Assembly (NCBI GenBank): GCA_905221605.1
Contig: CAJNDS010002622.1
Coordinates: 1 to 64,000 of the forward strand
DNA from: Symbiodinium natans
Lineage: Eukaryota > Sar > Dinophyceae > Suessiales > Symbiodiniaceae
Reading direction: 5' to 3'
DNA length: 64,000 nucleotides
Made by a program: the position numbers and the translations under genes. The notes under the pieces were generated by a model. That model made no database searches, was not told where the DNA came from, and saw nothing but the letters and a program-made list of their open reading frames with translations. This document shows, piece by piece, positions 1 to 64,000 of this stretch. The first letter of the stretch is position 1. Every line of letters begins with the position of its first letter.

Positions 1-860
1 CCCCCCCCAACACGCCCCCCCCCCCCTCCCTCCCGCTCGCACCGAGCCAGAAAAAACAAAACCCAAAACGCGCGGTTCACCGCTTCGGAGGGGGGGAGGG
101 GTTGGGGGGGGGGGGGGGGTAGGGAAACGGCTCCCAAAACGCGCAGTTCCACCCACTTTGCCGCCTTCCAAAACACCAAATTGGTTGTTTTTTCTGGCTC
201 GGGTGGAGGGGAGGGAGGGGGGGGGGTTGGGGGGCGGGGTTGGGAAATGGGTCACAAAACGCGCGGCGTATGGAGGTGGGTTACAATACGCGCGGGTCCA
301 TCCACGTAGGAAGCAAGCCGCGCGGGTCCATGGGGAAGGCCACTAGCGGGTCCAGCGGGCAAGGTACGAGTCCAGCTTCTTGACGCCGACAAAGGGGGTC
401 GGCGGATTTTGGGGGTCTATCTTAGGGGTCCCCTACCGTCCTTAAATCCCCAAGTCGGTTTAGTGCTGAGGGCTTCGACGCCGAGCGTGCAGGGCCCAGA
501 TGCCAAAAACAAAGGCTGTGGGCGTCTTCTGGCAGTCAGCAAGTCCTCCAACAACAAGGTACCATAATCCCTATCAAGGATTGTTAGCATCTTTAGCACA
601 AGGGGGAACATCCCAATGCATATTTCACACCAGGGACAGGCTTACGGGGAAAGCCTGCCTCGAGTGCGAGCGGGAAATTTCAACGTGGTGCACTGAACCC
701 TTGGGGTTTAGGGTTTAGGGTCTAGGGTTTAAGCTAGACCCGAGACAAAGAACCTAAGCCGCTGGTCCGCTTGGCGGGTGGCAGACAGCCTTAAAGCCCC
801 ACGCCATCTGAGGAGCTGCAGCTGAATGCCAGTATCTACACCCCCGACGCTGCTCTTGAG
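1..860. other. Homopolymer-rich DNA with no supported gene
   Basis: Runs of C and G alternate here. A short motif close to AAAACGCGCGGTTC recurs in decaying form near 64, 137, 254 and 283, suggesting an old tandem repeat. The short open frames are low-complexity and show no domain or splice context. I see no gene. Confidence 0.6.
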
Positions 861-865
861 AGTGG

Positions 866-930
866 GGTTTAGGGTTTAGGGTTTAGGGTTTAGGGTTTAG
901 GGTTTAGGGTTTAGGGTTTAGGGTTTAGGG
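866..930 (+). repeat. Telomere-like array (TTTAGGG)n, about nine units
   Basis: Nearly perfect tandem TTTAGGG, the telomere unit reported for plants and dinoflagellates. It lies inside the sequence, so it is an interstitial array and not a chromosome end. A degenerate TTTAGGG/TTTGGGG stretch follows at about 1085-1130. Confidence 0.95.
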
Positions 931-1334
931 TGTGTCCAGGGCCTCCAGGGATTCGGTTTTCAGGTTGGTTCAGGCTTCAGGGTATCTTGATGCCGCGTCC
1001 TTCTGGGATGGTGAGTCGAGGGTTTCCCAGCCCTTGCAAGGGCTCGAATGGATCGCTTCTTGACGTTGCGAGGCCTTGGTCTTTAGGGTTTAGGGTTTGG
1101 GGTTTAGGGTTTGGGGTTTAGGGTTTGGGGTACGAGCGTCGCGCCTTCACATGCCTCTGCTCCAGTGTCATCATGTAGTGCGCGCTCCTCTTGACGTGTG
1201 GGGCGGCAGACCTTGCGCAGACGTGCTTTGGCTGGAGCCTGGCGAGGTGACTCTTGTGGAAAGAAGGGGTTGCAAAAGGGTCCTAATAAGGGGTCCTCAA
1301 ACCCCCCCTTTGAGGGTCGAAACCGCAAGAAGCA

Positions 1335-1399
1335 CCCTAAACCCTAAACCCTAAACCCTAAACCCTAAACCCTAAACCCTAAACCCTAAACCCTAAACC
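1335..1399 (-). repeat. Telomere-like array (CCCTAAA)n, about nine units
   Basis: Same unit as the array at 866-930 but in the opposite orientation, about 400 bases away. The two arrays could therefore pair with each other in a transcript. Confidence 0.95.
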
Positions 1400-2517
1400 C
1401 GCTGGTGGAAAGCAAGCCCCCCTGCAACTCTTTGGTCTGCCCCAAGGAGCTGGCAGATGATGCAGAGACCTCGAAGACGTGGACGCGGGCGAGCTGGAGT
1501 GAAGACCCGCAGGCTGCTGCATGTGCGGCAGCCTTCGAGGACCCCGTACCTGCCGCATTCTTATGATGTGCCCCGGTTCGTGTTTGGGGCGTGGTCGGGC
1601 GATGCGCGATGGATGTGTACCAGATGTTTGGATTTTGTTGAGCAGGAAGAATGCGAAGCTTCTTTCTTCTAAGGAAAGGTGCTGTTCGCAACAGCACATA
1701 CTTTTGGTGTTGTAGTTGTTGTCGCTGAAGAAGAGGGGTCGCGATCCAAGCGGAAATGACCGAATGTGAAGGGGCGTCTTTGAATGGCGTGCCTTTATCA
1801 GTAAGGACAGCTTCATGTGAACACGGCAGTCATTTCGTCTGTGGGGGGATCTGTAAAAGGTGGGGGCACGAGAGATGTGACGTGGTTTACGTGTGGCTCT
1901 TCAGCAAAAAAAACACATGCACGCCGCCAGAGATGCTTATGATGCACTAGTAAAGAATCCGACCCCCAAAACAAGACGATGTATACATACGCTAGCATAA
2001 GTACAATTTCTACATACATTTCCATACATGTATACCAAACATAGATATTAATAAGAAGCAGGTATGTAGATGTGGACACATGTGCAAGCATAGCATGGAA
2101 CTTGATCCTTGGCAGCCAGGAGCAGGTGAGGCATGGACTAGAAACCATCTATCAGCAGCTGGGCAGCGCAGCAGAGTACAAGGCCCGGCAGCTCCTCGTA
2201 TTTCGGGGGGGCACGTCCCGCCATGCATGGGATGGTGACAGGGTTTAGGGTTTAGGGCTTAGGGTAGGGTTGTTGAGGTGAGATTTTTCTTCATTTTTTG
2301 GGGCCGAGGGGGGGACCGACTGGCGGGGCGGCCGGCGTTCAGGGTCGACATCCCTGCCCTCTTGCGCCGATTGCGCCACCCATCACAAGAGTGGCATCCT
2401 CAAGAGTTTTGGTGTTCGAGGGGCAAGGATGCGAATGTGCTGTAGAGATGTAGTAGGCTAGATGTTCTTTCGGCCTGAGCCAAGAATTCCGAAGCGCAGT
2501 TTTGGGCCACGTCCGGG
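1400..2517. other. Non-repetitive stretch without a recognised gene
   Basis: Overlapping open frames on both strands, none with a recognisable domain, convincing start context or splice signals. Positions 1960-2090 are more AT-rich. Nothing here supports a gene model. Confidence 0.5.
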
Positions 2518-2715
2518 ATGTTCATTGGCGCCCAGAGCATTCTTGAGAGCAAACCCCTGCAGGACTTCAAGAGAATGGGCAGTCGCATGCAACATGTCCT
2601 TATGCAGATGGGGCGACAAGGCTTGCAAGACTACGCGGCTTGGAGTCGCAAATCCAGAAGAGGGAGCCTTTTGAATAAACACCAACCGTACCCTGCTACG
2701 ATTGCCAGAGTATAG
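2518..2715 (+). CDS. Possible exon, unknown protein
   Basis: An ATG-led frame of 65 codons with ordinary amino-acid variety and a basic, glutamine- and methionine-rich middle part. It looks more like protein than the surrounding frames, but the opposite strand is also open here and no family is recognised. It may be a chance frame. Confidence 0.2.
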   Translation: MFIGAQSILESKPLQDFKRMGSRMQHVLMQMGRQGLQDYAAWSRKSRRGSLLNKHQPYPATIARV

Positions 2716-3875
2716 GAACAATATGAGCTACCCAGGAGGCCCAAAGTCTAACTATATGGGAGTTTTTCTCGCAGCGGCAAGAAGAAGCCGCCACCCCAAA
2801 CCCTGAAATCAGAAGTCAGCCCTATAAGCCTTACTCCAAAGTACGACTTCTATAGTGGGGGGGCCTAAACCCTATTGACGGAACGAACACCCTTAACGCA
2901 AGAAAAGGCAAAAGCCATGCACATAACCCTACCACCAAAGCCTTGAGGCCTAAAGCCCGCATAGCCCGAAAAGCAACTGCCTTGCCTTCGGCTGCGGGTG
3001 AGTGGCGAAAAGCCCTCAAGTCTTGATCTTTGTCGGGCTCCCTGGAAGGTTGCCTGAACTGAACTGTACAACCGTGTCCCATTTGACGTGTCATGTTAGT
3101 CCTATTCTTTCTTATTTGCATGTGCCCTACGCTTGTCCTCATGGTTCAAATGTGAGTACAATTGATACGCTGCACGCCATGGTGTCCGGGTCAGCAAGCG
3201 AGTGCATGCCGCGGGATACCGGGGTGTGGGTACTGCCTGCGGGTGGGTTCCAGTGACTTGGGCTGGTTTGCTTTCTGAAAGGTTGGCTGTGGCACTCTGC
3301 ATAAGCACTGGCAGAGCTAGTCCAAAAACCCCTGAACGCTGAAGCCCCTCCTTGGGCAACTAAGGTCCAACGGTGTATTGTGAAGCAATTCGAGCGCAAT
3401 ATCAGGGACACCCGGCTTGGCTTCTGGGCCCTTTTGGGGCCCCTGGGGGTTCGAGGGGCTTATAGGGTAGAAGGTATAGGGTTTTGGGTTTTTTGGGGGT
3501 TTAGGGCTTCAGGAGCGAAAGGCTTAAGGGTTTTAGGGCTTGGAGTTTAAGAGTTTAAGTCTTGGGCTCCGAACCCATGCCATGGCCCAACTAATGTGCT
3601 CCTACCTTCGATCTTTTGCCGAGTAGTTGGGGGTTTGGTAAGTCCTGAACCTCCCCCAACGTTTAAGCTCTGAACCTTAGAACCCTGGTTCCTGAAAATC
3701 ACCCCAACCTTAAAAGCTACAAGAGCTGGCAGTGCCAAAACCTTCGAAAGCTCACCCTTGAACATTCAATTCCCTGAGTCCTGACAAACCGACTAGGGGT
3801 CCAGTTGAAAAAGGCTTGGGGGGTTTAGGGTTACCTTCATAACGCCCAAGCCGTTTTTGGGGTGTAGGATTCAGA

Positions 3876-4013
3876 CCCTAAACCCTAAACCCTAAACCCT
3901 AAACCCTAAACCCTAAACCCTAAACCCTAAACCCTAAACCCTAAACCCTAAACCCTAAACCCTAAACCCTAAACCCTAAACCCTAAACCCTAAACCCTAA
4001 ACCCTAAACCCTA
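3876..4013 (-). repeat. Telomere-like array (CCCTAAA)n, about nineteen units
   Basis: One of the longest and most perfect arrays in the window. It ends about ten bases before a coding-like exon, a placement seen at several other exons here. A degenerate array in the opposite orientation follows the exon at about 4120-4230. Confidence 0.95.
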
Positions 4014-4021
4014 TACCCATA

Positions 4022-4118
4022 ACGAAGTCTGCGAAACGAAGGAGCTTCTGGAGCTGCAGAAGTTGCCCGAGGAGGACCGGCGGCAGATGATCCTCGGCAC
4101 TGCCCCCAAGCATCCTAA
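4022..4118 (+). CDS. Coding-like exon between two telomere-like arrays
   Basis: An open frame of about 31 residues, rich in Glu, Leu, Lys and Gln (it contains ELLELQKLPEEDRR), so probably helical. Arrays of opposite orientation flank it. Exact ends are uncertain because no clear AG acceptor precedes it. Family unknown. Confidence 0.4.
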
Positions 4119-4230
4119 ACGTTTAGGGTTTAGGGTTTAGGGCTCGGGGTTTAGGGTTTAGGGTTTAGGGTTTAGGGTGTAGGGTTTAGGGCTTAGGGTT
4201 TAGGGCTTAGGGCTTAGGGGTTTAGGGCTT

Positions 4231-5256
4231 TGTATGTTTGATTCATACAGTTAACTATGCAACTCTTCGCATACTTGTCAAGAAGAATTTGATGGAGCCG
4301 CCTTAGGGTATGAAGTGGTCAGTTTCGGGGAAAGTTTCCGAGGCAAGTTTCGAGAAAAGGTTCGAGGAAAGGTATCTTTTGTGACTGTTGAATGGCTTCA
4401 AGTCACAGGAGCTTGAGGGTTTTACGGTGTAGGGTTTAGGAGCAACCGCCCCCTCCCCCCACCCTCCAAACCCTTAAACCGCCAAGGGTTGCTAAGGTTT
4501 TGGCATGGCATTTTGGGAACAGGGCTTTCGCATGCTTTGTGGCTGGGTCGCTGTGCTGTACTTAGGGAGGAGGTTCTGGACAAGTTGGGCGTGTTGCTTG
4601 GCCTCGCAAGTTGCCCAGCAAGTCTTGCTTCTCTCCTCAGTGGTAGGTGGGACTCGTCCTTTCTCAGGAGGCAGGGGGCCTGTGCGCTTGTGCATGGTGG
4701 TCGTGATGGCGGTGGCGCTGGGAGTTCAGCTGGAGGATGCTCATGGGTTGTGGTGCTTCTAGCTTTCATGAAGGACCACGAGTCATCGATTCCCTTTTGG
4801 GTGCACATTCCCCAACACCAGTCCCCTTTTGTAGGTACCTAACAACTTAGGATGGACCCTAATTGCGAGCAACTGCTGCGGCCTTGGTTGCGCTGAGGCT
4901 ACAGAAATGCTTGGAGGCCTTTGAGCCCGAGATGATGAAGCTGGAGTCGGCTCTTTGGTGTTAATTCTAGAGGGCCCTTGTTTAGGTACCATACAGAGCG
5001 AAGTAGACTGTGATGGAACTTCCAAGCCTAGTTTGGAAAACAACCGTGTCACCAGCTTGACCTGACTGGCCTTCAGGTGCTCTTTCATTGCTGCCTTGCT
5101 GTTGGCTCGCAGGGAATGAAGGAATTGTAACACCCATGCTTTTCCTGATCTCCCCATTCCTTCATTCCCTGCTATGCAGCCAATGTCGCCCTTGCCTTTG
5201 ACGGTTGCCACTCTAACTGGGGCACTTGGCGATCGCGCAAGCTTCAGTTTTGCAAG
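4231..5256. other. Probable intron or intergenic DNA before the helicase exons
   Basis: Open frames exist on both strands, including a 193-codon minus-strand frame at 4783-5364 that runs across the probable helicase exon. None carries a recognisable motif. Helicase motifs I (GKT) and II (DExH), expected upstream of the exons below, were looked for and not found. Confidence 0.4.
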
Positions 5257-7012
5257 GTGAAGAGTTCCCCGCCGGTGTCCTACAAGCTGCTGAAGCTGGA
5301 AGCTTTGCTCCGGGAGGAGACACTCTTTGCACAAAGGTGGGAAGAAGTCCCCGGAGCCCTCCATCCCGGGTTATGTGCGGACAAAACAGCCCAGGGACCT
5401 CTTGCCCCCAAAGCGCCTCCAGACATTCGGGGTTGAGCTGCTGCCAGCATGTCGGTTCTGAACTCGAGTAGTTCAGGAGCCTCGGAAGAGTGGAAAAGGC
5501 ATTGTTTTCGTGGAGCAGGCCGGAATTCAGGTGTAGGAAATCTCGGGAGCGTTCCAAAGTTGAGGATCTTCTTGGAGTGTTAGGCCCTGGCATGAAGCAG
5601 CGCCCAGATCCCAAAAACGGAGCATCAGGGGGCAGAAAATGGGGAGGAGGCTCCCTCACAAAGGGAGTCTCCCGTCGTGTTCTTGGGTATTGCGCGGCGC
5701 GAGTGGGCCGATTGTATCCCATGTTGGGGCTTCGACCTGTGTTGCTTCTTTGACGGGAACGGTGTGAACCACGCAAGGCCTCCAGCGCAAATCTGCGCTG
5801 CATGTGGTAAAGTGACGACTTAGCCGTGCTGTACACCGCGTTTCCGTCATGTGCTCTGAGTCCCTCCAAGCCCACCCCCAAATGACGCTTTCAACTGACG
5901 CTTCAAATCCAGCGTCTCTACAGGTGGCGCTCACGGTGCCCCTGGCCATGGCGCTGTGCCGCGGCCTGGGGGCGAACATCGCGGAGGCGCGCCAAGCGCG
6001 AGGGCGCCCTGCGCACGCCACGCGTGCCGGGGCTTTTTCGGGTGGTCGCGATTCGGGCGCTACATCTTCGAAGGGGATTGTCAGGCGATTCTTCTCCGTG
6101 GCTGTTGCACTAGTGCGGGAAGATCCGCAGGCAGGTGCAGGCTGCTAACTGCCAGGAGAGGCACGTTCGTGTCAGGTCATGGAATAGTAGAGTATCGAGC
6201 TTCTCAATCGCTCCTTTGGTGCCAAACTGCATCTGCAGGCAATGTATGGCCAGATGACCAAGCAGGATACCGACCGCACCATGCGGAAGCTGAGGGAAGG
6301 GCAGATCAAGGTCGGTCCTCGTGCTTTCACAACTTTCTCACGCGAGCATTACGGTGGGATCTTTCATCTTGCCCTCAGCTTGCAAGCGCACGAGCTTCTC
6401 GCAAATGATGGAAAGAGGCTCCCCCCAAAAGTGAGACAGGGGGGGCGGGGATGATGAATCGAGTTGCCACCTGGGGGAAAGCTCCGGCATGCCCCCATGT
6501 CTTCCCATGTCTTCATATGCTGCAGCTGCGCAGGTGGTGGTTTCCACAAACGCCTTGGAAGAAGGCTGCGGGCTGCCCCACATGATGGTACAAAGTGTAC
6601 TTGTATTCCTACCATGGGGAAATCTACTCGTTGCCATGATGTCTGAGCAAAGCCCAACAGTTTCGGGAAGGCTGCCCCCAGGCCCTTCAAGCTTCTGCTC
6701 AGAAGATTCCGGATCAGCGCAGGCATTGACGTGTGCGACTGCAACTGGGTCGTTCGCAGCTTGGTCTCCAAGTGCAGGCCAGTGCAGGCATGTGCAGGCT
6801 TTTTGGAAGGCTGTTGAAAATAGTGTTTCCGCCTTTCCAAGCCAAGGCCCATAGGCCACCAGTGCTGCGACGCCTGAAGCCGCTGATCAGCTCAGGCTAT
6901 GACCGATTTGCAACAACGAAAGCCCACATCCAGGGGAGTGGCCGTGCGAGAAGCCAAGCCGCCGAGATCATCTACTTCGAGAATGACCCCGAGGAGGAGG
7001 CGCGAACATGCT
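5257..7012 (+). CDS. Dicer/RIG-I-like helicase, C-terminal helicase exons
   Basis: Several exons together spell the second RecA-like lobe of a superfamily 2 Dicer/RIG-I-type helicase. 5257-5336 (KLLKLEALLREE) resembles the linker helix before the lobe. 5924 to about 6000 (MALCRGLGANI) may follow the first strand. 6239-6310 contains YGQMTKQD and MRKLREGQIK, matching the segment that precedes motif V. 6534-6587 is motif V (STNALEEGCGLP). 6896 to about 7005 is motif VI (AHIQGSGRAR) followed by EIIYFENDP. The 6239 and 6534 exons join in phase 0 with GT-AG. The link from 6587 to 6896 does not keep frame with simple GT-AG, so a donor or a short exon is unresolved. Such helicases act on double-stranded RNA in RNA interference or antiviral sensing; which role applies here is not known. 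Lobe 1 was not found. Confidence 0.72.
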
Positions 7013-8602
7013 CGTTGTCCCCCATCCTGGGGCCAGGGTTGCTCGTGTCCTACAGCTGGACCCTGGCTCTTGTTTTCGAGTTCTGAGTGGCTCCCTTAGC
7101 CAGCTTGCGAAGTGAATTCGGCACCCAGTCTGGACCTTCGAAGTCCTGAGGCGCCCCTGAGAGCTTAGAACCCCTTAGCTACTTCGCGCTGAAGCGTTTA
7201 GGAAGCCTTGCAACATGCAAAAAGCCCTTTGGGGGGAGCCCTCATGCCTGAACCACACTGCCAAGGGTCACCTGTAGTGAACTTCTCCCAACCTACGGCC
7301 CAACACAACTGGAAAAAGCTGGCAGCCTGGCGCCATGGAGTCTGCAGGCAAGCAAGGCGGAAGTCATGGCGGGCGTGGCGAAGGCAGCTGCCCATAGTAG
7401 GGCCAGCGTTGCCATTGGAGTGGACTGCAGGCGTGCATAGGCTCAGAATCGAGGGTGTCGAGTCTGGCATAGTTTCAGGGACTGGATGATGAAGACTTCA
7501 CGTCCGGATTTTGTAGAAGGTGACAAGGCTACGTACGCAGACAAGCAACCCTGATTAAAAAAGGAAGGGCCATTCACAGCATGCCAAGAACACTGCTCAG
7601 GATGACAGCCTTGCGCTCAGCGCCACGGAGCGTGCCGTGGCTATTTTTGTCTTATTTCCACGTTACATCATTGGCACCCGTGGATAAGTGCAGTGAGGGT
7701 TGCGCAGAGCCCGGCAGCATTCCTTACGAAGTCCGCATGTAGCAAAACGAGTTCTGCAATGTTGCCTTCTGATGTGGCACAGGGCCATAGGATTCGCGCA
7801 CACTCCAGGGAGAGTCAAAAGTGGCCGGAAGGGGTTTAGGTCGGAGCCTTCCCTGACCGACGAGGCTCCGAAGAACAAAAGGAGGCTAAAAAGGCAGACG
7901 ATCTTGGTAGACCCAGGGGCCCCTCACCCTCAGCTACTGAGGACAACGTTTGCAACGCCCTTTGACTGCAGATCATCTAGCATAGGGCCTGCACCCTGTC
8001 TCTGTCCTTTCTATCATGGTCAGGGGGTGACCTAATCTGCAGCCTCCTGAGTTTGAGTTGGAATCGGCCTCAAATGTCCTCACGTCCCTACAGAACCCAT
8101 TAAACCCAACTTACTACCCGACACAACCCCTGGAAATGTTTTTTTTGGTACAGGACGGGTCACAGTCGCAGTTTCCGGCCTGGCGCCTAAGCGAGACGTT
8201 GTGGTAGTGTGCATAGGTTCAAGTCTATGACTTAGACTTCCGGGTATAGGCTATAGGGTTTTAGGTCACGCCTCAGGAAGGTTTGAGAGGTCTAGTAGTC
8301 TAGCCAAAATCAACCTTAAACAAACCCGGAAACCCTAAGCAAACACTACTTACATCACTGGTTTGCTTGGCATGTGGCCAAAAAAATCTGGCAGATTAAG
8401 CTGAGTGGGTGGCAGAATCCTGAAACCTTAAAATGCTCAGGCCTTGAATGTGATCGGGAACCGGGCTGAACATGATTGGTCAGTAAGGGTTCGTCAACTT
8501 GGTAGTCGTGTTCTTCGTCTTCATTTTCTTTTGTAGTCGATTTGGGCCAAAGACATGAAGGTACAGCCTTTCCTCCCGTCAGGCACGAAGCAGACCGTGC
8601 AG
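7013..8602. other. Probable intron sequence of the helicase gene
   Basis: No exon could be defined. Scattered open frames lack motifs. The region lies between the motif VI exon and a Dicer-dimerisation-like exon on the same strand, so it is most simply intronic. Confidence 0.4.
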
Positions 8603-8664
8603 GGCGTCTACCCCTTTGATGACGGGCAAGGGCAGCGCATCGACTTCTTCAACTGCTCCTTCCC
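8603..8664 (+). CDS. Exon resembling the Dicer dimerisation domain (DUF283)
   Basis: After a CAG acceptor the frame reads VYPFDDGQG then RIDFFNC. The pattern of PF, an acidic Gly-containing turn and FFNC matches my memory of the start of the DUF283/Dicer dimerisation fold, which follows the helicase in Dicer proteins. The position downstream of the helicase exons on the same strand supports one gene. The 3' boundary is not certain. No PAZ or RNase III exon was recognised downstream. Confidence 0.5.
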
Positions 8665-8919
8665 GGCAAAGTGCTGGAGGTTTCGTGGAGTATTTAACCC
8701 CGCACCCTGGTTTAGGGGCTGCCTCCTCCGCACGTTTCTGCTGCGTGGAATTGAGGTAGCGACCAAAGCTACCACAGGCGATAGTGAGGAGCATGCGATG
8801 GCCCTCGCACATGGGCCCCCACTTTCAAGCTCCCCCACGTGCGGCCAGTGCCATCGTGTATTCACCAAAGTACTTGAGGCTCCCGCATCGTGACGGAGTG
8901 GTGCCAGCAAGTGTTGAAG

Positions 8920-9340
8920 GAGGAGCCCCTCTCAAAATCCTCACCGGACATGCAAACCCTGAAGCCTTGGATAAACGTGCAGTCCTTAAAGGCTCTGTCC
9001 AAACAGCCCTGTCGTCGGAGGAGTTTCGGCAAGAGGGCTTGTTTCCCACCTACGGTGGAGAGGCTCGGCTGCTCTTGAGGATTTGCATCTTTTGTTTTGC
9101 CGGCGACTTGCCAGCGACTTGCCAGCGCGTTCCTGAAGCGAAGTGGGAAAAGGCAGCCCAAGAAGCCGAAAACCCCGAAGCTCTCGACTGGGCTGTATCT
9201 CGGAAGATCTCGGAGCGTGTTTTTCAGCAGGCCTTGCGATTCTTCCCGTTGCACTTGCATCTTTCCAGCCCTATGCTGCTGGCAGGTTCGGAGTATTCTC
9301 TTCGAGCATTTTTCGTGCTGAGAGAAAGCCTTTAAAACAC
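8920..9340 (+). CDS. Coding-like open region, possible further helicase-gene exons
   Basis: A plus-strand frame from about 8920 to 9335 contains protein-like stretches (SSEEFRQEGLFPTYGG and AKWEKAAQEAENPEALDW). An 11-base direct repeat (GCGACTTGCCA) occurs at about 9102-9122, next to a possible CAG acceptor. No family is recognised. It may belong to the same gene as the exons upstream. Confidence 0.3.
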
Positions 9341-10072
9341 CTTGAAGCCCGAACCCCGCCACCCTGAAGCGATCCCGCCCCCCCCCCCCCTCCCCCGCCC
9401 CGAGCCCAGGCTCGGCTAGGCAGAGGAACCACACAACCCTCAACACTCAACCAAAACAGAAACCCAAACCAAACTCCCAAGGACCCTGGCGCCCGGCCAC
9501 AAGTGCGACTGCCGACTCCCGAAGGCTTCGAGGCTGGCTGAGCGTTGTGGGGTTTTGCGGGGCTGAGGTGTTTCGGTTTTAGGAAAGAGGGTGTAGAGAT
9601 GCAGAAACAGGTTAAGTTAAGGTGAGTTGCTGGAATTGGGGGTTTGCAAATCAAGGAATTCAGGTTGTTGGGGTTTCACGGTTACTAGGGACTGGGATTT
9701 GGATCTAGGAAGGTTCAAGGCAAAGAAGGGGCGGCCAGAGCATCACCAGCCTCGTGATGCCAACAGCAGCTCTTGCCGGGCAATGGAGCAGCTGGCTATG
9801 TTCAAGGACTTTGTGCGAGGTGCTCAATTGCGTCATCGAGAAGGCCCACTATGTCTCGGCTTAGCACGGATGCCACAACGCCAGGAGGAAAGTCGAGCGT
9901 GCCAGCAGTGCCCACGAAGGCAGCGGTGCAGGTGCCGGAGCCGCGGTCGCGGAGCTGGCCACGAGGCAGAATCCTTTTTTGCCTTGCCATGCTGCCAAAG
10001 GATGCCAAGCTGATCCAGTCATAGCGAGCTCGCCCTGTCAAAGCTGGTGTCGCCGCCCTCGGCCGCTCCCGA
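9341..10072. other. Unassigned region
   Basis: A C-rich run near 9379 is followed by open frames on both strands. The frame around 9770-9980 looks moderately coding-like but has no motif and no decisive splice sites. Confidence 0.4.
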
Positions 10073-10116
10073 ACGCGCGCGCGCGCGCGCGCGCTCGCGC
10101 GCGCGCGCGCGCGCGA
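10073..10116. repeat. (CG)n microsatellite
   Basis: About 44 bases of alternating C and G with one interruption. Alternating purine-pyrimidine tracts of this kind can adopt left-handed Z-DNA. It lies in probable intron sequence. Confidence 0.95.
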
Positions 10117-10345
10117 TATTTGGAACACGCGTGCTTGGGAAGTGCGCCTACTCTGTCCTTCCGTGGCCTTGCGTGCCTTGCACCAGTGTGAGGGTCGAAG
10201 TCCAAAGCCCAAGTTTAAGGTGTTTGCTTCGGAGGGTTTTCGGGCGGCTGTAAAAGTGGCCGGTGTCGTTCTTTTCTTTATGCGAGTTTTTTTTTTTGGG
10301 GGGGGGGTGGGAGCGGCGGTGGGGTTTGGGGCTGTTTCTTTGCAG

Positions 10346-10460
10346 GTGATCACTCCAGAGGCTGTCGACACTCACTGGAATGGTGCCTGGGCTTATTTCC
10401 ACAGAATTCTCTCCATGTGCCGAACTGTTCACGGGGACAGCGAGGAAACTCACATTAACA
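10346..10460 (+). CDS. Coding-like exon, unknown family
   Basis: A TTTGCAG acceptor is followed by about 38 codons with a protein-like sequence (THWNGAWAYFHRILSMC). Aromatic residues and a regular pattern suggest folded protein. The donor is unclear. No family recognised. Confidence 0.4.
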
Positions 10461-10509
10461 GACTGTTCCTGTTCCTTCTGAGGGGTCAGGGGTTTAGGAT
10501 TTAGGCTTA

Positions 10510-11890
10510 GGGTTCACGATTGGCCTGGGCCGCCAATTTGCAAGGCGCCTCTTTTCCTTTGATTTATTCATCATTGTTCTTGAAGACTTGATTTAGGTGA
10601 GAGCAAGGACGGTCACGACAAGGTTTCAAAGGGGGGGTCCAGAGAAGTTCCGGAGTCTAGGATTTCCGGAAACTTCAGAGAAGGTTCAGAGGAGGGGGTC
10701 CAGATTTGACGTGGAGTGGGGAGTTGTCGATTTGATCGCATCATACCTCGATGTCTCACTGCAGTGGCATTCAGCTACGCAAGTGTGCAAAAACAACAAA
10801 CTCCACTGAGCCCCTCCCCCCCACTGAACGTCCTTGGCTCTGTCCATGCGGGTCGCGGTTTCGACCTGTCATTGTCCTTGGTCTTACCTAGTCCTACATT
10901 TTAATTGGGCAAGCCTAGTCTACTTTGGGCTCTACTCAAGAGGGGGAGGGGCTCAGGAGTCAGTCTCCAGGATGTCATCGACAAGGACAGGGCCCTTCAC
11001 AAACCGTAAGCTTCGGATTTGGGGTTGAGGACTTCGGGTTTAGGGTTTCGGACTTAGGGTATTTAGGCAAGAAGGGCTTTGGGCTTCGGACTATGAAGTC
11101 AGCTTTGAGGTTCAAAAGATGCTCAACCCGAAGCCCCTCCAGGCCCTGCACCTGAAAACCCCGCCACCGGCCAGTTTGACGACAACAAGTCATCAGGTTT
11201 GACTAGCCCAAGTGGACGTCCTGCAAGCCGATCTCGGGAAGCACAGTGCAGAGAAATATCGCATGCCTCCGCAGCCCGCAACACCTGACCGCTCCGCAAG
11301 CTCCCTCAAACTCACTCGCAAAACACCGCCAACCCGGGTGATAGGCTCATGAATGCAAGCTCTTCGGCACTTTTGACTCTACCAGCACAGACATTCCAAA
11401 TGTTCATGCTGCGATGCATGTTCTTCGCAACTCCTTTTGAAAAAGACCTTGCGCCCATGGACCGTGTGCGTGCGCCGCTGAGGCCCAAACTTAAAGCTAA
11501 CAAAAATGCAAAATCCTGTAACCCTGAGTGTTGCAAGTGGGAAGCCTTGCACTGGTGAGCGCTCGCAAAGCTCGCTTCCGCTCGGCGTGCCCTCCCTAGG
11601 CCCCTAAACTCCCAGCCCGGTGTTGGGTGACTCTGGCTTCGTGGTGCCGAAAGTGATTAGGAGTAGTATGGGGTGGACCGACAGAAGCCTTGCCTCCTCG
11701 TGTGCGAGCGCGCGAGTCGAAGCCCCCCCAGCCCCAGCAACACCTCGTGCCATGCGGCGTAGCAGCTTATATGGGTTTGTCGATGTTTTTAGGGCATAGG
11801 GTTTAGGGATATGGCATGGTTGTTCCCAGGCAGTGCAGCAGTCCTAGCCGTAAAGAGGGTTTGGGTTTGAGGGCTTATGGACATGGAGGC
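10510..11890. other. Probable intron or intergenic DNA
   Basis: Contains degenerate TTTAGGG-like words near 11038-11060 and short open frames without motifs. No gene supported. Confidence 0.4.
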
Positions 11891-11892
11891 TC

Positions 11893-12015
11893 TGGTGTTG
11901 AGCTGGGAAAGGATCGGCTGGAGGCCTTGACCAAGGCCGATCGGGCCAAGAGGCGGGCGCTCTTCGTGGCGGCGCGCGCCTTCGGTGCACAGGGGCGACG
12001 GGTCATTGCGCCTGG
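11893..12015 (+). CDS. Coding-like exon, charged helical segment
   Basis: The frame reads GKDRLEALTKADRAKRRALF, then an Ala/Arg-rich stretch ending before a TTTCGGG repeat tract. The charge pattern and length are exon-like. Function unknown. Probably the same gene as the next exon-like segments. Confidence 0.45.
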
Positions 12016-12139
12016 GTTCGGGGTTTCGGGTTTCGGGTTTAGGGAAACAGCTCATTCTGGGACCAAACTCATTAAATTTCCGAACTCAGGCCAGAGCCCC
12101 TTGAAGATGCCTTCAACCCTGAAGCCCCTAGAAGCCAAG

Positions 12140-12240
12140 GATTCCTGCGGGAGAAGCAGTATCTGGATGACCGGAACATGGCCAACACCAAGGCCTTGGA
12201 GCTTCCTGGCAGATGCAAGGCGCATCTGGTGTTTGGGGGG
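12140..12240 (+). CDS. Coding-like exon, unknown family
   Basis: The frame contains GFLREKQYLDDRNMANTKAL and continues for about 15 residues. Composition differs from the flanking repeat-rich DNA. Exon limits are approximate. Confidence 0.4.
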
Positions 12241-12372
12241 ATTTTGGAGGCTTGAGGAGAGTTGAGGGCTTTCTGTGATGGCAGCTGACAGCCCATTTTC
12301 AAGGCTTGTGGGGGCAGAGCCGCCCCCCCCCACAGGCGTGAATTTTGCAGAGCCACTCATAGCCACTCTGGC

Positions 12373-12558
12373 ATGCCGAGGCTTGCCAGAGCGCAATGCT
12401 GCGAGGGGCCACCTGCCAAGAAGCTTCGCTTCACTGGATCTTTCGATCGGCGCGTTGAGCCCAAAGCAGGAAACTACAAGGGCGCCTTGCAGGACACGGC
12501 CGAGTTGGCCCCGAGCAAAAAATCCCGGACACCCCCCCGCCCCCTTTTCGCACGCTAG
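12373..12558 (+). CDS. Coding-like exon with basic cluster
   Basis: A 61-codon ATG-led frame with PPAKKLRFTGSFDRR and later SKKSR, resembling a nuclear localisation signal. An overlapping minus-strand open frame reduces confidence. Confidence 0.35.
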   Translation: MPRLARAQCCEGPPAKKLRFTGSFDRRVEPKAGNYKGALQDTAELAPSKKSRTPPRPLFAR

Positions 12559-12910
12559 CATTTGACTTTCTGGGGAGGCGGGGAGGGGCTCTGCACATTC
12601 AAGGATCTTCTCAGAGCCCCTCGTGCAGTTGTACTCCAAAATTCCTCTTGCTCGGTTGTTTCATCCTCTTGTCCTTCGGCATGCTGAAAAAACTGATGGT
12701 GCGATGTCTCGGTGTCCCTGAGAGGAGTTTCTTCATCAGCTGTCGCCGAATTCGCGGCCCCAGGACTCCGCACAAAGTGGTGTAGAAGGGACCGAGGTGC
12801 CACAAGCTGGTGGGGTCGTCCTGCAGGGATTCGCGGTTTGGCTTCCAGAGTTTTTCGGTTGCAAAAAAGGTTTCTTTTTGGGGTTGTTTAGAGAGGTAGT
12901 GGAGCAGAAG

Positions 12911-13040
12911 GTCAGCGCCCGAGTGATGAAAAGGACTTGGCGACCTACAAGGGTGTGATGGAGGACTCCGGCTGGAGAGTCACGCTCGAGGAGGGGCTTG
13001 CGCCAACCCTCGGGTTGAACAGCTCAAGAACTTTCAGGTT
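12911..13040 (+). CDS. Coding-like exon, unknown family
   Basis: The frame reads DEKDLATYKGVMEDSGWRV and LEEGLAPTLG, a plausible globular segment. It follows an AG and ends near a C-rich tract at 13041. Confidence 0.4.
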
Positions 13041-13059
13041 TCCCCCCCCCCCCCTCTAA

Positions 13060-14725
13060 AGGCTCTTTTCTGCCAGCTCTCAATAGAGCCCCCCCAAAAA
13101 AAGCACCGAAATAGTAACTAGTGGGTCATCTTGGGGGAACCCTGAGAGGGCTCTAGTTCTTAGATCCTCCCAGGGGGTCTCTTTCTGCCAGGTGACAACC
13201 CCGCCCGAGCTCGCGACAAGCGACTTCTTCTCCACCAAGAAAGCAGCGGAGCAGGATGCCGCCAGGAGCCTTGGCTTTCCGGCTTTCCGGCAGGTTGTGG
13301 GGTTGTAGGTTTCGGGGCTTTTTGGGTTCCAGCTCTGCCCTGTGATCCGACTCCTTGTGTTGGTGGTCTAGAGTGCTGCGGGCCGGGTCAAGGATCCTAG
13401 CCAGTTCAGCCAAAAGCCACCGCTCGCGCGTGAGGAGAGTCTTGGAGAGGCCAGCCATGATTGTGGAGAAGAGTCCGTGCCAGAGCTGCCTGTGTGGCAT
13501 GTGTGGCGATGATGCAAAGATGGCAGCACGTCTTTGTAACATAAAAATGCGTTGCGGCAAGAGTTGTGACACATGTGCTCATGGAGGCTTCAGCGAAAGC
13601 AGTGACAAGCCAGTGAGGTTTTTTTGGGGTTTTCAACTCCCAGGGTGGTTTCAAGACGTTTCAAAGTCAGGGTCCCCTTCTTGGGGGCATATCCCTCTGT
13701 CAGCGCCTGCAAGGGTCAAATGGCTCCCTGCAAGGGGGGGGACCCTGATTTGGAACAGCTCTTCCTCCCCCTTTCACGCTCCTTGTACAGCCGCTGCAGT
13801 GCACCGTTTCGAGATGTTTCGAGCATCTTGCGCACGATTCACGAGCTCCGAAAACGAGGGCCGCGGTGAGCCGATAAGATCCGGGCTCCGAGTTCGGCTG
13901 CTTCGGGCATGAAGGGGCTGCAAGGGCTCACAGGTTTTGGAACTTGAGGCCAACCTCGGGGGCATCACCCCCGGATATGCCCTCCCACGCGAAGTTTGCC
14001 ATCAACACCAGTGGCTTGGCTTACGGGGGCCTTTCGCTCCCGACTTCCCGAAAGGAAAAGAAGTTGTGGGCGATCCGTCGGCGATCTTTGATCACCAACG
14101 CCCCAAAGAGTGGAACTTGCAGCAAACCAGGCCGCCATGAAAGCATCCCTTGCCATTCTCTTCATGCCCAACAACCCACGGCAAGCAAACAAGAACCCTT
14201 GGCCGAAATCTGCACCGCCGTCGCAGCTCAAGGCCGCCTAGAGTGGGGATCTCCCGGCAAAAAGTGCACAACCCTGAGCTCACAGCCCTCAGCCCTCAGC
14301 CCTTTAGAAGCCCCTCAAACCCTTGTATTCCCTAAGCCCCACCTAGAAAGCCTAAGAAAGGCCATGGTCTGGAGTGATGCCGCGAGTGGCCCAGCTCACA
14401 GCCCAGGGCGCCTTCCGCCCCCAGAATGGCTACGCCGACCCTGCTCATGACAGGCGGGATTTGGGCGGGGCGCCGGGTTGAACCAGCTTTAGTGATGGAC
14501 CCCTCCAGCCGAATCATCATGCAGGCTTACGCTATCTTACGCTTCATGCACTTAAGGTCCAGGGTCGGGCTCTGGCCCTTAGAAGGTCACTACGCCTCCC
14601 ACCCCATCCGACGCTCCTGTAAATCTCTGCTCACCGCGAAGCCCGGTCGCAGAGCGAGCAGAAACCCCAAAACCCTACGCCTCTCAAACCCGTAGAATGG
14701 GTTTTGCACAGAGTCTTTTGCCCAG
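13060..14725. other. Region without a defined gene
   Basis: Several overlapping frames of 60-185 codons on both strands, which is what GC-rich DNA yields by chance. The 13937-14140 and 13944-14450 frames are the most protein-like but show no motif. Nothing firm. Confidence 0.4.
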
Positions 14726-14734
14726 ATTTTTGCA

Positions 14735-14845
14735 GATCTTTGCGGAGGCCCTACCTCGTCCCGGGCAAGGCGGAAGAGGCCGAGGACTGCGCGCTGGCGC
14801 AGCCCGAGTGCCAGGACCGCGCTCGCGAGGTCGCGACTGGAGCTT
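14735..14845 (+). CDS. Coding-like exon, acidic
   Basis: The frame reads YLVPGKAEEAEDCALAQPE and continues CQDRAREVA. GC is high at third positions, as in the confirmed exons of this window. Family unknown. Confidence 0.4.
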
Positions 14846-15274
14846 ATAGCATAGGGTCGTAATTTGCTAACCGCTTTTCCATAGTGTTTCCTGATGGACC
14901 CCTAATTTTTGAGGCCCCTAGATTAATCGCAAATCGCAGCCCAGAATTTGGTTTTCTCTTGTTTGCTTTTGGAAGCAGTCTTGGCCCTGCTGTGGTGACT
15001 CTATGGCATAATAGTAATTATTTTTCAGGGCCCCCTTTTTTTTTGCTAAGCCCTGGCTGCAAGGGTTCCCACAGCCGCGGCTAATACCTCTCATGTGTAC
15101 AAGAGACAGACGGCCAGACGGTCGGACGGTCAAACGGTCGGAGAGGGTCGGACAAGGCAATACGAAAAGTTGCGCAGCCACACACGCTTCCGCGCTTTTT
15201 CAGCGTCGGAGTAGCGGCGTCTCTCAATGCAGAGATACACCCAAGGAAAGCTTTCACTAACTTTTTTTAGGGCC

Positions 15275-15375
15275 CCAGTACAAGAGCCCCCCCCGAAGGT
15301 GAAGCCCGAGAAGCCCGAGAAGCCGGAGAAGCCGCCGGAGCGGGCCGAGATCTCCGGGAAGGCCCTGCAGGGGCT
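15275..15375 (+). CDS. Coding-like exon with Pro-Glu-Lys repeats
   Basis: The frame encodes KPEKPEKPEKPPERAE, from an in-frame repeat of a GAGAAGCCC-type unit, then SGKALQ. It probably codes for a flexible, disordered linker. No gene assignment. Confidence 0.35.
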
Positions 15376-15701
15376 CTGCTTCCTTGCGGGGGGGGGGGGC
15401 TGTTTGTTCTTCATATTTCTTCATTCTTCATATTTGTTCAAACAGAATTGAGGGCATGGAGGAGCTGCCCATGAGAAGTACGTAGACTTCGCGGGCGGGG
15501 TGGGGGGGGGGGTCAGAAGTCGTGGCCTCAGCCCATGAGTCCCAAGAGGCCCGGAGTGGCTTCGTGGTTAATGCAGAAGTGGCGAGTTCAGGGGGCGAAA
15601 TGTTTTTGAGAGCCGTGGATGTTTTGGGCGGTCGAAGTTGGACTGCGTAGGGCCGGGTGCAAGACTCTGACATTTGAAGCCCTGAGCGCTAACTGGCTAA
15701 C

Positions 15702-15716
15702 CCATCTTGGCTCAAG
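15702..15716 (+). other. Relict dinoflagellate spliced-leader sequence
   Basis: CCATCTTGGCTCAAG matches the last 15 bases of the dinoflagellate spliced leader (CCATTTTGGCTCAAG) at 14 of 15 positions. The seven bases further 5' match more poorly. It lies 57 bases upstream of the ATG of an intronless gene, where a leader would sit in a mature mRNA. The leader is normally added in trans to mRNA, so finding it in genomic DNA before an intronless gene suggests reverse transcription and reinsertion. Confidence 0.75.
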
Positions 15717-15773
15717 ATCTTGATAAGCCTGCATCCAGCAGCTCCTAATTAAGTCCGATTGCACTCGAGCGAT

Positions 15774-16949
15774 ATGGTCTTGGAAGAGCTCAACGACTTC
15801 CAGCTCTTCCGTGCTTGCGGTCCGCTCTACCCGGCGTTCGCGATCGAAAGCCTCACAAGCATCATTCTGGGCTTCTTCTTCACCTACCTCGCCCTCCGCA
15901 TCGTGGTGAGGACCGATGTCAAGAAGCCGATCAATGCTTCGTGGCGCATGTTTCGGGACTACATCTCTCCAGCTGTTGACGAGTGGTGGACGTTGATGAA
16001 GACCTGGCCGGATATGCCCAGGAAGAAGTGTGCGGACAGAATCACCTACTGTCGGAACCTCAACATTGCCATGTGCGTTGCGCAGGCGGCCGCGGCCTTC
16101 TTCTCGGTGTTCCGCTGGCTGCACATCGAGAATGTCAATGGTCTCCGGTACCTGGGCTACGCCTTCACCTGCTCCCTGATGCAGGCAGAGCTCGTGGTTC
16201 TCATTGCTCCCTACGTTCCGTGCTACAAGCTCAACGTTGTCTTCGTGGTCCTCTTCACCCACGCCTTCCTCATCTGTGGCTGGATCGGCTCCTTGCACGA
16301 AGGCTTTCTCTTTGAGGATGCCTCATGGGAGCTCTTCAAATCGTCCTGGGACGTCTCAATCTTGGTGATCACGAACAAGGGCATTGCCATTGGAATCACG
16401 ACCTTCTGCCTACTCTTTCTCTGCCTTGTGCAGATGCCCTTCCTCGCCTTGTGCTACTTCTGGGCAGGAGGGTGCCGTGCCCACTGTGACCTCCCTTACT
16501 ACTACCTCCGCGTGATGTGCGCGGTGTGGTTCACGTGGCCGGCCTTTCCATGCTGGTGGCTGATCTCGGCAGAAGGCCTCGGCCTCCTAGGGGACGCGAA
16601 GAGCAACGCCGTGGGCTTCGCCGTCCTCAACATGATCTCCAAGGGCGGCTTCACCGTAAACATGCTCAAGATTGGTGCAGACCACCGCAAGAGGTGGCCC
16701 GACGCGCCAGCGCCCAGAAGGAGTCAAAGCTGGCTGGTTGGAAAGCTCCAAGAGTATGAATCCGAGCTCACGGAGAGTCAGACCATCCGGCGCTTGCAGG
16801 CTGAGAATGCTGAGCTCAAGGCGAAGATGGGCGCGAGCACGGAGGAGAAGCTTCAGGATGCACAGGGGGAGGCGGAGAACGTGGAGAAAACGGAGAACAC
16901 CGAGAAAGCCGCTGAGTTGAAGGCTCCGCCGACCACGCTTTGGGTGTGA
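15774..16949 (+). CDS. Microbial-rhodopsin-like seven-helix membrane protein, intronless
   Basis: 391 residues in one exon. The true ATG is at 15774 (VLEELNDFQLF follows); the frame is open a few codons further upstream but without ATG. Seven hydrophobic helices fit a type I opsin. Helix C reads RYLGYAFTC (R125 onward). Helix F has WPAFPCWW, like the W-x-x-Y-P-x-x-W motif. Helix G has NMISKGGF, with K290 at the retinal-binding lysine position. By alignment to bacteriorhodopsin, D85 becomes G128, D212 becomes N286 and D96 becomes E139, so both Schiff-base counterions are missing. The C-terminal ~70 residues are charged and coiled-coil-like (EYESELTESQTIRRLQAENA). Lost counterions argue against a simple proton pump; a channel or sensory role is possible but unproven. 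A relict spliced leader precedes it. Confidence 0.8.
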   Translation: MVLEELNDFQLFRACGPLYPAFAIESLTSIILGFFFTYLALRIVVRTDVKKPINASWRMFRDYISPAVDEWWTLMKTWPDMPRKKCADRITYCRNLNIAMCVAQAAAAFFSVFRWLHIENVNGLRYLGYAFTCSLMQAELVVLIAPYVPCYKLNVVFVVLFTHAFLICGWIGSLHEGFLFEDASWELFKSSWDVSILVITNKGIAIGITTFCLLFLCLVQMPFLALCYFWAGGCRAHCDLPYYYLRVMCAVWFTWPAFPCWWLISAEGLGLLGDAKSNAVGFAVLNMISKGGFTVNMLKIGADHRKRWPDAPAPRRSQSWLVGKLQEYESELTESQTIRRLQAENAELKAKMGASTEEKLQDAQGEAENVEKTENTEKAAELKAPPTTLWV

Positions 16950-17940
16950 AGCGCACGCTTGTCACGGTGGTGCTTAAGGGGAGAGTGAGGGTGAGTGAAG
17001 ATGCGGTCGGGCAATGTAGGGCAGGTAGGGGTTGTGAGTTGTGAGGTTTGTTTGCCAGGATCCTCTCCTCCGCGCTTCTCTAAGCACGCTGTGCGTTTGC
17101 GAAGGTTCCTTTGGCATTTTTGAGGGCTCCAGCAGCGATGTGGAGCCAAGCATGATTCATCATGATGCATCCGAACCACTGAACTTTCGTTTTTTTTAAA
17201 CTGAAGCCCAGACATTTGGAGTGCCCAGAAGACCTTCACTGATCACTCTTGCAGGGTGGGGGAGTGGCGAGTTTGCAGATTTTTGAAGAACTCCCCAGCT
17301 GAGCTCGCCCCCTCACCCTTAGCAACTGATCAGCTCACTATTCTCACAATCGGCTGCTTTGATTCGCCTGTGAAGATCATCCTTAGGATGACTCTCCGTT
17401 GGGTGGAGGGGCGCACATGGCTTTGAGAACGAACCAAACGAATGAGGTCTTGAAATCTCGGGGGAGAAAGCCCCGCCTTTCCAGCGCAGCTTCACCAACG
17501 CAGCTCGGGTGTCTTTGGAGACGCCGTTTGAGACGTGCTGCACCGGCAATGTGCGAGAGTTTGGTGTATACTGTATACTCCAGTTCGAGGGTGGGTGCCC
17601 ATAGACATTGCAGCCGCAGCGCAACAAAGTGGTTGAACTTTGCGCCTTTCTTTTTTAAACACAGGCCGCTCTAACCTTGCGCGGCTGGCGCGGTATTTAG
17701 TATGGCCTGGCACCTGGAGACTTCAGAGAATCTCCACGAAGAGACTGTTGGACGCTTAGCATTCTGGACGTGAAAGAAGCACAAGAGCAGAGCGAGAGTC
17801 GAACCCTTCAAGCCCGAAGCCCGAACTCCCTAACCCGGTACACCCTAAGCCCCAAAACCCCATGCATCCGCCCCTGCGATGTGGATTCGTCCCAGCTGTG
17901 CAGGAGGGGAAAAACGCTACACAAAAGAAGCTCTTTTGAG
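16950..17940. other. Region downstream of the opsin gene
   Basis: No gene supported. Open frames are short and occur on both strands. No polyadenylation signal can be named with confidence. Confidence 0.4.
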
Positions 17941-17945
17941 CCCTG

Positions 17946-18045
17946 CTCCTTGTGAGGTTTGGCCTCACCCGGAGGAGGCCGCTGAGGCAGTGCAGCGGCT
18001 GGTTGCTGGTAGGGAGAGAAAGGCGCTTGGGAGAGGGCCTGTGAG
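17946..18045 (+). CDS. Coding-like exon, Ala/Glu-rich
   Basis: The frame reads EVWPHPEEAAEAVQRLVAG and RERKALGRG, typical of an amphipathic helix. It ends before a G run at 18048. Gene unknown. Confidence 0.35.
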
Positions 18046-18049
18046 AGGG

Positions 18050-18957
18050 GGGGGGGGGGTTGAAGTGGGGCTGTCGAGAGGTCTTGAAGATCATAGGTAG
18101 GAGAGTACCCTTGAAAGGACTTCTGAACCCTCTTCTGGCACCATCAAACAGGGACCTTATTCAGAGGGTCTATATCCCCAAGGGTCCCCCTAATCCTATC
18201 CCCAGAAGAGTCTTAGAGGTTGTCGGGAGCTTCCAGGAGCGTGAAGTGGTTTGACAGATGTCTTTCAGAGAGGTTTGGACCCCTCCGCAGGCCTCGCACC
18301 AAGGAAAGAGGTTTGGAGAGTTTGGCTGCCCAAGGAACTTTCGGGCTCTGAGAGAGTGGGGGAGTGGGAGCGAGAGAGCCCGGAGCGTCTAAGATGCTTA
18401 GGGGCTGGGTAGTTGACCTTCGACCATCTTGGCTTTTACAAATCCTAGTACAAATAAAAGTTAACCTTTTCTGGGCTAGAGTATTCCGCCCCTAAGGATA
18501 GAGAGTCCCGCTCTTCAAGTTGAAATCCCGGGGAAGGTCAGCGAAGGGGGTGTCGAAGACAGAAACCCTCGAAGGCCGGCCCCATCCATTCCCCTCAACC
18601 CCTTTCCCAGCCAGACCCTAAACCCTAAACCCGAAACCCTAAACCCAAGGACTCCTAAAACTCCCAAAACTCCCAAAACTCCCGAACCTCCCTACGAACC
18701 TCCCTAAACTCCCTCCTAACTCCCTTCTAAGTCCCTAAACTCTCTGAACGGCCCAGAAACACAGAAGGATCCACGTGCTGCCCCGCTGGGTGACTGCCAT
18801 CTCCTCGGCTTCTGGGGCTTGTGCCTGGGACTTCGGCTCTTGGCATCTCCTCCCCCCCCGCCTTTTTTGCCTCCATTTTTGGAGGGGTCTTGGATTTTTG
18901 GAGGGTCTTGGGGTTTGTCAGAGTTTAAAAATAACTTAACGGTTCTCGGGTCTCAGG
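18050..18957. other. Repeat-containing DNA without a defined gene
   Basis: Includes a tandem run of an AACTCCC-type unit at about 18655-18740 and a few CCCTAAA units near 18616. A second, weaker spliced-leader-like word (CCATCTTGGCT) occurs at 18425-18435 without an adjoining gene. Confidence 0.4.
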
Positions 18958-19325
18958 TTGTGTGCGAAGGGAGAAAAGCAGCGCAGGTCCGGAGAGGAGT
19001 TCCGCAAGCCGATGCGCTGGGATGGCCTGCAGTACTCCTGCATGCTGGAGATTCCTGCCGGCGAGGATGCCATGCTTCAAGTAGCTGGGCACTCCACCAA
19101 AGGCACCCCCCTGTTTTCTTTCTCCCCTCTCTTTCCGCGGAGGAGGGTCGCCTGAGACATAAACGCAGGTTATCCCCTTTTTGCTTGCTTGCTTTGCGGG
19201 GGGTGGGTCCCAGGTCAGCGCGCCCTTGGGCAGGATCTACCCAAGTGTGGAGGGCGCCAACCCCTCCATTCGCCATGAGCTTCTGGGCCCCCATGCCATG
19301 CATCAGGATCAGCCACTCAGCCTTG
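18958..19325 (+). CDS. Two coding-like exons, unknown protein
   Basis: Exon-like frames at about 18985-19100 (GEEFRKPMRWDGLQYSCMLE, then IPAGEDAMLQVAG) and at about 19214-19325 (GRIYPSVEGANPSIRHELLG), the second after a CAG acceptor. Both look globular and lie on the plus strand 110 bases apart, so they probably belong to one gene. No family recognised. Confidence 0.45.
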
Positions 19326-19574
19326 CCCACGAGGGGAAGGGTTTAGGAGTTTAGGGCAAAAGGATGGAGGGTTGCTGCTCCCAGCTAGCTCGTCCGAGGC
19401 TGGGTTCAAAAAAGAGGAGGAAAAGGTTTGTGTGAGAGTCAAGGAATACCCCTCCCCCCCCTCAGGCACAAGCCCAAAGACCCCAAAGTTGCTTCCGAGC
19501 CTTCTCCCAGGCCCCAGATCAACGCTTCCCCCTCCCCACCCCCCAAAAGCCACACAAAAACGTACCCCACCTTC

Positions 19575-19730
19575 GAACCCTGCGCCGAACTCAGGTCCTG
19601 GTTCCTGGACAGCGTTCGCACCTCGCGCCGAGTCGAGGTTTTCATGGCCTGCCCCCGCAACTGTGCGGTCGCCCTGGGCTGGAAGATCGAGGGCGAGGAG
19701 ATTCCCAAGGAGCCAGGGCTCGAGCCAGGT
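19575..19730 (+). CDS. Coding-like exon, unknown protein
   Basis: The frame contains AELRSWFLDSVRTSRRVEVF and CPRNCAVALGWKIEGEEI. Protein-like throughout; it ends near a TTTCGGG tract. Probably continues the gene of the preceding two exons. Confidence 0.45.
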
Positions 19731-20229
19731 TTCGGGGTTTCGGGCTAGGTGATGAAGTTGGCTGATTGGCAGCGGCTCCCAGTGAGACGCAAAACCACCA
19801 AGTCTGTTTATAGGGCCATTATGTTCAAAAGCGATACTCTTTGGAACACTTTTGAACCTCTTCTTGGCCCTGCTGTCTAGTAGAGCTCCAGCTCGAGATG
19901 CTGTTCGAAGAAAGCGAAGAACCATGGAGGTTTGGGTTATCCTTTGTTGTGTGGGGGGGGGGGGGGGGGGTGAGTCTTTTCTGACAAGGGCGCACTAAAC
20001 CCTACACCACAAATCGAGAAGTGTACCGAACAACCCTGAACAAAAGCCTCAACCTAAACCCTAAACCCTAAACCCTAAACCCTAAACCCCGCTTATCTTC
20101 AAAAACGCAGGAATCAGAGGAGTGGGACGACATGGGCCCCTGGCAGAGCCCCCGATGCATTTCGAGCACGGGTCGCAGGGTCAGCTTTCTTAATGATGGG
20201 ATGTCCTTGTCGGGAGTCGGAAGGGTTTG

Positions 20230-20333
20230 GGTTTAGGGTTTAGGGTTTAGGGTTTAGGGTTTAGGGTTTAGGGTTCAGGGTTCAGGGTTTAGGGTTTAGG
20301 GTTTAGGGTTTAGGGTTTAGGGTTTAGGGTTTG
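20230..20333 (+). repeat. Telomere-like array (TTTAGGG)n, about fourteen units
   Basis: Largely perfect units with two TTCAGGG variants in the middle. A shorter array in the opposite orientation lies at about 20050-20090. The array ends next to a coding-like exon. Confidence 0.95.
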
Positions 20334-20337
20334 TGGC

Positions 20338-20455
20338 TCAAGCCTGTGTGCAAAAAAGCTGCAAGCAAAATCAGATTGACCTGGCCTCCGCTGAAAGCAA
20401 ACTGAAGTCATGTCTGGAGACGGGCTCGGAAACGATGATGCAGGTCAGGGATGAC
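20338..20455 (+). CDS. Coding-like exon directly after a telomere-like array
   Basis: The frame reads CVQKSCKQNQIDLASAESKL and CLETGSETMMQVRDDARLF, with helical, coiled-coil-like character. The preceding TGTGGCTCAAG resembles the spliced-leader end but matches too few bases to call a relict. Confidence 0.4.
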
Positions 20456-20459
20456 GCGA

Positions 20460-21240
20460 GGCTCTTCCTGATAAAGGGCTTCACCCGCCGTACAGTCTGA
20501 ATCATGGCTCACCTTGAAGACAAGTTTACAACAAACCCTGCCTCGTTGGCGGAGCAACCACATCATTGAATAGCATTGAGGTGTTGCAGGGTGGGCTTCT
20601 GCCCGAGGGTGACAGGAACCTTCGAACTCTTGTCGTGCTCATTCGCACACGCGAGCGTGTGACGCGAGCGTGTGTCTCGTGAGGCCACGGAGTATGGAGA
20701 CGATGAAGCTGGAATCCCCTTCTTCAATTTTTTTGGGACTATAGTGACTAGGCCACTAGGCCATGCTCTGTTCAGGGTTTGTTGCGCTTTTTTTTTGGGG
20801 TGCTTCCATGGGCCCTGGTAGGCGCATCCTTCGGACACTTGCCTTGCCTGCCTTGTGCCAGCGCCGGCGTCAAAAGGCAAAGCCCTGAAACCCTGAAACC
20901 CTGACACCTTGATTATGCAATATTATTCATCAACATTTCTCAACAAACATGCATGCCCAGTCAGTGATACATGAATGAACTCACGAGCGGAGTAGCTTGC
21001 ATTGACCGAGGATCTCTGGGCGCATCGGGCAAGGGAAGCAAGGCGCCGTCGTGTACACGGGCCGTTGGCCGGCCGCTGGTAGCGGGGGCATTGCTGCGGC
21101 GGCTCGGGGGCGGATTTTCGGAGGGCTTGTTTAGGGCGTAAACCCAGAAAACATCTACTCAGGGATCTTGGGGTCGTCCTAAATGGGTTTGTGTTTTTTT
21201 GGGGAGCTCAGGTTTAAGAATGGCACACGGGTTGCACACG
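20460..21240. other. Unassigned DNA
   Basis: No convincing exon. A GACGCGAGCGTGTG-like word is duplicated near 20650-20670. Open frames on both strands lack motifs. Confidence 0.4.
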
Positions 21241-21415
21241 CGCGAAACATACCCCATAACATACCCCGAAACATACCCCCGAAACATACCCCGTAACATA
21301 CCCCCGAAATTGCAGGTAAAGTAGCTCCTGATGCCGCGAAACATACCCGAAACATACCCCCGAAACATACCCCGAAACATACCCCGAAACATACCCGCGA
21401 AACATACCCCGACCC
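21241..21415. repeat. Minisatellite of CGAAACATACCCC units
   Basis: Roughly twelve copies of a 12-13 base unit (GAAACATACCCC, with variants such as GTAACATACCCC), split by a unique spacer at about 21309-21335. Open frames across it are artefacts of the repeat. Confidence 0.9.
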
Positions 21416-21510
21416 CAACACGTGTCACGCGCCTCCCCATTAAAATACAAACCCAAATAACTCCCAGGGTCCCAAAGCCCTGCGCCTTGCGTGGTTTTTT
21501 TGTTCCCAAG

Positions 21511-24500
21511 GTGAAGTTCCCCGTCGAGGCCGAGGAGCTTCAGTACTACGCCCGTGTCCACGACGCTTCGCTGGTTTCCCAAAGCCTCTAGTTAGACCTC
21601 CTCAGGCCCGCAAGGCTCAGCTCCGGGGGCCCATCCACAGGCGAGAGCCCAAGAAGCCTGCCTTGTTGCAAAGGCCTAAGCCGGCAGTTTTCTCAGAGTT
21701 GAGGGTTTGAGTGTAGAGGCAGCGCCAGGGAATCGGGGTTGCCGTGATCCAGAAGGCTGGGGATCAAGGAAGGGAGGAAGGCCATCTGCATATTGATTTT
21801 TTTGAAGGGGGGTGGGGAGGTAAGTAAAGGGGTTCTGGTTCAGGGCTTCTGGGGTTATGAGGGCACACCCGCGTTCAAGATTTTGCTTTTTTTGGGGGGG
21901 GGGGGGGGGGCGGGACAGGGGGCCCATGGGAGGGTGCGAACCCTAACCCTAAACCCTGATGGCGAGTTTTTGTTACGCGAGATTTCGAGGCCCTCCTTCG
22001 AAAAGGGTTCAAGGCAAGGAAACAGGGCCCCAAGAACCCTTCAGCGGTTTAATTCGGGTTTAGGGTTTAGGGTTCGTGCGCCACAGAAGTGAAGTTGCAC
22101 CTGGGTTCAGGACATTCCTGGCTTGCCTGACTTGCTGGACTTCGGCATCGCCCAAAGCTACGCGGGCGGCCGTCTCTCCAACAAGGGCTTCTACATGGCC
22201 ATGTCTCGCACGGAGCCGTGCCTGGACACCCTCCTCCGAGGCGTGGCGTGTCCCTGTGAAGCTCGGGTCTGTGCAACTGTGCAGGAGCGAACAACATGGG
22301 GGGTTTCCGAACATAGGGGTACTCTTTTTGCCGGGTCCCCTGTTGAGGGGATTCGATTCAATTTGGGGTATACAAGGGGTGCCCCTATTTTCGGGAAATG
22401 CCCAAGTCTTTGAGGTCTCAACACGAAGCCTGTTCCAACTTGTCAAGCCAAAGACGCCAGAAGCACTGCCCTTGCATCGCATCCCATGGCCCCTTGTGCA
22501 CGCTAACCCTCAGCCCTTGAGCCCGAAAGCCCATATCAGGCCACCTGCACATTCATGAGCCTTGGATCCTCTTAGAAATGACCTTTTTGTTGGTTTAGGG
22601 CTTAGGGCTTAGAGCTTACGGGTTGGTTTAGGGTTCAAAAGGAGCTTCCAGGGAACCGTTTACAGCATCCGGAAGCAACGATTTGGGTCGTTTCCTAAGT
22701 TGTGTCCCTTTTTTTGGGTACCCATTTGAAGGCGGCGCCCTGTAAAGAAAGGATCCCCAAAAGGGACCCTGGTTCAGAGAACTACCAGTACCCATGCGCT
22801 GCACAAGAAGCCAAGCAGCAGGATCCCTCCTCTGCCCTGAGGCCTCAACCCATTTCGATTTTGGAGCCGGCTCTTTGCACTGAGGTTCCCTAAACCCTAA
22901 ACCCCAAACCCCCAACACCCCAAAACCTAAGCCCTGAACCCTGAACCCTAAGAGCCCTAAACCCTGACATTTTTCCAGGGCGCCCTTCAAAGAACCAGCG
23001 CTCAAGTGCCCCAGGATCCCAGCCCCAAGATCCTGGGCCGGCTCTCCTGGCCGGTTGCTGCTGACTTGGGCGCGCGCCTGCTCCGGACGCTGCAGGTAGG
23101 GGTTCGGTTTGGGGTTTAGCGGGTTGTTTAGGGTTTAGGGTTGACAGGCTTTCGGGTTTTGGGGGGGGGGGGGGGTCTTAATACAGGGCTTGAGTGGCGT
23201 TTAGGGCTCAAGGGCCTGGATGCCACAAGAGGGGGGCTTAAACACGGCGTTTAGGCTTGTGGGGTTTCTCAGGGCTCAGGGCCCGTCGGGTTTATAGGGT
23301 CTCTGTTGTTTTCGGGCATTTCCGGGCTCACAGAGTAGAGGCGTACCAGATACGTACAGTCCGCAGGGTTTAGGGTTTAGGGTTTAACCTGCCGAAAACC
23401 CTCCCCAGAAGCCCGAACTCCTCACGGCATGTCAGAGCAGGCCATCCACCGCAAAGGCATCCTCCACTGCGACATGAAGCCGGGGAACATCCTGCGGCTT
23501 GGCTTTTTTAAATAGGGGGTTCTCTTGTTGAGTTTTTATTTTTTGTGTGTGTGGGGGTGTGTTGGTGTTTTTTATCTTGTTGGTGGGGGTGAGGGAAGGT
23601 TCAGAGGAGTTCTGAGTGGTTAGAGCATCGCTCAAGGAGTGGCGTGTTGTCCTAGGCCACCTCGCAACAGCCGCTTCTTCCTTCTTTGCTTTCGGGGTTC
23701 TATTCTGTAACCATCCAACCTCAGGCCTTTTATTCCGTTGAACCCTAGACCCCTCAACCCTCCACCCTCAACCCTGAACCCTAACCCTAAACCCTAAACC
23801 CTAAACCCTAAACCCAAAACCTTAAACCCTAATGAAACCCCAAAGCCCGAACCCTAAACCCTGAGCCGGCCGAGATTGCGGCGTGGCGAGCCCTGGGTTC
23901 AGCTCATCGACTTTGGCCGGGCTGGGAATGTGGGCCAAACCCGCTTCTTGCCTTACACTCACAGGGGCCATTTGCTCTCGGTACTTCCCTTCGTGCTCCT
24001 ACAGCTCAATCGGGGAGATTAAGGCTCCTAAGCCCTTTTTGTGGTTCAACTTCTCCTCGAAAACCTGGATATGACTGCAAGTCCCTGCGCGTCGCACCCC
24101 CTTGCTAAGCTGCCAGCGAGACGTTTCTGGGGAAGGCTTCTTGATGCCACTGCATTGAACGGGTCTGGCTCGGGACGCGAAGAAGCTCGGGCCCATGGAA
24201 CTTGCGAGCACATACCACTTCATATTCGAACTACTAGGGTGGGGTCTCAGAATTCCGAGTTCTAGATTCTTGCTCCCATTTCGAATCAGACTTAGGTTTC
24301 GATGCCGGCCATGGTGGAATGCGCGACTACATGTCGGCCCCTGTGTCTCAAAATCTCATCACTGATAATTCAGAATCCGAATAATGGTAATGCCACTGTT
24401 TTTGTATGTGGGGCAGTTTGTATTGCACCTATTCAGCAGTCATTAAAAGTTCATTTTCCTAGGAACGGGCTCCTTGCTGGAGGGTGATTACTCATCTTAG

Positions 24501-24751
24501 GCCTGCTAGTTGCCTACTAGTTCTGAGCAATTCGGGAACGAGGAAATCAGATACCCTATACCTCCCCTACATTGTACCTACCTACTTCCCCCATTCCCTA
24601 CCAAGAACCCGGGGCCTGGACCGAGGTCAAGTCCGGAATGCATGGTGGGCAGCGCACCACGGCGGATGACGTGGAGTCGCTCGGCTGGCTGCTGTTCCGC
24701 TGCTTGCACGGCGGCTTCCCCTGGAGCGCAAAGAGCCCGGATTGGAACCGG
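21511..24751 (+). CDS. Casein-kinase-1-like protein kinase, partial, at least six exons
   Basis: Six exons keep frame: 21511-21573, 22111-22242, 22979-23095, 23438-23493, 23875-23933 and 24606-24751. They encode a possible VKF strand near the ATP-binding lysine; PDLLDFGIAQ and FYMAMS before the hinge; the catalytic loop HCDMKPGNI; the metal-binding LIDFGRAG; and the C-lobe signature DDVESLGWLLFRCLHGGFPW, which resembles CK1 kinases. The loop has Cys in place of the HRD arginine, so it is a non-RD type. Donors at 23494 and 23934 are GC, the rest GT. Catalytic Asp, Asn and DFG Asp are present, so activity is likely. The Gly-rich loop, start codon and 3' exons were not found. Introns hold telomere-like arrays, for example at 23775-23815. 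Confidence 0.78.
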
Positions 24752-25104
24752 GTTTGGGGGTTTTGGGGGGTAGGGTTAGGAGTAAGGTCGTGCATGCTGC
24801 TTTTCTGGCATCCGCTCCCAGCCCAGCTGGGCAAAGGGTTAGGAGTACTATGCTTTGAGGCCATGCAACTTGCTGGAGTGCAAGCAGGGTTGGGAGATGA
24901 GGGGTGACAGCAGATGACGTCGTTGGTCGTTTCGCAGAGCGGTTGCGGGAAGGTTGTGGGCATTCACCTTCCTGAGCGAGCGTCAGAAAAGCCGGAGATT
25001 CCATTTCCCCGCATCTCGTGTAAGCACCGAAGCCCCTCTCAACCCCAGAAGCCCAAGGATGAAGGCGTGAAAGCAAGTGGGAAAGAACGCCTTGAGCCAT
25101 AAAC
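24752..25104. other. Probable 3' intron of the kinase gene
   Basis: No further kinase exon could be fixed. A short frame near 25040-25095 (KPKDEGVKASGKERLEP) could be coding but lacks support. Confidence 0.35.
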
Positions 25105-25169
25105 TCCAAACCCCAAACCCCAAACCCCAAACCCCAAACCCCAAACCCCAAACCCCAAACCCCAAACCC
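25105..25169 (-). repeat. Variant telomere-like array (CCCCAAA)n, about nine units
   Basis: A homogeneous array of CCCCAAA rather than CCCTAAA. Homogenisation of a single-base variant points to local expansion rather than copying from a chromosome end. Confidence 0.93.
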
Positions 25170-25495
25170 AAGAAGAGTTCTGCCTTGTGTTCAGGATCGG
25201 GGTTCGGAAAGGAGACTGACCTGTGTCATTTTTCGCTGGGCATTCTAATTGAAACTCTGCTCTTGCTATGCGGGAGCGAGAATATCCCAAGAGACAACCC
25301 AGAGTAAACCCCGAACCCAAGATAAACCCTGAGCGCGGCTAGTCTGCTTGGCGGGTCCCTAAGGCCCTAAGGAAGGTTTATGGCCAGACCTACCCTGCGT
25401 ACAAGTATCCAAGAACCTCCGGGCAAGCCCTGAAGCCCGCCCCAAGGATCCTGAACCCTGAACCCTGAACCCCAAACCCTGAACCCTCTCTATCG

Positions 25496-25592
25496 TATAT
25501 ATATATATACACACATAAAATAAAAATAAATATAAATAAATAAATATAAATAAATAAATATATATATGTATATATATATATTTATTTATTTA
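25496..25592. repeat. AT-rich low-complexity tract
   Basis: TATATA, AAATAAATAAATA and TATTTATTTATTT words form a tract of almost only A and T, able to fold on itself. It borders the palindromic minisatellite directly. Confidence 0.9.
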
Positions 25593-25614
25593 AACCTTCG
25601 GGACTTTTCGACCC

Positions 25615-26085
25615 ATCTGCCCCCCAATGTTCGGGCGATTTCGCCCAATCTGACCCCAATGTTCGGGCGATTCCGACCAATCTGACCCCAATGTTCGGGC
25701 GATTTCGACCAGGTCGAAAAGCCACGAACATTGGGGCCCCCAATGTTCGGGCGATTTCGAGCAATCTGACCCCAATCTTCGGGCGATTTCGACCAATCTG
25801 ACCCCAATGTTCGGGCGATTCCGACCAATCTGAGCCCAATGTTCGGCCAATTTGATCAGGTCGAAAAGCCACGAACATTGGGACCCCCAATGTTCGGGCG
25901 ATTTCGAGCAATCTGACCCCAATGTTCGGGCGATTCCGACCAATCTGACCCCAATGTTCGGGCGATTCCGACCAGGTCGAAAAGCCACGAACATTGGGGC
26001 CCCCAATGTTCGGGCGATTTCGGCCAGGTCGAAAAGCCACGAACATTGGGGCCCCCAATGTTCGGGCGATGTTCGGGCGATTCCC
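25615..26085. repeat. Palindromic minisatellite, 32-bp unit
   Basis: Units built on CCAATGTTCGGGCGATTTCG and ACCAATCTGACC repeat with a 32-base period (for example starts near 25626, 25658 and 25690). At intervals the reverse complement (CGAACATTGG) appears, producing near-perfect palindromes around GGGGCCCCC, as at about 25724-25749. Long open frames on both strands come from the repeat and not from genes. The uniform short-unit structure without unique spacers excludes a CRISPR array. Confidence 0.93.
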
Positions 26086-26240
26086 AGTAGGATGGAAACC
26101 TTTATTTCCTTAATGTTATGGGATTCTTTGGGCGGGTGGGTTTTATTTCTGAGCCTGGAACCTCCTAATGACCATGAATGCTAGAACAGTGACCCTCTAG
26201 ACCCTAAACCCTAAACCCTAACCCCCACCCCCACCCCCAG

Positions 26241-26340
26241 GATCAAGCCACACCCGGGCGAGAGCTGGGAGGAGGGTGGCCGCCGTGTGGCTCGCGAGAA
26301 GCTGCGCTTCCTCGATGAGGACTTCGAGCGGCGCCTGTTT
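26241..26340 (+). CDS. Coding-like exon, charged
   Basis: A CAG acceptor at 26238-26240 precedes a frame reading KPHPGESWEEGGRRVAREKL and RFLDEDFERRLF. Strong protein-like composition. It may be a 3' exon of the kinase gene 1.5 kb upstream or a separate gene. Confidence 0.5.
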
Positions 26341-26344
26341 GCTG

Positions 26345-27384
26345 TTTTGGGGTTTTGAAGGTTCAGGGTTTAGGGTTTAGGGATTTTAGGGTTTATAGGG
26401 ATTAGGGTTTAGGGCTTGTAGGGTTTGTAGGGTTTCAAGCCCAGGCAGATGCCAGAGCCCCGTGAACAAAGGGCTTCAAGTTCGAGTGCAGGGTGCAGCT
26501 AGTCATTGAGGGCTGCAGCTTCGGCTGTTAAAGATCGAATCTCATTCCAACCGAATTCTTTGCGATTCAGAAGCGAAATAGGCTCTGTATGGGACCCTAC
26601 ATACCCTCACCCAATAGCAGCAATAGCAGTAACAGAAGCCCTGCTTCATCGAACGCCTAGAAGCTCCAAAACCCAGTGAAGCCCAAAGTTGCAGAGCCGG
26701 GCCACCTGCCTTGCAGCGCCTTTGAAAGGAGGGCTTTCGCAAGTTGCCCCCCGAGTACAGGCCGCGTGTACATTTTTTTTTTTAGAAGGTGGGACTCGGG
26801 TGTGAAGGATGTGACTATGAGGGGCGAAGAGTCAGGTAAGCCCTTAGGATATTTCGTATTTTCTTTGATTGAGGACCATAGTCAGGAATACTTTTCAGAG
26901 GGTTTCGAGGGCCGTCCTAGGCCATGTTGAATCTTTGTAATGTATAGGGTTGTAAGGTTCAGGTTTTCATCTCTATCGCATATAGGGTCCAAGACAGTTT
27001 TCCTCAGACCGAGAGCAATCAGAGCAAGGTTACGCTCGACGGTGTATGTACACTGATGGCTCAAGGTCTGCATCTAAGAAAAATTCAACAGACCCCAAGC
27101 CCATACCCCTTAACCTCGAAAAAGAGAATATAAGGAAGGAATTTACCATACCCCTCAATTTCGTTTAAGGGGTGTGCCCAAGAGGTATGTTGAACATTTC
27201 TTAGACTGTAGGGTTGGAGACTCCGTGCTTTCGGGATGGGAGCTGAGGTCTACAACGCCCTAGGACAGGCCACTTCATTCCGGATGCGTTTTCTACTATT
27301 GTCGTTCACTACTTGCACTCGCCCAGCTGCATACGCCTCTTCATATCAGAATTCCACATCTCCTACTAAGTGTCCACTGCACCC
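26345..27384. other. Spacer before the zinc-ribbon gene
   Basis: Starts with TTTAGGG-like words (26365-26440). The rest is lower in GC than the flanking genes and holds no supported exon. The promoter of the following gene must lie here or further upstream, but dinoflagellate promoters have no motif I could identify. Confidence 0.4.
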
Positions 27385-28650
27385 ATGGGTAGAACAGCAA
27401 GAAAGCGAGGCAACTCTAGCACATGGCCAGAAGAAAACGTGCAGCTGACGGAAGGCAAGATCCTTTCGTTCTTTGTGGGGGCCGGCCTGAGGAAACTTGC
27501 CTTGGAAGGAGAGCCGCCGTTGCTTGTCTTGCAGAATGCGCACAGGTTGTTCCCCAGATGCTGTGCAGTGGCGGGCATAAAGCCTAGACCGTTTGAGAGC
27601 TTCGGTCATGGGGAGCTGGACAAATTCCTGACACGGCATGGCTTTTATGAACCGCCGGGCCTTTCGCGGCTGGATGCCTTCCCCTACATGCCATCTTCCT
27701 CTTCGACGGGGCCTCCAGCAGTGGCTGAGACAAAGGGAATAGGCGCCGTGAGGGGATCGTCAGATGGTGCGCAGCAGGCACGTCGAGTTGCCGCAAAGGC
27801 TTCTGGCACACCGTATCCCAAGGTCAGACGGGTCCCGGTCAGACGGGTCCCGGTCAGACGGATCCCGGTCAGACGGTTGACTGGAACTGTCGTTGTTTCA
27901 GATGATGAGGATGCTCTGCCCGCGAATGGTGTGGAGACTGCAGAGCCAAGCCAAGTGCTCTGCGAGTGTGGGCACGCGAACAGACTCCAGGCAAAGTTTT
28001 GTGAGGAGTGTGGTCAAAGCATCAAGACTCCTTGCGCAACATCTGAGGCTCCTTGCGCGACATCTGAGGAGAGATCACGCAGCCCGCGCCGTTCGGAAAG
28101 CCCCTTGTTGTCCGACTGTGCAGACATGCCCGAGCTGGTGAGCTTGACGTTCTGTGGTTTCGAGGCGAGTACTTCATCCGATTCCGCGGCGATGATCGAC
28201 AGCTTTTGCGCTGCCATCGCGAACGCGCAGTCTGCAGTAACTGGGGTCAAAGCTGAAGAAGGTGTTCACGCCATTCGAGATCTGGGCTGCCAAGAGGTCG
28301 CTGTGGAAGATATATGTTTTTGCCAGCGGAGAATTCATCCGCGCAAAATTTTTGGAGATGGCAGATCGATGACTGACCTCGTTCAAGAGCTCGTGCAAGG
28401 GAGGACGAAGGTTGATGAGTTGCCGGTCGTGCGGCTGCTGCAGCTTCGGCGCCAGCTGATAACGCTGGATCACCGAAGAGTCTGGTGTTTCAAGGAGTAT
28501 CAGCGTCACGTGTCGCACCAAGTGATGGTTCCAGCACACGTCTTCGAGCTTTCAAATGAGACCATTGGTTTTTTCGAGGGCATCCTCGTATCAGATATTG
28601 GCACGGAGTTCTTGCAGAAGTTTCACGCTGTTCGAGGACAGATCAGCTGA
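27385..28650 (+). CDS. Zinc-ribbon protein, intronless, unknown function
   Basis: 421 residues from the ATG at 27385 (GRTARKRGNS follows); the frame continues upstream without ATG. Residues 193-210 form a small zinc ribbon: CECGHANRLQAKFCEECG, with two Cys pairs. Ahead of it an in-frame 15-base repeat gives VPVRRVPVRRIPVRR (27829 onward), and after it PCATSE is duplicated beside an Arg/Ser-rich stretch. Near residue 340-370, LPVVRLLQLRRQLITLDHRR resembles a segment I have seen in other dinoflagellate proteins of unknown function. The frame is uninterrupted for 1.27 kb in a region where other genes have introns every 60-300 bases, so it could also be a retrogene, though no spliced-leader relict was found upstream. 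Confidence 0.75.
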   Translation: MGRTARKRGNSSTWPEENVQLTEGKILSFFVGAGLRKLALEGEPPLLVLQNAHRLFPRCCAVAGIKPRPFESFGHGELDKFLTRHGFYEPPGLSRLDAFPYMPSSSSTGPPAVAETKGIGAVRGSSDGAQQARRVAAKASGTPYPKVRRVPVRRVPVRRIPVRRLTGTVVVSDDEDALPANGVETAEPSQVLCECGHANRLQAKFCEECGQSIKTPCATSEAPCATSEERSRSPRRSESPLLSDCADMPELVSLTFCGFEASTSSDSAAMIDSFCAAIANAQSAVTGVKAEEGVHAIRDLGCQEVAVEDICFCQRRIHPRKIFGDGRSMTDLVQELVQGRTKVDELPVVRLLQLRRQLITLDHRRVWCFKEYQRHVSHQVMVPAHVFELSNETIGFFEGILVSDIGTEFLQKFHAVRGQIS

Positions 28651-29410
28651 CGCGGTGCTCGCCAAAAGCAGGGCTTGGCAGGGCTGCAGGAGCCGATGCC
28701 TCCCCATAGTATAAGAGTGATGCGATACACCTACCCAACATACCCACTCCCTTTCTACCAGGCCCCGACTATGGTTAGGATTGCTCGCAAAGATCACTGG
28801 TGAGACGTGTCTGGAGCGGAACCAAGAGAGTGATGCCAGCAGGTACTGTCCTGCGCCTCTGATGCAATTTCTGCGCCGCGTGCGGCAGGCTGGGGAAGCT
28901 CGGGCCTTCGGGTTTAGGGTTTAGGGTTCAGGGTTTAGGGTTTAGGATTTAGGGTTAGGGTTGGAGGAATGTCGTGTGTTAAGCTCCGGGGTCTGCAGGG
29001 AGTTTGGTAGGGACTAGATTGGGGTCATATGTCCCATTGCCATGGTTTGAAGACATCGAAGCAATCGCTTGAAACTGGTGTAGGCCTTGAATTTGGAAGT
29101 CGCATTTGCGCGTGCATGCTTCCGCCCCAGTGGACCAGCTTCAGTGCGCAAAGCTCGAAAATGCTGGACCTTGTAGGCGGAGCCTGAGCCCTACGCCAGA
29201 AACAACTCCTAACAAGCTTTTCGATACTTGCACTGGCCGGGCTTCTTCTGACGTAGATGCTGGGAAATAGCCGGTTCATCCGGTTCAGATTGAAGCCAAC
29301 GATCAAGTTGCCGGCGCCGTGTTAGAGCCTTGGATGGGTTTCTCAACCGGCCCTAACCTTTGCCCCAGGGCCTAAAGCCAGAAAACCCTCAATCGTAAAC
29401 TCCTCCAACA
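28651..29410. other. Spacer without a supported gene
   Basis: Short TTTAGGG array at about 28910-28965. A 93-codon minus-strand frame at 29025-29306 looks somewhat protein-like but has no motif or splice context. Confidence 0.4.
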
Positions 29411-29419
29411 AACCTTATA

Positions 29420-29605
29420 AGAAAACAAACTCCTACGCCAACTTGTCAGTGAGAACGTGCGCAAAACTTGGCCAGGCAAGTAGCGAAAATCTCGCCGATG
29501 CCGAGTACGACGCCCTGGCAAAGCTCCTGCCACCCGGACAGCATGCAGGCAACCGGAGGGTTTTGAACAACTTGCAAGCACCTAAAGGCCCGAAAAGCCT
29601 TTGAA
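29420..29605 (+). CDS. Coding-like segment, unknown
   Basis: The plus-strand frame reads SENLADAEYDALAKLLPPGQ and continues to a stop at about 29602. Overlapping minus-strand frames are also open, so this is tentative. Confidence 0.3.
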
Positions 29606-29898
29606 AACCCTCGATCACACTGCCAGAAGCCAACATCCCAAGCGAAGAATCTCCCCAGCCCAATCCATAGCCTCGACTTGCCAGACCTCAAGCATTTGCG
29701 CATTTTGTGCCTCTCGTTTTCGCTGGGTCTGATTCCGGGATGCAGGGTCCAGGATCTGTGTTCGGGATTTCGGGTTTGGGAGCCTCGCGGATAGCAAGTC
29801 GACAAGGATGACAGAGTTGTGACATCTTGAGTCTCACTGCCAAGAGTTGGCCAGACCGTCCGGAGCCCAGTATGCCAAAAAACCGATGAGACACGTTG

Positions 29899-30066
29899 AT
29901 GAAAAAAATCCTTGGCAGCTCACAAATGGGCTTCTTCGCAATTGTCAAGTTGTGCCGCTTGGTGGAGCTGGATGCCTTGCAGCTGGCTCGGCAGAAGAAG
30001 CAGGGGCTTGCCCCAGGCATCTCTTCGAATGAACTCCCGGAGCACGGAAAGGTGTCGGTCGCCTAG
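29899..30066 (+). CDS. Short open reading frame, 55 residues
   Basis: ATG to TAG, with MKKILGSSQMGFFAIVKLCR at the N-terminus followed by a Leu/Gln/Lys-rich helix. It could be a terminal exon or a small protein. Family unknown. Confidence 0.35.
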   Translation: MKKILGSSQMGFFAIVKLCRLVELDALQLARQKKQGLAPGISSNELPEHGKVSVA

Positions 30067-30134
30067 ACCCAGAACCCCCCAAAACTCCCAGACCCGAAAG
30101 CCGTCAGCCCTAAACCCTGGATACTGAACCCCAA

Positions 30135-30220
30135 ACCCTAAACCCTAAACCCTAAACCCTAAACCCTAAACCCTAAACCCTAAACCCTAAACCCTAAACC
30201 CTAAACCCTAAACCCTAAAC
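30135..30220 (-). repeat. Telomere-like array (CCCTAAA)n, about twelve units
   Basis: Homogeneous array. A second, shorter array in the same orientation lies at about 30380-30449. Confidence 0.95.
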
Positions 30221-30536
30221 CAGCAAGTGCCCTGCAGTATGTCCGAGAGGTCAGGCGGGCAGGTGGCAACAAAGATCCCCTCATACCTACGAATTGCTTC
30301 AGAAACCAGGAAAAATGAAACCATTCTTCCTCATTCAGGTTAATATAGGGATTCTTATTTTTTGTTCTTTTGGGGTTCCCTAAACCCGAAACCCGAAACC
30401 CTAAACCCTAAACCCTAAACCCTAAATCCTAAACCCTAAACCCTAAACCAGTAGATACTCAGCCCGAGGCTCTCGGACACGGACGAGCCTTCGCAAGCTT
30501 CCCGGCCTTCCGGGAACCCCGAGCCCGAGGCGTGGA

Positions 30537-30667
30537 TTTAGGGTTTAGGGTTTAGGGTTAGGGTTTCGGGTTTAGGGTTTAGGGTTTAGGGTTTAGGGTT
30601 TAGGGTTTAGGGTTTAGGGTTTAGGGTTTAGGGTTTAGGGTTTAGGGTTTAGGGTTTAGGGTTTAGG
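30537..30667 (+). repeat. Telomere-like array (TTTAGGG)n, about eighteen units
   Basis: Opposite orientation to the arrays at 30135-30449. The two sets form a large inverted repeat around about 90 bases of unique DNA. Confidence 0.95.
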
Positions 30668-30904
30668 GGTGGTGGATCAAGGTTGGGTTTAGGCTTTTGG
30701 GTTTAGGGATTCATTGGTTTGTGCATGTGTTCAAAAAAGTATTTGGGTTTGTTGTGACCACAACGTTTCCCTGAACCCTAAAGGCACGAAACGTAACCCC
30801 TAAAGCTTAAGCCTGCAAGCCTACAACCCCAAACACGAAACCCTAAGCTCTAAACTCTATACCCTGTAAGCTTCAGGCCCTGAATTCCTGAGTCCTCGGA
30901 TCAG

Positions 30905-30999
30905 GGGAAGCTGGCGCAGTTCGTGCTGGGTTTCTTTACCGCCCGAGATGAGGGAATCCACCGGAAGGGCATGTGGCCATACGCAGGCTGGGGACCGAG
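30905..30999 (+). CDS. Exon of an unknown protein
   Basis: A CAG acceptor before 30905 and a GTGAGG donor after 30999 bracket an open frame reading LAQFVLGFFTARDEG and GMWPYAGWGPR. Clean borders and protein-like sequence make this one of the better isolated exons. It ends with two bases of a codon. Confidence 0.55.
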
Positions 31000-32093
31000 G
31001 TGAGGGCTTCGGGATTTTTTGTTAAAGGTCTAAGAGAGTTTACGACAACAAGGGACCCCTAATATAGACCCTCAAATAGTCAGGATCCCTTGAAATAAGG
31101 ACCCCGAATTAGGCACCACACACTTTCGGAAACCCCGATACGCACACGAAGGGGTCCTGAGCTCAAAGAATACCACACCCCTTCGGACAATCTGCTGTTG
31201 TGAAGGAGCTTCTCGGGCTTTACGTAAGTGAAACTGGGTTTAATTTAACAGCCGCCATAGCATGGAAAGGGGAATTCGTCCTGGTGAGACATGGTGACGT
31301 CTCGGAAGGCGAGCGTGCTAGCCTTACTCTTACATGTATGCTGCTGCGGGAAGACTTGGGTTGCGGTTGGGGCTTTGAACTGGCTCAGATCCCTTACCGG
31401 CAATTGCCGCAAGCTTGGCTAATCAACTGCAGCACGGATTGGGTCTAAACCCGGGCTGAAAAGTGCTTTTGCGGTTGCATTCCCGAAGTGGGATCGGAGC
31501 ACAGGGTTTTCCAAACAAGTTCGGGTGTGAGCAGGTCTTCTGTTCTAATTTTCACACAGTTGAGTCAGACCAACATCAGTGCTTGTCACTTCCTGGCGGA
31601 GGCGTTTGCAATCTGCACTGGCCGCCCAGCTGGACTCAGACAGTCACGTTGAGCGCTCTTGTCATGCCACCATTCCCAATACTCGTGTGGCAAAAGTAAC
31701 CGCTTGTCGGCAGCAGCAGCACCACATGCCTCCTCCCCTTTCGCTTTTCTTGACTCTGCGGGGATGTGCTGGCAATAGTCAATGCAATAGTCAGCCCACT
31801 TCCCACTCCTACGGCTCCAAAAACACTGGGGACACACTCTACACACGATGCCCCCCGGAATATTCAGCCAGTAATGTATGCGGCATGGGTGGGGCTGCGC
31901 CATGATGTCTCCTGTGTCCCATGGCAAGATATTCTCCATGCGCAGGCCACTTGTGCGCATTCTAGGCGACGACACAGGTTGTGCTTGAAACAGAAACTTC
32001 ATGGCTAGCCTGGCAAAGATTTGGGAAACCTAAACCCTGCAGCAGAAACCCGAACCCCTAAACCCAAAACCCCAAACTGGAAACAGCAATCCC
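31000..32093. other. Probable intron
   Basis: An 82-codon frame at 31200-31448 (EFVLVRHGDVSEGE) looks partly protein-like, but it has no ATG at its start and no clear borders. The rest holds no supported exon. Confidence 0.35.
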
Positions 32094-32095
32094 CA

Positions 32096-32167
32096 AACCC
32101 TAAACCCTAAACCCTAAACCCTAAACCCTAAACCCTAAACCCTAAACCCTAAACCCTAAACCCTAAA
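32096..32167 (-). repeat. Telomere-like array (CCCTAAA)n, about ten units
   Basis: Lies just upstream of the coding-like exon at 32193. A degenerate TTTAGGG/TTTCGGG/TTTGGGG array in the opposite orientation follows at about 32300-32410. Confidence 0.95.
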
Positions 32168-32192
32168 CTCTGAACCTTTCTAAACCCTAAAG

Positions 32193-32297
32193 AGGCTCTT
32201 CATCGCTCCAACGCCGGGGGCTAAAGCGGTCCGCCGTCTGCGCGTGGAGCCAGGGCTCCTGCTGCGGCTGACGGGGAAGACGGAGCCTCTCTGGAGT
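32193..32297 (+). CDS. Exon of an unknown protein
   Basis: The frame reads RLFIAPTPGAKAVRRLRVEP and LLLRLTGKTEPLW, flanked by an AG and a GTGTAGG donor-like sequence. It sits between telomere-like arrays of opposite orientation. Confidence 0.5.
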
Positions 32298-32871
32298 GTA
32301 GGGTTTCGGGTTTGGGGTTTAGGGTTTCGGGTTTAGGGTTTGGGGTTTAGGGTTTAGGGTTTAGGGTTTGGGGTCTAGGGTTTGGGGTTTCGGGTTTAGG
32401 GTTTGGGGGGTTAGGCCCTCAAGCCCAGTGGCAAAAGGGGTTTAGGGTTTGGGGAGGAAACATGGGGGCATTCTAGGGGTGTTTAGGTTTCATGGGGGTT
32501 TGGGGTTTGAGGTGTTGGTGTTTAGGGGGTTGTGTGTGTGTGTGTGTGCGCGCTCCAAGTCCTCAACCACCCCAGCCCAGAGCTCATCACCCAAACACTG
32601 AACAAGTGGCCAAACAATCCCTAAACCCTAAATCCCCCTAAACCCCAAACTCTAACACTGAACCACCAACTCTCCAGGAATCACAGGTTCAGCTGTTTAG
32701 CGGAGAAAAGTAATGCAAAAAAGGGGCCAACAGGTGTGGGGACTCTGGGAGTTCAGGGATTTCGGGCGTTTGGAGATTCAGGGTTAAGGCTTAGGGGGTT
32801 TCGGGTTCAGGGTTCCAGGCTGTTGGGCCTCCGCCAGCTTTACCATTTGGAGTGTTTTTGGGTCCGCCAAC

Positions 32872-32936
32872 AGGAGGAGTTGGATGACCAAGTGCCCTGG
32901 CAGGAGAGGCAGAGATTCCTGACAACCTCCGCCAGG
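32872..32936 (+). CDS. Exon of an unknown protein, acidic and Gln-rich
   Basis: After CAACAG the frame reads EELDDQVPWQERQRFLTTSA, then meets a GGTTTGG donor-like sequence. Probably the same gene as the exons at 30.9 and 32.2 kb. Confidence 0.45.
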
Positions 32937-33404
32937 GTTTGGGGCGTTTTGTTCGGAGGTTTGAAGGGTTTAGGGTTCAGGGTTTAGGGTTCAGGCTTGC
33001 AGGGTGGAGCAGGTGCTGTTGTTGGTTTTTCAAGTTTTTCGCACTAGTGGCGGGCATCCCCCTAGTTTCCTCAGTGCCCCCCCCCCCCCCCCCCCCCCGG
33101 CCCAACATCCCAAACCCTGAATGGGAGTCTCATGGCATCACTCACGCCCGATCGTTCTGCCCTAAATCCTAAACCCTGAACCCTAAACCCTAAACATTTT
33201 GGCCTTAAACCCTCAGCCCTAAACCCTAAGCCCTAAACCCTAAACAAGAACCTAAACCTTTGAACCTAACTAACCCCCAACCCCAAAACCCAAGCAAAAA
33301 GCTCAAAGAAACAAGAAGCCACAAGAAACTAGCCAGGCCCGTGGGAGATTCTTTACCTTCTCTATTTGGGTTTAAGAGGATCATGTTTAGGAATATTTTG
33401 CCGA

Positions 33405-33463
33405 CCCTAAACCCTAAACCCTAAACCCTAAACCCTAAACCCTAAACCCTAAACCCTAAACCC
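33405..33463 (-). repeat. Telomere-like array (CCCTAAA)n, eight units
   Basis: Homogeneous array within repeat-rich DNA that includes a C run at 33077-33098 and many degenerate units at 33540-33640. Confidence 0.95.
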
Positions 33464-33469
33464 CGAAAA

Positions 33470-34520
33470 CCCCTTGTTGGAGCCTAGAGGTCTGGATGGA
33501 GCTCGACCCCTTATGGAGCCAGGGCTCGCCCCAGGCTTGGGCTTGAGAGTTTAGGGTGTAGGGCTTGGGGGTTTAGGGTTTAGGGCTTGAGGGGTTTAGG
33601 GTTTAGGGCTTGAGGGTTTAGGGTTTGGGGTGTTTCAGGCCGCCGCAAAAAGAAGGGCGTTTGTGGGTTTAGGGTGTTGAGTGTAGAGGGGTTTTTTGGG
33701 AAGAGGCAAGAAGGGTGTACGGTTCCAGGCCCATATCGCAGCCTCGGGGTGGGGGACCTCTGGGTGGTTTAGGCTTGGGCATTTTTCGGTTGAAAGCCTC
33801 AGGGTTCTCGGGGTTTTAGGGGGGTTTTTTAGGCTTCAGAGTTTGGAGGACTAAGGCTAAGGTAGACTTCCTTCCAGAGTGATGACCTTCCGCAGGCTAG
33901 GCGGGAGTTGGGGTTTAGGGTTTAGGGGTTTAGGGTTGAGGGTTTAGGGTTTAGATGCCCCCCCCCCCCCCCACCGCAAAAAAAATGGGACCGACATGCT
34001 TGAACAACCTCTCAACTCACCTAAGCCCAAAGCACAAAACCCTTTAAACCCCTAAACGCTCCAAAGCTGTAACCCTTAAACCCTAACACAGCTTTTGGTT
34101 GTTGATTGAGCGCCTGAAATTGCTCCTTGCGGTGCGGTTCACCCTAAACCCTAAGCCCTGAAGCCCTAAGCCCTAAACCCTAAACCCTAAACCTTAAATC
34201 TCTGCCAGGTGCTGTTGCAGCCAGGCTGGGTATTGGCCCTCGGGGCTCCGCCAGAAGGACTCTTAGCAACGGGGGAGCGGAAAAAAAGGGGTCAGGGGCT
34301 TCAGGTTTACAGCTTTAAAGGTGTTGGGCGTGAGGGGGCTCGGTCTTGCCCTTGTCCATCATGTTCAGCAATGCGACTTCAGGCTCAGGGTTCTCCACCT
34401 TCTGGATAAGGGTGTGCGGGTCAACCTCAGAAGGCTTGGTGAATTAGGGTTTGGGGGGTTTAGGCTTCTGTGAACGTTTAGTGTTCAGGGGATCGTGCAC
34501 AAGTTGTGCATTTAGGGGCT
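33470..34520. other. Degenerate telomere-like and G-rich DNA
   Basis: Mostly TTTAGGG variants, a C run near 33958 and short frames. A possible exon after CAG at 34209 (VLLQPGWVLALGAPPEG) is too short to assign. Confidence 0.4.
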
Positions 34521-34529
34521 CGGGCTTTC

Positions 34530-34605
34530 GTGTCCCCAGTCTACTTCCAGGAGGGCGCTCAGAAGAATGGCTCCAATGTGGACTGGAGTTTCCGGTGGTC
34601 GAACA
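34530..34605 (+). CDS. Coding-like exon, possibly terminal
   Basis: The frame reads VYFQEGAQKNGSNVDWSFRW and ends at a TGA shortly after (SNM, stop). Preceded by CCCCAG. Gene unknown. Confidence 0.4.
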
Positions 34606-34849
34606 TGTGAAGGGGATTTTGGACAGATCCGACTGACTTGTTGCGAAGAGATCTCTCTGTTTTCACACAACAGGTCGCCTTTTGAACACAAGCTTCATCT
34701 GTAAATGCTGCGATCTGCTCCTTGGAGGATGCCTTTGTCTTGCCGTTATAGTTCCATACTCCCTCCAGGCATGTCTCGCGAGACCGTCCTGTCCACAAGG
34801 CTGTCACGGCATATCTGCACCGAGCGAGGAGCCAAAAGAGTTGCTGCAA

Positions 34850-35400
34850 GTAGGCAAACAGATACATCCAGAAGTAGGGAGCAAAGAAAGCAACAAACTA
34901 GCAAGTCAGAACCAAAGAGCAACACGAAGAAGCCGAATCAAGAAACCAATAACCAAGAAACCGATAAATCACAACCTGGCGATGTCCTGACTAGATGGCT
35001 GAATCACGAACGACAGCTCAATAGATCAATACAACAATGGGTCAATAAATCTATAAATTCCACGATGGCAAATATGTGGCTGTATAGAGTTACAAAACCA
35101 GAATGCATAAATGCATAATTGTATATATGCATCGTTCAAAAGATAGATAGTTGTCTATGCCTTTCTTTGCTCTGCATTTCATTGGCAATGTTTAGTTACA
35201 TGTGTTTATGTTTACCCATCCTATTTACATTTCTGTAGTTTTGCCTCGTTTCTTATCTGCTTATGCTTGCTTTCATTCATGTACATTTTTCAGTTGTCTA
35301 TATGTATGTATTAGTGAAGATATACTTAAACATATGTGCATCAGTGGTCATGTATATGGAAAAACATACATAAAACCCCCCTTTATGCGCTTTTGAGTTT
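34850..35400. other. AT-rich segment of unlike base composition
   Basis: About 550 bases with much more A and T than the neighbours (for example ATAAATGCATAATTGTATAT near 35104), without telomere-like units. A Lys/Gln/Asn-rich plus-strand frame overlaps its 5' half but is low-complexity. The composition suggests an insertion or a differently evolving stretch. Confidence 0.5.
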
Positions 35401-35697
35401 AGAGTTTACGGGTTTAGGATTCGTACCTGGATGCAAAAGGATCAGTACGGTTTAGGGTCTAGGATGATGTGTTCATGGTTGTAACGATTTAGGGTTTATG
35501 GTTTAGGCCTAGGGTTTAGAGTTTGGGGTTGGTGCTTTGGGCTTAAGGCTTGTTGGGTTTTTCTCCAACCCGGAGGCATAGGGGCTGGAGGGCCATAGTT
35601 TCTAGGATAGCTTGTTTTTCTTTGGGGAGGTTTTTCTCGAGTTGGGGAGCCCTCGTATCATGAAGGGGGCATGTTAACAGAACTGTTAACAACAAAT

Positions 35698-35773
35698 ATA
35701 TACACATATATATATATATATCTATGTGTGTACATATATATATATATATATCTCTCTCTCTCTCTCTCTCTAT
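35698..35773. repeat. (TA)n and (TC)n microsatellites
   Basis: Tandem TA with short interruptions, followed by a (TC) run. Confidence 0.93.
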
Positions 35774-36324
35774 CCTGCTGTCATACAAGCAACGAAGCCG
35801 TGAGTTCATCCCAAGCCCAGAGACCCCGAATTAAAGTCTACCGGCTTGACTGCACCCACTCTGCGGGCTCAGAGCCATTTTTGAGACAAGGGACATCGTA
35901 GAAGTGTTGGGCTCCCAAGAGCCGGCTTCAACCCCGACACCCGCGATGTCGCACCAGGAGCTCTGCAGCAGCCCGGCTGCGCTTCGTTTTTTGTGTTGCA
36001 GCTTCGGGGACTCTGGCAAGATTACCCAACAGCATGGAGGTCCCTCTTCTTTGGGGAGGTTTCGCCATCCCAACCCTAAACCCCAAAATAAACCCCAAAA
36101 CCACATCACGGTCCAGGCACAAGGCAGGAGGAAAGATGAGGAAAGTAAACCGTCAGTCCAAATCCTATCGGACCCACAACCAGTTTGTCTGATTTCTGCA
36201 GATTCCTCTCAGGCAAAACGGTTACCAAAACTGAGCCCATGCGAAAGAAAGAAGCAAAGTGCCTTCGGAAGCTGACACCTCTGTCGCGACATAGGCACTC
36301 TTCCTCATCGGATGCCTCGCAACA

Positions 36325-36416
36325 CTAAACCCTAAACCCTAAACCCTAAACCCTAAACCCTAAACCCTAAACCCTAAACCCTAAACCCTAAACCCTAAAC
36401 CCTAAACCCTAAACCC
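36325..36416 (-). repeat. Telomere-like array (CCCTAAA)n, about twelve units
   Basis: Homogeneous array that ends directly at the first codons of the next coding-like exon. Confidence 0.95.
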
Positions 36417-36525
36417 GGTGCTCCTGAGTTCCAGCTGTCGACCTCAGGTGCCAGCATGTCGATTGTGCCCCAGTCGACGGACGCGGATCTCTTGGACCAG
36501 GCAGGGACGCAGAGAACTTCACAGA
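36417..36525 (+). CDS. Coding-like exon adjoining an array
   Basis: The frame reads APEFQLSTSGASMSIVPQST and DADLLDQAGTQR. No AG separates it from the array, so the acceptor may be GCTCCTGAG inside it. Function unknown. Confidence 0.4.
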
Positions 36526-36654
36526 GTTATCATAAGGCTATCGCAATGTTCTCACAATGTCATTACAGTGCCATCACACTGTGATCACATGGTTGGTCAA
36601 CCGTTGGCCTTTTTTGAGCCCCGCAACCCTAAACCCTAAACCCTAAACCCTAAA

Positions 36655-36770
36655 CCCGAAGCCCCAAAAGAGCCATCGCTCTCATGGGCCGGCTCGGCGC
36701 GTCGCAGGCTTCTCGGAAGCCAGTCGAGCTGCCCACAGGCGCATTCTTGGGCCGGTACTGGGAGGTTCAT
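36655..36770 (+). CDS. Exon of an unknown protein
   Basis: After AAAAG the frame reads RAIALMGRLGASQASRKPVE and LPTGAFLGRYWE. It again follows a short CCCTAAA array (36627-36655). It may join the preceding exon or the Mei2-like gene downstream. Confidence 0.45.
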
Positions 36771-36888
36771 GGTACTTATTAACCAATGATGTTATAAGCC
36801 CCTTAAGTGCCCTAATATGGTTATAAGTACAGTTATAAGTAGAGTACTAGTTGCTCAATAAGTACAGGAACCTCCAAGTACGAAGGAG

Positions 36889-36892
<4 letters not shown>

Positions 36893-36923
<31 letters not shown>

Positions 36924-36925
36924 CG
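36893..36925. repeat. (GA)n microsatellite
   Basis: Tandem GA with few interruptions. Similar tracts occur at 40629-40652 and about 55580-55595. Confidence 0.93.
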
Positions 36926-37049
36926 GAGAGGGGAGTGGTGTTTGGGTTGATCTGCTACAGCAGTACGGTCTTCACCTCCTACGACTACGCCAAATGAGTG
37001 CGTGCTTGCTGGGCAGGGGAGAGGCTCCCCCTAAGCCCTGTGAAGGGGA

Positions 37050-37225
37050 AGAAAAAAAGAAAGCAAGTGGTCATCACAAGGCTCATCACAAGCACCTTTG
37101 AAACCCGGGGGGCAGCGTGTCACGCAGTCTCAGTCCTAGCCCACATGATCCACAGGGTGGAAGGAGGAGGGATCGATGTCATCGATGTGGGAGTTCCCTT
37201 GACCAGGGCTCCTCGGGGACAGCAT
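37050..37225 (+). CDS. Coding-like segment, unknown
   Basis: The frame reads VVITRLITSTFETRGAACHA and MIHRVEGGGIDVIDVGVPL. Balanced composition, no motif, borders not resolved. Confidence 0.35.
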
Positions 37226-37434
37226 CAGCGGCCCCAAACCCTAAACCCTAACCCTAAACCCTAAATCCTAAACCCTGAGGGCACAGGCTCACAAACTGGG
37301 GCATGTGCAATGGCCCCCCACGAAAAAAGAAAGGAAAGGCCTTTTGGGTCTCATGGTGTTCCAGCCTCAACCAGTCCAAGCAAGCTGACTATGGTTTAGG
37401 GTTCAGGGCTTCGGGTTCAGTCTCGCCTGTTGAT

Positions 37435-37545
37435 GCAACCCTTGTTAAAGGCAAGAAGGCCCTGCTTTCAGGTGTTGCCGGCAGCCTCGTCAGTCCGTGC
37501 TTTAAGAAAGGAGAGACCTTAGGGCCGGAAGAAGAAGAGCCACAG
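37435..37545 (+). CDS. Coding-like segment, unknown
   Basis: The frame reads VDATLVKGKKALLSGVAGSL and continues to an acidic end. The minus strand is also open. Tentative. Confidence 0.3.
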
Positions 37546-37599
37546 AATTCAAGAGGGGCTGCCTTATACATACCCAAACCCTAACGGGACCAGACTTTA

Positions 37600-38560
37600 G
37601 AGAAGTGACCATCTGTTCAAGTATCCCCAACGCTTTTCGAACCCCTATGCCCTACCAGTAGAATCCTAGAACCATCTACCGTTTCAGAACCCAGGGCTGT
37701 TGGAATCATTGTGGCACCCTATCAGGCCCTATCTCCCTGCAATCCCAAATCGTAATTTCCCAAAATCGTGTTATCCCGCAATTTTCGGAAAGCCGTTTCA
37801 TGGCCTTCCGAAAATCCAGGCACCTGGGAGCATCCAACCACTAGAACCCCCCAATAGTACTCTCTACTATACCCTATACTACAATGTACTATTGGGTCAT
37901 TTAGGAACCCTTAAGGGGATCTGCTTTTGGCTCCTCCCAGATTCTGGGAAACCCGTCCTAGTAGCCTCAAAAAAGGGCCCCATCAGTTTGAGAGCCCAAA
38001 ATCCTATCCTCACTGGCAGGAGGTAGCCGGGCCGTGGAGCCTCTTGGCCGCAGTCACTTTTTTTTGTTGGGGGAGTCGGGGGGGTTTGGGGCTCGGGGGT
38101 TTGGGAGTTAAGGATGTAGGGGCTTTAGGGTGCAGGTGTTGAGTAGACTTTTCTCCTGGGCCATCTTGCCGAGCGACCTTGGAGTGAAGATGAATCAAGC
38201 TTCTGCTTGGCCTGAGTTTTTGCCTGAAGCTTACATTGTCTGGGCTCGAGTTTCACTGTTGGGCTGCCGTGAAACTTTCGGCATTAAACTGCTCCACGAT
38301 TCCAGGTTTTGGCTGTTCAGTGCAACCGTCTGTTCGCTTCTTGGCTGCCCAGCCAAGGCGGGCTCCTCGTCGCAAGGGGAGGGTCTCCCGAAAGGTGGCC
38401 TGGACGCATCTGGACGCCAGTCATGCTGGGCTGCCAAGATAAAGAAAAGCGAGGTTGAGCACGGAGCCCGAGGCTCTAGACTCTAAACATGCCCGTGGTA
38501 CTGGGCCAGATTCAGGCTTCGGAGGTTTCCTTTTTTTGTTGAGGCGACCAAAGGCAGCTG
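37600..38560. other. Probable intron or spacer upstream of the Mei2-like exons
   Basis: Open frames on both strands without motifs. N-terminal exons of the Mei2-like gene may lie here or further upstream but were not identified. Confidence 0.4.
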
Positions 38561-38563
38561 CAG

Positions 38564-39697
38564 GGGGCACGGGCAGCCAGGAAAAGAGCATCGTCGAGGT
38601 CCCCAGTGTGCAGACCGTCACCGGCATGCCGGATGACGTGACCACCGTGGCTTGATTGCAGGGCTATGAATTGCAGGCTGGTTGAACCTTCTTGGGGTGC
38701 TTGTTACAAGGGAATCCCCTACTCTTTGGGGGTCTACATGAAGGGTCCCTTGTGCCCACCTGGCCGAGGTCATGCTCCGCAACGTCCCCAATCGATACAC
38801 TTGCGAGGAGCTCCTGGCTGAGATCATGAACGCAGGATTCGACCACATGCCGCCTCCTGGCTTGAGACAGTACTGGTGGTCCCTCATAAAACAGCCATCA
38901 TCTTGCACAGGCCCATGGCCAACCCCCCCCCCCCCCGCTCCCCCAAATAGAGAAAGAGAACCAAAGGCCTTGCGGTGACAGTTCCATGAGGAACAAAGCT
39001 TTCTGCTGCAGGAGAGGCATGTTGCATGTTTCGTGCTCCTACTGTAGGTTCGATTTCTTCTACCTTCCCATCGATTTCACCACCAAGCGAAACCGTGGAT
39101 ATGGATTTATCAACTTCCACTCGAGCGCGGAGGCGGAGGAGCCACTTGTTGCCATGGAGGTGGAGGTGAGAAGGTTGAGGGGTCTCGGCGTTCCCTCCAA
39201 AGTAGCTTGAGGTTGGCACCGAGATCCGCCCCTGTTGCTGAGGTTCGCACTGGCCTTCCACCATCGTCGCCTGAACCGCTACCCAACCAGCAAGATCTTG
39301 GAGGTGGCGCCAGCAAAGACGCAGGGCTATCAGGCGGGTTCCACGGGGCAGAGTCGGGTGAACCATGGATGGAATGGGTTGCAACCGAGTTTTAATCAGG
39401 AGACTTTAGGGATCCTGTACGTCGTCCGCTTCAGACCGCCCAGGAGTTGGGGAGCCCTACCTTCCCAAGAACCCTACTTGTAACTTTGCAACCACCACCG
39501 TCTCCGAATCAAGATAGCTTCCAAAGTTACAATAACCTCCCCGAAACCCTATATTTTAAACCCCAACCCCTCATTAGACCCTAAAACCCCACACCCTAAA
39601 CCAGATAGGCTAGACGGGTGGCAAGCAAAAACAGGCGAACATGTCCAAGTACTTCAAGAAGCCGGGCAGCGCTCGCGTCAAGAACGCCTCTTGGTAG
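38564..39697 (+). CDS. Mei2-like RNA-binding protein (RRM_2), last five exons
   Basis: Exons at 38564-38646, 38769-38848, 39048 to about 39165, 39243-39333 and 39635-39697 (TAG). The first ends in MPDDVTT. The second has VMLRNVPNRYTCEELLAEIM, the start of a Mei2-type RRM. The third gives FDFFYLPIDF and NRGYGFINF, the two RNP regions. The fourth has RYPTSKILEVAPAKTQGYQ. The terminal exon reads ANMSKYFKKPGSARVKNASW. Mei2-like proteins bind RNA and control meiosis or growth in fungi and plants; the role here is unknown. Donors at 38849 and 39334 are GC. The donor of the third exon is unresolved (a GT gives the wrong frame; a GA at about 39168 would fit). The fourth/fifth exon junction carries CAGGCG on both sides. 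The gene's 5' part is not identified. Confidence 0.82.
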
Positions 39698-39796
39698 CTC
39701 CGAGGCCTTCGTCTTGTCAATGCCCTAAGTAGGGCCGCTTCGGATATCTTGTCTCTCCTTTTGGGGTTCAAGAGGATGGCGCTTGGGGAAATTGGG

Positions 39797-39950
39797 TAGG
39801 GTTTAGGGTTTAGGGTTTAGGGTTTAGGGTTTAGGGTTGAGGGTTGAGGGTTTAGGGTTTAGGGTTTAGGGTTTAGGGTTTAGGGTGTAGGGTGTAGGGT
39901 GTAGGGTGTAGGGTTTAGGGTTTAGGGTTTAGGGTTTAGGGTTTAGGGAG
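39797..39950 (+). repeat. Telomere-like array (TTTAGGG)n, about twenty units
   Basis: Includes a block of four TGTAGGG variants and two TTGAGGG variants, so it expanded locally. It lies just past the end of the Mei2-like gene. Confidence 0.95.
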
Positions 39951-39959
39951 AGGTTTTTT

Positions 39960-41432
39960 TTTGGTTGGGCCAGCCTCTGAGGCCTATTTCAAGCCCATGC
40001 TCTTCACGGAGGATGCCGAGTTAACAGACTGAGGCCTGAGTAGGACACGTTGCAAGTGTACATTTAGACAAAATGTCATGAAACCACTGTACAGGGATCC
40101 CCTCTGCATCCGTTTTCTCATGGGCGGGCAGGCCACTAGGTGAAACGAACCAGGTTGGCACCCCTCCATCCTCCGGGGGAGGTCCAGGCCTTCTCTCTGT
40201 CAGGTGTGTTTTTGTCTCCTGCCAGGCGTTGGCTCGTAATGGTCCCCCCAAACCCCATTTTGTACCTTACCATCCTACCTTTCAGCATGCACAGCGGCAC
40301 AGCGGCACAGCGGCACTTGATTCATTTTATAGCATTCCTTGAGCATGCTGAAAGGGGAATCACAACGGATGCTGATGGGGACTGGGGATTTGAACGGTTT
40401 CTGACATCAGACCACTGCTCATTCTCAGGAATGGCAGGAGAAAGCGGAGAAGAGATGTTCATTCCTGCTGTGGGGAGGGGGAGGGGAGAGAGAGGGAAAG
40501 AAAGTGCCAGGAGTGGGCAGTTCCGGTGCCTTGTAAAGCTGTGCGTGAGCCGTAGCGAGGGTTCGCGAAGTGCAGCTAAGACAAGTCGTGCCATAGAGTG
40601 GGAGAGGGAGAGTGGAGGGGGGCGAGATAGAGAGAGAGAGAGAGAGAGAGAGGCAGAAGGCACCTAGTGATTCGGATGACCGTGTTCAGGATGCGCAATA
40701 TGACCTAACGGTCTCCAAGGTGTTTGCCATTTTGGAAGGGGGCGGCGACCAAGTGGTTTGGGAGCTTGGCACAAGGGGGGTTTAAACTTAAGTTCCGAGC
40801 CGAGCTTGTTTCTGGTGCCCTCGTCCCCAACCCTAAAAAGGAACAGTTCCGAGCCTGGTTTTGGTGACCCTAATCTCTGAACCCTAAACCTTGCCAGGAA
40901 TGAACACGGGTCTAGAATCTTCCAGCCCTGACGTGTCCAGACGGAAAGACGGGCTGAGACATCCCTCTGCCTCGACCCTCAATCCTTGCAACCCCTTCAC
41001 CCTGCACCAAAGAGCTCTTAATTAAGCACTGAATCCGTAAGTCCTAAACCCCAACCACGCAAGAAAGATCCTGAAAGCCTGATCCTTTTTTTTGGAAGAG
41101 CATCTCGACGGAGTTTTGTGAGAGATCCCAGCGTCAAAGTCTGAAACCCCAAGCGTTTGGTCCGGGCTCGGCTCCGCAAGCATCTGGCCCAAGTTTGTTT
41201 GAAGAGTTGTTCCTCCGTTTCAAAACCCCAAGCACCCAACAAACACCCTAAGCACCCTACACACCCTAAACACCCTAGACACCCTAAGCACCTAAACCCT
41301 AAATCCTAAACCCTTAACCCTCAACCCTTAAACCCTAAACCCTCCACCCCAAACCCTAAACCCTAAACCCTAAGCGCCACAAGACCCGGTGGCGTGGATC
41401 CTCCCTGAGACATCTGAAGCCTGACTGAGCGG
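39960..41432. other. Spacer between the Mei2-like gene and the 41.4-kb array
   Basis: Holds a triple 10-base repeat (CAGCGGCACA) at about 40286-40315, a (GA)n tract at 40629-40652 and degenerate CCCTAAA words from 41225. The 175-codon plus frame at 40140-40667 runs into the microsatellite and is not convincing. Confidence 0.4.
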
Positions 41433-41557
41433 ATTAGGGTTTAGGGTTTAGGGTTTAGGGTTTAGGGTTAGGGTTTAGGGTTTAGGGTTTAGGGTTTAGG
41501 GTTTAGGGTTTAGGGTTTAGGGTTTAGGGTTTAGGGTTTAGGGTTTAGGGTTTAGGG
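41433..41557 (+). repeat. Telomere-like array (TTTAGGG)n, about seventeen units
   Basis: Nearly perfect array. Degenerate units in the opposite orientation precede it at 41296-41372. Confidence 0.95.
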
Positions 41558-41559
41558 CT

Positions 41560-42892
41560 CTGAAGGGCTTCAGGGTCCTCAAAAGCTTTTGAGCGTCTTC
41601 TGCTTGTGGCTTTAGGGCTTTGAGTGTGTGCAAGGGGGATTCCAGGGCCATGGGATTTTACATGGCCTGAGGTTTCCGGCTCCTCCATGGGTTCCCTAAA
41701 TCCTCTGTGGCACGAATGAGCCCTTGTGGAAGCTCGGGCAGTTTCCGCTGTGGGTTTTTTAAGGGCTGAGGGGGTTCAGGGCCTGTGGGGCCTTGGGGTT
41801 CAGCTTCGAAGCCTGCTTTGTGAGAGAAGTCTGAGGGGTTGGGAGAAGAAGTAGATGGATCAGTCACTCCGTCATTCTAGCTCCCTGTTGAGTTGCTCGA
41901 AACCCTTCAGGCTCAGGAGTCCCACTGATGATTCCAACTGAAACACGTCGGTTACTACGTTTTTCTTCAGGCCTGGGTGGCATGGAATCATCAAGTTGCT
42001 GCTGGCGTTGTCAAAAGGTCAGAGGGAACTAGCGGTGTGTAAGGGAGAGTGGCTATAAGGGCCCCCTCTCTTCTCCAAAAATGCCCTTCAAACCCTTCAG
42101 CTAGGCGGGAGGCAAAAAACAAACCGTGCGCCCTCAGAGATCACACCCCCGCCCGCCCCCCCCCCCCCCCCAACCTCCTCCCTTACACTTGCCTGGTTCC
42201 TTATGATGGGGGAGGGTCGTCTTGAAGTCCGCTATGCCCTCCCTGCTTGGAAGTGAAGTGTCCCTGTGTAAGCCTAAACCCAAAACCCCTTACGCTGGGG
42301 GGGGGGGGCGGAAATCAGAAAGCCCGTGCCCGAGGACGGCAGTGATGGTTGTGCACAGTTTCTGCCGAAGGCGGGCGAAGCTCCCAACTACATGCAACTC
42401 CACCTCGGGGTTTTAAGGTCTAGGGTATGGGGCTTATTAGGGTTTATCCGTTTGTGACCGACAGCGTGCTCGGCCCTCTTGAAGCAAAGGGTAATCTTAC
42501 TTGAAGCTTCAGAGATAGCCGGCATAGCTGTGCGCTCCTGCTCTCTGAGGCGACAAAGAGTCTGAGTTCAGAAGGGGGTGTTCCTTTTGTGGTAGCTGCA
42601 AGTACTGAGCGACTAACCCGAAGCCCTAAGCCCCAAGCCCTAAAACCCCAAACCCTCAACCCTAAACTCTAAACCCTCGAAGCCCCTGCAGCATTCCGAG
42701 CCTCGAGCTTGAAGCCCATAGAGCCCGGAACCCAAGAACAGGCTCCAGTGGGTTTTGGGGGACCTAGGCAACAGAAGCCCTGAACCCTAACCCTGAACGG
42801 GCCAGACTTCAACACCCTAGAGGGTGTTTGGGGGTTTTTTGCCCGTAGAGTTTTCCTCCCAAAGCCGTGCGCCGTCCACACACCGCTGCAAA
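41560..42892. other. Region upstream of the first GFA-like gene
   Basis: C runs at 42157-42171 and a G run at 42298-42309; no supported exon. The last 20 bases before the gene resemble those before the second paralogue (CACACCGC words). Confidence 0.4.
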
Positions 42893-45437
42893 ATGGCATC
42901 CATCCAGTGCCGCTGCCGTGCGGTGGCTGTCCGACACCTGGGGTCACAGCAGCCCTTTTTGGGTTTGGGGCTTCGGGTCATAAGGGGACGTGTTTCTATA
43001 GTTCCTGTTTAGAGGAACCGCCAAAATAGGCAGCCTACTTTCCGGAAACCCCCCACGAAGGCTTCTGGGACGGATTTCCATGCTAGAACAGCTTTCGCCA
43101 CGGGGCCTCAAGTAGTGAAGTTGTAGTATTGTTCAGTGCTTACTTGCAGGCTCCTTTTGTTTGTAGGACGCCAGATTTCAACGGACTCTTCTCCCCAATC
43201 CATCCCCTTCTGAAAACGCTTGTGGACCAACCTTCGACTAGGGATCTCCATGGTTCTGGCCCACTGAGGGCTTGCTACCGCTCGGCCGAAATGTGCGTTG
43301 GAGTGTTGCTGTGTGGACTGTTACCAGAAGAGCCTCGTTCACCTGGGGAAGGGGGTAGGTGCCTAGGGAAGCTTAGGGAGCCTTAGGGAGTAGTAGGGAG
43401 TATTAGGGAACCTTGGGTTACATACCCCCCTTGAACCCCCTTCATTTAAGAACTCTAAGTTGAGGTTTGGGGCAAGGACTTCGGGGAGGTTCAACAAGAA
43501 ACCCTAAACCCGAAGCCCAAACGGCTTAAACTTAGGGGCCGAGTGAAGCAATGGAAACTGTGTAGCCCTCAACGAACAGAGATGCAAGCCCAAAGCCTAC
43601 GTCTTTGGTTTGACAGCTTCCTAAGTCCTGAGCCCTCAGTTGTCCAATCGCCTGTCTTAGCACCTGGGATCTGAAGCCCGAACAAGGACGTTATGGCCGA
43701 TGAACCTAGCTTGCAAGTCCAGGCCCCTCAAGTTGGACTACGTACTCTGAAACGAGGGGTCTGAAATGGCTTGGGTCGCATTCGGATGCTAGAAACACTT
43801 CCCACCCCTAAAAACAGAGTGTCGCCTTGCACTGTTTGTCCCGGCCCATTGAGCCCTCCAATTAAGCCCCCACCCCAAAACCATGTGGGGGTGTTTGTCA
43901 TGTCAGGAGGAAGGTGAAGGGTTCTCATGTTCTAAAGATGCAGACTCCACGTGGCTTCCGAGGAATGTGTGGTCCTGCGAGGCAGGGGGCGTGGCGTACC
44001 CCGCAGGGTACGGGGTTCACGGCAACTCCCCTGCCAAATGCTTGAAGGTTCGTGGGTCCCCGCCGGTAGTAAGGACCCCAACTAAGGTGACATCACAAGC
44101 AGCTGATAGGTAGGGTTACCTTAGAAGCCCCCAGAGAATCGTAACTACCACGAGCTTCCAGCCTCGTATTCCTGGCGCTGGTCAGCCGAGGCATCGGAAA
44201 TCCGATGTACCTTGTCTACTTTGACAACCTGCTCGACGTGCGAAGAGGCAGCTCGTCGTCGGTTGGCTTCTGGGACTTGGGGGGTTGAGTTTCTGGGATG
44301 TCCTGTCCAAAGGGGGGAGAGGTCGGGAGGGTGCTTCGGTGCGCCGAAGGCAAGGAGCAGATCGCCTTCAACCGACTTCGGGATGGCGCTCTCTCCACCA
44401 ACATGATCGCGGCGTGCTGCAAGACGCTCCTGTGTGTGGAGCACCCACGGTACGAGGGCCAATCTGTGCTCCTCTTCCCGGACTTCTGCCCGATCTCGGG
44501 CCTGGAGCCCTTGCCGGCGGCTTCCCGGGTTCACATCCGGGACTGGCCCGCGGAGGCCTACGCCAAGCTGCCGTCCCTGCCGGGGACTTGGCGGGAGGAT
44601 GGGAGGCTACATGCCGAGACGGAGGAAGACAAGGTCGCGGTGGCCAGAAACACTGAAGCCGTGCGGGCGAAGATGCTCGGCTCTGGTGCAAGAGCTCGCA
44701 AACATGAAGTCATCATGAAGTTCCCATAAGAAATCACCCGCGTGCTGTTGAAACCGGAGCATGACTCTTGCGAATGTTGGATTCCCGCACTCTTCTCTCT
44801 GTGACTTTCCTTGTGTGTGGGCTCCAACCCTCCCCGCACCGTTGTTTTGGGGTTCAGGCGTTCGATGGCTTTTGGGGGGGGGGGGGGGGGGCATATGGGT
44901 CAGGCTGGAACCTTGAACTTGAGACCCTCAACCCCAAGGAGTCCTCGAGTGTAAATCCGAGCCAAGGCACGTTCCGGTGTCCTGCGCGGCTCAAGTGTTT
45001 CAGAGGGTTTCAGAGGGTTGGCTTGCACTGCAAGGATGTCGCTGTACCGGATGTATTCCCCTCCAAACCACGAACGGTTATACCTTCACACGGAAACCCT
45101 GTCATTTTTTCACGACCTTCGCAGAGTCCCCGAATACGAAGGGAACGTCGCAAACGGTAGCGGAAGGAACCGTAAACCCCTAAACCCTAAAGCCCTAGGC
45201 CCTAAAGCACGAAACCCTAAACCCTAACCCTACTAAAACCCTAAACCCTAAACCTCCTAAACCCCCTAAGCCCCCTAAACCCTAATGAAACCCCTAATGA
45301 AGCCCAGGATGTCTCAGGATGCCAGCGGTTTTCTCACCTTTCAGCAGCTCCTGCGAGCGGCCGGGGGCCAGGTCGACACGCTCCACCTGCCCGAGGGCGC
45401 ACAGAGCCGCAGCATCAAGGCAAGCCTGGCGGAGTAG
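42893..45437 (+). CDS. GFA/CENP-V-like (DUF6151-like) cysteine-rich protein, paralogue 1
   Basis: Exons: 42893 to about 42960 (MASIQCRCRAVAVRHLG), 43269-43326 (PKCALECCCVDCYQ), 43963-44021 (NVWSCEAGGVAYPAGYG), 44191-44247 (MYLVYFDNLLDVRRG), 44350-44671 (EQIAFNRLRDG, MIAACCKTLL, LLFPDFCPI) and 45308-45437 (TFQQLLRAAGG, stop at 45437). The Cys pattern CxC, CCCxxC and CC in this order resembles GFA/DUF6151 zinc folds; substrate unknown. Middle exon lengths (58, 59, 57) equal those of paralogue 2, which confirms the borders. Donors are GA at 43327, GC at 44022 and 44248, and GA at 44672. The first donor is unresolved. CRCR here replaces CRCG of paralogue 2. The last intron is absent from paralogue 2. 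Confidence 0.82.
44672..45307 (+). other. Intron present only in paralogue 1
   Basis: 636 bases with a GA donor and AG acceptor. GATG occurs at both ends (CGAA/GATGCT and CCAG/GATGTC). In paralogue 2 the equivalent coding sequence is continuous through about 52585. Splicing here gives KMSQDASGFLTFQQLL, aligning with ADAKGETFQQLL there. Confidence 0.7.
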
Positions 45438-45951
45438 AAAAGGGCCTTTGGCAGCTGGCTCTAGGGAGTTGAGGGAGTTGAGGGAGTTCAGGGAGTTTTG
45501 GGAGGTTTAGGGAGTTCAGGGAGTTTACGGAGTTTGTTTAGGGAGTTTAGGGTCTAGGGTTGACTCAAGAGCCCGTTGCAGAAAGGTTTAGGGTTTCTCT
45601 TCGCTTCTCTTTTGCTTCTCGGGCCGGAGCCGGTTACAGGAGGGTAAAAGGTTTCGGGCCCTGAAGCCACACCTAGCTTGAGATGGGGGTTTCAAGCCCT
45701 CCTCAGCATGAATGGTGGCTCAAAGCCCGCTGGCAAGCAGGACGCTCTGGACCCAGGGGGGTGGCCCAAGCCCTGAACTCAAGTGTACCACCAAAAGGCG
45801 TGCACCCCTAAACCCTAAACCCTAAACCCTAAACCCTAAACCCTAAACCTTAAACCCTAAACCCTAAACCCTCAATTTAAGGTAAACGCCAAAAGCAGCG
45901 CCAGCAAAGCACCTCAGGGCCTAAGTCGCCCCACACCGCATTTTGCCGAAA
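45438..45951. other. Short spacer between tandem paralogues
   Basis: About 510 bases holding GGGAGTT-type repeats at 45465-45550 and a CCCTAAA array at about 45808-45872. Short spacers between tandem copies are typical of dinoflagellate gene arrays. Confidence 0.6.
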
Positions 45952-48900
45952 ATGGCATCCATCCAGTGCCGCTGCGGCACCGTGGCCATCAGATACTTTG
46001 GGGCACAGCGGGTGGAAGCGTTTCTGTCTTTGTCATTTTTCGGATTTTGGCTTGCCATAAGTTGCAAAACTTGCAACTGAAAAGCATGTTCGTGTGCGCC
46101 CTGCCGAGGGCTCGCCAGCACTTTGCCGAAGTGCGCGTTGGAGTGCTGCTGTGTGGACTGCTACCAGAAGAGCCTCGCAGCAGCGGAAAACCCTAAAGAA
46201 TCCTTCTAGACGAGAAAACGTGAAACAAAGTGAACAAACAGTGAGACAAGAGGGTCCTTCACATGATTCACACTTCCAGCTGGCATTCAAGCATTTGTCC
46301 ACCAGGTTTTCCATGTTTTCCATCAGTCTGCCCTGTAGGCTTCAGGGCCTCGTGGGGCTGCTCTTGAGGGGCTGACAAAAGGGGACGTTCTTCAGAAGCG
46401 TGCAGATGCCGTTGGCTCAACGATGGTGTCGAGCCGTAAGCGGAGCTACATGCTCGCAGAACCTCGAGATGCCAGCTCCCTGTGCCCCAAAGCTCTCTTT
46501 GCAGCCCCAGTCTTCCCGTCATTATGTGCGCGCTAGAGCTATACTATATATATATATATGTATGTATATACATATATATATATATATAGTCACTAGTAGT
46601 CCAGACGGAAACACCATGCAGCTTGGCTGGACATGCTGCGCAGCGTGCGAAGACGCGCCGCCACCAGGGGATTCTGCGGAGCAGGGCAAGGCCTTTGCCA
46701 GGAAGAGGGGCTTCGCCACGGAAGAGGAGGGCGCCGACCTTCAAGACGTTGACTATGGCAGGGCAGTTGAGGCTATTGATTTGCCGTCGCTTCCTGTTCT
46801 GCCACTAACATCAACCACGTCAAGCAGGCCAGGGAAGCGGAGTAGGCTGGAGCAGCTGAGGCACCTCGAAGTGGATGAAGAGATCATGCGTGGTATCCCT
46901 CTCCAGAAGACCCTCTGGCACTTGGGGGTTCTCTGGCGCAAGTCCCCGCTCGCACTGTCCCCAGAAGCCCGGACCGGCTTGTGGAAGATGTCGGCTCCTG
47001 CCTCGACCTTCGACATCTTCCTGTCACACACCTGGCACACGCCGGGGAAGTGGAAGATCCTCAGCCTGTTCTTCCAATCTGGCTGGAGGTTCTCTTTCCT
47101 TGGCTGGTTTGTGGGGGCCTCCCTCATGCTCCTGGCCTCCACGCACAAGCTGCTCCCCTTGTTTATCCCCTACAGGTCCAACTTCGACGGGGCCACGATC
47201 TCCTGTGGGCCCTGGTGTCTTTGTGGTACTTTACTGTAACTTTAGATCCTAGACCCTTTTTTGGGTTTCTTAATAAGGCAGCTATATAAGTTTTATAATT
47301 TTCAGCTACCCTCAGCTGAGTGCAGCCTCAAGGTGTTTGCTGGGCTCCCTCCTGGGCCACGGCCTGGGTCTCCTGCTCTCACCCTACGCGCCCAGCGCCT
47401 GCGCCCGGCGCCCCCTCTGCTTCCTGGACGTGGCCAGCATCCATCAGACGGATCGGGAGCTCATGGAGCGAGGGATCTACAGTACCTTGGGGGGACAAAA
47501 ATGAACCCTAAAATTGGGATCGTAGAACCTTTTGCTACTAAAAGCCCCGTAACAGGCACTATGCCCCCCCCTCGAGGTATCGGCGGCTTCCTTCACGTGT
47601 CCAAGGAGCTGCAGGTCTTGTGGAGTGCGCCATACCTTTCCAGGCTCGGACATGCTTTGGGGCAGTGTGTGGGGCAGTTTTTGGGGCAGGTTTTTAGGGT
47701 TTAGGGAGAGAGAGGGTTTAGGGTTTAAGGTTAGTTCGATTGGATCCTCGTCCATGCAGGGTTTAGGGTCTTAACAAGGGGTTGAGGATGTAAGGAGACA
47801 TGGAGACACCAAGCATGCATAGGGCCAAATGCAAGAGAGAACAACACAAGCAGATGGAATCGCACCCGGCGCGCGGACACGAGAAATCGTCCCATCAGCT
47901 GAAGCGAAATTTTCAGGCACGTTTTCGACAGGGTTTGGACAAGAACGCCTTGGGACCGGAAACCATCGGAAGCCTCTAGAATTGTTCTTCGCTTCAAGCT
48001 TCGGGTTCAGGATGGAAACGTTCGGCAACCAGAGCGCAAAGCAGATAAAAAGAGCCGAGGCTCTGCAACCGTTGTTTTGGAACGATGTTCGGGATGATCG
48101 TTGTTTATGATTGGCCATGCCCTGTTGAAGACGGAGCGGCGAAAATGCTGAATTCGACAGAGAAAAAGCTTTGCCGTGGTGAGGAGAAAGCAGAAAGTAG
48201 GGCTGATTGCTGTTTTCACAAGGCAGGGTACTACGCCCTCGGCCAAGGCTAGTCGGAAAACGCTCGGTGTCTCCTGGTGGGACTGTAGGATGTACTTTCC
48301 ATGAGAATCCAGTGCTGGTCCAGTGCTGCTGTCGAGTCGACCGTCGATCAGTTCGGTTCGAAACTGATTCGCTCGGTTTGACGAGTCGTGACTGAGCTGT
48401 TGGGCCCTGCAGGCTCTGGTGCATTTTCGAACTGGCCGCATACCGCACGGCAAATCCCTCTGGGCGCGTGGTCTTGTCGCCACTATTTGTGGAATGCGGC
48501 GCTTGCATCTGCATTCTTGGGGCATACTTCGCGGCCTTCCTCTTCGTCTTTGCCCTGCCCTTGCAACATTTCGGGATCTACGTCGTCTATGTGGTCGGCC
48601 TCTTGCCTATCTACGTCCTCATGCACCTCTTGCGCAGGAACATCCTCGCGAAACATCAGCTGTTCGAAGGTTTGCGTTTCTTCACGCTCGCCGAAGCCAG
48701 GCAGGAGGTGTTTTGAAACTCACAAACAAAAGGGTTGATCTGAGTTATGGAACCTGCTATAATAGAAACCCAAAGCTGAATGGACTCCCCAGGTTCAACT
48801 AAGTAGCCTCGTTCGTTCACTGGGCCCTTGACCAGGTGCGAGAGCGACTTTGACCATGACTTCATCCACACAGCCATCCGCGCATGGTATGGAAGTGCCG

Positions 48901-51900
48901 AGGCATTCACCGCTTATGTGCAGGGATCTCTGCGCCAAGAGCTGCTGGCCTCGAAGCCCACAACCATTCCGCTGAGGTGGGGGAGGGGCCTGAGAAGAAT
49001 CGCCAGAATACAGGTATCTCCAGCTCCCCAACAGGTGCCTGTTTGCTTAAACCCTAAACCCTAAACCCTAAACCCGAAACCCTAAACCCTAAACCCTAAA
49101 CCCGAAGCCCTATAAACCAACAGGTACCTGGTGCTTTTGGTGGGAGTGCCCTTCGGGCTTTCTCTGGATTTTCTGGCGGCCCTGATCGCAAGGGAGGCCC
49201 CGATGGAATGGCTGCTGACCGAGCCGGGGGCTGCTTTGGAGGGTATTTTTGGGGAGGTTTATTGGGGGAGTTTAGGGTGTATAGGGCTTAGGGCTTACCA
49301 GCTCGTGAAGGGAGGAGTTGGGGAGTTTAAGTTTAGGGCTTCTGGAGGCGGAGTCCGGATGTCGAGTGCCCCCACTGAATTTCCCGATTCAATCAACTTA
49401 GAGAGCCGGCGCCCTCTTTCCCCGCTCCCCCCCCAAGAAGAAATGCAGAGAGCAGGGCGGCTTTTGCTGTCTTCCTGGGCTCCAAGAGCCCTGATCCTAG
49501 GAGTTTCTCGCCGGCTGTTTGGGATTCAACCTTTGCTGGTTCTTCGGCAGTGTCCAGATCGCCCTCTTTCTCTGCGACCGCTTTGCGGCCCCTTGGCGTG
49601 GTGGCCTCTTCGACTACCTGCACCTGGGATTCGGGACCCCAAAGGTCTATACTTTTTGAGGCCCTACATCAACCCTAAACCCTAAACCCTACAGGGGCCC
49701 TATAGTAAAGAAAGCGGAAAGGCACGAACCCAGCCGATCTACCCAGGCAAACGCTTGTTCTGTTCCTCATCTTCTTCGGGGTCTACTTTCTCGGGAGTCT
49801 CATGGCCAGCACCAGCAATCTCTGGCACGCGCTCGCGGTGGCCTCGGCCAGCCTCTTGTTTGCCATCGTCACCCTGGTCTGTCGGCGTGCGGCCGTCGGG
49901 TCCTGACCCGCAGCAAGCTCGTGCGTCGTGCGGAGCAACCCGCTTCCTCTGTAGTAGAGTGAGACGCAATGTAGTTGTAGCCCCACCCTGATTCTACAAC
50001 TACGCGAATGGAGATGAAGCAGATCTAGAATGTTCGTGTTCTGGGGGGGAGGGCCTTGAAGTTGGGAGTCCTTGGACTCCCATTGACTGGGAAAGGCTAG
50101 CCATGCCGCAAAAAGCGACGTGTCTGCCGAGATCCCAGGATGCCAGCCGTTTTTTTTTTTTACTGTTCCCTATTTTTCTCTGTGAGAAGCTCTTAATGAG
50201 TTTTCGTGGGTGTATATATTGTGCCCGAAAATTGGGATACCATATCCGCCCACCGATTGTACGGTGTCCGGTGTCACTCTTGGAGTCGTGGTGCTCAGAC
50301 ATCCCAGGCGAGCGCGAGCGCGCCCGAGGTCAAACAATCCTTAAGAGGGGTTACAGTACCCCTACTATAATCCCTATTAGGGGATGTTAATTGTAAACGC
50401 TTACGCGCGCCGCCTCGGCAGCCGGGCCGGCCCACGGACAGGAAAGGAGGAAAGAGGGTTTCTAGTCAGGAAGCGAGGAGCGGGGGGTAACAGGGCGTGG
50501 CAGGGTGCCAGACCGGTTTCGGGTGCGGCAGGAGGGTCCAGAAGGTCCTAGGTCCAGAGGTGGCAGGAGGGTCTCAGGAAATGTCCTAAGGGGGGTCCCA
50601 GCCAGACCCCCAAACAGCCAAATTCGCACGTGTTGGTCCCACAGGCTGTGGGGGGGGGGGGGCTTGTTCCAGATGCTTCTCGGCAGGAAGCCGAGGCGAA
50701 TACAAGGGGGAGCATCTTAAGGGGATCCTGATGTTAAGAGATGCTTGGACGAAGACACTGATCGAGCTACCCACTTCAATTCCCGAACCTTGCATCCTGA
50801 ACTTAACCCCGAGCCCCCATTCGAACCAGCAAAACCCTAAACCCTGTCAACCCCCCTTGTAAACCTTACAGTCAACTCTAAACCCAGACGAGTGGGAAGG
50901 TATGGAGACTCTGCAAATAGCCAGCAGCTGGCGGGGGGTTTGGGGGGGGGCAGCGCTCCTGAGCAGCTGACCCTGGGAAGGGAGCCCAGAGTGATGACGG
51001 GCTACAGGGGCTCGGGGCTCCTTACTAGTCTAGCAAGGCTCCTGGAAAGCAGGGGGGATCCCCAGTTTCCTGAGAGAATGTCCAGACGGTTGGCCAAAAG
51101 AGACTTAAGACGACCATCAGCAAAAGCCGAGCCCCGAGAAACCTCTGGTGCCTTTGGAGTGGTATTGGGTTAGGGTTTGGGGTTTGGGGGGTTTGGGGGG
51201 TTTGGGTTGGGGGTTTCGGGTTCAGGGTTGAGGGGGATTCGGGGTGAAGAGGGTCAGAAGGTGGTTTGGAGATTCTTGCGTACTTTCTTATAGAAGAGGG
51301 AACAATGCTTGAGGCTACAGGCTTGTTTAGGGTTGTTCTGAGTCGGTTCGGACAACCGCAGTCTTAAAGGTTTGTGGTGTGTAGAGTTCGCGGCCGCCAA
51401 GGAACGTTTGGTCCTGCGAGGCAGGAGGAGTGGCTTGCCCGCCCGGCTTCGGAACGCATGGCAGCCTGACCGGGTTTGTTCCGGTTTGCTGCTAAGGACC
51501 TTCCGCAAAGTTACCTTTCGTACGACGCTTCTGAAAATGCCTATGTTACTGTATGGTAACTTCCCTAACACCCTAAACCCTAAACCCTTGTAGGGTCTTT
51601 TCGAGCTCAGCCCAGCCCTGCAGTTTCGATGCCCCGAAGTGGGCCCCCCGTACTGCATCCCAAGAATGGGTGTGCCCTAAACCCTTAAACCTAAAACCCT
51701 GCGTAAACCCTAAACTTTCTAAACCCTAAACCCTAAACCCTACAGCAACTGTTCGGGCAGGGGATGGGAGGTTTTTTTTTGATTCAGGGCCTCAGATGTT
51801 TCCCCCCTTATGGACGCAAAGCATGAACCCAGGGCTTCCGCTCCTTGTGCGGTTTGGGGTTTAGGGTTTAGGGGGTAGGGTTTAGGGTTTAGGGTTTAGG

Positions 51901-52686
51901 GTTTAGGGTTTAGGGTTTAGGGTTTAGGGTTTAGGGTTTAGGGTTTAGGGTTTAGGGTTTAGGGTTTTTGGGTTCCTTTTGCAGATGAGGCGTTGGCAGC
52001 CCGATGCACCTCGTCTACTTTGACAACAGCCTGGATGTGCAGAGAGGCAGCTTGCTACCGAAAGCGGCCCAGGACCTTCCTCTGAGTCTGGGGTTTCCGA
52101 AACTAGGGGTACCGAATTGGGGTCCATATTGTAAGGGAATCCGACGACTTCGGCATTTAGGGGTCCCTTATTTTCGTAAACCCCCGTGTGTTGAAGTTGG
52201 CCTCAGGTTTTTGGTTGGGAGAGGTTGGGAGGGTGCACCTAAGGCAAGGAACAGATCGCCTTCAACCGGCTTCGGGATGGTGCGCGCTCGACGAACATGA
52301 TCGCCTCGTGCTGCAAGACGCTCCTTTGTGGCGAGCATGTGAGCTATAACAGCAAGACTGTGCTCCTCTTTCCAGACTTCTGCCCAATCTTGGGTGTTCC
52401 GCCCTTGCCGCCGCCGGAATGCCGGGTCTTCATCAAGGACTGGCCCGCGGACGCCTACACCAAGCTGCCGCCGAAGCCGGGCATCTGGTATGAGGACGGC
52501 AGGATGGTTTCTGAGAGCGAAGAAGACACGGCCCTGGTGTTCCGAAGTGCCGCAGGCATTCACCGGGCTGTGCCTGCGGACGCGAAGGGTGAGACCTTTC
52601 AGCAGTTGCTGGAGGCTGCGGGTGGGAAGGTGGAGATCCTTGGCTTACCAGAAGGCGCGAATAGCAGGAGAAGGAAAGCAGCCTAG
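45952..52686 (+). CDS. GFA/CENP-V-like (DUF6151-like) protein, paralogue 2, interrupted by a nested gene
   Basis: Exons: 45952 to about 46020 (MASIQCRCGTVAIRYFG), 46109-46166 (PKCALECCCVDCYQ), 51402-51460 (NVWSCEAGGVACPPGFG), 51990-52046 (MHLVYFDNSLDVQRG) and 52244-52686 (EQIAFNRLRDG, MIASCCKTLL, ETFQQLLEAAGG, stop TAG). Frame is kept from the second exon to the stop. Lengths 58, 59 and 57 match paralogue 1. Between exons 2 and 3 lies a 5,235-base intron containing a complete other gene on the same strand; in paralogue 1 this intron is 636 bases. No exon is duplicated or missing between the two blocks, which favours one gene over two fragments. Differences from paralogue 1 in exon 3 are mostly at third codon positions, a sign of selection on the protein. 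The end of exon 1 is unresolved. Confidence 0.75.
46541..46590. repeat. (TA)n microsatellite
   Basis: TATATA tract with short ATGTATGTATAC interruptions, just upstream of the nested gene's probable ATG. Confidence 0.92.
46616..49906 (+). CDS. TIR-like multi-pass membrane protein, eight exons, complete
   Basis: Exons 46616-47214, 47333-47481, 47577-47643, 48413-48709, 48836-48976, 49124-49256, 49558-49644 and 49715-49906 sum to 1,665 bases, so 554 residues, and every junction keeps frame. The cytosolic N-terminus leads to DIFLSHTWHTPGKWK (from residue 133), two hydrophobic segments, CFLDVASIHQTDRELMERGI (residues 229-248), IGGFLHVSKELQVLWSAPYL and SRLWCIFELAAYR, then several membrane helices to the end. 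The SH, FLDxxxIxQ and WCxxEL blocks resemble strands and helices of TIR domains; E278 matches the glutamate catalytic in TIR NAD hydrolases. Membrane helices between the first two blocks are unusual. Dinoflagellates appear to have many relatives. Intron 3 has a GC donor with CAGGCTC at both ends; the others are GT-AG. Function unproven. The gene lies inside an intron of the GFA-like paralogue 2. Confidence 0.87.
49050..49104 (-). repeat. Telomere-like array inside intron 5 of the TIR-like gene
   Basis: Seven to eight CCCTAAA units, one reading CCCGAAA, within the 147-base intron 48977-49123. This is direct evidence that such arrays can make up much of an intron and end close to the 3' splice site. 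Confidence 0.93.
49907..51401. other. Intron of GFA-like paralogue 2 after the nested gene
   Basis: No second gene supported. It holds homopolymer runs (T at 50151, G at 50651 and 50941) and short frames on both strands. Confidence 0.45.
51852..51967 (+). repeat. Telomere-like array (TTTAGGG)n, about fifteen units, in a GFA-like intron
   Basis: Lies in the 529-base intron 51461-51989 of paralogue 2. The equivalent intron of paralogue 1 (44022-44190, 169 bases) has no array, so the array arose or vanished after the duplication. Confidence 0.95.
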
Positions 52687-53295
52687 CAAAAGGCCGCATC
52701 TTTCTTTTGGGCTTTTGCGTTCACTGGAGCACCTCTTGAGAAGCCCACAGACCTGACCCCTCAAAACCCTCAAGACGCTGAAGGTTTGGCGTTCTGCTCA
52801 GCCGTGCACATTCGAAGCCCCCAAACGAAATCATCGCCCAAGGGCGCTTGAGGTCGAGTCTGAATTAGAGCCGGCTCAGTTAAGAACCACTGTCACGGTG
52901 AGTAGCTCAAGGAACGCTTCCATTTACAGAACAATCCTCATGATTGCAATCACGTTTCGGTGACACACACACACACATATACACATACATACACATATGT
53001 GCTTAGAACAGCACATAATTTCTTCGCGGCTCCAGCCGGTGTTTCAAAGGACGAACGGGTTTAGGCTTTCGGGGTCTCTTCCGACCAGCAGGTGCCCCCG
53101 CCCCCCCTCCCAACAGGTTTTTGTATTGATTTCTTGACCAGAAGGTGCCGGGAGTTGTTGAGTTTGAGCCGAACTGTCGAGAATCAGGACGGTTTCAAGC
53201 TCCAGTTGGCCATGTGCGGCGTTGGTTAGAATGATGAGAATGTGCAGGCTCTAAGTGCCCCCAACGTCCCCATACCCCCCTTCACGGCTCTGCAG
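52687..53295. other. Spacer after the GFA-like gene
   Basis: Contains a (CA)n/(TA)-like microsatellite at 52962-52998 and a C run at 53098-53108. No supported exon. Confidence 0.45.
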
Positions 53296-53514
53296 ATGGC
53301 AATGCGTGTCATTTTGACTGTGGGAGCTTGCATGGCGAGCGTCTGGGGAGCCAGTGGCCACGAAAGCACTTGCGTGAGCAATCGCGGTCTGCCGTATGAC
53401 CAGCGCAACTGCGATGCTCTTTGCAAGGATCGCGGGTGTTTGTGGAAGGAGAATGCATGCGTGTGCGAAGATGGGGTGTATTCCAGGTCAAGTCGCAAAT
53501 GCTGCCAACTGTGA
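53296..53514 (+). CDS. Small secreted cysteine-rich protein
   Basis: 72 residues. A signal-peptide-like N-terminus (AMRVILTVGACMASVWGASG) precedes a compact module with CVSNRGLPYDQRNCDALC, GCLWKENACVC and SRKCC, so at least eight cysteines. ATG at 53296 or 53302; CTGCAG directly before could also be an acceptor, with the start upstream. Function unknown. A degenerate copy of the module follows immediately. Confidence 0.55.
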   Translation: MAMRVILTVGACMASVWGASGHESTCVSNRGLPYDQRNCDALCKDRGCLWKENACVCEDGVYSRSSRKCCQL

Positions 53515-53534
53515 CTTTGCCACCTGCTACGTTG

Positions 53535-53695
53535 CAGGACTCAGATGACACTGTGTGCGTGTCGAACCATGGTCTGCCGTAGGACCGGCACAACTGCGAC
53601 TCTATCGGAACAGGTCGCGGATGTGCGTGGAAGGACGACCGTTGCGTATGCAAAGATGGTGGAAAATTTTCGAAGACGAGTCGCAGGTGCGGGCC
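53535..53695 (+). pseudogene. Decayed second copy of the cysteine-rich module
   Basis: The frame repeats the module with changes: CVSNHGLP, then an in-frame TAG where the first copy has TAT (Tyr), then DRHNCDS, GCAWKDDRCVC and TSRRC. The Cys spacing is largely kept except for one lost residue. Either a pseudogene copy or an exon read with another start or frame. A further weak echo (AGTCATKNS, HCLCVF) lies near 53800-53865. Confidence 0.55.
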
Positions 53696-53955
53696 ATCAA
53701 GACCGCTCTCGCCTTCTACCGAGAAGGAGTTGTGACGAGTTGTGAGCTGTCGTGCCGGGTACCTGAAGCATTCATCTACACAGTTGTCGAGTCATCGATG
53801 CATCGCGGGCACCTGCGCCACCAAGAACAGCTGAGTTGATTTCAAGCACTGCCTGTGCGTGTTTTGAAAAGGGATACAAGGCATATGCGGTAGTGGCAAG
53901 TCTATAGGAAACCCAAGCCTACAGCTGATGGCTACCTGATTCTAGAGCTTTTCCT

Positions 53956-54129
53956 ATGGTTTTCAAGCTGAAGCTACGTGAAGACATCTACTTTGACTCT
54001 GCGTGTGGGGACTTGAGGGAAGCGCTTTCCTTCAAGACTTTGTCAAGCGTAAAGCTGCCGTGCCAGGCGCCCGTGCACGTGTTGGCCAGGGAGGCCGGGT
54101 TTCGTTTCTCAGGGGCGTTGTCGGGATGA
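53956..54129 (+). CDS. Short open reading frame, 57 residues
   Basis: ATG to TGA with VFKLKLREDIYFDSACGDLR, then LSSVKLPCQAPVHVL. Ordinary composition and no overlapping long frame. It may be a small protein or terminal exon. Family unknown. Confidence 0.4.
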   Translation: MVFKLKLREDIYFDSACGDLREALSFKTLSSVKLPCQAPVHVLAREAGFRFSGALSG

Positions 54130-54978
54130 ACGTGTGGCGATAACTACTCTTTTTTCTAAGGGATGTGGGGCCCCCTTAGCACCGGAGAAGGATGACTCTG
54201 ACCGGTTGAACACCAGAGTTTGTGGCAGCTTGTGGCATCCTCAGTCCAACACCCAAAAAAACCCTCCAGGCCCCGACTGTTCAACCATTCGGATATCTTC
54301 ATATGTATACCACCTTGGAATTTGGGTACAAGGGTTTCGGGTTTAGGGCAACCCCCCCCCGCCCTCCCCTGAGCATTTTCATGATGTTCAGAGCCCTCCC
54401 CCCCTTTTGCCAAGCCTTGAGCTCGGCCACTTTGGTCGGCGGGGGAGGTGGGGCGGATTTGGGGGGTTGCGGAACCTCCCTTTCCTCCAAGATTCTCGAA
54501 ACCCCCTAAGCAACCACCGGACTTGAAAGTGGTCTTGACTTTGGATTTGGGTTTAATTAGGGGATTACAATTCAGGGTTTGGCCGTTAGGGCTTCCTTCA
54601 AGCCACAAGAAGTGTGCCGGCCGTGCTCTGAAGCGGGGTCGAGGGCTGAAGAAGGGAATCGTGCGCGTAGCGCCTGTCATTGACCGCAGCTCCCTGCAAA
54701 ACCCGAAACCAACAGCACCCTTCAAAGCTCAAGGCAAACCCCAATGTCGGGTTGCACTTAAAAGATGGTGGGACCCCGAACCATAACCTCGCAAGCTTCA
54801 AAGCTGGGAGTCATCTCTGCCCGGCCAGGGCCCTAAGGAGTTGGCAGAGTAACCTTGTACTTATAACCCGAAAAAGTTTCGAACTTCTACGGGTTCAAAT
54901 CATACTTGTAAATAGAAAACCCAACAACTGGTGGAAGCTTCTTTTTCGCAGGCCCACACCCCCCCCCCCCCCCCCCCC
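54130..54978. other. Unassigned DNA
   Basis: Frames on both strands without motifs. A C run of about 20 at 54958-54978 precedes a telomere-like array. Confidence 0.4.
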
Positions 54979-55046
54979 AAACCCTAAACCCTAAACCCTA
55001 AACCCTAAACCCTAAACCCTAAACCCTAAACCCTAAACCCTAAACC
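54979..55046 (-). repeat. Telomere-like array (CCCTAAA)n, about nine units
   Basis: Homogeneous, ending with CCTTAAG-type variants about 20 bases before a coding-like exon. Confidence 0.95.
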
Positions 55047-55065
55047 TTAAGCCTTAAGCCTTAAA

Positions 55066-55185
55066 CGCTGTCTTTTCCGCGCCATCGCCCGCCGAGCCTG
55101 GCATGGCGCCCGCACCATCGCCGGCTGCTTGGCCGAAATCGTCCGGGCATCCCTTGCACCTCTGAGGGAACGAGTGGCCTCAACC
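55066..55185 (+). CDS. Coding-like exon, Arg/Ala-rich helix
   Basis: The frame reads RCLFRAIARRAWHGARTIAG and CLAEIVRASLAPLRERV, strongly amphipathic. It may be a 5' exon of the FWD-RDGP gene downstream, but no junction could be checked. Confidence 0.4.
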
Positions 55186-55189
55186 CCAG

Positions 55190-56462
55190 AAGCCCAGAAG
55201 CCCCCCATCCCTCGAAAGCTCCCTACGGGCATCGTGTCTACAAGCGAGTCATTGCCTTCAGAGACATGAAGCCGCGCAGCCAACAAGACAAAAACAGGCC
55301 TTACGCCCGAAGCTTGCGTCCCATGGCCCCCCTAAGGTGTTTGAGCCTTTTTGTTGTGATAGGCTCCCCTTCCCCGACCTCTTCAGCACCCTTTATTCGG
55401 TTAAGAGAGCGGGGAAGGGGGAAGCGTCGCTGCGGGTTTTTTTCAAGATTCGGGGACTTGTTTTGGCAGACGTCCGGGGATGTTTGAGGGCATCTCTGGT
55501 CGTGGCTGCGGGAGATGGCCTGTGGGATGTTGTTGGATTCTTTGTTGCGAGTTTCAGGCTGGCGGACCCGACTCTGCGGGAGAGAGAGAGAGAGGGAGCT
55601 AGGGGGAGCGAGGGTCCACGAAATAAATGAATGATCCAGGTGCAGGAATGGCTGTTGCAACCGAAAAGGATGTGCAAGCAGCCCCCAATCCCAGCACTTC
55701 AGGAGGTTTTCGTGGTTTCGTCGACTGCCGTCGACGAGCCTGAGCTTACGACACTTGCGGGGGAATACGAGCAGACAGGCACGACGCGATTGTGAATTTA
55801 GGGTTTTAGGGTTTAGTTTAGTGTTTACGTATATTTTGGGGTTTCGGGTTCGGTTTAGGGTTTGGGGTTCCTGAGCGTGGAGTAAGATGCCAAACAGAAG
55901 AGAAGTACCAGAGGAATGGGCTTTTCCCAACTGCAAAGCCAAACAGGTGTCGTTTAGCTTCTTGGGTTGAGGGCTTCTGGATTGTGACTTTTTCTTCTCC
56001 GGGTCCCGGGTGCCATTTGTGTTTCATTAGGCGTTCGGGTTTGTCCCAGCTCCCCCGCAGGAAGAAGCTAACGCCAGGCCGCAACCACGGCAAGCCGTTC
56101 TTCCGCCGCCGGCGAACTTCCGAGGAGGCGGAGGCAGCCAGCTGCGCGGGCTTAGGGTTGAGGGTAGGACGTCGGGAGTCTGGACTGAAAACGGGTTTAG
56201 GGTGCCTCGGGGGTTTAGGGTGTTGATGGTGCTTGAGTTTTGTTTGGGTTCAGGATTTGAGAAGATATTATTGAGCGTTCAAGCGCCCGAAGGACCAAAG
56301 GGTCCCAGCTCGAAGTCCTGATCTCAAATCCTCGAGTTCTGAACCCCCTGAACCCTCAACCTCGAGCCCGAAACCTGAGTGCCCTCAACCCCACTCTTGA
56401 ACATGGAAAGAAATCCTAAACCCTAAGCCCTAAACCCGCCCACCCTTCTTGAACATGGAAAG
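55190..56462. other. Probable intron or upstream region
   Basis: A possible basic exon at about 56060-56150 (KPFFRRRRTSEEAEA) and a (GA)n tract near 55585. Degenerate TTTAGGG words at 55796-55870 and 56150-56220. TTGAACATGGAAAG occurs twice, at 56397-56410 and 56449-56462, flanking a short telomere-like segment. Confidence 0.4.
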
Positions 56463-57914
56463 GAGATCTACCTCTACTTCTGGGACTTGCGCGACGGGCC
56501 AGACTTTGTCGGGTGGCGACCTGACCCACCGAATTACATTAGAGAGGCTTAGGGGCTTTCATGTCGTACAGATGCATTCCCTGAACGCCGAAGCACCAAA
56601 TGCCACTATTCCTTGAACTCGATTCCGAGCCTTATAACCCCTAAACCCTATAAACCCTAAACCCTAAACCCTAAACCATGGAATAAGGCTCATAAAGCCC
56701 CCAGTGTCCTTCACGCTCTGGGCTTCCAGGTGGCTGGGGCAGTCCGTGGGCGCCTCGCTCGCCTCCTGTCTGAGATAGGGTTTAGGGCTAGGTTTTAGGT
56801 TAGGGTTTAGGGTTTAGGGTGTAGGGTTTAGGGTTTAGGGTTTAGGGCTTAGGATTCAGCGTTCGTGGGTGGCTCAAGGCCTAGGCTAGGGCTTGGGGTT
56901 ATCTGGATGGGGGCTGGAGGTTAAGAGAGTAGACGGGGGTCGTGGGAGATTTTTTTCTTGTGGGGGCATTTCGGGAAGCAACTCTGGCAAACGACTTGCG
57001 GGGGAAGATGATCTGCAAGCAGCAGAGCAACTAATCTTTTTCGGAGACGCCTCCCAGATGCTTCCTTCTTCTTCGTGCCTTCGTCGTCTTGGTCAGCGAC
57101 AAGAGCTCCGATCCCAAAACTCGAAGAAGGCTACCCCCAAGCCCTAAACCTTACAAACCCTGTAACCCCCTACAACTTGGCATGTTCCCCCTTATATTCC
57201 CCCCCCCCCCCCCCCATTTATGATCCCTGTTCAGGAAACTCCACAACGCCCCCCGACCAGGTCTGGAGTCGATGCGAGGCAGCAGAGGACCGGCCCCCCT
57301 CAAGCGGCTGGCGCATCCCCTGGGACGGGGCGGTGAGCGACCACTTGCAGGCGCGGGGGAAGCAAGTGGCAAGGGAGGAAGTTGGAGGGGGGAAGCAGGG
57401 GAAGGGTCGGGGGTGTATGGGGGGGGGGGGGGAGGGAGGAAGGGGGCTGAGGGGTCTCTGCGTAGCAAGATGTTCCTAGCAGCTTTTTGCGCAAAGTGAG
57501 TGCCACTCTCTCCCCCTCTCAAGTCCGAATCCGCTCAAGGTCCGTCGACTTTCTCCTCCAACTCCAGCACCCACAAAGGAAGAGGTGAAAGAGGTGTGGT
57601 TTTAGTATGTGTGTGCTTTGTGGGGCATTGAAGGCCCGCACTATGGAGATTGGCATTTGGGCATAAGATTCGGCACTGATTCTCTTGGTCCCTCGTTGTA
57701 TGGCCAGTGCTTCAGGCAGAGTGCAATTAAGAGCAATTACATAGCCTGACTGGTGGGAGCTTTCCTCCAGGAAGATGTGGAACAAGCACCATCAGAAGAG
57801 CAGCAGGAGCAGCTATTGCTGGCCAGAGATCAGGCGCATTTTGTGCTTCCACTGGACCCAGAGCCCCGTGGCCCCAGAAACCGAAAACCTCAGGCCCAAA
57901 CCGCCTCAACCTAG
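56463..57914 (+). CDS. FWD-RDGP/GWW module protein, four 3' exons
   Basis: Exons 56463-56515, 56730-56773, 57235-57332 and 57771-57914 (TAG) keep frame throughout. They encode EIYLYFWDLRDGPDFVGWW, LGQSVGAS, PDQVWSRCEAAEDRPPSSGW and RIPWDGAV, then EDVEQAPSEEQQEQLLLARD and a basic tail. I recall this Trp-rich pattern from many dinoflagellate predicted proteins, but not a named function. Donors are GC (56516), GA (56774) and GT (57333). The N-terminal part was not found. Confidence 0.72.
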
Positions 57915-58900
57915 AACTATGGGCCCGTCCTTTCTTAGGGATCGGACCGTGTCTTGCCCATGCCTTAAAGTGGGTCTGGAGCTTGCAACATCCCAAACCC
58001 GAGTCGGAGCAGGTGGCTTTGGTCGAAGCGGAGGCAACGCAGGTAGGGTGCCCCCAGACTTCTGGGAGGGAGGGTGGTCCTGGCGCCATGGGCAACGGAC
58101 TTCGAAAGCGATCATTGGTTTAGTTTAGCCTTTCGGCCCATCAAAAACCTGACGTGAAGTATCAACTGTAACCCTAAGTCCTCAGATAAACAAAAACCTA
58201 TTGGGCGACCTACGAATGCCTCAGGGAGGGGTTTGTAACCCGAGGCTACAGTTCCCTATTGGGCGACCTACGAATACCTCAGGGAGGGGTTTGTACCCCG
58301 AGGCTACAGTTCCCTAAGTACGTACCTCCAATGAAACCCTCCCCCTTAAGGACCCTTATGCTTTCAGGGCATTTCCCAGGTCAGGGCTGCCCGAAGATTC
58401 CGTAGATGGCTACATGATGTTGTGTGTTGCCGCTCATGGGATGGAGATTGTGCCGGCAGTGGCGTTCGTGCTGCATGGAGGTCCTGCTTGGTGGGGGGAG
58501 GACCGGGTGGGGGGGGGGGGTCCTGAGGATGGCGCGGGTGGATCTTCAAAGTTTCGAGCTGGACTACGCACTTGTCTGGGGAGAGGAATGCCAAAGAAAC
58601 ACAACCAAAAAGCCCTATAATCCGCCCCCCCCCCCTCCCCCCAAAAAAAAACTCCCTAAACCTAGGGAGAAAGTGTTGGCCAAGCCCAAAACCCTCGGTT
58701 CAAGTGAGAGCGGCGGCCCAGGTGTGTTGGTCCCTTACCGTGCAATACATACTGAACCCTAACCCCAACCCCCAGACCCCAAACCCTAAACCCTGTAGCC
58801 TTGTCAACCCTAAACCCCTGAAGCTCTAAACCCCAAACCCTAAACCCTGAACCCTAAACCGATAAACCGATAAAGCCTAAACCCCTGAAGCCCTAAACCC
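57915..58900. other. Spacer with a 58-base tandem duplication
   Basis: No supported exon. A C-rich/A-rich low-complexity stretch at 58620-58670 and degenerate CCCTAAA words from 58755 to 58900. Confidence 0.4.
58201..58316 (+). repeat. Two-copy tandem repeat, 58-base period
   Basis: TTGGGCGACCTACGAAT begins at 58201 and 58259. The copies differ at two positions, so the duplication is recent. Confidence 0.92.
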
Positions 58901-58904
58901 AAGC

Positions 58905-58976
58905 CGAGCCGGAGTCTCCACCTCGAGGTCTTGGAGACGGCGGTCGCCATGCTCGAAGGCCGAATCAACCGGGTTC
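58905..58976 (+). CDS. Coding-like exon, helical
   Basis: The frame reads LHLEVLETAVAMLEGRINR and ends at a GTTCGCGG donor. Possibly coiled coil. Gene unknown. Confidence 0.45.
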
Positions 58977-59130
58977 GCGGTTTAAGGTTTAGTGTTGGGC
59001 TGTTCCCATTACGAAGAAGTAAAATTATCTCAGCAGCAACAGACCCCAACAGCGTGGGATATCATCAGCCGGCGTGTAGTCGTTTTTGCAAACGGATTCG
59101 AAAAGGAAACCTCGCAAGATTGAAGCAATG

Positions 59131-59467
59131 TCCAGTTGTTGGACAGGCACATCTTTACGGCAAGAAAGCGGTGGCAAAAGCAAGGGCTAGAAACTATAGG
59201 AAACAAAACTTGCTGCGTGCGCACATACAGATATCTTTTTGCGCGCAAAGATTCCGCCGGCCATACAGCCTCGGCTGTCCGTCGCGGTCTTGTGACACAA
59301 CTGCTACGTTTCCTGCGCGCGCTCGTGGATTTCATTCTGTTTGCACACATATCGTGTATATATTCATATCAAAACACGGCTGCATTCGAGCTGTCGCTAA
59401 GCCACGCGCGCGCATTCAAATTGCCTGGCGTTGAAACGGGAGAGCCGGTATGTCGTCGAAAGATCAC
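59131..59467 (+). repeat. Dispersed repeat family R1, copy A
   Basis: About 340 bases from GGCACATCTTTACGGCAAG to a GTCGAAAGATC end. Degraded frames (SAVRRGLVTQLL, FILFAHISCIYSYQ, AFKLPGVETGEPVC) reappear in copies B-D, so the copies share one ancestor. AT-rich at its centre. Nature unknown. Confidence 0.75.
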
Positions 59468-60000
59468 CTTGATCTTCCAATAGTCTCTTGAAAATTAACG
59501 TCTATTCTGATAAACGTGTACGCCTTTATAAAGGGGCTTTAATATAAACGCTTATTGTATAAAACATAAACGCTTATTGTCCATAATATAAACGCTTATT
59601 CTTCTTATTGTGGGGCAAATGGAAGGAAGTAAATCTACATGTTGCTTCGTGACACAGGGATGCAGGGAGGGAGGAAGGGCCCGACACTGCCAATTACCTG
59701 TGCAACAAGTGCAGCATGAATGCTGTTTTTCCGTGCATGCAGGCTTTCCATGCGCATACTGGCTCAAGTTGTTTTAAAAGATTGTCACCGTAGTCATGGC
59801 ATGGCTTCCGAGCAGAGTAAGAAGGCCAACCCAAAGAAGCAGCACACAGCAGCTTTTCCCACAGGTGAGCAGATATCCTTTCACTCTTTCTGGGATGTTC
59901 TGATCCACCTTGCTCTTCTTCTGTGCTATGTCTCTTCGGCTTTTGTGTTCGGGATGTTTTGCTCGAAGCTGTGAAAACACCGGCTGTATTTCAGTAAACA

Positions 60001-60520
60001 TCCCCCAATAAGCAAAACCTAAGCTTTGTACTTAAAACTTTACTCAAACAATCATCCCCCAATGAGCAAAACCTAAGCTCTTTTAAACTAACACATATTG
60101 AATAGCTAAAATCAGCCCCCCCCCCCCCCCCCGCACCTCCCCCTGATAAGCTGATAAGCAAGCAGCTTAACTTGAACTCTGAACTAAACACTGTACCTTA
60201 GCTAACACATTGTATTTCAGTTCTCATCCCCAGACAAGCAAACCAAACCAAACTCTGCACTGATACGTGTACCTCGAGCGATCACCCCCCAACAGGCAAA
60301 ACCAAAACTTTGCACTACACTGTACCTTAGCTAACGCTTTGCAACTTCAGTAATCATCCCAAGAAGCAAAATTTAAACTCTGTGCAGACACTGTACCTTA
60401 GCTAGCGCATTGTATCCCCCCCCCCCCCAAAAAAAAAAGCAAAGCCTGAACTCTGTACTAAACACTGTACCTTAGCTAACGCATTGTATTTCAGTTGTCA
60501 TCCAAGCCTCAACTCTGCAC
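60001..60520 (+). repeat. Degenerate tandem repeat R2
   Basis: Roughly eight to ten imperfect copies of a 50-70 base unit containing AAGCAAAACCTAAGCTCTG, CTGTACCTTAGCTAAC and TTGTATTTCAGT, with C runs at 60116-60132 and 60416-60428. A reverse-complement relic appears near 63185-63260. Confidence 0.75.
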
Positions 60521-60548
60521 TAAAGCCTGCATAATTACGCAAATATCT

Positions 60549-60606
60549 AATTAAAACACACACACACACACACACACATATATGAAGAGATATATATATA
60601 TACATA
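60549..60606. repeat. (CA)n then (TA)n microsatellite
   Basis: A simple CA tract passes into TA with a short GAAGAGA interruption. Confidence 0.92.
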
Positions 60607-60719
60607 TTGTTTGAAGTGGAACGCTGTGGGAATCTGTCCTTCAATGAACACTCAATGACAGCTCCTTAGTTGTTGTTTACTAATCTGGTTCCACGGCCTA
60701 GGTTGGGCGCAATATTGAA

Positions 60720-60970
60720 ACATTTTAAAAACTCAATATTTCAACATTGGGCTGGATCCAAGATTCAAGATTCCACAGTTTTTTTGGAGGTCATCTTGGA
60801 TCCAGAGCGCAGGCTGGGCCCAACCTTGGAATATTGAAAGGGTTTCAATACTTCAATATTTGGGGGAGTGTCCTGGCTGGATCCAAGATTGTTTTGCGAA
60901 ATCTTTGGACATCGTACCTTGGATCCAGCCCAATATTGAAAGGGCTTCAATACTTCAATATTGGGGGAAG
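60720..60970. repeat. Fold-back repeat R3
   Basis: CTTGGATCCAGCCCAATATTG and its reverse complement alternate, built on the palindromes TTGGATCCAA and CAATATTG. CTGGATCCAAGAT near 60753 pairs with ATCTTGGATCCAG near 60794. A further copy lies at about 63100-63175. Confidence 0.8.
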
Positions 60971-61157
60971 CGGGGCGGCAACAACCAGGGACCAAGAGTC
61001 CACATTCTTTTGGAAAGCGGTCTTGTCTGTTTCGATGTTTTTAACATCGGCCGTCACGATCCAACAAAAAACGAGAAAGCAAACAGCGCAACAAACTCAT
61101 TCTAACAAACAGGCCCCCGCAGCCTCCCCTGTTGTAAAATTTACGGCTTCGCGTTTA

Positions 61158-61205
61158 TATGTGTTTATATATATATATGTATATATATATATATGTGTGT
61201 GTGTT
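61158..61205. repeat. (TA)n and (GT)n microsatellites
   Basis: TATATA tract followed by GTGTGTGTGT. A similar TA tract is at 62848-62915. Confidence 0.9.
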
Positions 61206-61479
61206 TCTTGTGAGTTTTTGATTTTGGTTCATGTATTTATTCACTTGTATTTGGAGTTGAAGTTTTGGATCGACTATGTCGATGAAAGGGCTTAATATAT
61301 ACAGGGGTCTTAGGTTCAGACTTTAGGGTTTCGGGTTCAAGGTGATGTTTAGGCGCTCATGTTTAGGGATTAGGTCTAGGGCTCCGAGTCCAGGGTTTTG
61401 GATTGAGGGCTGAGGGTTTAGGATTTTAGGGCTTAGGGCATGGGATTCAGGGTTTAGGGTTTGGTGTTTCAGGGGCAGG

Positions 61480-61637
61480 GGAGTTAACCCGAGTTAACTC
61501 GAGTTAACTGTCAGACCCAACCCGAGTTAACTGGAGCTAACTCTCAGAGCCAACTCGACTTAACTCGAGTTAACTCCCCAAAACCTCTTATTTTCCTTTT
61601 AACTCCCAGAGCCAACCCGAGTTAACTCGAGTTATTG
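61480..61637. repeat. Cluster of GAGTTAACTC palindromes
   Basis: About nine copies of GAGTTAAC(T/C)C, many joined as GAGTTAACTCGAGTTAACT, in about 160 bases, with short CCCAGAGCCAACC spacers. The core GTTAAC is its own reverse complement. Confidence 0.88.
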
Positions 61638-61639
61638 TA

Positions 61640-62290
61640 CTCCCCTAAAAAAAATCTCTGAAACCCAAACAGACCCTCAACCCCGAAATCATGAATCCTG
61701 AGCACCCGAAATTCTGAAGCCGTGACGACCCCAAGCCCCCCCTCCCCAAAAAAAAAACCTGCGCCACCCCGCCAACCCTTCGGGGTAAACAACCCAAACA
61801 TCACCCTCCCCCCCAACAAAAAAACCTCAAAGGAGGAATCCCAAACCGCAAACCCCCCAACCCAAACTCCACCCCAAACCACCCAAAGACGCAGACCCTA
61901 AACACCCAGAGTCCCAAAACCCCAAAACTTCACCATGACCCCTGAGTATTTTTTCTTTGATACATCTAAGAAAGGTTTAATTAGGGTTTGGCGTTTGAGG
62001 TTTATGGCTTGTTGCTTGGGGTTTAATCATCAACCCGAAGCAGTACCCCACTTTAGACCCTAAACCCCAAACCACCGTTGAACTCTACATCTCCATCCGC
62101 AAGCCCAAGAGACCACAACCCTAAGTCCCTGAACCCTCAACAACAAAACAACCAACCCTAGTCAAAACTGTATATATCCCTCAACCCCAAACCTCAACCC
62201 CTATAACCTTGAAGCCCAAACCCCCAGCCTCGGCCCCGTCACAAACCCTATAGCCCAAGCCACGCCCTAAACCCCCAAGAGTTTTGGGGC
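61640..62290. other. C- and A-rich DNA without a supported gene
   Basis: Mostly short C and A runs; the 86-codon minus frame (61622-61882) is low-complexity Gly/Phe. Occasional CCCTAAA-like words. Confidence 0.45.
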
Positions 62291-62329
62291 AAGCTGTCTT
62301 CCAAAATGACAAATCGCAACAAGTTTTGG

Positions 62330-62690
62330 TTCCTATTGACCTATTGTTTTTAGCCTTTGCGTTTGCAACCGCTTTCTTGCTATGATCTTTCGATGACATA
62401 CCGGCTCTCCCGTTGCAACGCCAGGCAATTTGAACGCGCGCGTTCGCGTGGCGAACGACAGCGCGAATGCAGCAACATTTTGATATGAATATATACACGA
62501 TGGTTGTGCGAACAGAATGAGATCCACGTGCGCGCGCAGAAAAGCAGCAGTTTAGTCACAAGACCACGACGGACAGCCGAGGTTGCCTCGCCGGCGGAAT
62601 CTTTGCGTATATTAAAATATCTGTTTGGTTCCTACATTACTATTGCTTTTAGCCTTTGCTTTCGCAACCGTTGTCTTGCTATGCCCTGAC
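62330..62690 (-). repeat. Dispersed repeat family R1, copy B (inverted)
   Basis: Reverse-complement relative of copy A. Read on the minus strand it again gives LILFAQPSCIYSYQN and AFKLPGVATGEPVC, with many substitutions. Two partial units appear joined: the motif near TTTAGCCTTTGC occurs at 62349 and 62649. Confidence 0.72.
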
Positions 62691-62847
62691 CCTTCATTCA
62701 ATAGACACTTATATCAGCTTTAAGCGCTTACAAGAGACTTTTGTGAATGGAACAAGCGGTTAGCATAAGGGCCTGTTGTTTTAACAAGCATGGTTTTTTA
62801 CACAAGAAGCTTTTATGTTAGAGGCAACCGGCGTTCATGTTTTAGCA

Positions 62848-62915
62848 ATATATATGTGTATATATATATACATGTACTTGAAAGTATATTTATATTTGTT
62901 TATATATATATATGT
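62848..62915. repeat. (TA)n microsatellites
   Basis: Two TATATA stretches separated by about 30 bases of AT-rich sequence. Confidence 0.9.
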
Positions 62916-63099
62916 AGTTTTTTAGACCGTCAACCCTAAAACCTAAATTAGAGCATTGTTTTTTCGTAATCGGTTCTTCTTTTCCCTCGTCCTCTCTTCT
63001 TTCCAGAGGGCCTGAATATTTGTATGCCGCCGCCCTAAACTCTCACTCGACCATAGCAGGGGCTTTTTTGCATCACCTTGAAACACTTTCTGCGGATTG

Positions 63100-63175
63100 G
63101 ATCTTGGATCTTGGATCTTGGATCCAGCCCAATATTGAAATATTGAGTTTTGCCCATTTTTCAATATTGTGGGGC
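63100..63175. repeat. Fold-back repeat R3, second copy
   Basis: Begins with a triple GGATCTT repeat, then CTTGGATCCAGCCCAATATTG and an inverted TCAATATTG. About 2.2 kb from the first R3 block. Confidence 0.75.
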
Positions 63176-63374
63176 CAGATAAGCATAAACCCTGGTACAG
63201 AGTTTGGTTTTGCTTAGTGGGGGAGGGGGGGTGATTGCTGAAATACAATGTGCGTTTCCTCAGGTGCAGAGTTTAGCGCAGTGGTGCGCAGAGTTTGGTT
63301 GCCCCAAAGATCTTCAAAAATCTGGGGGAGCAAGGCTTGGTCTCACCAGATTACAAACCCCAAGAGTACTCGCT

Positions 63375-63600
63375 GTTGGGGAACCAAAACTTGCTACGCG
63401 CGCATACACACACATCTTTTGATTCCGACGGCGTGACAATCTCGGCTGTCCGTCGCGGTCTTGTGAGTCAACTGCTGCGTTTGATGCGAGCACACATGGA
63501 TCTCATTCTGTTCGCATAAATATCGTGTGTATTTTCAAAAATATTCATATCAAGATACTGCTGCATTCGCTGTTGCGCTCTCCGTGCCGCGTGCTGCGTC
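63375..63600 (+). repeat. Dispersed repeat family R1, copy C
   Basis: Same orientation as copy A: GGAACCAAAACTTGCTACGC, then SAVRRGLVSQLL and LILFA frames broken by stop codons. Confidence 0.7.
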
Positions 63601-63732
63601 CGGCGCGACACACTCCGGCGCGACGCACGGAAAGGTTCGCGACAAGATCGTGCACGAATGCTGTTGCGCGGGCACACATGGGTGTCTCGCCGTTCGCACG
63701 GATCTGTTCTTGCGGCTAAGCAGCCGCGTCTT

Positions 63733-64000
63733 ACACGACCACACAGACATCATCAGGTGTTGGGTAGGCGTTTTTTGCGGCAACAAAGTGGTTGCAAAAG
63801 CAAGGGCTAAAAACTATAGGAACCAAAACTTGCTTCGCGCGCACACACACACACACATATCTTTTGGCACGCAAAGATTCCGGCGAGACAATCTCGGCTG
63901 TCCGTCGCCACGCATCTGTTCTTGCGCTAAATAGCTGCGTGGTATACGACCACACAGACAGCAACTGCTGGGTAGGCATATTTTTACGGCAAGAAAGCGG
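63733..64000 (+). repeat. Dispersed repeat family R1, tandem copies D and E
   Basis: Copy D runs from ACGACCACACAGACA at about 63735 to the same word at about 63946, a 211-base period. Copy E then begins (TTTTTACGGCAAGAAAGCGG) and is cut by the window end. A (CA)n tract lies at about 63842-63857. Confidence 0.72.

Follow-up and report, generated by a model that had tools for sequence, protein, structure and literature searches.

Analysis of a 64,000-nucleotide stretch of a Symbiodinium natans contig (hereafter the window) revealed a complete eight-exon gene between the second and third exons of a five-exon gene on the same strand. We consider it reasonably probable that these are two intact protein genes, one nested in the other, and that the host forms the downstream member of a tandem pair of genes encoding cysteine-rich proteins with a glutathione-dependent formaldehyde-activating enzyme (GFA) fold. 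The layout, the open frames, the splice dinucleotides and the family motif spanning 46169/51402 are directly visible in the DNA; judged from these, the layout is real in the sequence and the pair is probably truly nested. The host gene (GFA-like paralogue 2) consists of the following parts:

45952..46007, + strand: host exon 1, encoding the CRC motif; its ATG start and CRCG match the relatives
46119..46169, + strand: host exon 2, encoding CCCVDCYQ(K) and followed by a GA donor; the relatives read ECCCVDCYxKNVW
46170..51401, + strand: host intron 2, 5,232 bases, GA-AG, containing the inner gene
51402..51460, + strand: host exon 3, 59 nt
51990..52046, + strand: host exon 4, 57 nt
52244..52686, + strand: host exon 5 with the stop codon

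Joining the five exons (45952-52686, + strand) gave a coding sequence of 666 nt for 221 residues with a single terminal stop, free of internal stops and frameshifts and with the cysteine motifs retained. Host introns 1-4 carry GC-AG, GA-AG, GC-AG and GC-AG, and usable dinucleotides (GT, GC or GA with AG) were present in all 11 introns of the pair, four in the host and seven in the inner gene; GC and GA donors are described as ordinary in Symbiodiniaceae (PMC11453091). An earlier note on this DNA had placed the end of exon 2 at 46166, which loses a lysine. Ending the exon at 46169 with a GA donor restores the family motif CCCVDCYQKNVWSC: CAGAA joined to GAACGTTTGG at 46169/51402 gives YQKNVW, as compared with CYDKNVW, CYAKNVW and CYQKNEW in the relatives P0004, P0005 and P0083, and the junction as a whole yields CCCVDCYQKNVWSCEAGG, where P0004 has ECCCVDCYDKNVWSCEAGG and the other full-length relatives agree. 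The start of the same exon, previously set at 46109, had to be moved to 46119 given the GC donor after 46007; starting at 46109 disrupts the frame in that case and would require a non-standard exon 1 donor to keep it.

The two halves of the host need each other, as CRC and CCCVDC are encoded by exons 1-2 and absent from exons 3-5, and the latter have no usable in-frame upstream start (in-frame stop at 51382, first Met at residue 25 of 185). The sequence supports the same-strand nesting of two intact frames proposed in the earlier note, with splicing of the host across the 5.2 kb intron a predicted step. The correct phase in which the exons resume at 51402 is weak evidence for nesting, since both halves received it in the duplication that gave rise to the two paralogues.

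The inner gene lies wholly within host intron 2 (46616-49906 in 46170-51401, both on the + strand) and is built as follows:

46616..47208, + strand: inner exon 1; 46616 is the start chosen here, while the annotation of P0017 begins at a later Met (46886)
47321..47481, + strand: inner exon 2
47577..47643, + strand: inner exon 3
48413..48700, + strand: inner exon 4; the SRLWCxFE motif straddles the exon 3/4 junction
48836..48976, + strand: inner exon 5
49124..49220, + strand: inner exon 6, followed by a GA-AG intron; alternative cuts giving the same protein need non-standard dinucleotides
49501..49619, + strand: inner exon 7
49747..49906, + strand: inner exon 8 with the stop codon

Its coding sequence of 1,626 nt encodes 541 residues and ends in a single terminal stop. 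It is thus confirmed that GFA-like exons 1-2 and 3-5 flank a complete gene of eight exons in the same orientation, with both frames open, although the seven introns of this gene amount to 14 splice sites and not to the 16 given before. The best match of the inner gene is the annotated S. natans protein P0017, which is identical in the exonic blocks, the counted mismatches sitting at block edges.

For comparison, the tandem neighbour of the host was modelled in the same way:

42893..45437, + strand: GFA-like paralogue 1, six exons with an intact 234-residue frame
42893-42962, 43269-43329, 43963-44021, 44191-44247, 44350-44687 and 45318-45437, + strand: exons of paralogue 1

The end of its exon 1 (42962, GT donor) is the choice that keeps the frame. 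Exon lengths had been reported as identical between the paralogues, which is true of exons 3 and 4 (59 and 57 nt) but not of exons 1-2, which measure 70/61 nt in paralogue 1 and 56/51 nt in the host under frame-keeping GT/GC-AG models, nor of the last exon, which a 630-base intron divides in paralogue 1 into 338 + 120 nt. This GC-AG intron (44688-45317) is absent from the host and was gained or lost since the duplication. Intron 2 of paralogue 1 measures 633 bases, slightly less than the 636 given earlier, so that the host's 5,232 bases are about eight times longer. In a search of the 64 kb window, for which the exon 3 query was taken in the form of paralogue 1, the peptides of exons 1-4 each found two strong matches, the next weak ones having E >= 0.3, and the exon 5 peptide found two matches and, in addition, the divided C-terminus of paralogue 1.

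Divergence from paralogue 1 was determined separately for the two halves of the host, with 95% bootstrap ranges. Exons 1-2 showed a pS of 0.435 (0.21-0.72) and a pN of 0.080 (0.03-0.15) over 32 codons, the only ones whose alignment is unaffected by splice ambiguity, and exons 3-5 a pS of 0.510 (0.40-0.63) and a pN of 0.186 (0.14-0.24) over 143 codons of a local alignment that leaves out the C-terminus. As the ranges of synonymous divergence overlap, the two halves look to be of compatible age, and both appear constrained; this constraint may date from before the inner gene arrived.

The most serious alternative, which we nevertheless consider unlikely, is that the host was split recently: arrival of the inner gene, by itself or through a rearrangement, would have parted exons 1-2 from exons 3-5, leaving halves that are not joined in any mRNA and a young pseudogene whose frames have yet to decay. 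The eightfold length of intron 2 would fit such an event, as would the gene models of two relatives, P0001 and P0002 from Symbiodinium sp. KB8 and S. necroappetens, which begin at exon 3, as if exons 1-2 were remote or missed there too. The database results point the same way: two protein searches (16 matches among 336 candidates and 11 among 7,994 scored candidates, selected by length and shared words and in the second search also capped in number, so that the figures hold for the candidates scored) found nothing that closely resembles the host or paralogue 1 apart from two ORFs of the contig to which the window belongs, P0003 and P0011, which are identical. The best other matches, the two models from Symbiodinium sp. 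KB8 and S. necroappetens that begin at exon 3, were 72% identical. The S. natans annotation of 2021 is described as having used full-length cDNA and retained a model only if transcripts or two predictors supported it (PMC8045281), and the missing matches leave room for a decaying or unspliced host. However, paralogue 1 is missing equally, so that the gap is not specific to the host and constitutes weak evidence against its expression. Against a split also stand the five exons without stop or frameshift, their usable splice dinucleotides and their preserved cysteine motifs. Finally, the flanks of the inner gene share no string of at least 11 bases except one CCCTAAA-type 11-mer, and no inverted 11-mer, a search to which target-site duplications shorter than 11 bases are invisible.

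An assembly error that placed two partial GFA-like copies around the inner gene appears quite improbable. Assemblers can go wrong where tandem paralogues lie amid many TTTAGGG-type repeats, as here, and P0017 is found on a 339,312-base record, the window's own ORFs being on one of 194,133 bases. Yet each exon set occurs twice and in order in the window, which holds no N, and the 2021 assembly of S. natans, to which the window may belong, is described as a hybrid that includes PacBio reads, with a contig N50 that is apparently 358,021, as read from the column for the open-ocean isolate in a table of that paper (PMC8045281). The last alternative, in which exons 1-2 (45952-46169) come from an independent duplication of part of paralogue 1 and exons 3-5 belong to an unrelated gene with another start, could account for the higher nucleotide identity of exons 1-2 to paralogue 1 (0.84 over 96 nt, compared with 0.74 over 429 nt for exons 3-5) and for pN ranges that barely overlap, but is very improbable given that the pS ranges do overlap, that a lower pN would be expected of cysteine motifs, that none of 69 N-terminal matches (E <= 1) places exon 1-2-like sequence in intron 2 (46170-51385), and that exons 3-5 lack a usable start upstream in their frame.

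If the pair is indeed nested, both genes would, in the simplest model, be transcribed in the same direction, with two processing fates. For the host mRNA, the GA donor of exon 2 would be spliced to the acceptor of exon 3 and the inner gene discarded as intron; for the inner mRNA, a transcript would gain a spliced leader upstream of 46616 and be polyadenylated after 49906. Dinoflagellate mRNAs are reported to carry a trans-spliced leader (PMC7245778, PMC11453091), and the transcription, splicing and leader addition assumed here, like any function of the pair, are predictions from the DNA. Since one RNA molecule could yield one product only, the two genes would share or compete for a precursor unless transcription of the inner gene starts independently. 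According to a review, polycistronic expression appears rare in dinoflagellates (PMC11453091), which speaks against a shared precursor, not against the layout, and makes separate transcription starts an equal possibility. It is a rather speculative suggestion that the locus acts as a processing switch, in which leader trans-splicing would decide the fate of one precursor: cis-splicing across the 5.2 kb would produce the host mRNA, and leader addition with polyadenylation within the host intron the inner one. Phase would be no barrier to wrong joining: the host exon 2 donor agrees in phase with five of the seven acceptors in the inner gene, so that some misjoined products could stay in frame.

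Assignment of the host to a protein family relies on motifs and fold. The host contains CRC, CCCVDC and SCC, also present in its relatives, in the order of the GFA cysteine motifs (CxC, CCxxC-type and a later CC; PF04828, 1x6m). The fold of its relative P0004 best matches 1x6m and 3fac and was assigned as GFA. We take these cysteines to be the zinc ligands of the GFA family. Despite this likeness, the host is far from GFA in sequence: its conceptual protein, with provisional splicing, matched no Pfam family at E <= 1 and thus not PF04828 above cut-off, two of 18 relatives had a GFA Pfam match (best E 9.8e-4), and a sequence search of solved structures gave no match for the family.

The inner gene, in turn, belongs to a family with 64 matches at E <= 0.001 among 7,993 scored candidates, P0017 included. 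This large dinoflagellate family has many members from Symbiodiniaceae and combines a TIR-like fold with long hydrophobic helices. In fold comparison, the S. natans inner protein aligned with TIR chains and was assigned as TIR; the fold is shared with the TIR domains of plant RPP1, RUN1 and others, and SRLWCxFE is conserved. In contrast to those domains, the inner protein has long hydrophobic helices within and after the TIR-like part, which may be membranous. W186, C187, F189 and E190 (WC.FE) are invariant across 42 family sequences, a pattern that we take to resemble the catalytic Glu motif of TIR enzymes, with NAD-cleaving activity only putative. By sequence, no TIR Pfam model was reached above cut-off: P0017 had no match at E <= 0.1, TIR_2 matched weakly in 12 of the 42 relatives (best E 0.007), and the search of solved structures returned only a chance-level match (Cullin-4B, E 0.27). 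Most aligned relatives start with MGxxxxCC, a possible lipid-anchor signal; the inner protein starts with MQLGWTCC.

Nesting within introns is an already known kind of gene arrangement, given the thousands of cases in Polarella glacialis, a member of the same order (Suessiales), where complete protein genes likewise lie in introns of multi-exon genes, a likeness that we draw irrespective of strand. The Polarella genome paper reports 4,898 (8.4%) and 3,359 (6.5%) genes nested in introns; a host held a single nested gene in 71% and 75% of cases and at most 18 and 24 (PMC7245778). The S. natans pair is thus a tidy new example of an arrangement common in a close relative and no new kind. The nested structure in Polarella was confirmed by full-length transcripts according to its authors, whereas the pair described here is known from sequence, and the Polarella pipeline predicted nested genes only in introns > 10,000 bp, compared with 5,232 bp for the S. 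natans host intron (PMC7245778). If the host is expressed, genes in introns below this 10 kb limit would constitute a class that annotation could miss. Human nested genes, discussed in connection with transcriptional interference, likewise sit within the intron of another gene (PMC3192792); in dinoflagellates, leader addition offers an additional possible route to the inner mRNA. The literature searched yielded no nested-gene count for Symbiodinium itself. The pair provides a compact instance of same-strand nesting that lends itself to checking, in an organism whose mRNAs receive spliced leaders.

Concerning the origin of the nest, local alignment of intron 2 of paralogue 1 to the flanks of the inner gene scored 20 on the 5' side (shuffles: mean 19.5, maximum 27) and 27 on the 3' side (mean 22.0, maximum 28), where the shuffles preserved two-base blocks only and the best alignments to both flanks were CCCTAAA-type strings; the second introns of the two paralogues thus show no clear likeness. 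Between host and paralogue 1, introns 1 and 3 scored at shuffle level (18 and 16), as did the upstream 200 bases (22, shuffle maximum 29), and intron 4 retained some likeness (35, shuffle maximum 25). A search for relics of the 21-base spliced leader reached at best 16/21 on the + strand and 15/21 on the - strand of the window, with neither core string found; in the roughly 300 bases upstream, the best matches were 13/21 for paralogue 1 and the host, 12/21 for the inner gene and 11/21 for exon 3. When 86 retrieved proteins were compared with the window, none of 342 matches (E <= 1e-3) fell outside 42800-52700. Telomere-like TTTAGGG/CCCTAAA arrays are scattered through introns and spacers of the window, e.g. 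at 45806-45872, 49048-49112 and 51851-51967. Two long open frames on the + strand, at 15753-16949 and 27370-28650, extend from stop to stop over 398 and 426 residues, the first of which resembles a multi-pass membrane protein by eye.
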